41,108 nt of DNA, from positions 1-41,108 of the forward strand of contig NZ_PCPZ01000011.1 of NCBI RefSeq assembly GCF_002979865.1. The letters are read 5' to 3'. This stretch comes from Arthrobacter sp. MYb214 (GTDB lineage Bacteria; Actinomycetota; Actinomycetes; Actinomycetales; Micrococcaceae). Below, piece after piece: positions 1 through 41,108 of this stretch. A model generated the notes under the pieces. That model did no database searches and was not told the DNA's origin. It worked only from the letters and a program-made list of their open reading frames with translations. How positions within the stretch are numbered: the first letter of the stretch is position 1; every line of letters begins with the position of its first letter. Position numbers and translations under genes: made by a program.

Positions 1-143
1 TGGTTCTCCGAAGCGATCATTTCCAGGCCGCGCTGCTGGCGAGCCAGCTCAGCGTCAATACGCTGCGCGATCTCCGGGTCCAGCGAAGCCAGCGACTGGG
101 TCAACGTTGCAGCGGCAACGGATTCAAAAGTCTGGTTGCTCAT
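1..143 (-). CDS. glyA: Serine hydroxymethyltransferase, N-terminal fragment (cut by window edge)
   Basis: Only the first 47 codons are inside the window; the gene continues beyond base 1. The visible N-terminus ends in R-Q-Q-R-G-L-E-M-I-A-S-E-N, the hallmark start of serine hydroxymethyltransferase, the PLP enzyme that interconverts serine and glycine with tetrahydrofolate. The ATG at 143-141 shares one base with the TAA stop of gcvH (TAATG), so the two genes are translationally coupled at the end of the gcv operon. Placing glyA here lets the methylene-THF made by glycine cleavage condense with a second glycine to give serine. Identification rests on this short motif plus the gcv context; both agree. 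Confidence 0.9.
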   Translation of the reverse strand, partial: MSNQTFESVAAATLTQSLASLDPEIAQRIDAELARQQRGLEMIASEN

Positions 144-523
144 TACTCGACGTTTCCACCGTTCGCGCTTGCGTAGTCAGCTGCCGAAAGCAGCGGACCC
201 TCTTCGGCGACCTCAACGGTGAACAGCCAGCCGGCACCGTATGGGTCTTCGTTCAGGATGCCTGGGTTGTCCACTGCCTCGTCGTTGATGGCAACGATGG
301 TGCCGGTCACTGGCGAGTACAGGTCGGAAACCGACTTGGTGGACTCGACTTCGCCACAGGTCTCGCCTGCGGTAACGGAGTCGCCGACCTCTGGCAGGTC
401 GACGTAGACCACGTCGCCCAGGGCGTCGGCGGCAACCTGGGTGATGCCGATCTTTGCTGGGGACGATGCATCGATCCACTCGTGTTCGGCCGAGTAGCGC
501 AATGACGAAAGAACTTTACTCAC
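143..523 (-). CDS. gcvH: Glycine cleavage system H protein
   Basis: Encodes a 126-residue lipoyl carrier protein that shuttles the aminomethyl group between the P, T and L proteins of the cytoplasmic glycine cleavage complex. The sequence has the expected start (R-Y-S-A-E-H-E-W) and the lipoylation motif [11 protein letters not shown], with Lys63 as the lipoyl site. Length matches the family (about 125-130). The start is GTG at 523, preceded by GAGGAAATACC, a good ribosome binding site. It lies 60 bp downstream of gcvT and overlaps glyA by one base. No lpd (L protein) is present; dihydrolipoamide dehydrogenase is normally supplied from another locus. Confidence 0.97.
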
Positions 524-583
524 GGTATTTCCTCTCCCAAGGGAATTAGCGGGCGATTTGCTTAGCCCTACTGATGTTTAACG

Positions 584-1711
584 TTACTTGGCTCGGGTGT
601 AGAACGGCAGTTCGACTACGACAAAAGGCAAAGTCTTACCACGCAGGTCTACCTCCAGCTCGGTTCCCACTGCACCGAATTCGGCGTCGACATAACCCAG
701 TGCAACCGGGTAGCCCAGGGTTGGCGAAGGCTGGCCGGAGGTGATTTCACCGATGGTTGCGCCGTCCTTGACGATGGCGTAGCCGCCGCGGCCGGCGCGC
801 TTGCCCAGGCCCTTGAGGCCGACGAGCTTGCGTGGCGGGGTCGCACCGCGCAACGCTTCCAGGGCTTCGCGGCCCACGAAGTCCTCTTCCTTCTTGAAGG
901 AGACCACCGGGCCGAATCCGGCATCGAACGGGGTGCGTTCCAGGGACAGCTCGTTGCCGTACAGCGGCATGCCGGCTTCAAGGCGCAGCGAGTCGCGGGC
1001 GGCCAGGCCGCAAGGAACCAGCTCGTGGTCCTTGCCGGCGTCAACGCTCTTTTCCCAGAGGGCTGCCGCATCCTCGTTTTCGATGATCAGCTCGAAGCCG
1101 TCTTCGCCGGTGTAGCCGGTGCGGGCCAGCAGCACGTCGATGCCACCGAGCACCACCTTCACCGCAGCGTAGTACTTCAGTTCGGTGACCGCCTGGGCGG
1201 TTGCCTCGTCGGCGGCCAGCTTGCGCACAATTGCCTCGGCGTTCGGTCCCTGGACGGCGATCAGCGACTGGCGGCCCGAAGCGTCGTCCACGACGACGTC
1301 GAAGCCGGCGGCGCGGGCAGCCAGCTCGGCGGCAACCACCGGAGCGTTGCCGGCGTTGGGCACGACGAGGAACTTCTCCTCTTCCAGGCGGTAGACGATC
1401 AGGTCGTCGATGATCTTGCCCTCGGCGTCAAGGATCAGCGAGTACTTCGCCTTGCCGACCTTCATGATGCTCAGGTTCCCTGCCAGGGCGGTGTTCAGCG
1501 CCTTGCCGGCTTCCGGGCCGGAGAGGTAGACCTCGCCCATGTGGGACAGGTCGAACAGGCCAGCGGTGGAGCGCACGGCCTTGTGCTCTGCCAGTTCCGA
1601 TCCGTACTTCAACGGCATGTCCCAGCCGCCGAAGTCGGTGAAGTTGGCGCCGAGAGCTTCGTGCTGCGCGTGCAGCGCGGTGTGCTTGAGTGCTTGGGTA
1701 GTCTCAGTCAT
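584..1711 (-). CDS. gcvT: Glycine cleavage system T protein (aminomethyltransferase)
   Basis: A 375-residue tetrahydrofolate-dependent aminomethyltransferase that releases ammonia from the lipoyl-bound intermediate and forms 5,10-methylene-THF. Family landmarks include F-G-G-W-D-M-P-L near residue 30, D-L-S-H-M-G-E near 55-60, and A-R-T-G-Y-T-G-E-D-G-F-E around 195-207, with a C-terminal barrel domain ending at normal length. The ATG at 1711 has the upstream site GGAAGAGTTAGAG. Only 13 bp separate it from the gcvP stop, so it is co-transcribed with gcvP and gcvH and shares their riboswitch control. Confidence 0.97.
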   Translation of the reverse strand: MTETTQALKHTALHAQHEALGANFTDFGGWDMPLKYGSELAEHKAVRSTAGLFDLSHMGEVYLSGPEAGKALNTALAGNLSIMKVGKAKYSLILDAEGKIIDDLIVYRLEEEKFLVVPNAGNAPVVAAELAARAAGFDVVVDDASGRQSLIAVQGPNAEAIVRKLAADEATAQAVTELKYYAAVKVVLGGIDVLLARTGYTGEDGFELIIENEDAAALWEKSVDAGKDHELVPCGLAARDSLRLEAGMPLYGNELSLERTPFDAGFGPVVSFKKEEDFVGREALEALRGATPPRKLVGLKGLGKRAGRGGYAIVKDGATIGEITSGQPSPTLGYPVALGYVDAEFGAVGTELEVDLRGKTLPFVVVELPFYTRAK

Positions 1712-1724
1712 CTCTAACTCTTCC

Positions 1725-4571
<2,847 letters not shown>

Positions 4572-4640
4572 GGTGCTGGTATCTCCATGGGATCTGTCTT
4601 GGCGCATGCCAAAGGAAGGTCTTTTTACCTCCCCATCCCT

Positions 4641-4828
4641 GTTGCATAACCTGAGAGTTTTACGCATCCAGCAAACCAAGCCGGGCACTTGCACCTTCGG
4701 TGAACCGGAACGGGCCGGTTTCTTTCCAGAGTTGCCTCATGATGGCGGTACGGGTGCCTGAGAGTTTCCTGGGGAGGAATTGCTCCTACGGCGCCCGTCC
4801 ATGGTGTGAACGGGACTCTCCCGCCATC
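4641..4828 (-). ncRNA. Tandem glycine riboswitch upstream of gcvP
   Basis: Two glycine aptamers in series on the minus strand. Aptamer 1 spans about 4828 to 4741: it opens with GGCGGGAGAG, ends with AAACTCTCAGG (4767-4757), and is closed by an 8-bp P1 helix (GATGGCGG at 4828-4821 with CCGCCATC at 4748-4741). Aptamer 2 spans about 4740 to 4641, carries the conserved ACCGAAGGTGCAAGT-like core, and also ends in AAACTCTCAGG (4660-4650). These are the class hallmarks of the gcvT-type glycine riboswitch. It sits 70 bp before the gcvP start with no strong terminator between, so glycine-induced activation of the operon is the likely outcome; the mechanism is inferred. Confidence 0.95.
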
Positions 4829-4873
4829 CGTCTATGGCGCGCGCTGCCGGCCGGAGACCTGCAGCACACCACC

Positions 4874-4901
4874 ATGTTACCTGCCCCGCCCCCAAGGTCA
4901 A
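4874..4901 (-). promoter_or_regulatory. Probable promoter of the gcv operon
   Basis: On the minus strand a TTGACC -35 (4901-4896), a 16-bp spacer and a TAACAT -10 (4879-4874) lie about 45 bp upstream of the first riboswitch aptamer. Transcription would begin near 4867 and cover the whole riboswitch. The fit to the vegetative sigma consensus and the position both support it; there is no experimental evidence. Confidence 0.6.
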
Positions 4902-4935
4902 ACAGGAGCGGGGTCCGGAAAAGTCATAAATGCGT

Positions 4936-5724
4936 TCAGTTGGCGTCGGCAGTTAAACGGATGTAATCAGGATATTTCGCTGACAAGGAATCACCCGACG
5001 AGGTGCCGGTGATCCGGCGCTTGACCCACGGAGCCAAATGCTCTCTGGCCCAGCCCAATTCCTGCTTCAGCTTTTCGCCGCGCGAGTTCACGGCCAGTTC
5101 CGGCAGGGACGGCTGCTGGATCCTGGAGGACCAGTTTCCCTCGGTGATCCGATGGGTGCCGAACACGTCAAGGACCTTCGAAGCCATCAGCGTGTGGCCC
5201 AGCTCGTTCATGTGCAGCCGATCCACCGCCCAGTAGCGCAGATCGGAGAATTCTCGCCACCGCCAGTAATCCGCGATCACCGCACCGTACTCGTCCGCGA
5301 TTTCGCGAACCTTCTCGTTGTAAATGGCCGTGCGCGGACGGGTCTTGGAGAACAACGGTGATTCCACGGTGTCGAAACCGGTGAACAGCACGACCGCGCT
5401 TCCGGCTTCGGCAAAGCGGCTCACCATGCCTTCATAGCCGCGCATCAGCGCATCCAGGTCCGCCTTCGGGCGCAGGATGTCATTGCCGCCGGCATAGATG
5501 GTGACCAGGTCCGGGGCCAGTGCGAGCGCCTGGTCCAGCTGCTGGTTGATCACCTGCCCGATCTTCTTGCCGCGCACCGCCAGGTTGGCGTATTCCCATT
5601 CGCCTTCGGCGCAGAGCACTTCCGAAACCCGGTCCGCCCAGCCGCGGACCTGGTTGGGCCGGGTCGGATCCACATCGCCAACGCCTTCGGTGAACGAGTC
5701 ACCTAGTGCCACAAACTTCTTCAC
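4936..5724 (-). CDS. SGNH/GDSL-family hydrolase
   Basis: A 262-residue esterase/lipase-like hydrolase of the SGNH fold. Block I is F-V-A-L-G-D-S-F-T-E-G with the nucleophile Ser10; the block III asparagine lies in Y-A-G-G-N-D-I-L; the catalytic Asp/His pair lies in V-D-R-L-H-M-N-E-L-G-H near the C-terminal third. There is no signal peptide, so it is probably cytoplasmic. An ATG exists seven codons upstream (5745), but the GTG at 5724 is preferred because GCAGGAGCGAA lies just before it and the protein then begins directly with the first beta strand. It follows the beta-lactamase-like gene by 35 bp on the same strand and may be co-transcribed. The substrate cannot be predicted. Confidence 0.88.
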   Translation of the reverse strand: MKKFVALGDSFTEGVGDVDPTRPNQVRGWADRVSEVLCAEGEWEYANLAVRGKKIGQVINQQLDQALALAPDLVTIYAGGNDILRPKADLDALMRGYEGMVSRFAEAGSAVVLFTGFDTVESPLFSKTRPRTAIYNEKVREIADEYGAVIADYWRWREFSDLRYWAVDRLHMNELGHTLMASKVLDVFGTHRITEGNWSSRIQQPSLPELAVNSRGEKLKQELGWAREHLAPWVKRRITGTSSGDSLSAKYPDYIRLTADAN

Positions 5725-5759
5725 TTCGCTCCTGCTTCGTTCCATTCCCGATGGGTTTA

Positions 5760-6932
5760 CTACGCGTTGCTGCCGGCAGCCTGGGCCGACATGTTCTTCT
5801 GCATGATCAGCTGGCGGGCCAGCTGGCTGAGCTTGACTCCGGTGGAGATCTCCTTGGCGCCTTCATTGCGCGAGGGAATGAAACCGAAGCCCAGCTGGTG
5901 GGCTGGATCGGCGAAGGCCAGCGAGGAATTCGCACCGTCATGGCCGTAGGCGAAAATCGATCCATAGTTGTTGCGCGCGGAGGCCTTCATGAACCCCAGG
6001 GCGAAGGCCTGCAGCAGCCCGTTGGTCCGGTCATGGCCGTAGACCAGCTCGGTGGAAACCTGGGACCAGGTGTCGGCGGTGAGGAATCCGCGGGTGGCGC
6101 CCAGTGCCGGCACGGCACCGAATGAGGCGGCATAGATTGCGGCCAGGCCTTGGGCATTGGCGACCGCGCCCATGGATGCGGGGCCCAGTTCGCGCACCTG
6201 AGGCGCGTTGGCCAGTTCGTGCCAGTTGTAGACCGGGCCGTTTTCCAGCGCGAAACCGGAGGCCGAGTTCACCGAAAGCCCGGCCGGGGAGAACGGATCG
6301 AAGAATTCCGGTGCGGCGTCAGCGCCCGGCAGTACATCGCGGTAGCGCGATTCCAGCGCGGGGTCCTGGCCGATGTAGGCTTCGGCTCCCAGCGGCTTGC
6401 GGATGCGCTCCTCGAAGACGTCTTTCAGTTCCTTGCCGGTGACCCGGCGTACCAGTTCTTCCATGAGCACGCCCAGGGTGATCGCATGGTAGCCGACAAT
6501 GTGCTGGCCCAGCGGCCAGACGCTTGGCATGGAAGCGAGCACCTTGGCGTATTCGGCGGAGTTCAGGAGGATCTCGCTGGGAACGCCCCCGGGCACGCCC
6601 AGCACTCCCGCTTGGTGGCTGAGCACCTCGCCGACGGTGAGCTGGGATTTCCCGTTGTCCCCGAATTCCGGCCAGTAGGTGGCCATTGGCGCGTTCGGAT
6701 CAATCAGCCCATCTTGCACGAGCAGTGCCACGACCAGCGCACCCAGGCCCTTGGTGCAGGAGAAGACGCAGGTCAGCGCGTCACCAGAGAGGTGCTCGCC
6801 AACGCTGTGGCTGAGCACCAATTCGCCGCGGTGGTACACGGCCAGCTGCGCCGAATAGCCTTCTTCCTCAGCGGCTCGCGCCTCTAGTGCTTCCGCCAGG
6901 GGCGCGAACTCTTCAGTGATCACCGATTGCAT
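5760..6932 (-). CDS. Serine hydrolase of the beta-lactamase (class C-like)/EstB esterase family
   Basis: A 390-residue protein with the Ser-x-x-Lys motif S-C-T-K (Ser58, Lys61), a Tyr148 in V-G-Y-H-A-I-T that fits the second catalytic motif, and a C-terminal G-H-D-G-A-N-S-S segment in the position of the third (KTG/HxG) motif. This pattern is typical of EstB-type esterases and beta-lactamase-related hydrolases rather than true resistance enzymes. No signal peptide is seen, which argues for a cytoplasmic esterase or amidase. The ATG at 6932 has AAGGA five bases upstream. Probably expressed with the SGNH hydrolase downstream. Substrate unknown. Confidence 0.85.
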   Translation of the reverse strand: MQSVITEEFAPLAEALEARAAEEEGYSAQLAVYHRGELVLSHSVGEHLSGDALTCVFSCTKGLGALVVALLVQDGLIDPNAPMATYWPEFGDNGKSQLTVGEVLSHQAGVLGVPGGVPSEILLNSAEYAKVLASMPSVWPLGQHIVGYHAITLGVLMEELVRRVTGKELKDVFEERIRKPLGAEAYIGQDPALESRYRDVLPGADAAPEFFDPFSPAGLSVNSASGFALENGPVYNWHELANAPQVRELGPASMGAVANAQGLAAIYAASFGAVPALGATRGFLTADTWSQVSTELVYGHDRTNGLLQAFALGFMKASARNNYGSIFAYGHDGANSSLAFADPAHQLGFGFIPSRNEGAKEISTGVKLSQLARQLIMQKNMSAQAAGSNA

Positions 6933-7125
6933 CTAAATCCTTCAAAGTGCTTGTCTCTCATCAACTAACCCTAACCGCTTCGATCCCATGGCCCGGTAGT
7001 TCCACACGCTGACCCGACACCTAGCATATAGGTACGTCAGCTCACAGCATTGGCTTGTTTAAGCCACTAATCGACATTTCACTACCGCTGGACCCCAAGT
7101 TCTGTGAGCCAGCCTTGAAGCCGGT

Positions 7126-7154
7126 TTGCCCACTTCATGCGCTGACCCTAAAGT
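7126..7154 (+). promoter_or_regulatory. Probable promoter of the APC permease
   Basis: TTGCCC (7126-7131), a 17-bp spacer, and TAAAGT (7149-7154). Transcription from here would start near 7161 and leave a leader of about 37 bases containing GAAGGAG, which supports the permease start at 7198 rather than the earlier in-frame ATG codons. Confidence 0.4.
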
Positions 7155-7197
7155 TGTAATGTTTGCCTACAAAATTGAAGGAGATGATCTCGATCGC

Positions 7198-8646
7198 ATG
7201 ACTGTGAACAGTGACACGGCCGTTACCGACGGCAAAGAAACAGAACTCCGCAGGGTGATTGGCCCGAAGCTGCTGCTATTCCTCATCATGGGCGATATCA
7301 TCGGCGCCGGAATTTTCGCCATCACCGGCAAAGTTGCCGGCCAGGTGGGCGGAGCCGCCTGGCTGCCGTTCCTGATCGCTTTCACGATCGCGACCCTCAC
7401 CGCCTTCAGCTACCTCGAACTGGTGACCAAATACCCGCACGCGGCCGGTGCCGCCTTGTACATCCACAAGGCATTCGGCATCCACTTCGTCACCTTCCTG
7501 GTGGCGTTCACCGTGGCTTGCTCGGGCATCACCAGTGCCGCCACCTCGGCCACTTTGGTGGGGCGCAACCTGCTCATTGGCATTGGCCAGTTTGTCGACG
7601 GTGTTCCCAACACCCCGGAAGCGGGCATGTGGGCAGCTATTGCAATCATCGTGATCCTCGCCGTGATCAACTTCCGCGGCGTAGGCGAGAGCGTGAAGTT
7701 CAACCTCGTGCTGACCATAGTTTCGCTGGCCATCATGGCCGCGATCATCGGCATCGGCTTCGCGGTGATCGCCTCGGGCCAGGGTGACATTTCCCGCCTG
7801 GTGGTCTTCGAGACCCCGACCGACCGCAGCGTCTTCGCCGCCGTGACCATGGGTACTGCCATTGCGTTCTTCGCGATGGTGGGCTTCGAGGATTCGGTGA
7901 ACCTGGTTGAGGAAACCAAGAATCCCAACAAGACCTTCCCGAAGATCATGCTCATCGGCTTGGGCATCTGCGCCTTGATCTACATGCTGGTGGCCGTCAC
8001 CGTCATCATGGTGATTCCGACCGGCGATCTGCTGAACCCTAAGAACCCGGATGCCGGCATCCTGCTGGATGTTGTGCGCATCGGCCTGCCGAACCTGCCG
8101 GTTGACGCGATCTTCCCCTTCTTGACCGTCTTCGCGGTGGTTAACACCGCGCTGATGAACATGCTGATGGCTAGCCGCCTGCTCTACGGCATGGCCCGCC
8201 AAGGCGTGCTACCGCAGTTCCTGGGCAAGGTGCATTCGACCCGACGCTCGCCATGGGCTGCGATCCTGTTCAGCACCGGACTGGCCATCGCCTTGGTGGT
8301 CTACGTGAACCTGAGCAACGGAAGCAGCATTGTCGGCTCGCTGGGCGGCACGACCGCGCTGCTGCTGTTGTGCGTGTTCGCCGTAGTCAACGTAGCCCTG
8401 CTGGTACTGCGCCGCGACAAGCCGGAACCCGATTCGTTCCGCGCTCCAACGATCATCCCGATCCTCGGCGTGTTCTTCTGCTTGTTCCTTGCCGGCCCGT
8501 GGGCTCGCGCCCGCGAGGACTGGGTCCAGTACGAGATTGCCGGCCTGCTGCTGGTCATCGGCGTGCTGCTGTGGGCCGTGACCTGGTTGGTCAACCGGAT
8601 CAACTACAAGAAGGGCGTCATCGAAACCCGCCCGGGACAGTACTGA
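7198..8646 (+). CDS. APC-superfamily amino-acid permease
   Basis: A 482-residue integral membrane transporter of the amino acid-polyamine-organocation type, with about 12 hydrophobic helices. The first helix carries the substrate-binding glycine motif G-D-I-I-G-A-G-I-F, and the sixth region has F-F-A-M-V-G-F-E-D-S-V-N-L-V-E-E, the usual F-A-x-x-G-F-E signature. It probably imports an amino acid by proton symport or exchange across the plasma membrane. The frame is open to 7126, but the ATG at 7198 fits the leader and gives a short charged N-terminus (T-E-L-R-R-V-I-G) as in the family. It is monocistronic, ending in a strong hairpin. Specificity is not visible. Confidence 0.9.
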   Translation: MTVNSDTAVTDGKETELRRVIGPKLLLFLIMGDIIGAGIFAITGKVAGQVGGAAWLPFLIAFTIATLTAFSYLELVTKYPHAAGAALYIHKAFGIHFVTFLVAFTVACSGITSAATSATLVGRNLLIGIGQFVDGVPNTPEAGMWAAIAIIVILAVINFRGVGESVKFNLVLTIVSLAIMAAIIGIGFAVIASGQGDISRLVVFETPTDRSVFAAVTMGTAIAFFAMVGFEDSVNLVEETKNPNKTFPKIMLIGLGICALIYMLVAVTVIMVIPTGDLLNPKNPDAGILLDVVRIGLPNLPVDAIFPFLTVFAVVNTALMNMLMASRLLYGMARQGVLPQFLGKVHSTRRSPWAAILFSTGLAIALVVYVNLSNGSSIVGSLGGTTALLLLCVFAVVNVALLVLRRDKPEPDSFRAPTIIPILGVFFCLFLAGPWARAREDWVQYEIAGLLLVIGVLLWAVTWLVNRINYKKGVIETRPGQY

Positions 8647-8661
8647 TCCCAGCCCGTTAAC

Positions 8662-8695
8662 GCAGTGATGCCCGCCATTTGGCGGGCATCACTGC
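8662..8695. terminator. Bidirectional hairpin terminator
   Basis: A perfect 15-bp inverted repeat (GCAGTGATGCCCGCC, then loop ATTT, then the complement) lies between the convergent APC permease and RNase H genes. The U-tract is weak on either side, but the stem is strong and the position is right for termination of both transcripts. Confidence 0.8.
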
Positions 8696-8709
8696 TTTAA
8701 GCGTGTTTT

Positions 8710-9639
8710 CTACGCGGTCTGCTCGACCGTTTCCTGGCGGAAACGAAGCTTCAGGCCGCCTTCGGTGCTCTGCCACCAGGAAGATACGACGAGCACCGGG
8801 CCCTCTGCAGGCTTCATGCGGTAAGCGAGAAGCACCATTTGCGCATCCACTTCCCGGGCCGCAAGGACCTGCACCGCACCGGTGCTGGGCAGGCTCGCCC
8901 CGGATTCCAGCATGGTCCGGACCGTGGCCACATCCAGCAGGCCGCCATGGCGAGTCACTTCCTGGTAGCCCGGATGCAGGAAGTCGTTGAGTTCCGCGAA
9001 ACTGGTGCGGATCTGCGGGTCGAGGAAACCTTGTTCCAGTTCGAAGACGGTGGCCGCGATGTCCACGCCGGGTTCCGGTGCGGCGGCGGTTTGCCCGCCG
9101 GGTGCCAGCACGGCATCTTCAGCCGCTGGAGCATGGGAAGCCGCTGGAGCATTGGAAGCCACGGGGCCGCCGCCGGCAGTGTAGCCCGGTCCGGCCTCTA
9201 CTGCAGAGCCCTGCTGGTGCGCGGTCGCAGCCGCACGCGCATGGCCGTCAGCAGCTTCATTCAGCTCATGTCCGGCATGGCCCTTGACCCACTCGAAGGT
9301 GTACTTGCGCCCGGCAATGGCCCGGTCAAGTTCCTTGAGGATGTCCTGGTTCAAGACCGGTTTGCCGTCGGCCTTTTTCCAGCCCTTCTTCTTCCAACCC
9401 GGCATCCACTTGCTGATGCAGTTGATCGCATACTGCGAATCGCACAGGATTCTGAGTTCTTCTTCTGGCAGGTGCTCGGTGGCCCGGAAGAGTTCGAGCA
9501 CCGCTTGGAGCTCCCCCATGTTGTTGGTTCCGTGGTCCCAACCGCCAGCGGCCCAGTTGTCCTGGTCCACATACCAGGCCCAACCTGCCGGTCCGGGGTT
9601 TCCTAGGGCTGATCCATCCGCAGCTGCAATGATCGTCAT
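8710..9639 (-). CDS. RNase HI fused to a DUF4440/SnoaL-like domain
   Basis: A 309-residue two-domain protein. Residues 1-140 are RNase H type 1, degrading RNA in RNA-DNA hybrids: catalytic acids are Asp8 (A-A-D-G-S-A-L-G-N-P-G), Glu43 (M-G-E-L-Q-A-V), Asp67 (C-D-S-Q-Y-A-I) and Asp131 (N-E-A-A-D-G-H-A-R), with a basic W-K-K-K-G-W-K-K patch near 82-89. A low-complexity Ala/Pro/Gly linker follows (about 141-195). The C-terminal ~110 residues, with E-L-N-D-F-L-H-P-G-Y-Q-E and a final R-F-R-Q-E, resemble a DUF4440/NTF2-like domain of unknown role. Monocistronic, facing the permease. A stand-alone RNase HI is about 150 residues, so the fusion is clear. Confidence 0.9.
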   Translation of the reverse strand: MTIIAAADGSALGNPGPAGWAWYVDQDNWAAGGWDHGTNNMGELQAVLELFRATEHLPEEELRILCDSQYAINCISKWMPGWKKKGWKKADGKPVLNQDILKELDRAIAGRKYTFEWVKGHAGHELNEAADGHARAAATAHQQGSAVEAGPGYTAGGGPVASNAPAASHAPAAEDAVLAPGGQTAAAPEPGVDIAATVFELEQGFLDPQIRTSFAELNDFLHPGYQEVTRHGGLLDVATVRTMLESGASLPSTGAVQVLAAREVDAQMVLLAYRMKPAEGPVLVVSSWWQSTEGGLKLRFRQETVEQTA

Positions 9640-9756
9640 GCTTTAATCCTGCCACGTTGACGCCCGCACTCGGTTCCATGCATTGGGCCATGTCGCCAGC
9701 GAATACTTGCACAATGGATCACAGCATCCAGCCAGGTCCAGGCCTAGGATTGGGAT

Positions 9757-10065
9757 GTGAAGAAAATCCTGCCTGTATTGGCTACCCTGGTTCTGGTCCT
9801 GTCCGCATGCGCTGGCCCCTCGGTCGACGAGCTGCGCCAACTCGATCCCCAGGGCCATACCGCCTGCTTGCATTTTGGCGGGGGCCTGGTTGACCCCGAG
9901 GGCATCGGCGCAACGAATATGCAGAAAGCCGCTGATCATGGGGCGAAGGCTTCCACCGAACAGATCAGCGCTGCGGTGGCCGCCGATGAATCGGGGGATC
10001 CCCGGATTATTGACTTGGCCGCTTTCCAGGAAGCTTGCGAGGGGCAAGGCTTCGATTTCGAATAG
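9757..10065 (+). CDS. Small putative lipoprotein
   Basis: A 102-residue protein with a lipoprotein signal: M-K-K start, a hydrophobic core and lipobox L-S-A-C (Cys18). The mature part is small, contains two further Cys (in H-T-A-C-L-H-F and F-Q-E-A-C-E-G) that could form a disulfide, and has no recognised domain. The start is GTG at 9757; AGGA lies 7 bases upstream, and TAGGAT at 9745-9750 also fits a -10 for a near-leaderless message. It is divergent from the RNase H gene and converges on the GST gene. Function unknown. Confidence 0.7.
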   Translation: MKKILPVLATLVLVLSACAGPSVDELRQLDPQGHTACLHFGGGLVDPEGIGATNMQKAADHGAKASTEQISAAVAADESGDPRIIDLAAFQEACEGQGFDFE

Positions 10066-10070
10066 GACAG

Positions 10071-10112
10071 ATCGGCCCAGGACCCCTCGAAATAGCGGGC
10101 TCCTGAGCCGAT
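10071..10112. terminator. Probable bidirectional hairpin
   Basis: ATCGGCCCAGGA (10071-10082) pairs with TCCTGAGCCGAT (10101-10112), 11 of 12 positions complementary, between the convergent lipoprotein and GST genes. No clear U-tract. Confidence 0.5.
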
Positions 10113-10134
10113 CCGCCGTGGATCGCCAGCGCGC

Positions 10135-11244
10135 CTAGGCGGGGTACAACGGGTTGTGCCCGGCTTGGACTCGCTCGTCAGCCCGGACTTCGCCCGGTGC
10201 CGTACCGTTCAGGAACGGACCGTTCTCGGCCAGCTCATCTCGGCCCGGCGCTTCGAGCCAGTTCGCCAACTCCGGCCCCTTCGGGATGATCCGGGTCGGG
10301 TTGATGTCCTCATGAACCACGTAGTAGTGCGCCTTGATCTGCTCGAAGTCGATGGTGTCGCCGAAACCCGGGGTCTGGAACAAGTCCCGCGCATAGCCCC
10401 AGAGGTTCGGCATGTCGATGAGCTTGTTGCGGTTGGCCTTGAAGTGGCCATGGTAGACCGGGTCGAATCGAACCAGCGTGGTGAACAGCCGGACATCGGC
10501 CTCGGTGATGTGATCACCCATCAGGAAGCGGCGGGTGCCCAGCCGGTCTTCGAGGTAGTCCAAGGTGGCGAATAACCGGTCGTAGGCATCGTTGTAGGCC
10601 TGCTGGTCCCCGGCGAACCCGGCACGGTAGACGCCGTTGTTGACCTCGGTGAAAATCCGCTTGATCAGCGGAAGCATTTCATCGAGCTGGTCCTGCGCAA
10701 TGAGGTCCGGGGTGCCTTCCCGGTGGAACTCCTTCCACTGCGTGGACATGTCCCAGGTGATCTGCGGGTAGTCATTGGTGACAACCGCACCGGTGGGGAT
10801 ATCGACGATTGCCGGCACGGTGATGCCGCGTGGATAGTCGGCAAAGCGCTTGAAGTAGTTCTCCTGGACCCGCTCGGTACCCAGGACAGGGTCCTTGCCC
10901 CCGGGGTCCAGGTCAAAGGTCCAGCTGCGTGCGTCGTGGGTTGGGCCGGGCAGTCCGACGGACAGCGCGTCTTCCAAGCCCAGCAGGCGGCGAACGATCA
11001 GGGTGCGGTTGGCCCAGGGGCACGCGCGGGCTGCGACCAGATGGTAGCGGCCAGCTTCCACCGGCCAAAGCCGGGCCCCGTCCGAAAGCCCCGCGTTGGG
11101 ATGCCCGATCTTGCTGTGGCTGTTTCCCTCGCCATAGTGCTCGGCGCTGGCATCAGCGACGATGCGGTCCTGGATGTAATTGGTGTCCCGGGTGAATTCT
11201 CCGCCGGTGACGTAGGCGCCCTTGGTCGAATATTCCTCGCTCAT
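10135..11244 (-). CDS. Xi-class glutathione S-transferase family protein (hydroquinone reductase-like)
   Basis: A 369-residue protein of the Xi-class GST/glutathionyl-hydroquinone reductase family. The active-site Cys75 lies in A-R-A-C-P-W-A-N-R-T, and the thioredoxin-like N-terminal domain is followed by an all-helical C-terminal domain with Y-R-A-G-F-A and M-G-D-H-I-T-E-A-D-V-R-L-F-T-T-L motifs. Known members reductively remove a thiol from glutathionyl-hydroquinones. Actinobacteria generally use mycothiol, so a mycothiol-linked role is an inference. An upstream ATG at 11280 is in frame, but 11244 has AAGGAATGCG before it and gives the family-length N-terminus. It is followed by a hairpin facing the lipoprotein gene. 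Confidence 0.88.
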   Translation of the reverse strand: MSEEYSTKGAYVTGGEFTRDTNYIQDRIVADASAEHYGEGNSHSKIGHPNAGLSDGARLWPVEAGRYHLVAARACPWANRTLIVRRLLGLEDALSVGLPGPTHDARSWTFDLDPGGKDPVLGTERVQENYFKRFADYPRGITVPAIVDIPTGAVVTNDYPQITWDMSTQWKEFHREGTPDLIAQDQLDEMLPLIKRIFTEVNNGVYRAGFAGDQQAYNDAYDRLFATLDYLEDRLGTRRFLMGDHITEADVRLFTTLVRFDPVYHGHFKANRNKLIDMPNLWGYARDLFQTPGFGDTIDFEQIKAHYYVVHEDINPTRIIPKGPELANWLEAPGRDELAENGPFLNGTAPGEVRADERVQAGHNPLYPA

Positions 11245-11367
11245 CGCATTCCTTCCAAAGAATTTTGAAGTCCCGTGCATAAACCATTCACATCGAGACT
11301 ATGGCAGTTGGGCAGGTATGGAAATGGCACAATGCACTTTTCCACTCCCCGCCGATTTCAACCCGAT

Positions 11368-11943
11368 CTAGGCGTTGACCGTGGCGCCTTCGCGCACGGT
11401 GCGCATCGCCTTGCTCCAGGCGAGCACCTGTTCAAGCATGGGCTGCACGCTGTTGGCCGACCGTTCGGTCGGAGCGAAAGCCGAGAAGTTCTCGAAGTCG
11501 GAGAATAGCGAGAACATGCCGGTTTTCTGCACGTGGGCGATCTGCAGTTCAGAGAGGATCCCGCGCAGGTGCTCGACGGCACGCGAGCCCATGGCGGAGC
11601 CGTATCCGACCATGCCGGCGGCCTTGTTATTCAGCTCTGCATTCAGGTAGCTCAGTGCGTTGGCCAATGCAGGCTGGACGGAGTGGTTGTACTCGCCAAC
11701 AATGAAAATGTATCCATCGAATTCGCTCATCTTGGCGGCGAAGGTCTTGGTGTGCCCGTTCTGGTAGTTCTGGTAGGCGGCCGGGAACGGCTCGTCGAGC
11801 ATCGGCAGGTTGAAATCAACGATGTCCACCAGCTCGTAGTCGGCACCACCGAATTCCTGGGCCCTGGCCAGCACCCATTGGGCGACGCCCTGGTTGACAC
11901 GTCCTGGACGGGTGGAACCGGTAACGATAGCGATCTTCGACAA
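11368..11943 (-). CDS. NADPH-dependent FMN reductase family protein
   Basis: A 191-residue flavodoxin-like oxidoreductase. The phosphate-binding loop is G-S-T-R-P-G-R near the N-terminus; G-E-Y-N-H-S-V-Q-P-A-L-A-N-A-L matches the conserved second flavin loop (usually P-E-Y-N-x-S). Such proteins reduce FMN, quinones or azo compounds with NAD(P)H in the cytoplasm. I choose the TTG at 11943 because AAGGAGAGCAAC precedes it and the protein then begins one residue before the first beta strand; an in-frame ATG at 11991 would place an odd Cys-rich extension over the operator. Divergent from a MarR gene that probably controls it. Confidence 0.88.
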   Translation of the reverse strand: MSKIAIVTGSTRPGRVNQGVAQWVLARAQEFGGADYELVDIVDFNLPMLDEPFPAAYQNYQNGHTKTFAAKMSEFDGYIFIVGEYNHSVQPALANALSYLNAELNNKAAGMVGYGSAMGSRAVEHLRGILSELQIAHVQKTGMFSLFSDFENFSAFAPTERSANSVQPMLEQVLAWSKAMRTVREGATVNA

Positions 11944-11979
11944 GTTGCTCTCCTTGGAGTTCTCCGGCCAACAATGTAG

Positions 11980-11991
11980 TTGACACGTCAT
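11980..11991. promoter_or_regulatory. Candidate MarR operator, copy 1
   Basis: TTGACACGTCAT, matching copy 2 (12026-12037) at 10 of 12 positions, with TTGA/TCA(T) arms typical of MarR-family sites. It lies in the 5' untranslated region of the FMN reductase and about 95 bp upstream of the MarR start. Confidence 0.55.
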
Positions 11992-12009
11992 CTTCTCTTG
12001 CTAAATCCC

Positions 12010-12037
12010 ACTATACAGGAGATGATTGATACGTCAA
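12010..12037 (-). promoter_or_regulatory. FMN reductase promoter overlapped by MarR operator copy 2
   Basis: On the minus strand TTGACG (12037-12032), a 16-bp spacer and TATAGT (12015-12010) form a good promoter for the FMN reductase. The -35 is inside TTGATACGTCAA (12026-12037), an inverted repeat with perfect TTGA/TCAA arms. A MarR dimer bound here would block the polymerase directly. Confidence 0.65.
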
Positions 12038-12085
12038 CAATATTTTGAATGCCCCTCCCTGGGGACAACATGGTTAGGAAAGAGA

Positions 12086-12571
12086 ATGAAGAGCGAAGAG
12101 ACCCGCTGGCTCACCGACAGCGAGCAGGACCTCTGGCGCACCATACGCGAGTTCCTCTGGCAGTTCCCCAGCGGCATGGATCGCCAGCTGCTGCGCGATT
12201 CGAACATGCTCTCCGGTGAATACTCGGTGCTGGCTGTGCTTTCGGAAACAACCGAACCAAGTCTACGCCCGGCCGACGTGGCGACCGCATTGCGCTGGGA
12301 CCGCTCGCGCCTCTCCCACCTGCTGCGCCGCATGGAAGCCAAGGGCCTGGTCAGCCGCTGCTCAGATGAGACCGACCGGCGCGGGCACCAGATTACGCTC
12401 ACCGCCCAGGGGCGCAAGACCATTGAGGAAGCCGCGCCAACCCACGTGAGCTTCGTGCGTGAAACCATTTTCGATTCCCTGAGCCCTTCCGAACGCACGG
12501 CATTGGAATCGGCGCTGCCGAAGATCCTGGCCTCGCTGGAAAAGCAGGGACTGAAAGATGGCCAGTGCTAG
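12086..12571 (+). CDS. MarR-family transcriptional regulator
   Basis: A 161-residue winged-helix regulator. The recognition region reads T-A-L-R-W-D-R-S-R-L-S-H-L-L-R-R-M-E-A-K-G-L-V followed by the wing D-E-T-D-R-R-G-H-Q-I-T-L-T, the standard MarR arrangement. Members bind as dimers to short palindromes and release on binding a phenolic or oxidative ligand. The ATG at 12086 is chosen because AGGAAAGAGA precedes it; the open frame extends to 12026 over the operator. Divergent from the FMN reductase, with two matching operator copies between them. Its TAG stop overlaps the TAG stop of the convergent ABC transporter at the palindrome CTAG. Confidence 0.92.
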   Translation: MKSEETRWLTDSEQDLWRTIREFLWQFPSGMDRQLLRDSNMLSGEYSVLAVLSETTEPSLRPADVATALRWDRSRLSHLLRRMEAKGLVSRCSDETDRRGHQITLTAQGRKTIEEAAPTHVSFVRETIFDSLSPSERTALESALPKILASLEKQGLKDGQC

Positions 12572-14412
12572 CTGGCTCGTTCGGCCAGTTCGCTCTTGGC
12601 TACCAGCTGGGCGAATTGCCCGCCAAGCTGGACCAGCTCGTCAAAAGTTCCCGCTTCGGCAATCCGGCCAGCTTCTAGCACGACGATGCGGTCCGCTCGC
12701 ATCACGGTGCTCAACCGGTGCGCGATCAGCAAGGTGGTTCGCCCCAGTGCGAGCTCGTCCAGCGCCCGCTGCACCAAAGCTTCGGTGACCGTATCCAGGG
12801 CACTGGTCGCCTCATCGAGCACCAGGACCTTGGGTTTGCGCAGCATGGTGCGGGCAATGGCCAGCCGCTGCTGCTCGCCACCGGAGAAACGGTGGCCGCG
12901 CTGCCCCACCTGGGTTTCCAGGCCCTGCGGCAGGCTGCGGACCAGCTGCGCAATCTGCGCGGCTTCCAGCGCCTGCCAGAGCTCTTCCTCGGTGGCCTGG
13001 GGCGCTGCCCACAGGAGGTTCTCCCGAATCGAAGCATGCAGCAGGTAGCTTTCCTGGGCAACGACGGAGACCGCCTGGGCGATGCCTTCAGGATCGAATT
13101 CCTTCAGGTCAATGCCGTCGAGCAATACCTGGCCCTCGGTAGGGTCAAGCAGCCGGGGCAGCAAGGACCCCAGGGTGGACTTTCCCGAACCGGTGGAACC
13201 GACAACCGCGGTCATTGTTCCCGCCTCCAGGGTCAAATCCAGCTGTTCCAGGGTGGCGCGGTCAGCCTCGGGGTAGCGGAAGCTGACATTGCGCAATTGC
13301 ACTTCGCCACGCAGCTTCCCGGGTTCGACCGCTCGCGGCCGCTGGGGTACCGGCAGCGCCTGGTCCGTATCCAGGTATTCGAAGACGCGGCTGAACAAGG
13401 CCAAGGCCGAGACCCACTGGACCGAAATCTGCATCATGCCCATGACCGGACGGAAGATTCCGGCCTGCAGCCCGGTAAAGGCCACCAAGGTGCCGATGCT
13501 CATTCCCTGCCCGGTGGCGGGCAGCCCCGCCACGATGTACAGCACCGCGGGGATGGCCGCGAAAATGATGCTCATCGTGGCCATGCGCCAACGCCCGGCC
13601 AAAGCGCTTTTCATTTCCAGGTCGATGAGCTTGTGGCTGGACTCTCCGAAGGCCGCCGCATCAGCGGCTCCGGTGCCCATGATCTTGGCCAGGCGGACCC
13701 CGGAGATGCTCAGGCGCTCGTCGATCAGCGAAGCCAGGTTCGACATCTCGCGCTGGCGCTTTCCTGTCACGGCGCGGCGCAGTTTCGCGGTTTGCTTGGC
13801 AAGCAGCACCGCTGGCGGCAGCACGACCAATGAGATCAAGCTCAGTTTCCACGAGATCGCCACCATCGCGCAGGCGGTGGCCACAACGGTGGTCAGGTTC
13901 GAGGCAATGCTCGTGGCCGAATTGGTAATCACCGATTGCATCTGCCCCACGTCGTTGACCAGGCGCGACTGCACGTCCCCGGAGCGCGAGTTGGTGAAGA
14001 ATCCCAGGGATTGCTTCTGCAGGTGCGTGAACAGCCCGGTCCGCAGGCCATGCATGACGCGTTCGCCCATCAGGGTTGCCCGCCAGGTCTGGACGACTTC
14101 CAGAATCGCGGTAGCCAGGGAGATCAGCACCAGTCCCCCGGCACCCAAGAGCAGCAATCGGATATTGCTGTTGGGAATCGCGTCATCAATGAGTTCGCGG
14201 ATGATGAACGGCTGGGCCAGGCCGATGACCGACGCTGCCACGATCAGCGCCATGACCGCAATCACCGACCCCAGATGGGGCCGGAAGAGCGCGGCGATGC
14301 GCGCCAGGGACACCGGATGCTCGGTGAGCCGCTGCTTGTCCCGGGCGGCGTTGCCGGACCGTCCTTGCCCGCCACCGCCCGGATGCGGCCCCGGCATTCC
14401 CATTGCGCTCAT
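12568..14412 (-). CDS. ABC multidrug/lipid exporter, fused membrane and ATPase domains
   Basis: A 614-residue half-transporter of the type IV exporter (MsbA/LmrA/Sav1866-like) family. The N-terminal ~310 residues hold six membrane helices; the C-terminal ~240 residues hold the nucleotide-binding domain with Walker A G-S-T-G-S-G-K-S-T, Q-loop A-Q-E-S-Y, signature F-S-G-G-E-Q-Q-R, Walker B V-L-V-L-D-E-A-T-S-A-L-D and H-loop I-A-H-R-L-S-T. It should work as a homodimer in the plasma membrane. A Gly/Pro-rich N-terminal stretch precedes the first helix. Start ATG 14412 has GAGGGGGAG just upstream. A divergent MarR gene 107 bp away is the likely regulator, suggesting a drug- or metabolite-induced exporter. 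Confidence 0.9.
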   Translation of the reverse strand: MSAMGMPGPHPGGGGQGRSGNAARDKQRLTEHPVSLARIAALFRPHLGSVIAVMALIVAASVIGLAQPFIIRELIDDAIPNSNIRLLLLGAGGLVLISLATAILEVVQTWRATLMGERVMHGLRTGLFTHLQKQSLGFFTNSRSGDVQSRLVNDVGQMQSVITNSATSIASNLTTVVATACAMVAISWKLSLISLVVLPPAVLLAKQTAKLRRAVTGKRQREMSNLASLIDERLSISGVRLAKIMGTGAADAAAFGESSHKLIDLEMKSALAGRWRMATMSIIFAAIPAVLYIVAGLPATGQGMSIGTLVAFTGLQAGIFRPVMGMMQISVQWVSALALFSRVFEYLDTDQALPVPQRPRAVEPGKLRGEVQLRNVSFRYPEADRATLEQLDLTLEAGTMTAVVGSTGSGKSTLGSLLPRLLDPTEGQVLLDGIDLKEFDPEGIAQAVSVVAQESYLLHASIRENLLWAAPQATEEELWQALEAAQIAQLVRSLPQGLETQVGQRGHRFSGGEQQRLAIARTMLRKPKVLVLDEATSALDTVTEALVQRALDELALGRTTLLIAHRLSTVMRADRIVVLEAGRIAEAGTFDELVQLGGQFAQLVAKSELAERAS

Positions 14413-14482
14413 GGACTCCCCCTCTACCTCTGGATATCTCAAGTCCAGAATAACAGAGGGAACCTCACTATGTGGTTGCATC

Positions 14483-14512
14483 TTGAAATTGTTCCCAGAA
14501 ACACACTATCCT
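14483..14512 (+). promoter_or_regulatory. Promoter giving a leaderless mRNA for the second MarR gene
   Basis: TTGAAA (14483-14488), an 18-bp spacer and TATCCT (14507-14512). The ATG begins seven bases after the -10, so transcription should start on or next to the start codon. No Shine-Dalgarno sequence is present. The interval also holds GGGAAC and GTTCCC arms 27 bp apart, a possible but weak operator. Confidence 0.55.
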
Positions 14513-14519
14513 TGAACAT

Positions 14520-14996
14520 ATGCAGAACGAAGAGCCCAAGCCTGACTTGGCAGATCTTTTCCTCCACGCTTCAGGCATGCTTCGCGGCAGATGGAGGGAC
14601 AGCTTGACTCCCCTGGGCATCACTCCGCACCAATCGAGGGTGCTGACCTTGCTGTCCCGGGCCGATAGGATCGGGCTGCGCAACTCGCAGCTCGCAGAAC
14701 AGCTGCACATCGCCGCGCGCTCGACCACCGAGGTAGTCGACCAGCTGGAAGCCAAGGAGCTTGTCGTGCGCACCCCCGATCCGGCCGATCGCCGCGCCAC
14801 GTTGATTGCGCTCAGTGCCACGGGCCGCGCCCAGCTCGGCGAGCTCGCCGAATTGCGCCGTTCGAGCATGGACGGCTATTTCGACAAGCTCGGCGACGAG
14901 GACCGCGCCGAGCTCACCCGGCTGCTGGCAATCCTGGACCGCGAGAACCCGCGGCCGGTGCGCGGCGCTTGCAAGAACCCGGCGAAAGAAAACTAG
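14520..14996 (+). CDS. MarR-family transcriptional regulator
   Basis: A 158-residue MarR-type protein. The winged-helix core runs L-T-P-L-G-I-T-P-H-Q-S-R-V-L (helices 1-2), S-Q-L-A-E-Q-L-H-I-A-A-R-S-T-T-E-V-V-D-Q-L-E-A-K-E-L-V (recognition helix) and D-P-A-D-R-R-A-T-L-I-A-L-S (wing). The gene lacks a ribosome binding site and appears leaderless. It is divergent from the ABC exporter and is the obvious candidate to repress it. It converges on the siderophore ATPase gene with a strong hairpin between. The basic tail after residue 145 is unremarkable. Confidence 0.92.
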   Translation: MQNEEPKPDLADLFLHASGMLRGRWRDSLTPLGITPHQSRVLTLLSRADRIGLRNSQLAEQLHIAARSTTEVVDQLEAKELVVRTPDPADRRATLIALSATGRAQLGELAELRRSSMDGYFDKLGDEDRAELTRLLAILDRENPRPVRGACKNPAKEN

Positions 14997-15018
14997 CTGC
15001 CAGCTAGCGGATAGAACC

Positions 15019-15050
15019 CGAGGCCCCGGCATATGCGTGCCGGGGCCTCG
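15019..15050. terminator. Strong bidirectional hairpin terminator
   Basis: A perfect 13-bp stem (CGAGGCCCCGGCA, loop TATGCG, and its complement) between the convergent MarR and siderophore ATPase-reductase genes. A smaller hairpin, CTAGCTG/CAGCTAG, lies just before it at 14994-15008. Confidence 0.85.
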
Positions 15051-15071
15051 CGCGCTGGTTGCCGCTGCTGG

Positions 15072-16979
15072 CTAGTTCTCGGTCTTCCCGCGGCGCCAGT
15101 AGCCCATGAAGGCTACCTGCTTGCGGTCCACGCCGGCATCGCGCACCAGATAACGGCGCATTTCCTTGACCGTGCCGGCTTCACCGGCAATCCAGGCGTA
15201 GAACGGTGCGGAATTTTCCTGGCCCGTCTCCCACAGGATGTCCGCATCAACATCGATATCTTCCGGCTCGGCGTTGGTATGGACCACGCCGGCTGCTGGA
15301 ATCGCGACTACCTGGCGCAATGCCGACTGCAGCAATTCGCCGTGCTCATGGCTGCCACGGGTCAGCCACTGCACCGAGACGCCGGAGCGGGTGGAGGCAC
15401 CGAGGATATCCGTGGTCTCCGGGACCTCGATCAGCGCATGGCCGGTGACGTTGGAGGGCAAGGCTTCGAGGATGGCGCAAATCGCCGGGGCGGCGGTTTC
15501 GTCACCGGCCAGCACCACGCGGGTTGCCTCGCCGCGGCGGAACTCGATACCGCCGTAGCTGGAGTCGTTCAGGGTCTTGTTCGGGCCCAGCAGCAACAGC
15601 TGGTCGCCCACCTTGGCCCGGTCGCCGAACTCCGTAGCCGGCCCGCCCTGGAGCTGGCCGTCAACCATGTGCCCGTGCATCACGAAGTCGATATCCAGCT
15701 CGGCTGTGGCCCCGATATTGTCCCGGTGCCCGGCTTCGCGGAAGGCCCGCACGGTATAGGTGCGCATGTGGCCGCGGGTATCGGGATCAATCGACAACCA
15801 GCGCTTGTACCAGCCCTGCTGCTCGGCAGGACTGGTCATCGCCCCGGGTCGCATCGAGGCGATCTCGTCGGTCAACGCAGTACCGCCGGCCGGTGGCAGC
15901 AAGAGCTTGATGCGCATATCCAGCGGGTGGCTGTTGGTGCCGAAGTACTCCAGGTCCTCGCCGCTGACGGTCACCCGGCGGAAGGATGGCGCGAGCTGCT
16001 GGCTATTGACCACAGTGGTATCAAAGGCCAACGTCGGCACATGCTCATGGGCCGGGCGCTCCGATTGCGGATCAAGCGCGGCGGCTGCTTGGGCAGCTTG
16101 CTTCACATTTGCCGCCTGCTTCACCGCAGTTTTCTTCGCAGAAGCTTCGGTACGGAAAATGCCCTGGGAAGCCAGCACCTGCTCGGTGCGCAGCACCCGG
16201 TGGCGGCCAATGGGAAGCACCAGCGGAGTGCCGCCCACCGGGTCGGGGATCACGCGGCTGGGCATGCCGAAAACATCCTTGACGGTCTTTTCGGTGACCA
16301 CATCGTTGGGATGGCCGGCAGCGTAGATCTTGCCGTGGCGCAGCGCCACCAGGTAGTCGGCGTAGCGGGCGGCCAGGTTCAAATCGTGCAGCACGATCAC
16401 GACGGTGATCCCGCGGCTGCGATTCAGCTCGCTGACCACATCCAGGACTTCGAGCTGGTGCGCCACGTCCAGGAAGGTGGTCGGCTCGTCGAGCAGCAGC
16501 AGGTCGGTCTCCTGCGCCAGGGCCATGGCGATCCAGACGCGCTGGCGCTGACCGCCGGAGAGCTCGTCCACCGAGCGGTCGGCCAGCTCGGTGGTGCCGG
16601 TCAGCTCCATGGCGCGATTAACCGCTGCCTCGTCCTCGGCAGAGAAGCGCTTGAACAGGCCCTGGTGCGGGTAGCGGCCGCGGCTGATCAGCTCGCGGGC
16701 GGTGATGCCGTCCGGCGCGGTGGGCGATTGCGGCAGCAAGCCCAGGGTCTTGGCGACTTCCTTGGCCGGCTTGGAGTGGATGTCCGCGCCGTCCAGGAGC
16801 ACCTGGCCCCCGGCTGGCTTGAGCAACCGCGACAGTGCGCGCAGCAGGGTGGACTTGCCGCAACCGTTGGCCCCGACGACGATGCTCACCTGCCCGGCAG
16901 GGATATCCAGCGACAGCTCGTCGACGATGGTGACCTTGTCATAGGCCAGGGTCAGATCGCTTGCCTGCAAAGTGGCCAT
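15072..16979 (-). CDS. Fused ferric-siderophore ABC ATPase and siderophore-interacting reductase
   Basis: A 635-residue fusion. Residues 1-265 are a FecE/FepC-type ATPase: Walker [10 protein letters not shown] (36-44), signature L-S-G-G-Q-R-Q-R (140-147), Walker B L-L-L-L-D-E-P-T (160-167), H-loop His198. An Ala/Lys-rich linker (about 278-312) joins a siderophore-interacting protein domain (about 315-635) with the FAD-binding motif R-T-Y-T-V-R (406-411) and a C-terminal NAD(P)H-type half ending in G-Y-W-R-R-G. The first half powers ferric-siderophore import; the second would reduce the iron in the cytoplasm to free it. It starts 3 bp after the upstream permease stop, so it is the last gene of the permease operon. 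Each half is normally a separate protein. Confidence 0.93.
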
Positions 16980-16982
16980 GGG

Positions 16983-18089
16983 TTATGCCCCGCTTCCAGT
17001 TGAGTTTGCGCGCACCAGAATCCAAATCAGGAAGGGTGCACCGAATGCGCCGGTGATAACGCCCACCGGCAGCGAAAGATCCGCGAACAGGTTCGCGGCA
17101 AAGAAATTGGCAACAGTCACCAGCGTTGCCCCCGTCAGGCCGGAAAGCAGGATGTTGATCGGGCCGCGGGTCAGCGCGGCAGTAATCGGGCCGGCCAGGA
17201 AGGCAACGAACGCCATCGGCCCGGTGACCGCAATCGGCAAGGCGCCCATGGCCACCGCAACAAAGACCAAGATCGACCGGGCCCAGCCCACGTGCAGCCC
17301 CAGGGCCGCCGCGGTGTCCTCGCCCAGCTCCAGCATTTTCAGTTGGCGAAGCACCAGGGGCAGCAACAGGATGCCGATGGCGCCAAGGGACGCCAAAAGC
17401 AGCAGCGCATTCTCCCAGTTGCTCGAGGCCAGTGAACCCGTCAGCCAGTGCATCACATCGCTGGCCGTATTCACCTGCGCCTGGGTCAGCAGGTACTGGA
17501 TCAGCGCCTGGAGCATCGCGCCGATGGCCAGGCCCGCCAGGATCAGCCGGGGACCGGTCCGCTTGCCCGAGGCCGAGAGCCAGTAGATCAATGCAGCGAC
17601 CAGCAGCCCGCCGGCCAGTGCGAAGGCGTTGAGCTTCCAGTCGGTATAGCCAAGGGTGATCATCGCGAAAACCGCGGCCGCCGATGCGCCGTAGCCCACG
17701 CCGATCACGTCGGGACTGGCCAGCGGGTTGCCCAGCCAGCGCTGGAACAAGGCACCGGAAATGCCCAGGCCGGCACCGGCCAGGGCACCCACCGCGATGC
17801 GCGGCAGGCGGTCGGACATGATGATGAAACTGGTGCCCGGCACCTTTTCACCGCTGAGAACCTGGAAGACTTCGGCAGCTGGAAGGCGGTCCCGCCCCCA
17901 GAACAGGTAGGCCGCCACGGCGAGCACCAGGGCCAGGGCCATCCACAAGGCGGTGCGGCGCACCCGGGATCTGCGGCGGGCTGCCAGCGCCGGTGCGGCT
18001 TTCGAGGCCGGGGCCGTCGCCGGTCCGGCCGTTTCCGTGGTGCTGCGGGGCTGGGTCATGTTCGCTGCTGCCATTTCGCTCGTGCTCAC
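16983..18089 (-). CDS. FecCD-type ferric-siderophore permease (second subunit)
   Basis: A 368-residue membrane protein of the BtuC/FecCD/FepG family, expected to form the channel together with the upstream permease. Residues to about 45 are a polar Ala/Thr-rich leader; then about nine to ten helices follow, with family segments such as R-L-P-R-I-A-V-G-A-L-A-G-A-G-L-G-I-S-G and G-N-P-L-A-S-P-D-V-I-G-V. The GTG at 18089 overlaps the upstream TGA stop (GTGA), so translation is coupled; an ATG at 18074 is possible. Sits between the first permease and the ATPase-reductase fusion in one operon. Confidence 0.92.
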   Translation of the reverse strand: MSTSEMAAANMTQPRSTTETAGPATAPASKAAPALAARRRSRVRRTALWMALALVLAVAAYLFWGRDRLPAAEVFQVLSGEKVPGTSFIIMSDRLPRIAVGALAGAGLGISGALFQRWLGNPLASPDVIGVGYGASAAAVFAMITLGYTDWKLNAFALAGGLLVAALIYWLSASGKRTGPRLILAGLAIGAMLQALIQYLLTQAQVNTASDVMHWLTGSLASSNWENALLLLASLGAIGILLLPLVLRQLKMLELGEDTAAALGLHVGWARSILVFVAVAMGALPIAVTGPMAFVAFLAGPITAALTRGPINILLSGLTGATLVTVANFFAANLFADLSLPVGVITGAFGAPFLIWILVRANSTGSGA

Positions 18090-19135
18090 AGGCTCACCGA
18101 CTTCATGCCGCTGCGCATCATGATGATGAAGATCGGTCCACCCAGCATGGCGCACATGACGCCTACTTGGATCTCGCTGGGCGGGGCGATGATTCGTCCC
18201 ACCGTATCAGCCAGCAAGAGCAGGATCGGCCCGGCGATCAGGCTCGCTGGCATCAGCCAGCGGTAGTCGGAACCGACCAGCAAGCGCACGGCATGCGGGA
18301 TCATCAGGCCGACGAAGGCGATGGGCCCGGCCACGGCGGTGGCGGTGCCAGCGAGAATGACCACACCGATGGAGCCGATCAGCCGGGCGCGGTTCAAGTT
18401 GAAGCCCAAGGCGATCGCGGTGTCATCGCCCATGGACACGGCATTGGATACCTTGGCGGTGGACAGCACGATCAGTGCGCCGGCGGCCACCACGGGAATG
18501 GCCCCGAGGAAGGTGTCGATGCCGCTGCTGGATAACGTGCCGATCTGCCACATGCGGAAACGGTCCATGGTGGCATCGGAAATCATCAGGATCGCATTGG
18601 TAATCGCGCCCACGCCCACAGCCATGGCGGCACCGCCCAGCGCAAGCTTAATGGGCGTGGCGCCTTCACGGCCCACGTTGGCCACGAGATAAACCAGGGC
18701 CATCACCCCAGCAGCGCCGAGGAAGGCGGCCACCATGATTCCAGCCAGGGAGCTGACGCCCAGGAAGGCGATCGCCAGCACCACGGCCATGGAGGATCCG
18801 GCGTTCAAGCCCAGGATCCCGGTATCGGCCAGCGGGTTGCGGGTCAGGCCCTGCAGTCCGGCGCCTGCCAAACCCAGGGCAGCGCCAACCACGATGGCTC
18901 CGATGGTGCGGGCGAAGCGGGACGCGACCACGCCCTGGTCGCCATTGGACGGGTCGAAATTCCAGATGGCATCGATCACGGTGCCCATCGAGACGTTTCG
19001 CGCGCCCAGCAGCAGCGAAGCGAATAGCGCCAGCCCGAGCAACAGGGCAAGGAGCAGCAAGGCGCCGAGCTTCCGGCCGGCTTTTGGCGACTTGGCCCCC
19101 GGTGCTTGGCGCGTAATACTTTCAGTCGCGGTCAT
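18086..19135 (-). CDS. FecCD-type ferric-siderophore permease (first subunit)
   Basis: A 349-residue integral membrane permease of the FecCD family. Typical segments are R-F-A-R-T-I-G-A-I-V-V-G-A-A-L-G-L-A-G-A-G-L-Q, then R-N-P-L-A-D-T-G-I-L-G-L-N-A-G, and near the C-terminus G-P-I-A-F-V-G-L-M-I-P-H-A-V-R. It imports a ferric siderophore delivered by the binding lipoprotein. The ATG at 19135 has AGGA four bases upstream. It begins only 20 bp from the divergent MBL-fold gene, so its promoter must lie inside that gene. No iron box is visible just upstream, unlike the binding-protein gene. Confidence 0.92.
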   Translation of the reverse strand: MTATESITRQAPGAKSPKAGRKLGALLLLALLLGLALFASLLLGARNVSMGTVIDAIWNFDPSNGDQGVVASRFARTIGAIVVGAALGLAGAGLQGLTRNPLADTGILGLNAGSSMAVVLAIAFLGVSSLAGIMVAAFLGAAGVMALVYLVANVGREGATPIKLALGGAAMAVGVGAITNAILMISDATMDRFRMWQIGTLSSSGIDTFLGAIPVVAAGALIVLSTAKVSNAVSMGDDTAIALGFNLNRARLIGSIGVVILAGTATAVAGPIAFVGLMIPHAVRLLVGSDYRWLMPASLIAGPILLLLADTVGRIIAPPSEIQVGVMCAMLGGPIFIIMMRSGMKSVSL

Positions 19136-19155
19136 TGGTTCCTACACTCATTGCT

Positions 19156-19956
19156 ATGGCTCTTCTTCCCTTGCCCACTATTATCGCTCCAGGCATCGGC
19201 CTGCTTCGCGCGCAGAACCCTTCTGAAATGACGTTGGACGGGACTAATTCCTATCTGCTGTTCGACCCTGCTGTGGACGAACTTGTTCCTGGAACTCCGG
19301 TCGTCCTGATTGATCCGGGCCCTGGGCTCGAGGACCATCTGCAGGCCTTGGCGGCCTTCGACATCCAGCTGGTGCTCGTTACCCATCGGCATGCCGATCA
19401 CACGGGAGGCATCGATGCGCTCTACGGGATGACCGGTGCGCCGGTGCGTGCCATGCTGGAGCAGTACTGCCGGGATGCCCCGGTCTTCACCGATGGCGAA
19501 ACGATCAGCGCCGCCGGGGCCAGCATCCAGGTGGTTTTTACCCCTGGCCACACCTCGGACTCGGTGTGCTTCATCCGCCAGGGCGGGGCTGCCCACTTGT
19601 TCACCGGGGATACGGTGCTGGGCCGGGGCACCACCATCTTGGAACACCCGGACGGCACATTGGCCGACTACCTGGATTCCTTGCAGCGGCTGCTCGCGCT
19701 GCCCGATATGGCTTTGCATCCGGCGCACGGCGAGCAGCATGATTCCTCGCATCCGCTGCTGCAGATGTACATCAAGCATCGGCATGCGCGGCTGGACCAG
19801 GTGCGTGCGGCTTTGCAGAAACTCGGCAAGGCCGGGGTCCACACGCAGCCAGCTGAATTGCTGGAGCATGTCTACCCCGACCTCGATGCGCGCTTGGTGG
19901 GCGCAGCTACCCATTCCCTGGAAGCCCAATTGCACTATCTGTCAGTGAATCCCTAG
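19156..19956 (+). CDS. Metallo-beta-lactamase-fold hydrolase
   Basis: A 266-residue cytoplasmic MBL-fold protein. The metal-binding motif is T-H-R-H-A-D-H (His77, His79, Asp81, His82), followed by F-T-P-G-H-T-S-D, L-F-T-G-D-T-V-L-G and L-H-P-A-H-G-E for the remaining ligands. It most resembles the LACTB2/glyoxalase II-like branch; the substrate is unknown. ATG at 19156; no Shine-Dalgarno, and TACACT (19143-19148) lies seven bases upstream, so the message may be leaderless. It interrupts the siderophore locus, lying between the binding-protein gene and the permeases on the opposite strand and ending 6 bp from the binding-protein stop. Confidence 0.88.
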   Translation: MALLPLPTIIAPGIGLLRAQNPSEMTLDGTNSYLLFDPAVDELVPGTPVVLIDPGPGLEDHLQALAAFDIQLVLVTHRHADHTGGIDALYGMTGAPVRAMLEQYCRDAPVFTDGETISAAGASIQVVFTPGHTSDSVCFIRQGGAAHLFTGDTVLGRGTTILEHPDGTLADYLDSLQRLLALPDMALHPAHGEQHDSSHPLLQMYIKHRHARLDQVRAALQKLGKAGVHTQPAELLEHVYPDLDARLVGAATHSLEAQLHYLSVNP

Positions 19957-19962
19957 CCGGAG

Positions 19963-21021
19963 CTACTTCGCGGCAGCTGCGTTTTCAGCAGCCTTGACGA
20001 TGCCTGGAACTACGTTATCCAGTGCCCATTCGATGGACAGCGGCGAAGCCGCGGAGATCGCCAGTGTTGCTTCATCGGTGCCTGGCAGCGCCACGGCATC
20101 GTTCTTCGCGGCAGGGATCTGGCCGTAGAGCGGCTGGCCCTTGACGACATCTTCCATGGTGTTGCCCGCAACAGCCGAAGCGAAGACGATGTCCGAATCC
20201 CACTCGTTGACCTTTTCCGGCGACACGGTGAAGAAGAAGGTGTCCTTGGCGGCATTCTTCTGCACGTAGTCGGCCTGGGTCATGCCCAGTGCGCTCAGGA
20301 AGCGCGGGCGGGTGTCGCCTTCGGAGTAGATGTAGGCGGTATCCGGCGCCGAGAGGTCAGCTGCGATGAAGGTGGTGTCCTTCAGCGCTGGGTTGTCTTC
20401 GCCGACCTTGGCCAGCTTGCCTTCGATCTCTTCGATCAGGGCGTCGGCTTCTTCTTCCTTGCCCAGCATCTGGCCGGCAACTTCGGTGACCTGTTCCCAG
20501 CTGGTCAGGTAGTTAGGCTCGATGGGGCCAACGACCGGAGCGATTTCCTGCAGCTTCTCGTACTGTTCCTTCTTCAACCCCGAGTATGGAGCGAAGATGA
20601 CCTGGGGCTTGCTGGCGGCGATGCCGGTGTAGTCGATGTCATCGCCCACCTTGTACTGCACGGGCGCCTTCTCGGAGCCGATGGAAGCGCCCTGCTCTTC
20701 CAGAGCGGCGTCCTTCCATGCGGTGGAGTTGTTCTCGTTCATGCCGTAGGTGTCGGTGTCCATGCCGACCGGCACGGTATCCAGAGCCAGCAGGGTATCT
20801 GCGTTGACCCACGAGATGGTCGCAATGCGTTCCGGGACTTTTTCGATCGTGGTTTCACCATAGATGTTCTCGATGGTGACCGGAGTGAAGTCTTCTGCGG
20901 CCTTGGCTGAAGTGTCAGCCGACGGATCCGCGGAGTTGCTCGACGCGCCGCAGGCGGTCAGGCCCAAGGCGAGGATGGCAGTTGAAGCGGCGAAAATTCC
21001 GGCGCGACGTGAATTTTTCAT
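19963..21021 (-). CDS. Ferric-siderophore-binding lipoprotein (ABC substrate-binding protein)
   Basis: A 352-residue FepB/FhuD/FecB-type periplasmic-binding-like protein. A Lys/Arg-rich start and hydrophobic core lead to lipobox L-T-A-C (Cys24), so it is membrane-anchored outside the cell. The mature part shows the helical-backbone fold's conserved pieces: E-R-I-A-T-I-S-W-V-N-A-D-T-L-L-A-L, K-P-Q-V-I-F-A-P-Y-S-G, and the C-terminal S-A-A-S-P-L-S-I-E-W-A-L-D. Start ATG at 21021; the open frame extends 12 codons upstream but lacks a signal-peptide start there. No ribosome binding site is visible. An iron box lies 48 bp upstream, implying repression under iron sufficiency. It supplies the permease and ATPase genes beyond the MBL gene. 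Confidence 0.93.
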   Translation of the reverse strand: MKNSRRAGIFAASTAILALGLTACGASSNSADPSADTSAKAAEDFTPVTIENIYGETTIEKVPERIATISWVNADTLLALDTVPVGMDTDTYGMNENNSTAWKDAALEEQGASIGSEKAPVQYKVGDDIDYTGIAASKPQVIFAPYSGLKKEQYEKLQEIAPVVGPIEPNYLTSWEQVTEVAGQMLGKEEEADALIEEIEGKLAKVGEDNPALKDTTFIAADLSAPDTAYIYSEGDTRPRFLSALGMTQADYVQKNAAKDTFFFTVSPEKVNEWDSDIVFASAVAGNTMEDVVKGQPLYGQIPAAKNDAVALPGTDEATLAISAASPLSIEWALDNVVPGIVKAAENAAAAK

Positions 21022-21158
21022 GGGTCGGTGATTCCAGACTATGCGAGGTTCTGTCAACGTTTTGTTTAGCTAGGTTAGGCAAGCCTATCCGGGCCGTATG
21101 CCACGATACGCGTTTCTCTGCGCATTACGCAACACGAAACGTCCCTAATCACCGACCC
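21022..21158. repeat. 12-bp inverted repeat flanking the iron-box region
   Basis: GGGTCGGTGATT (21022-21033), immediately upstream of the binding-protein ATG, is repeated in perfect inverted form as AATCACCGACCC at 21147-21158. The arms enclose the iron box. Role unknown. Confidence 0.5.
21070..21088. promoter_or_regulatory. DtxR/IdeR iron box
   Basis: The 19-mer CTAGGTTAGGCAAGCCTAT matches the DtxR/IdeR consensus TTAGGTTAGGCTAACCTAA at 15 of 19 positions, including the full AGGTTAGGC half. It lies 48 bp upstream of the siderophore-binding lipoprotein start. Known action of the family: iron-loaded regulator binds and represses. Confidence 0.85.
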
Positions 21159-21211
21159 TGAAGTGACCCTAACCAAATCGGGCGGTTTTTTCGGTGGGCT
21201 GACCAGAGACT

Positions 21212-22537
21212 TTATTCTCTAGTTGCTAGCAGCTTCCGCGGATCAGCCACCAAAATTGCTCCCCGCACCAGCAGCAAGCCGAGTAATACGGAGACAATTA
21301 CCGTGATGACCGTCAGCGGCTTGAGCAGGATGGCGGCCCCGGCCAGGGGCAGCACGAGCACCGTGGAGGCAATGGCGAAACCGATCGAGGCAGCCAGCGC
21401 CGGGATCATGATCGATTTGGTGCGCGCGGCATTCATCGTTTCGTAGGGCATGCCCAACCGGTTCAGCCCGCGATACAGCTCAGCGCGATCCAGGGTACTG
21501 GCGCTTTGGGAGATCGCCGCCGAAGCGGCCACGCAGATGAAGCTGATCGCCAAGGTCACCAGCACGCCGGTGGTGACATCGGCCGGCACATGCTCCAGCC
21601 AGGTGCCCTGATCGAGTTCGCTTCCGGTCAGCTCCATCAAGGCGGCCCCGCTGCCGCCCACCACCGCGACGAACGAAGCCATGGCAACCCCGGATACCTG
21701 GCGCCAGGATTCGGCAGGGCTTTCCAGGATCATGCGGGCCGCCAGCAGCTCTTGCGGAGTTCTGGCCTTGCGCAGCTTGGCCTTGCCCACCTTCGCCACC
21801 AGATACGGACCGACCAGGTTCATCACCAGCAGGCCGAAGCCGAAACCGCCAACCACCACTGCGATGATCGCGGCGATGGACTGCACGAACTGGCCCATGT
21901 TGGAGAACACCATGTACAGCACCAGAATGCCGGCAAGGGTGATCACCGCGCGCAGCCAGCTGGGGGTGGGCACCGTGCTGCGGGTTGCCACCGCCAACGG
22001 GGTGATCACCAATTTGCGCAAGCCGGCAGCCGCACTGCCTGCCGAGAGGAGCACGACAGCGACTACTGCTATCGCCAGCACCCACAGCGGCAAATAGATG
22101 GCCGAACCGATCGGCGCACCTTGGAACGGAATCAGCGAAGCCAATGGTGCGGCCAGGAGGTAGAGCACGATTCCGGCGAGTGCGCCGGCCAACGCCGTGC
22201 CGGCGGCTTGCAGCACGGCCACGAGGCCGATCTGCGCCCCGGTCGCGCCGAGCAAGCGCAAGGACGACAGGGCGCGGTCATTGGACCGCGCGGAGAGCCG
22301 GGCAGCGGCCGATCCCAGCACCAGCAATGGGACTACCAGAAGCACCACGGCGAAGGCTGCCAATGGCAGGTACATCCCCTGGGCCGCGGATTCGAAACTG
22401 GTAAAGGAGTAGGCGCCTCCCAGCACGATCAGCAGGATCGCGCTGACCATGGCGTAGGCGCTGGCGGTCAGGACCTGTGGTGCCAGCCGGGACTTCGCCG
22501 GCCGGCCAAGCATCCATGACAGGTGCAGGATATTCAC
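21212..22537 (-). CDS. FtsX-type ABC transporter permease
   Basis: A 441-residue membrane protein of the FtsX/MacB/LolC permease class. Hydrophobic helices occur near residues 25-45, 55-75, 105-135, 150-170, 200-240, 320-345, 375-395 and 400-425, consistent with two FtsX units. It partners with the ATPase encoded just upstream: its GTG start at 22537 overlaps that gene's TGA stop (GTGA). Such pairs act as mechanotransducing exporters or in antimicrobial-peptide resistance and lipoprotein handling; nothing here fixes the substrate. No sensor kinase genes are adjacent. Confidence 0.88.
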   Translation of the reverse strand: MNILHLSWMLGRPAKSRLAPQVLTASAYAMVSAILLIVLGGAYSFTSFESAAQGMYLPLAAFAVVLLVVPLLVLGSAAARLSARSNDRALSSLRLLGATGAQIGLVAVLQAAGTALAGALAGIVLYLLAAPLASLIPFQGAPIGSAIYLPLWVLAIAVVAVVLLSAGSAAAGLRKLVITPLAVATRSTVPTPSWLRAVITLAGILVLYMVFSNMGQFVQSIAAIIAVVVGGFGFGLLVMNLVGPYLVAKVGKAKLRKARTPQELLAARMILESPAESWRQVSGVAMASFVAVVGGSGAALMELTGSELDQGTWLEHVPADVTTGVLVTLAISFICVAASAAISQSASTLDRAELYRGLNRLGMPYETMNAARTKSIMIPALAASIGFAIASTVLVLPLAGAAILLKPLTVITVIVSVLLGLLLVRGAILVADPRKLLATRE

Positions 22538-23277
22538 TTCTGGGCACCGCCATCCACGGTGGCCGATGGGTGCAGGCTGTCGCTGATCAGCTGGCCGTCC
22601 TGCAGCTGCACTACACGGTCGCAGCGCGCGGCGACATTGGGATCATGGGTCACCATCACCAGGGATTTTCCGGCACCGACGGTGCATTGCAGCAAGATCT
22701 CCAGCACTTCGAAGCCCGTGGTTGAATCCAGCGCGCCGGTAGGTTCATCGGCAAAGACCATCATCGCCCCGGTGACCTGCGCGCGGGCGATGGCTACTCG
22801 TTGCTGCTGCCCGCCGGAGAGCTGGCCGATGCGGCGTTGCTCCATTCCTGCCAGGCCCAGTTCTGCCAGGGCGGCCCCGGCACTGGAAATGGCGGCGTTG
22901 CGTGGCACCCCGTTGATCATCAAGGCCATGGCCACGTTCTCTTCGGCAGTGAGCTCGGGAATCAGCAGTCCGGATTGGAAGACGAAGCCGAAGGATTCAC
23001 GGCGCAGCCTGGTGCGCGCCTTATCCTTGAGCCCTTGGATATCCACCGGTGCTCGGCCCGGGATGTTCAGCATGATGCTGCCGGCGTCGGGAAGTTCAAT
23101 ACCGGCCAAGGCGTGCAGCAGCGTGGATTTTCCGGAACCCGAGGGGCCCATGATGGCAAGGGACTGGCCCAGTGAAATCTGCAGATCGACGCCGTTCAGT
23201 GCAGTGGTGGAACCGAAGCTGCGGTAGAGTCCGTGAGCGGCGAGTACGGGAGGTTGGCCAAGGGAATTTTCAAGCAT
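22534..23277 (-). CDS. LolD/MacB-type ABC transporter ATPase
   Basis: A 247-residue ATP-binding subunit. Walker A is G-P-S-G-S-G-K-S-T (44-52), signature L-S-G-G-Q-Q-Q-R-V-A-I-A-R-A, Walker B V-F-A-D-E-P-T-G-A-L-D-S, and the H-loop is in V-T-H-D-P-N-V-A. The D-E-P-T-G-A-L-D form is typical of the LolD/MacB/BceA class that works with FtsX-type permeases. Start ATG at 23277, with only a weak GGAT upstream. Coupled by a 4-base overlap to the permease. Divergent from the small CxxC protein gene. Confidence 0.92.
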   Translation of the reverse strand: MLENSLGQPPVLAAHGLYRSFGSTTALNGVDLQISLGQSLAIMGPSGSGKSTLLHALAGIELPDAGSIMLNIPGRAPVDIQGLKDKARTRLRRESFGFVFQSGLLIPELTAEENVAMALMINGVPRNAAISSAGAALAELGLAGMEQRRIGQLSGGQQQRVAIARAQVTGAMMVFADEPTGALDSTTGFEVLEILLQCTVGAGKSLVMVTHDPNVAARCDRVVQLQDGQLISDSLHPSATVDGGAQK

Positions 23278-23409
23278 GATCCAATGTTTTCAACAAATGG
23301 CACCCGCGCACATCAGCACAGGGTTCCAAGTAGCCTCCGGCCAGGCTCATCCCCCGGTAGGAGCAGCCGGCAGCTAGTTCACGACGACAGCAGGAGCAGT
23401 AGGCAACAG

Positions 23410-23670
23410 ATGAAGCTGGAACTGTATACGCAACCATTCTGCGCACCGTGCGTGCGCACGCGGCTGGCTGTCGCCCGCGTGCAGGAACTGCTGCCCGCGT
23501 TGGAGGTCGAGGAGATCAATGTCGTGGAGCAGGTGGAGCGCGGCGAGGAAATGGGAATCACCAGCACCCCGGTCATTCGGCTATTGCAGGAAGGCACGGA
23601 GAAATTCCGTGCCAGCCAGACACCGACTATCAATCAGCTGTTGAGCGCTATCGCTGAAGCCAGCGACTAG
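23410..23670 (+). CDS. Small glutaredoxin/thioredoxin-like protein
   Basis: An 86-residue single-domain thioredoxin-fold protein. It begins M-K-L-E-L-Y-T-Q-P-F-C-A-P-C, placing the redox pair at Cys11 and Cys14, and has the cis-proline loop I-T-S-T-P-V-I-R. Size and layout fit the NrdH/mycoredoxin/glutaredoxin group, which reduce disulfides in the cytoplasm. The open frame extends back to 23233 across the ABC gene's start, but the ATG at 23410 has AGG nearby and begins exactly at the first beta strand. The YqaJ-like gene follows 64 bp downstream on the same strand with no terminator visible, so they may be co-transcribed. Confidence 0.85.
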   Translation: MKLELYTQPFCAPCVRTRLAVARVQELLPALEVEEINVVEQVERGEEMGITSTPVIRLLQEGTEKFRASQTPTINQLLSAIAEASD

Positions 23671-23734
23671 TCTCACGCCAGCTCGAAGCCCAAGGTGCAC
23701 GGTTCTTGCCCATTCATGGGGAAGAATAGGTCAA

Positions 23735-24379
23735 GTGATTACTGTGCCCGGCGTCCAACATGAATGCTTCGAACGTGTTCTAGCCGACTCTTCCAACCGC
23801 ATTGAGTGGCTCCGCGCACGGGCCCAGGGCATCACCGCAACGGACGTGGCCAAGTTGTCCACCGAGAAGTCCATCAAGAACGCCGCATGGGACAAGCTAT
23901 ACGGCAATGGCTTCTCCGGCAATCCCTACACCGATCACGGGCGCAAGCGCGAACCGGTCATCGCTGCCTGGGTCCAAGAGAATTTCAATATTTTCCCCTC
24001 CTCCCAGCTCTTCCACTCGCAGCATTCGAGACTCCATCTGGCGACTCCCGATGGCTTGGGTTTCGATGCATCGGGAGTTCCGGTTTTGGCTGAAATCAAG
24101 ACCACCAACAAGCCCTTCAAGAAGATCCCCAAGAGCTACCTGCGCCAGGTGCTCTGGCAGCAGCATGTGATCGGGGCCGAACGCACGTTGTTCGTTTGGG
24201 AAGAGCACGATAATTTCGTGCCGGTGCGCGCGGTTCCCGAATACCTTTGGGTGGAACGCGACGATGATTTGATCCAGGATCTCATTGGCAAGGCCGAGTC
24301 GCTCATCTCCGCATTGCGCGAAGCGACGGCCCGCCAGGAGCGCTACAACGACTACGGACCCGCTGCGTTGCGGCTCTAA
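23735..24379 (+). CDS. YqaJ-family phage-type exonuclease
   Basis: A 214-residue protein of the YqaJ/lambda-exonuclease superfamily (PD-(D/E)xK fold). Seen: an N-terminal R-I-E-W-L-R-A-R-A-Q-G-I-T-A-T-D-V-A, G-R-K-R-E-P (Glu73), then Asp106 in T-P-D-G and E-I-K (Glu120, Lys122) for metal binding, and R-Q-V-L-W-Q-Q-H afterwards. Family members resect DNA 5'-3' to make ends for phage-type recombination with a RecT/Beta annealase. No annealase, integrase or other phage gene is nearby. GTG start at 23735 with AGG four bases upstream. Ends in a strong convergent hairpin. Confidence 0.88.
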   Translation: MITVPGVQHECFERVLADSSNRIEWLRARAQGITATDVAKLSTEKSIKNAAWDKLYGNGFSGNPYTDHGRKREPVIAAWVQENFNIFPSSQLFHSQHSRLHLATPDGLGFDASGVPVLAEIKTTNKPFKKIPKSYLRQVLWQQHVIGAERTLFVWEEHDNFVPVRAVPEYLWVERDDDLIQDLIGKAESLISALREATARQERYNDYGPAALRL

Positions 24380-24396
24380 GTCCCCGGAAACGGCAA

Positions 24397-24437
24397 AAGC
24401 CGCTGATCCCAGTTCACAGTACTGGGATCAGCGGCTT
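24397..24437. terminator. Strong bidirectional hairpin terminator
   Basis: A perfect 17-bp stem (AAGCCGCTGATCCCAGT with its complement) with a 7-base loop, between the convergent YqaJ-like and MscS genes. A-rich and T-rich flanks suit both directions. Confidence 0.88.
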
Positions 24438-24448
24438 CCGTTATGCCG

Positions 24449-25543
24449 CTAGACCGGGTTGCTTGGAATCATCCGGGGATCCGGCAGGCAATCAGGGTAG
24501 TTTTCCACCAGCTCGGCCAGCAGCTTCTCCCGAAGCATATTGCGCAGGTTCCACAGGTCCCCGGCGTTGCGCGCGGATAAATAAATGGTCACTGTTTGCA
24601 AGCCGTTTTGCGCGTCGGTCACGAGCAGCTCATTGTCCCGGCCATCCCACCAGTCGGAGGCTTCAAGCAGTTCGCTGCTGCGCTGGCGCAGGTAGGAAAT
24701 CGGCGCATTGAGCTTCAGCTGCAGTGCTACGTTTCCGGAGATCTCCGTGCTGCGCCGCGACCAGTTCTCAAACGGCGTCGTGGTGAAGTAGGTCGATGGC
24801 AGGATCATCCGGCGCCCGTCGATCAGGTGCACCACGACGTAGGAGAGGGTGATCTCCTCTACCGTGCCGCGTTCCCCCTCGACTACCACCGTGTCGTCCA
24901 CGCGAATCGAGTCGGTAAAGGCCACTTGCAAGCCGGCAAATACGTTCGCCAAGGTTGACTGCACGGCCAGGCCAACGACCACCGAAGCCAGGCCAGCCGA
25001 GGCCAACAGGCCGGCGCCCAGCGCCCTGACTTGCTCGATCGTCAGCAGCACCGCGGCGATTGCAATGATGCAGAGCACCGCAACCAGTACCCGTCGCATC
25101 AGGCCGACCTGCGTCTGGACCTTGGCCAGCCTGCGCCCTGGACCGAATCTCACCTCGAAGCGTGCCATCATGCCGGTCTCAATCACGCGCACCAGCTTGA
25201 TGATGAACCAGGTGAGGAAGAAGACCAGAATGATCAGGATGGCGAACTGCCAGGGGTTGTACCAAGTGCGTTCTCGATAGAAGACCGCGAAGGCCGACTT
25301 GGCAATAATCGAGGTAACCAGGCCGAAGAACGGGAATCTGGTGGCTTTCACGTCGGCTTCGTCCACGCCGATCCGGCGCAGCACGCGGCGGGCAACGCCG
25401 CTGAAAACAAACGCCAGGATTGCGGCTACGAGCGCACCGATGAGCAGGACAACCCAAAATTGCAACGATTCGGGGAGGAAGCTTGAGGCTGTAATGACTT
25501 CCTCGACGGTTTCGCCGATGGGTTCAACGGGGGTAGGTGACAT
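24449..25543 (-). CDS. MscS-family mechanosensitive ion channel
   Basis: A 364-residue small-conductance mechanosensitive channel. Four hydrophobic segments precede the pore helix, G-A-G-L-L-A-S-A-G-L-A-S-V-V-V-G-L-A-V-Q, followed by N-V-F-A-G-L-Q-V-A-F and the beta domain D-D-T-V-V-V-E-G-E-R-G-T-V-E-E-I-T. The C-terminal domain is of normal length. It opens under membrane tension to release solutes during hypo-osmotic shock. Start ATG at 25543, with no ribosome binding site and a GACATG/CATGTC inverted repeat (25539-25557) over the start. The gene stands alone. Confidence 0.92.
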   Translation of the reverse strand: MSPTPVEPIGETVEEVITASSFLPESLQFWVVLLIGALVAAILAFVFSGVARRVLRRIGVDEADVKATRFPFFGLVTSIIAKSAFAVFYRERTWYNPWQFAILIILVFFLTWFIIKLVRVIETGMMARFEVRFGPGRRLAKVQTQVGLMRRVLVAVLCIIAIAAVLLTIEQVRALGAGLLASAGLASVVVGLAVQSTLANVFAGLQVAFTDSIRVDDTVVVEGERGTVEEITLSYVVVHLIDGRRMILPSTYFTTTPFENWSRRSTEISGNVALQLKLNAPISYLRQRSSELLEASDWWDGRDNELLVTDAQNGLQTVTIYLSARNAGDLWNLRNMLREKLLAELVENYPDCLPDPRMIPSNPV

Positions 25544-25754
25544 GTTTAAAGCATGTCATATGGCGCTAAATAAATGCTGTGTGGAACCTGCCTTCCGCCC
25601 TACGGCCCGGGAGTTCTCCGGCTCCATTGCAGAAGCGTCTCAGAGTGGTTCCAATTCTTTTCTGCCCTTGCGCTTGCCGCATTCCAGGCCTTTAGTTGAT
25701 TCACTGGCAGTCCGCTCTGCCTGCGGGCGCAAACCAAGAGAGACGGTGATCCAT

Positions 25755-26300
25755 ATGCGCCACGGAAAAATTGGAATCGTTCTAGGCACGGTGGCGGCAG
25801 CCTTGCTCGTGATGACGCCCGCTTCCGCGGCGGCCCCCGCTCCGGCCGCCCTCGCGTCTGCTTCCTGCCCAACGGTTTATTGGGGATCCTTGGCCAAAAC
25901 CAGCTCCTTGTCCACGCATTCCGCAGTGGAAAATCTTCGGTCCGGACGGCACCTGTGCTTTGACCGGCTGGTCATCGATCTCGCAGGACCAGCTGCCAGC
26001 CATTCAGCCAGGTATGTCAGCGAACTGACCGGAATCGGTTCCGGCCTGCAGGTGGACACCACTGGCGGTGCCAACCTGGAAATCCTGGTGCAGGCCCCGG
26101 CAACCGAGGATTTCAACCCGGGCGCCGAAGTGAAGACTCTGGGCTACACGACGTTCCGCCAATTGGTGTGGCTGGGCAGCTTTGAAGGCCAAACCAAAGT
26201 GGGGCTCTCGACCAGGGCACAGCTGCCCATGCGCGTGTTCGCGCTGCCTGGACCTGGCGACGGTTCACGCTTGGTCATCGATGTTGCGCACCATTGGTAA
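25755..26300 (+). CDS. Secreted AMIN-like domain protein
   Basis: A 181-residue exported protein. The N-terminus (R-H-G-K-I, then a hydrophobic core, then A-S-A-A-A-P-A) is a Sec signal with likely cleavage after an Ala around residue 25-27. The mature part has the pattern of the actinobacterial AMIN-like domain: R-L-V-I-D-L-A-G near the start, Y-V-S-E-L-T-G-I-G-S-G in the middle and L-V-I-D-V-A-H-H at the end. It has two cysteines. The family is thought to bind cell-wall material, but no enzyme activity is implied. An in-frame GTG at 25746 with AGAGAG upstream is an alternative start. Function unknown. Confidence 0.78.
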   Translation: MRHGKIGIVLGTVAAALLVMTPASAAAPAPAALASASCPTVYWGSLAKTSSLSTHSAVENLRSGRHLCFDRLVIDLAGPAASHSARYVSELTGIGSGLQVDTTGGANLEILVQAPATEDFNPGAEVKTLGYTTFRQLVWLGSFEGQTKVGLSTRAQLPMRVFALPGPGDGSRLVIDVAHHW

Positions 26301-26386
26301 AGAAGGTTCATTTCCTTGATGCGTTCGCAACTTTTTGCGTGACGTACCACGTAACACCGGGTCAACCTGCTGATTAATGTGCCACC

Positions 26387-27394
26387 ATGCTAAGTATGTC
26401 GCGCACATTCTCTTATCAGCAGGTTGATGTCTTTGCACCCACTGCTTTCAACGGCAATGGCCTGGGAGTCGTGTTCAATGCCGACAGCCTGAGCGATGAC
26501 CAGATGCAGCACTTTGCGCAGTGGATGAATCTTGCGGAAACTGTATTCTTCGTCGAGCCCACTGATGAGGAAGCGGACTACGCCATTCGCATTTTCACCC
26601 CGAGCACCGAGCTGCCCTTTGCTGGCCATCCGACGCTGGGCGCGGCTCATGCTTGGCTGGAGTCCGGTGGCGAGGCTGGTCCCGCAGGCCATCTGATCCA
26701 GCAATGCGGTGCCGGGCTGATTCCGGTGCGTGTGGAACGGGAAAGCAGCGACCGCCACTCGCGGCGCTTGGCCTTCCTCGCACCCCCGCTGACCAGGTCG
26801 GGCCCTTTGGAACCAGATGTCCTGCAATGGGCGATTGCCGGGCTGGGCATTCGCGAAGAAGACGTGGTGGACCACCAGTGGCTGGTCAACGGTCCGCATC
26901 CTGCGGGCCTGGTGCTGCGTGACGCCGATATCGTGCTGGGCATCGAACCTGACTATGAGGCGCTGCAGGGATTGGAAGTAGGCGTCATCGGCCCCTACAC
27001 CGCAGCCAGCGTTTCGCAGAGCGTGTGGCAACCGCGCGGATCGGTCATGCCGCGCGTTTCCGGTACCCGCGAAGAGCTGCGTCCGCTGGACTTCTCTGAT
27101 TTTGAGCGTTCCGAAGAGCGCTTCCGCAATGTGGTGCTGCAGCCTCCGGCGGACTATGAGGTCCGTGCCTTCATTCCCGGCGAGGCTGTTCCGGAAGACC
27201 CTGCCACCGGTTCGCTGAATGCTGCGTTCGGCATCTGGCTGACGCAGACCGGTTATGCACCCCAGCGCTATACCGTGCGCCAGGGCACGCGTTTGGGCCG
27301 CGAAGCGATCTTGCATATTGAAGCTACCGAAAAAGGCGTCTGGGTCAGTGGCGATGTCGCCACCCGCATCTCGGGCGATGTGAGTTTCGACTGA
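26387..27394 (+). CDS. PhzF-family isomerase/epimerase
   Basis: A 335-residue protein of the PhzF/diaminopimelate-epimerase-like fold. The N-terminal half contains D-V-F-A-P-T-A-F-N-G-N-G-L-G-V-V, and the active-site block S-T-E-L-P-F-A-G-H-P-T-L-G-A-A-H, whose Glu is the usual general acid/base. The C-terminal half has E-D-P-A-T-G-S-L-N-A-A-F-G, the second conserved loop. Most members have unknown substrates; there is no phenazine cluster here. The start is ATG 26387 or ATG 26396; neither has a ribosome binding site, and TTAATG lies seven bases before the first, suggesting a leaderless message. Confidence 0.9.
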   Translation: MLSMSRTFSYQQVDVFAPTAFNGNGLGVVFNADSLSDDQMQHFAQWMNLAETVFFVEPTDEEADYAIRIFTPSTELPFAGHPTLGAAHAWLESGGEAGPAGHLIQQCGAGLIPVRVERESSDRHSRRLAFLAPPLTRSGPLEPDVLQWAIAGLGIREEDVVDHQWLVNGPHPAGLVLRDADIVLGIEPDYEALQGLEVGVIGPYTAASVSQSVWQPRGSVMPRVSGTREELRPLDFSDFERSEERFRNVVLQPPADYEVRAFIPGEAVPEDPATGSLNAAFGIWLTQTGYAPQRYTVRQGTRLGREAILHIEATEKGVWVSGDVATRISGDVSFD

Positions 27395-27398
27395 TTTC

Positions 27399-27449
27399 CT
27401 ATGCATAGTTTCGCTATCCGTTCCGCACAGGGCTGATAGGGACTAGCCT
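27399..27449 (+). promoter_or_regulatory. Candidate leaderless promoter and operator for the MFS gene
   Basis: A perfect 10-bp palindrome CTATGCATAG (27399-27408) is followed by TTCCGC (27421-27426), a 17-bp spacer and TAGCCT (27444-27449). The GTG start lies six bases beyond, so transcription would begin at or beside the start codon. No ribosome binding site is present. Confidence 0.4.
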
Positions 27450-27455
27450 TGACAA

Positions 27456-28910
27456 GTGCCTGAAACTGCGAATCCCGAAACACACTTCGACAAGAAAGCC
27501 GCCTGGCGTGCCCTCTGGGCACTGGTCATCGGCTTCTTCATGATCCTGCTGGACACCACGATCGTGTCCACCGCAATGCCCTCCATCATGACGTCGCTGG
27601 ACGCCGATATCTCCAGCATCTTGTGGGTCAACAGCGCGTACCTGCTCACCTTCGCGGTGCCGCTGCTGGTCACCGGGCGCCTCGGTGACCGCTTCGGTCC
27701 GCGCAATATCTACCTCATCGGCATGGTGGTCTTCTCGCTGGCCTCGCTGTGGTGCGGCTTGTCCGATTCCCTCGGCTCGCTGGTGGCGGCGCGCGCCGTC
27801 CAGGGCCTTGGCGCTTCGATGATTTCCCCTCAGGCGATGACGCTCATTACCCGCCTCTTCCCTTATCAGCACCGCGGTGCAGCCATGGGCCTATGGGGTG
27901 CAGTGGCGGGCATCGCTTCGCTGATCGGTCCGATTGCCGGCGGTCTGCTGGTGGACTCCATCGGCTGGGAATGGATCTTCTTCATCAACTTGCCCATCGC
28001 GGTAGTCAGCTTGACCATGGTCTTCAAATTCGTGCCAGCCCTTGAATCCCAAGCGCATTCCTTCGACTGGTTCGGCGTCATCCTTTCGGCGTTGGCCATG
28101 TTCTGCTTGGTCTTCGGCATCCAGGAAGGCGATGCCACCAATTGGGAACCATTCATTGGCCCGCTGAATTCGTGGCATCTGATTATCATCGGCGCGGTGC
28201 TGATGGGAGCCTTCATCTGGTGGCAGTCCAAGACCACGTCTGAACCGCTGGTTCCGCTGCGATTGTTCAAGGTCCGCAATTTCTCCTTGGCCAATGTCGC
28301 GATCACCTTCATGGGCCTGACCATCGCGACCATCGCCTTGCCGATGGTGTTCTTCTTGCAGAATGTCCGAGGCCTGACTCCCACCGAATCCGCGTTGATG
28401 ATTTCTCCGATGGCTTTCGTGGCGATCTTCCTCGCGCCGCAGCTGGGAAAGAAGGTCAATCAGCTCAGCCCGCGGATCTTGGCCGTGCCCGGGTTCTTCC
28501 TGTTTGGCGGTGCCACGGTGGTCTACGCCTTCATGATGCACGCCGATATCCCGCTGTGGATGCTGCTGATTCCTTCAGCGGTTCAAGGCATCGGTTCAGC
28601 CATGATCTGGCCATCGCTGTCGCTGGCAGCCACCAAGGACTTGACCGCGCGTGATGCGGGTGCCGGTTCAGGGATTTACAACACCACCCGGCAAATCGGT
28701 TCAGTGCTTGGTTCTGCGCTGATCGCGGTGATGATGGATGCCCGCATTTCGGCACAGATCGCGCAGGCAGATTCCAAGGATCCTGCGGTGATCATGGAAG
28801 CCACGTCTGTTGGCCTGGGACAGGCACTGATGCTGCCAGGCTTCATCGGCGTGGCTGCTGTGCTCGTTGTAGCGTTCCTCAGCGATGGCAAGAAGGCGCA
28901 GCGCCACTAG
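27456..28910 (+). CDS. MFS drug-efflux transporter, DHA2 (14-helix) family
   Basis: A 484-residue major facilitator with about 14 membrane helices. Motifs include the DHA2 motif in helix 1, L-D-T-T-I-V-S-T-A-M-P-S-I, motif A G-R-L-G-D-R-F-G-P-R-N, and motif C in helix 5, with G-P-I-A-G-G-L-L-V-D. Proteins of this group export drugs, dyes or quaternary ammonium compounds by proton antiport. GTG start at 27456, apparently leaderless. It ends with a strong hairpin. No regulator gene is adjacent, although a palindrome lies upstream. Confidence 0.92.
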   Translation: MPETANPETHFDKKAAWRALWALVIGFFMILLDTTIVSTAMPSIMTSLDADISSILWVNSAYLLTFAVPLLVTGRLGDRFGPRNIYLIGMVVFSLASLWCGLSDSLGSLVAARAVQGLGASMISPQAMTLITRLFPYQHRGAAMGLWGAVAGIASLIGPIAGGLLVDSIGWEWIFFINLPIAVVSLTMVFKFVPALESQAHSFDWFGVILSALAMFCLVFGIQEGDATNWEPFIGPLNSWHLIIIGAVLMGAFIWWQSKTTSEPLVPLRLFKVRNFSLANVAITFMGLTIATIALPMVFFLQNVRGLTPTESALMISPMAFVAIFLAPQLGKKVNQLSPRILAVPGFFLFGGATVVYAFMMHADIPLWMLLIPSAVQGIGSAMIWPSLSLAATKDLTARDAGAGSGIYNTTRQIGSVLGSALIAVMMDARISAQIAQADSKDPAVIMEATSVGLGQALMLPGFIGVAAVLVVAFLSDGKKAQRH

Positions 28911-28930
28911 CCAGAGGCAGCTCTTAACGG

Positions 28931-28979
28931 AGCCAGCGCCTGGTCCGGGACTCGAAAGTCGCTGGATCAGGCGCTGGCT
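28931..28979. terminator. Bidirectional hairpin terminator
   Basis: AGCCAGCGCCTGGTCC (28931-28946) pairs with GGATCAGGCGCTGGCT (28964-28979), 16 bp with one wobble, between the convergent MFS gene and the small helical protein gene. Confidence 0.85.
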
Positions 28980-28988
28980 TCGTGGTCG

Positions 28989-29171
28989 CTAGACCTTGTC
29001 TTCAGGTTCTTCGTTGCTATCGCCGTTCTTGAATTCATCGACCTTCTCGCCGATTTTTTCTTGGGCGTCCGCTGCGAAGTTCTTCACGTTCTCGGTAGCG
29101 TCGCCTGCGAAATCCTTCGCGTTTTCGACTGCCTCGCCCAGCTTCTTCTTTGCATCATCTAAGAAACCCAT
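28989..29171 (-). CDS. Small charged helical protein (CsbD/antitoxin-like in style)
   Basis: A 60-residue protein starting M-G-F-L-D-D-A-K-K-K-L-G-E-A-V-E-N-A-K-D-F. It is rich in Ala, Glu, Lys and Asp with a repeating A-x-D/E-x-x-x-N pattern, predicted as one or two amphipathic helices, and ends in an acidic tail. Such proteins in actinobacteria are annotated as CsbD-like, LEA-like or Rv0909-type antitoxin-like; none can be confirmed and no toxin gene is adjacent. The ATG at 29171 has an excellent AGAGGAGAACC site; the upstream ATG at 29198 does not. Confidence 0.75.
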   Translation of the reverse strand: MGFLDDAKKKLGEAVENAKDFAGDATENVKNFAADAQEKIGEKVDEFKNGDSNEEPEDKV

Positions 29172-29275
29172 TGGTTCTCCTCTTAGCTTGTAGTTCAAAT
29201 GTGGCCGCTGAAAACCGCAGTCTCCAAGATCAACTTACGGCTTGCCGAACGTTTTGCTCAAGCGATTCCGTCCGC

Positions 29276-29707
29276 TTATTTTGCTTTCTTGATCTTCTTG
29301 GCGCCCTTGCGGCCAAGAATCAATGCCACAGCGATACCTGCCAGCCATACGTCCTTGGCCAGGGCGGTGCCATCCGCGGTTGGGCGGATGCCGTCGGATT
29401 CTGTCATGCCCGGAGTGCGCAGGTAGGAAGCCAGCAGCACACCGGAGAATGCGCCCAGGCCCAAGCCGGCCAGCCGCGATGGGATCAGCGGCAGCAGCAA
29501 GGCGCTACCCAGCGAGATCTCGCCGATGGATACGGCCTTGCCGAAAACTGCCGGTTCCAGCTCGGCCAGCTGAGGCACGCCGTTGGCTGCCATCTGCTGC
29601 AGGCCTGCGGCGCTGGCTTCATCGATGCGCAACTTGTTGATGCCGCTGTTGAGAATGAACGCACCACTGACCAAACGTAGCGCGGCGTTTGCAATCGAGA
29701 TTCCCAT
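29276..29707 (-). CDS. DoxX-family membrane protein
   Basis: A 143-residue membrane protein with about four helices. The N-terminal R-L-V-S-G-A-F-I-L-N-S-G-I-N-K-L is the standard DoxX start; E-I-S-L-G-S-A-L-L-L-P-L and a C-terminal K-D-V-W-L-A-G-I-A-V-A-L-I-L-G-R-K follow, ending in a Lys-rich tail. Some DoxX proteins take part in thiol/redox stress complexes, but most are uncharacterised. ATG at 29707 with GTGAGGG upstream. An 8-bp inverted repeat (29742-29762) sits upstream. It lies 104 bp from the small helical gene on the same strand. Confidence 0.85.
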   Translation of the reverse strand: MGISIANAALRLVSGAFILNSGINKLRIDEASAAGLQQMAANGVPQLAELEPAVFGKAVSIGEISLGSALLLPLIPSRLAGLGLGAFSGVLLASYLRTPGMTESDGIRPTADGTALAKDVWLAGIAVALILGRKGAKKIKKAK

Positions 29708-29741
29708 GGGCCCTCACTTCTCTTTCATTTCGTCCAAGAAT

Positions 29742-29762
29742 GGCGTTCCTGCATGGAACGCC
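29742..29762. promoter_or_regulatory. Inverted repeat between divergent DoxX and TetR genes
   Basis: GGCGTTCC and GGAACGCC flank a 5-base TGCAT centre. Could be an operator or a leader hairpin in the DoxX transcript. Confidence 0.35.
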
Positions 29763-29868
29763 CTGATGTTCAGCGTAGTCATGGGCGCAGTAGTTCACAA
29801 TCATTTGCGCGGCGCGCATAGCTGAACCCAAGAATTTCCCAGCTTGAATCGTGCTAAATTCGTGAATC

Positions 29869-30558
29869 ATGATCGCTTCTTCCGCAGTACCCCCAGCAGC
29901 CCTTGATCTACTCATTACCCAGGGCTTCGATGCCACCAGCGTCGACGAGCTGGCAGCTGCCGCTGGCATTTCCCGTTCCACTTTCTTCCGCCGTTTCGGG
30001 TCGAAAGAGAATATGGTCTTCGCCGACCAGGAAATGATCATTACACACGTCGAGACCACGCTGGCCGCCTCGTCGGTTGATGCAATCACTACGCTCATCG
30101 ATGCCGCGCATGTGGTTTTCGACCAGTACACGGTCAACCCCGAAGGAGCCCAGCTGCGCCACAAGCTGCTCTCCTCGGTGCCGTCGCTGCGAGAGCGCGA
30201 GCTGGTCTCCACTCACCGCTACGAACGGGCGTTTTACGGGTTCCTGAACCGTCGCGATTTGGCAAAGAGCGCCACGGAGAAGTCGCTGTGCCTGGGCGTT
30301 AGCGCTGGCCTGGTTGCGATCCACAACGATCATTTGCGCAGCTGGCTGAAAGACGCGCAAAGCACGGACCGCACCAAGCTGGCCAACGATGTGCGCCAGT
30401 TCCTGAACCGCTTCGCAGATCTGCTCGACCCCGGACAGGCAGCGACTGCCACCAAGCCGGCGGCCCCCAGCGTGGTGGTTTCCGTCTTGGATACCGGCGC
30501 CGATGAGCAGGCGATTCTCCAGGCCGTCTCCCGCGCGCTCAAAGAGCACGGAAAATAA
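29869..30558 (+). CDS. TetR-family transcriptional regulator
   Basis: A 229-residue TetR regulator. The N-terminal helix-turn-helix reads A-L-D-L-L-I-T-Q-G-F-D-A-T-S-V-D-E-L-A-A-A-A-G-I-S-R-S-T-F-F-R-R-F-G-S-K-E-N, a near-perfect family signature; the remainder is a helical ligand domain with an Ala/Pro/Val tail. ATG at 29869; TAAATT lies eight bases upstream and no ribosome binding site is seen, so it is perhaps leaderless. An ATTC-GT-GAAT inverted repeat (29858-29867) overlaps this spot and could be an autoregulatory site. The acyl-CoA dehydrogenase gene follows 103 bp later with its own promoter and is the likely target. Confidence 0.92.
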   Translation: MIASSAVPPAALDLLITQGFDATSVDELAAAAGISRSTFFRRFGSKENMVFADQEMIITHVETTLAASSVDAITTLIDAAHVVFDQYTVNPEGAQLRHKLLSSVPSLRERELVSTHRYERAFYGFLNRRDLAKSATEKSLCLGVSAGLVAIHNDHLRSWLKDAQSTDRTKLANDVRQFLNRFADLLDPGQAATATKPAAPSVVVSVLDTGADEQAILQAVSRALKEHGK

Positions 30559-30577
30559 TCGATTCCACCCAACTTCT

Positions 30578-30618
30578 GAAACCAAGTTTCTTGACATGGC
30601 ACTGCGTTCCACTAGTCT
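30578..30618 (+). promoter_or_regulatory. Promoter of the acyl-CoA dehydrogenase with adjoining palindrome
   Basis: TTGACA (30591-30596), a 16-bp spacer and TAGTCT (30613-30618). The perfect palindrome GAAAC-CAA-GTTTC (30578-30590) abuts the -35 and is a candidate TetR operator. Confidence 0.65.
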
Positions 30619-30661
30619 AGGAGTGAAGCTTTTTTCACCGTAGCTATTAGGAGCATCTGAA

Positions 30662-31894
30662 ATGTCCCAGCTGGAGACCGGTTTTGAATTTCCCGCCGGC
30701 GTTGTCGAACCCGAATACGACCTGTGGTCCGGAGACGTCAATATCGATCCGACCGGAATCTTCGCCGAAGTAGGCGAAGCGGACAACGCGTGGCGAGCCA
30801 AGGCCCGCGCATTCATCCTCGACGAGGTCAAGGACGACATCCACGAGTACTGGGACAAGGCCGACTACCCGCTGCATCTGCTCAAGAAGCTCGGCGATGC
30901 GGATCTGCTGCGCGATGGCCTGAACCTGGAAGGCTACGAGGAAATGAGCCCGCTGGCTGCCGGCTTGGTCAACATGGAAATGGCCCGTGGCGACGGTTCG
31001 GTCTCCACCATTGTTGGCGTCCAGGGCGGTCTGGCTCTGCGCTCCGTGCTGTACTGCGGCAATGCCCAGCAGATCAAGAAGTACGCCATCCCCATGCTGC
31101 GCGGCGAACTTCCAGGCGCCTTCGCGCTGACTGAACCAACTCATGGTTCCGACTCGGTTTCGCTGGAAACCCGTGCCACCAAGGTCGAGGGCGGATACCG
31201 CCTGAGCGGTGAAAAGAAATGGATCGGCAACGGCTCGGTCGGCGGCGTGAGCATCGTTTGGGCCCGCGACGACGAAGGCAAGGTCCGCGGATTCATCGTG
31301 CACCAGGATGCCGAAGGCTACAAGGCCACCACCATCGAAAACAAGCTCTCCCTGCGCGCTATCTGGCAGGCGCATATCCGCATGGAGAACGTCTTCGTTC
31401 CGGACCACGATGTGATGCCCGAAGCCAAGAGCTTCAAGGACACCTCGCGCGTCCTGTTCGCCACCCGGCTGGGTGTCGCCTGGTCTGCCGTGGGCCACGC
31501 GACCGCTTGCTACGAGTCGGCCGTGAGCTACGCCGAGCAGCGCGTGCAGTTCGGTCGTCCGCTTGCCGCCAGCCAGATCGTCCAGGAGCGCCTGGCCCGC
31601 ATGCAGTCCGAACTGGCTACTATCCAGGTTCTGGTCATGCAGGCGACCAAGCGCGAAACTTCCGGTGAGCTGACCGGCCCGCAGGCGTCGCTGGCCAAGT
31701 ACACCGCTACCCGCACCGCACGCGCCATCGCAGCGAACGCCCGCGACCTGCTCGGCGGCAACGGCATCCTGACCAGCAACCGCGTGGCCCGCCATTTCGC
31801 CGATGTGGAAGCAATCCACACCTATGAAGGCACCGAAACCGTGCAGGCCTTGATCATGGGCCGCGACATCACCGGCTTCTCAGCGTTCGCCTAG
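30662..31894 (+). CDS. Acyl-CoA dehydrogenase, glutaryl-CoA dehydrogenase-like
   Basis: A 410-residue FAD enzyme. Family features: F-A-L-T-E-P-T-H-G-S-D (FAD/substrate loop), G-E-K-K-W-I-G-N-G, R-V-Q-F-G-R-P-L-A, and C-terminal I-H-T-Y-E-G-T-E with catalytic Glu389. The H-T-Y-E-G-T context and C-terminal A-L-I-M-G-R-D-I-T-G match the glutaryl-CoA dehydrogenase/ACOX4 branch more than fatty-acyl enzymes. It would oxidise a short acyl-CoA, passing electrons to ETF. The ATG at 30662 has AGGAGCATCTGAA upstream. A TetR gene precedes it. If glutaryl-CoA is the substrate, lysine or tryptophan breakdown is implied, but no other pathway gene is here. Confidence 0.88.
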   Translation: MSQLETGFEFPAGVVEPEYDLWSGDVNIDPTGIFAEVGEADNAWRAKARAFILDEVKDDIHEYWDKADYPLHLLKKLGDADLLRDGLNLEGYEEMSPLAAGLVNMEMARGDGSVSTIVGVQGGLALRSVLYCGNAQQIKKYAIPMLRGELPGAFALTEPTHGSDSVSLETRATKVEGGYRLSGEKKWIGNGSVGGVSIVWARDDEGKVRGFIVHQDAEGYKATTIENKLSLRAIWQAHIRMENVFVPDHDVMPEAKSFKDTSRVLFATRLGVAWSAVGHATACYESAVSYAEQRVQFGRPLAASQIVQERLARMQSELATIQVLVMQATKRETSGELTGPQASLAKYTATRTARAIAANARDLLGGNGILTSNRVARHFADVEAIHTYEGTETVQALIMGRDITGFSAFA

Positions 31895-31908
31895 AACCTG
31901 GGCGCCGG

Positions 31909-31961
31909 AAAGCACGCCGGGACCTGGCTCGTTCTTCCGGGCCCCGGCCCCGGCGTGCTTT
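31909..31961. terminator. Hairpin terminator between acyl-CoA dehydrogenase and helicase genes
   Basis: AAAGCACGCCGGG (31909-31921) pairs with the complementary arm ending in GCGTGCTTT (31949-31961); a T-run follows on the plus strand and an A-run precedes, so it serves both converging genes. Confidence 0.8.
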
Positions 31962-31964
31962 TGC

Positions 31965-34523
31965 CTACTGCCGGCCCAATCGGTTCTTGGTCTTTGCCGT
32001 TGCCACGTGGTCCCATGGATTCTCCGGCCAAGGATGCTTCGGGTAGCGCCCGCGCATTTCAGAACGCACCTGGGCGTAGGGCCCATTGAAGAAGCTAACC
32101 AGGTCATCGGTCACCGCCAGCGGCCGGCCACCGGGCGAAAGCAAGTGGAACTGGACGGCAAGCTTGCCCTTGACCAGCCGCGGCGACTCATCGAGCCCGA
32201 AGCATTCTTGCAATTTCACGGCGACGACCGCTGGACCGGTTTCACCGACCTCGGGATAGGCCACGGAAATCCTTGATCCCGAAGGCACCTGGAGCCGTTC
32301 GGGCACCAGCGAATCAAAATCATGGGCATGCTCCCACGGCAGCAAGGTCCGCAATGCCGAATACAGGTCAACCTTGGCCGCGTTCTTGCCGGCGGCTACC
32401 TGCCGCAAGACCGGCTGCAGCCAGTTGCCCGCCGAGGCAATCAGGGCCTGGTCATCCACCGCTGCAAAGGGTTCGCCCAGCAGGCGATGGGCCACGGCCA
32501 TTCGCCGGCGCAAGGCATCAAACTTTTCATGGGTGCCGAAGAAGGCTATCCCCTGCGTAGCTATGGCGCTGGCAACAGCCTGCATGCCCAGCTCTGCGGT
32601 GGCCTTGACCGGATGGGCCGCCAGCTCGATCTCGCCGAAGCTCTCGATCTGGCGAGCGGTGATCCTGCCGTCAACCAGCTCCGCCACTTCGCGCTTCTGG
32701 TGCATCTGCGGCAACAGGTCGACGGCAGTGCCAAGTTCGATGCCAACGGCCCGTCGGATCACCGCCTTGGATCCGGCACGGGAGACTTCGGCGACCGCAA
32801 GAAATTCCTCATGCATCAGCTGGCTGCCGCGTGGCAAGGTTGCCCGGGTCCCCGAAGCCAACAGGTATTCCTCCTGGCCGACCTTGCGCGCAATCCATTG
32901 CGGGTACGCCAAAGCGCACACGCCTGCCAGGGCCGCAGCTGCCGGTGCAGGCTGCCGCCCGGTGCGGTTTTCCGCAGTGCCCAGGAGCTTTTCCAGGCGC
33001 TGCGCTTCATGCTTCCAGGCACGGTGCGCCGGATGCGAACTCCGGCGCACCGCGGCAAGCAATTCATTCAGGTCCGCACTGGCAATGCGTTCCGAGCTGG
33101 CCATCAATGCGACAGCATCCGAGGCAGCCCGGGTGCCGAAAATCCGGCTGCCTTCGAGCAACGCGCGGGCGGCACGCGGGTCTGCTGGAACCTTCATCAT
33201 CTGCTCGCCCAGGGCGGTGATCTGCCCGGTGCCGTCAACCGCGTCCAGGCTGCGCAGGATCTGCTCATCGCTGGCCATGGCGCTAGCCGGCGGCGCTTCC
33301 CACATGGCCAGCCCCTCGCCACGCGGGGTCCCCCATGCCGCGAGCGACAAGCCGGCGGCGACCAGGTCGCCGGTGCGGATTTCCGGTGTGGAGTGCGCCG
33401 GGGCGGCGGCAAAGGACTTGGGGTCCAAGGTCCGCACCACCTTGCCCGGCCCGAGTCGTCCTGCCCGGCCCGCCCGCTGGGTGGCCGCGGAACGGCTGGC
33501 CACCACGGTCATCAACCCCGAGAAACCACGCGAGCTGTCTCGGCGCGGCTCGCGGGCGTAGCCGGCGTCCACCACCAGATGAACGCGCGGCACGGTCACC
33601 GACGATTCGGCAATGGAGGTGGAGACGATGATCCGCGGGGCGCTGCCAGCCTCCGGCTCACTGAGGATCCGGTCTTGTTCCTTGGAAGAGATCTGCGAGT
33701 GCAAGGCCAGGACTTGCACTCCGGAGGCAGAAATCTGCGAGCAGACGCGGTCGACTTCCCGTACCCCGGGGACGAACACCAAGGTGTCCACCGGGGTTGC
33801 GCTTGCTGCGTTGGCTGCCGCGCTGTGGCGTACCGCGACGGCGGCAACGTGGCGCAGGTAGTCATCGTTCAGCCCGCGTTCGGTGTTCCGGATTCCGGCG
33901 AAGCTGTCGAAAGCTTCTTGCACGGCAAACTGCGCGGTGTGGGCGCTGAGCACTGGAGCGGCCTGGCCACGGGCCAGCAGCGCCGAGAGTTCCCCGGCGT
34001 GCAAGGTGGCACTCATCAGGATCAGCGACAGGTCATCACGCAATTCGCTGACCTGGTTGGCCATCGCCAGCAACAAATCCGTATCGATTGACCGCTCGTG
34101 GACCTCATCAATGATCACCGCGCTCACACCGGCAAGATCCGGATCGGCCAGCAACCTGCGCAGCATCAGGCCTGCGGTCACGAATTCCACGCGGGTCTGC
34201 GCCGAAGCTTGCCGTTCCCCGCGCACGGCGAAGCCAACGCGCTGGCCCAGAACCGATCCATCAAGCTGGGCGAGGCGACGGGCAGCGGCCCGGGCTGCGA
34301 CACGGCGTGGCTGGGTCACGATGATCTTGCCAGCCAGTCCTGCCTGGTCCAGGGCGTTGGCTACCGTGGGTGGAACTATCGTCGTCTTGCCGGATCCCGG
34401 TGGCGCCTGGATCACCAACGGCTGGGCAGGATTAGCCGCCAAGGATTCATGGAGTTCCTCCCTGCTGGGACCGAAAGCCAGCCCTGAAGCAATCCTGTTC
34501 AGGTCGAAGCGGGCCGAACTCAT
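31965..34523 (-). CDS. hrpB: ATP-dependent helicase HrpB
   Basis: An 852-residue DEAH-box (DExH) helicase. Motif I A-P-P-G-S-G-K-T-T (40-48), motif II D-E-V-H (139-142), motif III S-A-T-L and motif VI Q-R-A-G-R-A-G-R are present, followed by the HrpB-specific C-terminal domains ending in R-S-E-M-R-G-R-Y-P-K-H-P-W-P-E. The length fits the HrpB family (about 800-850). The cellular role is poorly known; an RNA-related role is proposed. Its ATG overlaps the TGA of the alpha/beta-hydrolase gene (ATGA), so it is translated from a common message. It ends at a convergent hairpin. Confidence 0.95.
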   Translation of the reverse strand: MSSARFDLNRIASGLAFGPSREELHESLAANPAQPLVIQAPPGSGKTTIVPPTVANALDQAGLAGKIIVTQPRRVAARAAARRLAQLDGSVLGQRVGFAVRGERQASAQTRVEFVTAGLMLRRLLADPDLAGVSAVIIDEVHERSIDTDLLLAMANQVSELRDDLSLILMSATLHAGELSALLARGQAAPVLSAHTAQFAVQEAFDSFAGIRNTERGLNDDYLRHVAAVAVRHSAAANAASATPVDTLVFVPGVREVDRVCSQISASGVQVLALHSQISSKEQDRILSEPEAGSAPRIIVSTSIAESSVTVPRVHLVVDAGYAREPRRDSSRGFSGLMTVVASRSAATQRAGRAGRLGPGKVVRTLDPKSFAAAPAHSTPEIRTGDLVAAGLSLAAWGTPRGEGLAMWEAPPASAMASDEQILRSLDAVDGTGQITALGEQMMKVPADPRAARALLEGSRIFGTRAASDAVALMASSERIASADLNELLAAVRRSSHPAHRAWKHEAQRLEKLLGTAENRTGRQPAPAAAALAGVCALAYPQWIARKVGQEEYLLASGTRATLPRGSQLMHEEFLAVAEVSRAGSKAVIRRAVGIELGTAVDLLPQMHQKREVAELVDGRITARQIESFGEIELAAHPVKATAELGMQAVASAIATQGIAFFGTHEKFDALRRRMAVAHRLLGEPFAAVDDQALIASAGNWLQPVLRQVAAGKNAAKVDLYSALRTLLPWEHAHDFDSLVPERLQVPSGSRISVAYPEVGETGPAVVAVKLQECFGLDESPRLVKGKLAVQFHLLSPGGRPLAVTDDLVSFFNGPYAQVRSEMRGRYPKHPWPENPWDHVATAKTKNRLGRQ

Positions 34524-35305
34524 GCTTGGCGTCCATCCCAGAAGGACTCGATGGCCTCGACCACAGGTTCAATCGGGAACAGGGTGCTGCCGTGGGTTCG
34601 CCCCGGCAAGGCCACCATGCGCGCATTGGGCAAGGTGCGGACCATGATCTTGTTCTGGTCGAAGCGCGGCTGGTCCCGGGTGCCGATCAGCAGCAAGGTC
34701 GGGATTCTGATCTTCGCCAGCTCGGACAGGTTGGTGTTCTGCAGGGTCTCGGCGGCCTCGTAGTAGGCAGCCAGGGCCAGCGGGTCGTTGGACTTGAAGG
34801 CCATGCGGGTTGCTGGATCCAGGCGTCCATTCTTTTCTTGCCCGGTGACGAATCCTTCGATGTCGCCATTGCGCAGGACCTCGAGGTAGCCGGGGAAGAA
34901 GAGCTTCCCGATTTCGCCGGGGGTAATTTCGTAGGTGCCGCCGAGCATGATCAGCGAGATCACCTGCTCTGGGTGGTGCATGGCAATGTGCAGCCCGGTG
35001 CGTGCACCAAAAGAGTAGCCGACAATGTGAATACGTCCGATGCCCAGGTGATCCATCACCGCGCGGATATCGCCGGCCACCTTGTCCATGGTGTAGTCGG
35101 CTACGTCATGGGATTTGGCCGACTTGCCATGCCCGCGCAGGTCCATGCGGATGGTGCGGTGCCCCTGGCCCAACGCCTTGGTGTAGCCGAGCCCTCTCCA
35201 GATGGACCGGGACAGGGCGGAGCCATGGAGGAACAGAATCGGCTCCCCGGCAGCCCCGTCATCGTCAAAGAAGATTTCGGAACCATCTGCGGGATTATTG
35301 ATCAT
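34520..35305 (-). CDS. Alpha/beta-hydrolase fold protein
   Basis: A 261-residue hydrolase. Seen: oxyanion region F-L-H-G-S-A-L-S-R, nucleophile elbow G-Y-S-F-G-A-R-T-G (Ser in G-x-S-x-G), and a C-terminal D-Q-P-R-F acid loop and G-R-T-H-G-S histidine, completing a Ser-Asp-His triad. Cytoplasmic; an esterase or related enzyme. The open frame runs back to 35467, but GAAGG lies 7 bases before ATG 35305 and the protein then starts at the first strand (M-I-N-N-P-A-D-G-S-E); ATG 35311 is an alternative. It is followed without a gap by hrpB. Substrate unknown. Confidence 0.88.
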   Translation of the reverse strand: MINNPADGSEIFFDDDGAAGEPILFLHGSALSRSIWRGLGYTKALGQGHRTIRMDLRGHGKSAKSHDVADYTMDKVAGDIRAVMDHLGIGRIHIVGYSFGARTGLHIAMHHPEQVISLIMLGGTYEITPGEIGKLFFPGYLEVLRNGDIEGFVTGQEKNGRLDPATRMAFKSNDPLALAAYYEAAETLQNTNLSELAKIRIPTLLLIGTRDQPRFDQNKIMVRTLPNARMVALPGRTHGSTLFPIEPVVEAIESFWDGRQA

Positions 35306-35455
35306 CGGCATGCCTTCGATTAAATCCTGTATTGACGGTGAAGGCGAAATCAGCGTTTGCCGCCGCCCTCGACATCCGCGGCTAATAGGTGAACACTGAA
35401 GACACAGGGTCCAGCCATCCGCAGGAAGTGGCCCACGGAAGTTGGGAGGAAGATC

Positions 35456-35617
35456 ATGCCTGAACAATCAGCTGCTGGGCAGCCCGGTGGCGCTGAAGAG
35501 GAAAAGCTGCGACTGGCCGCAGAAGAAAAGAAGCGCCATGACGAGCACGATGAAGCTCTCGTCGAAGAGTGGGAAGACGAATCATTCCCGGCTTCGGATC
35601 CGCCCTCGAATTATTAG
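35456..35617 (+). CDS. Small acidic protein ending in the S-F-P-A-S-D-P-P-S motif
   Basis: A 53-residue open frame with an excellent ribosome site (GGGAGGAAGATC before the ATG). The first half is rich in Glu, Lys and Ala with a charged helix (E-E-E-K-L-R-L-A-A-E-E-K-K-R), and the end reads E-E-W-E-D-E-S-F-P-A-S-D-P-P-S-N-Y. The D-E-S-F-P-A-S-D-P-P ending recurs in small uncharacterised bacterial proteins, which supports this frame over the overlapping 79-codon frame in another phase. It is divergent from the alpha/beta hydrolase. Function unknown. Confidence 0.75.
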   Translation: MPEQSAAGQPGGAEEEKLRLAAEEKKRHDEHDEALVEEWEDESFPASDPPSNY

Positions 35618-35913
35618 CAAAAGCATTTTCCCAAGAGACCGCACACCTCGCATTCAGCTACTTTCAAGTTTCAGCTCCTAGTGTGGTTATTACCTTCTCA
35701 AGGTGCGAGTGATCTAGATGAACCGATCCGCACAGGCGTTACCTCCTTGGCCTGGCGGGTCGGTGCTTCATTTAATCCCAATCCACGAAACCATTACGCA
35801 CACAGCGGATTCACCTTTGCGCTATTTATTTAGTTCAGGCTCTGGCCTATTGTGGAAACTGACGTCAAATCGATTTCCGCTCGCCAGCGCTTGACCTGGC
35901 AGAAAGGTGCCTC
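35618..35913. other. Intergenic region with a large hairpin and the aldo/keto reductase leader
   Basis: A 296-bp region without a convincing gene. It holds the nested hairpin described separately (35718-35771), an AT-rich stretch (35820-35835), and an 8-bp palindrome TGACGTCA (35860-35867) inside GGAAA/TTTCC arms, about 50 bp before the reductase start and possibly an operator. TATTGT within TCTGGCCTATTGTGG is a weak -10 candidate for the reductase. Confidence 0.5.
35718..35771 (+). ncRNA. Candidate structured RNA: nested hairpin with an anti-Shine-Dalgarno loop
   Basis: Three stacked helices are seen: ATGAA (35718-35722) with TTCAT (35767-35771); CCGATCCGC (35723-35731) with GCGGGTCGG (35755-35763, one G-U); and CAGGC (35733-35737) with GCCTG (35750-35754). 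Only a 1-base and a 3-base bulge interrupt 19 pairs. The 12-base loop is GTTACCTCCTTG, containing ACCTCCTT, the 16S rRNA anti-Shine-Dalgarno sequence. Read on the minus strand the loop is instead a perfect Shine-Dalgarno (AAGGAGG), eight bases before a GTG with a 11-codon open frame. The strand is uncertain and no strong promoter is visible. Confidence 0.4.
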
Positions 35914-36975
35914 GTGGAATACGAACGCCTCCCGTCCATCCCGGAACTGCACCGTCCCTACACTGCTGCCGCAGACCGCTATGCGCACTTCGGCTACCGC
36001 CGCGTTGGCGACTCCGGCCTGCGCCTGCCCCCGCTGTGCCTGGGACTGTGGTGGAATTTCGGCGATAACCGTCCATTCGATTCCCAGCGCGAGATCCTGC
36101 GCCACGCTTTCGATAACGGCATCAACCACTTCGATCTGGCCAACAACTATGGTCCTCCGGCAGGTTCAGCCGAAGAGAACTTCGGCCGCATGATGGAAAA
36201 GGACTTCAAGCCCTACCGCAACGAGCTGGTCATCTCCTCCAAGGCCGGCTACGACATGTGGCCAGGCCCGCACGGCACCTTCGGCTCGCGCAAGTACCTG
36301 CTGGCCTCCTGCGAAGCATCGCTGACGAAGATGAATCTGGACTACGTGGACATCTTCTATTCGCACCGTTTCGATCCGAATACTCCTCTGGAAGAAACCA
36401 TCGGCGCTTTGGATACCCTGGTTCGCCAGGGCAAGGCTACCTACGTGGGCATCTCCTCGTACTCGGCAGAACGCACCGCCGAGGCTGCCGCTATCGCCAA
36501 GGACCTGGGAACCCCGCTGGTAATCCATCAGCCTTCCTACAACATCCTGAACCCGTGGGTAGAGCACGGCCTGCTGCAAACCCTGGAAAAGGAACGCATG
36601 GGCACCATTGCTTTCACCCCGCTGGCCCAGGGCCTGCTCACCGATAAGTACCTGGAAACCACTGATGTGGTCCGCCAAGGCGGACGCCGTTCGCTCGAAG
36701 CCCAGCTGACCGATCAGAACCTGGCCAAGGTCCGCAGCCTGAACGAGGTTGCGCAGACGCGCGGGCAGTCGCTGGCGCAGATGGCCCTGGCCTGGTTGCT
36801 GCGCGATGGCGCGGCAACCTCGGTATTGATCGGCGCCTCGTCCACCAAGCAGCTCGACGAGAACTTGGGCGCGCTGGACAACCTTGAGTTCTCCGACGCG
36901 GAATTGGCCCAGATTGCCAAGATCGCCCAGGGCGATGCCGGAATCGACTGGTGGCGTTCTTCCGCTATCGGCTAG
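35914..36975 (+). CDS. Aldo/keto reductase, YghZ (AKR14)-like
   Basis: A 353-residue NADPH-dependent aldo/keto reductase. The catalytic tetrad is visible: Asp74 and Tyr79 in H-F-D-L-A-N-N-Y-G, Lys110 in S-S-K-A-G-Y, His151 in Y-S-H-R-F-D-P. The W-W-N-F-G-D segment and P-A-G-S-A-E-E-N-F-G are typical of YghZ/L-glyceraldehyde-3-phosphate reductases, which detoxify aldehydes such as methylglyoxal. Start GTG at 35914 with AAAGGTG upstream. It ends with a strong terminator, so it is monocistronic. The neighbouring aldehyde dehydrogenase suggests a shared aldehyde-handling role, but this is inference. Confidence 0.92.
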   Translation: MEYERLPSIPELHRPYTAAADRYAHFGYRRVGDSGLRLPPLCLGLWWNFGDNRPFDSQREILRHAFDNGINHFDLANNYGPPAGSAEENFGRMMEKDFKPYRNELVISSKAGYDMWPGPHGTFGSRKYLLASCEASLTKMNLDYVDIFYSHRFDPNTPLEETIGALDTLVRQGKATYVGISSYSAERTAEAAAIAKDLGTPLVIHQPSYNILNPWVEHGLLQTLEKERMGTIAFTPLAQGLLTDKYLETTDVVRQGGRRSLEAQLTDQNLAKVRSLNEVAQTRGQSLAQMALAWLLRDGAATSVLIGASSTKQLDENLGALDNLEFSDAELAQIAKIAQGDAGIDWWRSSAIG

Positions 36976-37012
36976 TAATCCACTGATCACACAGGTAATA
37001 CCTGTGTTCTTG

Positions 37013-37055
37013 AGCCGCGGTTTCCGAGACAAGTCTTGGAAACCGCGGCTTTTTC
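37013..37055 (+). terminator. Rho-independent terminator of the aldo/keto reductase gene
   Basis: AGCCGCGGTTTCC (37013-37025) pairs with GGAAACCGCGGCT (37038-37050), followed by a T-run (TTTTT). A smaller hairpin, ACAGG-TAATA-CCTGT (36991-37005), precedes it. Confidence 0.92.
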
Positions 37056-37144
37056 ATTCGCTTCCGTCTGCAACTTCCACTCAAGCCAAATACCTGCTGT
37101 TCCTTGGTGGCTGAATGTTGTTTCTGCGGATAAGCTCGGAGTAG

Positions 37145-37200
37145 ACGCAATATGAAGTGAATTACATTCATTTATTGCGTGGAGTCCGCTAGCGTTAGAT
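37145..37200 (+). promoter_or_regulatory. Candidate operator and promoter of the succinate-semialdehyde dehydrogenase gene
   Basis: Nested inverted repeats: outer arms ACGCAATA (37145-37152) and TATTGCGT (37173-37180), inner TGAAT-TAC-ATTCA (37058+100 to 37170, i.e. 37158-37170). TTATTG (37172-37177), a 17-bp spacer and TTAGAT (37195-37200) form a plausible promoter whose -35 lies inside the repeat, so a bound regulator could block it. Confidence 0.5.
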
Positions 37201-37247
37201 CCACACGGCTTACGCTGACCACTTTTGTGCATACGACAGGAGCATTG

Positions 37248-38630
37248 ATGAGCGCCCCAACCTACAAGGTCTTGAACCCGGCAACCGGTGAAGTCGTCGA
37301 GGAATTCGCCGCGGCCACCGATGAGCAAGTCGAACAGGCGCTGGCTGCCGCGCAGAGCGCCTACGAATCATGGCAGGACGTTGACATCAACGAACGCGCC
37401 AAGATTGTTTCCAAGGTAGGCACGCTCTTCGCCGAGCGCGCAGCAGAACTCGGCAGGATCATGACCACCGAAATGGGCAAGCCATTGTCCGAGGCCGTGG
37501 GCGAAGCTGAATTCTGCCAGGAGATCTTCGAGTACTTCGCCACCGAGGGACCAGCCTTGGCAGCGGACCAGGAGATCAAGTCCTTCTCCGGCGGCAAGGC
37601 CGTCGTTCAGAAGCGCCCGGTTGGCCCGCTGCTGGGCATCATGCCGTGGAACTTCCCGCTGTACCAGGTAGCGCGCTTCGCGGCACCTAACCTGATGCTG
37701 GGCAACACCATCATCTTGAAGCATGCCGAGTCCTGCCCGCGTTCAGCACTGGCCATCCAGGAAATCATGGATGAGGCTGGAGTACCGGCCGGCGTCTACA
37801 ACAACCTCTTCGCCACCCACGACCAGATCTCCACCATCATCGCCGATTCCAGGATCCAGGGTGTTTCCTTGACCGGCTCGGAGCGCGCTGGCGCCATTAT
37901 CGGCGAGCAGGCCGGCCGCAACCTGAAGAAGGCCGTACTGGAGCTGGGCGGCTCGGATCCATTTGTTGTCCTGGACTCCGATGACGTACCGGGCATCGTG
38001 GATACCGCTTGGGGCTACCGCATCGACAACACCGGCCAGGCCTGCAACTCGAACAAGCGCATGATCGTCATGGAAGACATCTATGACGAGTTCGTTTCCG
38101 AACTGACCAAGCGTGCCGAAGGCCTGCAGCCTGGCGACCCGATGGCGGAAGCCGAAGGCACCTTCGCTCCGCTGTCCTCCCGCAAGGCGGCAGAGTCCCT
38201 GCACGAGCAGGTCCAGGACGCCGTGGCCAAGGGCGCTACCCTGCACGCCGGCGGCGTGCTGCACGACGGCCCTTCGGCCTACTACTCCCCTGCGGTGCTC
38301 ACCGGCATCACCAAGGAGATGCGTGCCTACTACGAGGAGCTCTTCGGCCCGGTAGCAGTGGTCTACAAGGTATCCAGCGACGAGGAAGCCACTGAGCTGG
38401 CCAACGACACCATTTACGGCTTGGGCGGTTCGGTGCACTCCACCGACGTCGAGCGTGCCTCCAGGGTGGCTCAGAAGCTGCAGTCCGGCATGACCAACGT
38501 GAATGCAGCCAGCGCAGAGGGTGCAGAAATGCCGTTTGGCGGCGTGAAGCGTTCGGGCTTCGGCCGCGAGCTTGGCCCGCTGGGCATGGACGAATTCGTG
38601 AACAAGCGCCTGTTCTACGTAGGCGAATAA
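37248..38630 (+). CDS. NAD(P)-dependent succinate-semialdehyde dehydrogenase
   Basis: A 460-residue aldehyde dehydrogenase. Catalytic Cys266 lies in N-T-G-Q-A-C-N-S-N-K, Glu232 in L-E-L-G-G-S-D-P-F, and the oxyanion Asn in P-W-N-F-P-L. Substitutions such as K-H-A-E-S-C-P in the cofactor region and the G-Q-A-C-N-S form place it in the GabD/succinate-semialdehyde branch; it would oxidise succinic semialdehyde to succinate, linking GABA or polyamine breakdown to the TCA cycle. Another aldehyde substrate is possible. ATG 37248 has ACAGGAGCATTG upstream; the frame extends 23 codons further without a site. A candidate operator precedes it and a strong hairpin follows. Confidence 0.88.
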   Translation: MSAPTYKVLNPATGEVVEEFAAATDEQVEQALAAAQSAYESWQDVDINERAKIVSKVGTLFAERAAELGRIMTTEMGKPLSEAVGEAEFCQEIFEYFATEGPALAADQEIKSFSGGKAVVQKRPVGPLLGIMPWNFPLYQVARFAAPNLMLGNTIILKHAESCPRSALAIQEIMDEAGVPAGVYNNLFATHDQISTIIADSRIQGVSLTGSERAGAIIGEQAGRNLKKAVLELGGSDPFVVLDSDDVPGIVDTAWGYRIDNTGQACNSNKRMIVMEDIYDEFVSELTKRAEGLQPGDPMAEAEGTFAPLSSRKAAESLHEQVQDAVAKGATLHAGGVLHDGPSAYYSPAVLTGITKEMRAYYEELFGPVAVVYKVSSDEEATELANDTIYGLGGSVHSTDVERASRVAQKLQSGMTNVNAASAEGAEMPFGGVKRSGFGRELGPLGMDEFVNKRLFYVGE

Positions 38631-38671
38631 TCTGGATAGGCCCGCAACGGCTGCCTGAACTAAGAGATACA

Positions 38672-38712
38672 TAAATTTAGGGGCGAACCAAAACGGTTCG
38701 CCCCTAAGTTTA
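38672..38712. terminator. Strong bidirectional hairpin terminator
   Basis: An 18-bp stem (TAAATTTAGGGGCGAACC at 38672-38689 with its complement at 38695-38712, one G-U) and a 5-base loop, with A/T-rich flanks on both sides, between the convergent dehydrogenase and HTTM genes. Confidence 0.92.
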
Positions 38713-38731
38713 TTTTCTAGTGCTTCTTCTC

Positions 38732-39805
38732 CTAGGCGTTGGAAGAGACTTTCTCGCCTGATCCCACGCCAACTTCGTTCTGTTCGGAGACCGTCAGCGA
38801 CGGCTTCTTCGCACGGAACCGACCCCTCCACAACGCTGAGAACCAGCGCTGAATCGTCAACCAGGTCGCGCTAGACACCAGCACGGCGTCTGCGGAAGCC
38901 ATAATTCCTGAGAAGAAAGGCAGGCCCATAACAACTGCGATGCCGATATGCATCCCAAGAATAGTAATCAGCGCAATTCTCCGGCTGATCTTATGGAACA
39001 GCATGAATGGGAATGCAATTTGAGCAAGCACTGTCACATAGGTGATCAAGGCAACGATCCACGAATTCGTAGTGATCAAATCACTAAGCCAAGGGAAGAC
39101 ACCATACGCCTCGGAACTAACCGGGTAGTACATAGCTGTACCGTTTTGCCAAAGAGTGCCTTGAACCTTGTACAGCCCAGCTTCAAGATAGACAATACAA
39201 AGTTGGGCTACGACCAGGCATAATGCAAGGTTGTGCAGCACCGTAACGGCTTCGAATTCTTTCTTCGTTTTCCTCGCGCGTTTACGTAGCCAAGAATCGA
39301 CAGACCAGTGCTTGGACAAGTCAGCAAAAATCAGATAGATCAGCATGATACGGATGAAATAATTTCCGCCATCCGAAACCGGCGTATTCTGTGCGTTAAT
39401 CGCCGTATAAAAAATGAAGAAGAGCGGCGTGACGAATCTAGTTTGCCAACCAACTACAAATGCGATTGCCAACACGATGGCCATCACGTACCAAAAGACG
39501 AAGAACCCGAGTCCCGCGTCACGCAGAATATCCAAAGGCCACTGGTACCCAAGTACAGAACGGTAGGGTTCAAGGTACTCGGAACCAGGTCCCCAGATCT
39601 TAGCTGCGACTGGTATGTTGGCAATTAACCAACCCAGAATGAAGAGTCCCGACGACATGCGCATGACTGCAAGACCGTATGGTGCATGCCGGTTTTCGGT
39701 AAACCACCCGTAGACCCAGTTCAGTGCTTTGGGGACGAAATCGCGATTCTTAGAAATCCATTCGCTGATCGAAGGAGCACTGCTTGTTTCACGTTTCAGC
39801 TCCAT
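38732..39805 (-). CDS. HTTM-domain membrane protein (vitamin K-dependent carboxylase-like)
   Basis: A 357-residue multi-pass protein of the HTTM family, related to the membrane part of eukaryotic vitamin K-dependent gamma-carboxylase. About seven to eight helices; conserved segments include Y-G-L-A-V-M-R-M-S-S-G, S-D-G-G-N-Y-F-I-R-I, Y-L-E-A-G-L-Y-K-V-Q-G-T-L-W-Q-N-G-T-A-M-Y-Y-P and M-H-I-G-I-A-V-V-M-G-L. Bacterial members have no established reaction. The ATG at 39805 overlaps the end of the DUF5819 gene by 10 bases, so the two are coupled. Base composition is visibly AT-richer than the rest of the window. The basic C-terminal tail is probably cytoplasmic. Confidence 0.88.
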   Translation of the reverse strand: MELKRETSSAPSISEWISKNRDFVPKALNWVYGWFTENRHAPYGLAVMRMSSGLFILGWLIANIPVAAKIWGPGSEYLEPYRSVLGYQWPLDILRDAGLGFFVFWYVMAIVLAIAFVVGWQTRFVTPLFFIFYTAINAQNTPVSDGGNYFIRIMLIYLIFADLSKHWSVDSWLRKRARKTKKEFEAVTVLHNLALCLVVAQLCIVYLEAGLYKVQGTLWQNGTAMYYPVSSEAYGVFPWLSDLITTNSWIVALITYVTVLAQIAFPFMLFHKISRRIALITILGMHIGIAVVMGLPFFSGIMASADAVLVSSATWLTIQRWFSALWRGRFRAKKPSLTVSEQNEVGVGSGEKVSSNA

Positions 39806-40551
39806 ACCGACACCGCCGCTTGACTAAATTCCTTGGTATCTCGCCATCCGATGTAGGTTTCGCGAGGTTTTGTTGTTGCGTTCTCATCGCTCCGCTGAGC
39901 AAACGGAACAATTGGTTCACGTCGGAGCTTAATTTCCACCATTGATGCTCCGCCCCACTGTTCTATTGCGTAGAGTGACGCGAATCCGACGGCCGTATCT
40001 TCCATACGTTTATAGGCTCGAAGATTGCTCAATTCTGTTGCAGAATACTTCTCGCGGGCCTCCGCTGAGTTGAGTTCCACACCAAAAACGGGCGTTCCCT
40101 GAATAAAGGGTCTAGAGATTTCCGCTCGAGAATCCGCAGTCAAATCCGAAGCCGCACTCCATAGCCGTCCGTGAATAGATTTAGATTGTTTTGTCTCACG
40201 ATTGGCAAACATGTTGCCGGCACGGCTTTCCATTTCTTCGGCCGTAACGTCGCGCCACTCTGAGAATTTCGCACCATGTTGGCTACCCTTGGCACAAATT
40301 TCCGCGCTAGAAAGACATACACGCATTGTGAAATATTCATCTTGCGAATAGGGCCCAGGAGCAAAAAGGCTCCAGCCTTGATCTAACGGCCCTAGAAAAT
40401 ACTTGTTCAATTCGGGCTGTAATGATGACTTGATGGGTGTTGAAGGACCCGTGAACGCCAATGTGGCTCCGATATGCCCTAACGCGGCTACACTCGCAAT
40501 TAAAAGCACCAACACTGTAAACAGCTTGGGCTTGGTTTTCTGTTGCCTCAT
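39796..40551 (-). CDS. DUF5819-family membrane-anchored protein
   Basis: A 251-residue protein with one N-terminal helix (after a Lys-rich M-R-Q-Q-K-T-K-P-K-L-F) and an extracytoplasmic domain. Near residue 65 it has Q-G-W-S-L-F-A-P-G-P-Y, the W-S-L-F-A-P signature of DUF5819, a family that is regularly encoded beside HTTM proteins. Two Cys lie close together (R-V-C-L-S-S-A-E-I-C). The ATG at 40551 has GGAG about 11 bases upstream; an upstream TTG at 40596 is less likely. The C-terminus overlaps the HTTM start by 10 bases. Probably an exterior partner of the HTTM protein; function unknown. Confidence 0.82.
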   Translation of the reverse strand: MRQQKTKPKLFTVLVLLIASVAALGHIGATLAFTGPSTPIKSSLQPELNKYFLGPLDQGWSLFAPGPYSQDEYFTMRVCLSSAEICAKGSQHGAKFSEWRDVTAEEMESRAGNMFANRETKQSKSIHGRLWSAASDLTADSRAEISRPFIQGTPVFGVELNSAEAREKYSATELSNLRAYKRMEDTAVGFASLYAIEQWGGASMVEIKLRREPIVPFAQRSDENATTKPRETYIGWRDTKEFSQAAVSVWS

Positions 40552-40611
40552 CAGGCTATTGTCTCCAAATTCTTCGACACCCGTGAATTGTTGCAAAGAC
40601 TACTTGAAAGC

Positions 40612-40650
40612 GAAATGGGAGGGGCACCGTTTAGATGCCCCTCCTATTTC
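40612..40650 (-). terminator. Terminator after the wall-anchored protein gene
   Basis: A 15-bp stem with one G-U (GAAATAGGAGGGGCA and its complement on the minus strand) and a 9-base loop, 18 bp after the surface-protein stop. It separates that gene from the DUF5819-HTTM pair, which then needs its own promoter (TTGCAA at 40597-40592 is a weak candidate). Confidence 0.8.
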
Positions 40651-40667
40651 AAATTACTGCAGTTCGA

Positions 40668-41108
40668 CTATGCTGAACGCTTTCGCGCGAAGACAGCCAC
40701 ACCAGCTCCGAGCAGTACAAGTGCTAGTGCACCTGCACTGATCCAGAGGGCTCCGTTAGAACCGGTATCCGCAAGGCGATCCTTCTTGGAGTCATCTTTC
40801 TGGGATCCCTTAGAGTCATCCGACTTAGAGTCCGAGTTATCTGAGGTGTTTGCATCCGTGTTGGCACCGGCGTTCGCATCAGCGTTATCCGCAGTGTTCG
40901 CATCGGTGTTCGCATCGGTGTTCGCATCGGTGTTCGCATCGGTGTTCGCATCAGCGTTATCCGCAGTGTTCACATCGGTGTTCGCATCGGTGTTCGCATC
41001 AGCGTTATCCGCAGTGTTCACATCGGTGTTCGCATCGGTGTTCGCATCAGCGTTATCCGCAGTGTTCACATCGGTGTTCGCATCGGTGTTCGCATCAGCG
41101 TTATCCGC
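40668..41108 (-). CDS. Repeat-rich LAxTG wall-anchored surface protein, C-terminal part (cut by window edge)
   Basis: The frame is open to the window end, so at least 146 residues are visible and the N-terminus is missing. The C-terminus is a full sorting signal: L-A-D-T-G, a hydrophobic stretch (A-L-W-I-S-A-G-A-L-A-L-V-L-L-G-A-G-V-A-V-F) and a basic tail R-K-R-S-A. L-A-x-T-G is the form used by class E sortases of high-GC Gram-positives. Upstream is a Ser/Asp/Lys-rich segment, then N-T-D-A units in a 16-residue superrepeat with N-T-A-D-N-A-D-A. This would be an extended, highly acidic wall-spanning stalk. Its first visible ATG (41069) is internal, not the real start. Confidence 0.88.
   Translation of the reverse strand, partial: ADNADANTDANTDVNTADNADANTDANTDVNTADNADANTDANTDVNTADNADANTDANTDANTDANTDANTADNADANAGANTDANTSDNSDSKSDDSKGSQKDDSKKDRLADTGSNGALWISAGALALVLLGAGVAVFARKRSA
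40881..41108. repeat. Nested tandem repeats in the surface-protein gene
   Basis: A 12-bp unit encoding N-T-D-A is nested in a 48-bp superrepeat. Copies begin at 40953, 41001 and 41049 and are identical, with a fourth started at 41097; an earlier copy at 40881 is 72 bp away because it holds two extra 12-bp units. The array runs off the window. Confidence 0.95.

Follow-up and report, generated by a model that had tools for sequence, protein, structure and literature searches.

A gene joining an importer-type ABC ATPase to a siderophore-interacting reductase domain in Arthrobacter sp. MYb214 and its relatives

Iron that enters a bacterial cell as a ferric siderophore has to be released from it, and in the DNA of Arthrobacter sp. 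MYb214 analyzed here (a stretch of 41,108 nucleotides, referred to below as the window) one gene appears to serve both steps, as it joins the ATPase of a siderophore importer to a siderophore-interacting (SIP) reductase. Is this joined gene real, how far does it extend among the relatives of this strain and how did it arise, and what would a cell gain from tethering the iron-releasing enzyme to the motor of the importer?

Domain architecture and gene neighborhood

The fused gene occupies positions 15072..16979 of the minus strand (the original prediction gave no strand) and encodes, from an ATG start, a protein of 635 aa in one ORF. The ATPase half (residues 1-262; 16194..16979, minus strand) possesses every ABC motif, namely Walker A, Q-loop, LSGGQ, Walker B, D-loop and H-loop. 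It is followed by a linker that is variable in both length and sequence (approximately residues 263-315; 16035..16193, minus strand) and by the SIP reductase half (residues 316-635; 15075..16034, minus strand), in which the RTYTVR and GYWR motifs are found. The Pfam domains ABC_tran (residues 20-168, 119 bits), FAD_binding_9 (residues 322-468, 90 bits) and SIP (residues 486-631, 123 bits) all scored well above their cut-offs. Both the ORF and the Pfam matches agree with the original prediction, which had placed a complete FecE-type ATPase and a complete SIP (FAD) domain in a single frame of 635 residues.

Among the NCBIfam profiles, the ATPase half scored highest with the FepC-type (337 bits) and FecE-type (309 bits) families. 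Because the equivalog cut-offs of FepC (497 bits), FecE (375 bits) and FhuC (433 bits, against a score of 264) were all missed, the ATPase half is, on these scores, a relative rather than an equivalog of the three proteins. In the structure models, the ATPase half matches the ATPases of BhuUV, HmuUV and FhuC, the SIP half has the SIP fold with SIP flavoproteins as its closest solved structures, and residues 258-288 in the linker region have pLDDT values below 50. An antisense open frame of 656 codons (15033-17003, plus strand) spans the entire fused gene and most likely results simply from its GC-rich codon usage.

The fused gene stands at the end of a locus with the order binding protein-permease-permease-ATPase. 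The locus includes two FecCD-type permeases (16983..18155 and 18086..19135, both on the minus strand; Pfam FecCD, 235 and 268 bits, respectively), the first of which has its stop 3 bases before the ATG of the fused gene, and a periplasmic-binding-protein-type siderophore receptor (19963..21057, minus strand; Pfam Peripla_BP_2, 92 bits), which is likely a lipoprotein that starts at the ATG at 21021. A permease fragment adjoins the fused gene in 42 of the 45 distinct fused loci. As read from the sequence, both domains of the fused protein are complete, and the permeases and the binding protein adjoin it.

Two further elements were observed at this locus. On the opposite strand, the interval that separates the permeases from the binding protein is occupied by a gene for a metallo-beta-lactamase-fold hydrolase (19135-19956, plus strand); such a gene adjoins the fused gene in the loci read from genera g18, g21 and g23, and was not found in those read from g27, from the Brachybacterium-like group described below or from genomes with separate genes. 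On the other side, the fused gene is flanked by an ABC gene of the exporter type and by a MarR regulator in divergent orientation (12568-14996), both of which recur in the loci read from g18 and in three read from g23.

A candidate IdeR/DmdR-type iron box (21070..21088, minus strand) was identified upstream of the binding-protein gene, some 50 bases from its ATG. It deviates from the degenerate consensus of such boxes at 4 of 19 positions and is weak taken alone. It is palindromic, matches on both strands, and is the sole site in the window at up to four mismatches, a limit at which 20 shuffled windows contained 0.6 matches on average and two at most. At up to three mismatches no IdeR box was found in the window. 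A scan at three mismatches of the given strand only revealed matches in 8 of 17 sources, the window being among the nine without one, and the matches of L037, L083, L165 and L167 sit directly upstream of the binding-protein frame.

Occurrence and origin of the fusion

A stop or a frameshift in the linker, which the original prediction had named as the possible source of an erroneous joining, was looked for and is excluded, because the fused frame is open at full length in every genome of the genus (18 of 18, including four single-contig assemblies). That an assembly or sequencing error joined two genes was rejected, and we regard it as having a negligible chance, given that the identical frame recurs in these 18 genomes and in further genera.

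A search of 395 genomes of the family identified 48 matches at E 1e-125 or better, comprising 43 fused frames of the window's kind, one separate fusion (G084, genus g16) and four pairs with a single stop. The 43 fused genomes belong to genera g1 (18), g23 (15), g21 (5), g18 (3) and g27 (2), and the proportion 43/395 is a lower bound, since one of them, G842, barely cleared the E-value limit. Our own ORF analysis confirmed the single frame for 38 of these genomes, and the fused status of the other five (G833, G851, G860, G087 and G122) comes from the open frame and stop count of the search. Among the members of g23 are Paeniglutamicibacter gangotriensis (G039) and Arthrobacter sp. MYb227 (G108), both of the Micrococcaceae. 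SIP matches are present in 102 of 197 family genomes, of which 69 lie outside the fused genera, and the window's genome itself has three SIP genes besides the fused one.

Beyond the family, an order-wide sample of 297 genomes gave 13 matches, eight of them from one genus of another family (g42), whose rows are termed Brachybacterium-like because the tree groups them with a Brachybacterium MAG (L037). In a class-wide sample of 394 genomes, full-length matches were found only in the window's genome and in one g42 genome at E 1e-112, a limit that would miss more distant fusions. A contig scan kept 80 loci, three of which are fused (L035, L036 and L037). No one-piece full-length match was present among the best 40 of at least 5000 plasmid records. 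In rhizobial plasmids (Sinorhizobium, Shinella and Rhizobium; H2, H7-H10, H19 and H20), a DUF2218-annotated gene adjoins an ABC ATPase gene; the fused protein matches these gene pairs in two pieces, and they probably represent the same gene partnership in another phylum. One genome, G003, contains a second, near-identical fused copy in which the SIP half is broken by a frameshift (L023, 1498-3323), and it keeps an intact copy elsewhere.

In 27 related loci (28 separate rows minus the broken copy L023), the ATPase gene has a separate SIP gene behind it in the same orientation; these include loci of Pseudarthrobacter, Paenarthrobacter, Arthrobacter, Nocardioides, Microbacterium and Leucobacter. 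The four genomes G118, G025, G910 and G095 (the last also counted among the 27) have a single stop between an ATPase and a SIP gene that share one frame. We built a tree from the joined ATPase and SIP alignment (55 rows, 588 columns), omitting L023, L142, L155, L160, L078 and L097, the rows with only one domain passing the length filter (L076, L100, L109 and L143), further loci from genomes already represented, and near-duplicates from eight other loci in different genomes (L009, L011, L012, L017, L020, L128, L131 and L133). In this tree all 35 fused rows form one clade with support of 100/98.9, which disfavors two origins, one in Micrococcaceae and one in the Brachybacterium-like genus; the separate-gene pairs fall outside the clade and are its nearest outgroup. 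A constraint that grouped all Micrococcaceae rows apart from the Brachybacterium-like ones was rejected (AU p 0.0147). Because of the single clade and this rejection, the tree is read as a single origin of the fusion with a probable transfer between families. A quick SIP-only tree left the order of the three groups unresolved, with L003, L155 and L160 on long branches, and in a quick ATPase tree L142 was very long-branched.

A further ATPase-SIP fusion was observed in another genus (L177, 4622-6760; genome G084, g16). One origin including it was rejected (AU p 0.024), in a comparison that involves long branches (L177 and L182 meet), and the G084 fusion is apparently independent. The main fusion would have come about in the ancestor of its clade, when two adjacent operon genes were joined once by loss of the intervening stop.

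Probable function and separability of the two halves

We consider it likely that the fused protein serves a FepBDC/FhuBCD-like importer of ferric siderophores as its motor subunit and brings the reductase along with it, and that the joining provides proximity and a fixed dose, not obligatory coupling. By analogy with the protein families concerned, the ATPase would form a homodimer beneath the two FecCD permeases, so that every importer would have a pair of SIP domains, each tethered by a flexible linker about 50 residues long. Once delivered to the cytoplasm, the ferric siderophore would be reduced by the FAD of a nearby SIP domain, with NAD(P)H or a similar donor, and Fe(II) would thereby be freed. 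The fusion itself would most likely fix the dosage at 1:1 and keep the reductase at a high local concentration where the importer opens to the cytoplasm. The reductase activity, FAD binding, substrate and size of the fused protein are predictions made from its sequence.

That the SIP half is catalytically dead, and merely a scaffold or a regulator, is highly improbable in view of its FAD-site and C-terminal motifs, which are kept with only conservative changes in all 45 distinct fused rows, of its dN/dS values, which range from 0.04 to 0.125 in all 10 pairs compared, and of the SIP flavoproteins that are its nearest solved folds.

The two halves, although joined as operon neighbors, are separable to judge by the genomes compared. 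In all three g18 genomes (L162, L163 and L164), the fused gene retains its metallo-hydrolase, MarR and exporter neighbors but no longer has the two permeases or the binding protein next to it. The best g18 relatives of permease 18086-19135 in a genome-wide search are at most 39% identical to it (the other permease was searched for in the neighborhood only); the neighboring copies in four other fused lineages are 50-59% identical. The LSGGQ signature is also lost in g18, being LPADQ in G034, and the whole segment is absent in G062 and G085. In g18 dN/dS is 0.21-0.39 for the ATPase half and 0.08-0.12 for the SIP half, and in seven pairs drawn from three further genera the ATPase-half values are 0.007-0.11. 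The decayed ATPase half is still read through into the conserved SIP half, which by these values is under purifying selection. Since the ATPase half has decayed and the SIP half has been kept, the former appears to be needed for the adjoining permeases, and the latter for something that outlasts them. However, loss of the permeases and decay of the ATPase do not always go together, because the Brachybacterium-like G245 (L152) has no permease beside its fused gene and has all ATPase motifs intact. Its ATPase/SIP dN ratios are 0.58-0.82 versus a mean of 0.57 (range 0.43-0.76) in 28 other pairs, and on this measure its ATPase half is only slightly faster-evolving.

In the 45 distinct fused rows the linker is 29-94 residues long (median 53), and G842, outside this set, has a still shorter one. 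Mean pairwise identity within the 45 rows is 26% for the linker, compared with 76% for the ATPase half and 64% for the SIP half, and linker dN/dS, computable for nine of ten pairs, is 0.19-0.64. Although fast-evolving, the linker is uninterrupted in all 45 rows. The Ala/Lys-rich composition originally ascribed to it holds for this species and its nearest relatives; in general the linker is a variable, low-complexity segment.

All nine Brachybacterium-like linkers contain an AGGAGG-like Shine-Dalgarno site (6/6 bases matched in eight rows, 5/6 in the ninth) with an ATG or GTG in frame behind it, and the residues encoded there swap Glu for Gln and Met for Val with the site preserved. Because of this ribosome-binding site and start codon, kept in nine of nine rows within an otherwise unconserved linker, these genomes probably also make a free SIP protein. 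A synonymous-codon shuffle did not show the Brachybacterium-like sites to be improbable (fractions 0.19-1.0). G084 shows the same arrangement, its linker likewise containing an ATG together with a strong ribosome-binding site. In the Paeniglutamicibacter group an internal start is possible, because an ATG stands at the start of the SIP domain in 11 of 11 rows, with a site matching at 3-5 of 6 bases. The window's own gene may have one as well: its linker contains a GTG with a 5/6 Shine-Dalgarno match, located at the same place in two near relatives.

These starts bear on the idea that the fusion is a near-neutral by-product of stop loss, in which SIP is (also) produced free from an internal start and the long form has no special role. 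The site retained by the Brachybacterium-like rows, its counterpart in the independent G084 fusion, the ATG of the Paeniglutamicibacter group and the four genomes with same-frame genes one stop apart are all in line with it. On the other hand, the 36 rows of the window's family contain no 6/6 site and only 11 at 5/6, scattered over differing positions; the shuffle taken alone does not show the Brachybacterium-like sites to be improbable; and in g18 an ATPase remnant devoid of its motif is still read into SIP, as would be expected if SIP had no start of its own. We consider this explanation unlikely, though it deserves more weight than the remaining one.

At the opposite extreme, coupling could be obligatory, with the tethered SIP domain docking on the permease or ATPase and taking the siderophore directly, so that transport and reduction drive each other. 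The long retention of the fused frame across five genera of the family and the Brachybacterium-like genus would fit such an arrangement, as would the precedent of IrtA for membrane-bound mycobactin (PMC10246721). It is opposed by a linker of such variable length without any conserved motif, by the SIP half that g18 keeps without permeases, by the separate proteins of related lineages and by the probable free SIP of the Brachybacterium-like rows. Because the halves can lose one another, obligatory mechanical coupling is improbable, and we rank it below the by-product explanation. As regards IrtAB itself, its SIP domain is reported to swing on a long loop, to leave ATPase activity unaffected and to be unneeded for import of the soluble siderophore (PMC10246721); by analogy, a swinging SIP domain would suit a loose tether in the fused protein as well. 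Of the original proposal that the tether couples reduction to transport, proximity and fixed stoichiometry stay plausible, and coupling as proposed is not supported, in view of the separate pairs, the g18 genes, the probable internal start of the Brachybacterium-like rows and the behavior of IrtAB. The reading that we prefer remains an importer motor with a reductase held nearby.

Comparison with known systems

A protein that joins iron release to an importer is known mainly from mycobacterial IrtAB. IrtA, which acts with IrtB, is an exporter-fold half-transporter with its membrane and ATPase domains in one chain and an N-terminal SIP domain, whereas the fused protein described here carries a C-terminal SIP domain on a free importer-type ATPase, with the FecCD permeases and the binding protein being separate. 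What the two have in common is a SIP domain and an ABC ATPase in one chain. Because its domain order is ATPase-SIP and no membrane-domain Pfam match was found in it, the fused protein is, by its domain content, not an IrtA; the reversed, ATPase-first order with an importer-type partner had been foreseen in the original prediction.

The joined protein of IrtAB has been called a rare case (PMC8891985). The architecture described here is conserved, and no description of an importer ATPase-SIP fusion was found by full-text searches of literature outside most subscription journals. The fusion is apparently undescribed; a SIP domain joined to an ABC transporter was already known from IrtA. The Glutamicibacter Re117 genome paper (PMC2991359) lists AARI_26330 as an ATPase, AARI_26340 and AARI_26350 as permeases and AARI_26370 as a binding protein, and the six iron-release proteins named in it exclude AARI_26330. 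Judged by gene order, not by sequence comparison, AARI_26330 is very probably the fused gene. This points to an annotation gap, in which the apparent fused gene of Re117 is counted as an ATPase and not as an iron-release protein. The fusion represents a second, differently built joining of import and iron release, in culturable environmental and cheese bacteria (Glutamicibacter, very probably with Re117 among them).

Each half taken alone resembles well-known proteins. FepC, FecE and FhuC consist of the ATPase only (about 255-270 residues) and are like the whole N-terminal half, FhuC (7lb8) being 43% identical to it over the fold alignment. The free SIP reductases (4yhb of T. fusca, SipS 6k2l and ViuB 8c4l) share both Pfam domains and the fold of the C-terminal half; they measure about 250-270 residues, while the fused SIP domain has about 320 residues and is tethered to the motor of a transporter. 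The separate ATPase-SIP pairs of relatives form two proteins in place of one fused chain. Six separate-pair loci were read: the order binding protein-permease-permease-ATPase-SIP was found in Pseudarthrobacter L038, Arthrobacter L083, Nocardioides L052 and Microbacterium L071, and Arthrobacter L042 and L048 have permease-permease-ATPase-SIP with no binding-protein match. Such relatives are natural controls, with which proximity and coupling become testable against each other.

More tentatively, it can be speculated that living genomes preserve the stages of this history: genes that are separate, genes that share a frame but for one stop, a fusion with an internal start and hence two products, an obligate fusion, and a remnant whose motor has decayed and whose reductase survives. 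The product would then be a type-II ABC siderophore importer with two tethered unloading reductases, an evolutionary parallel to IrtAB in a different class of transporter.
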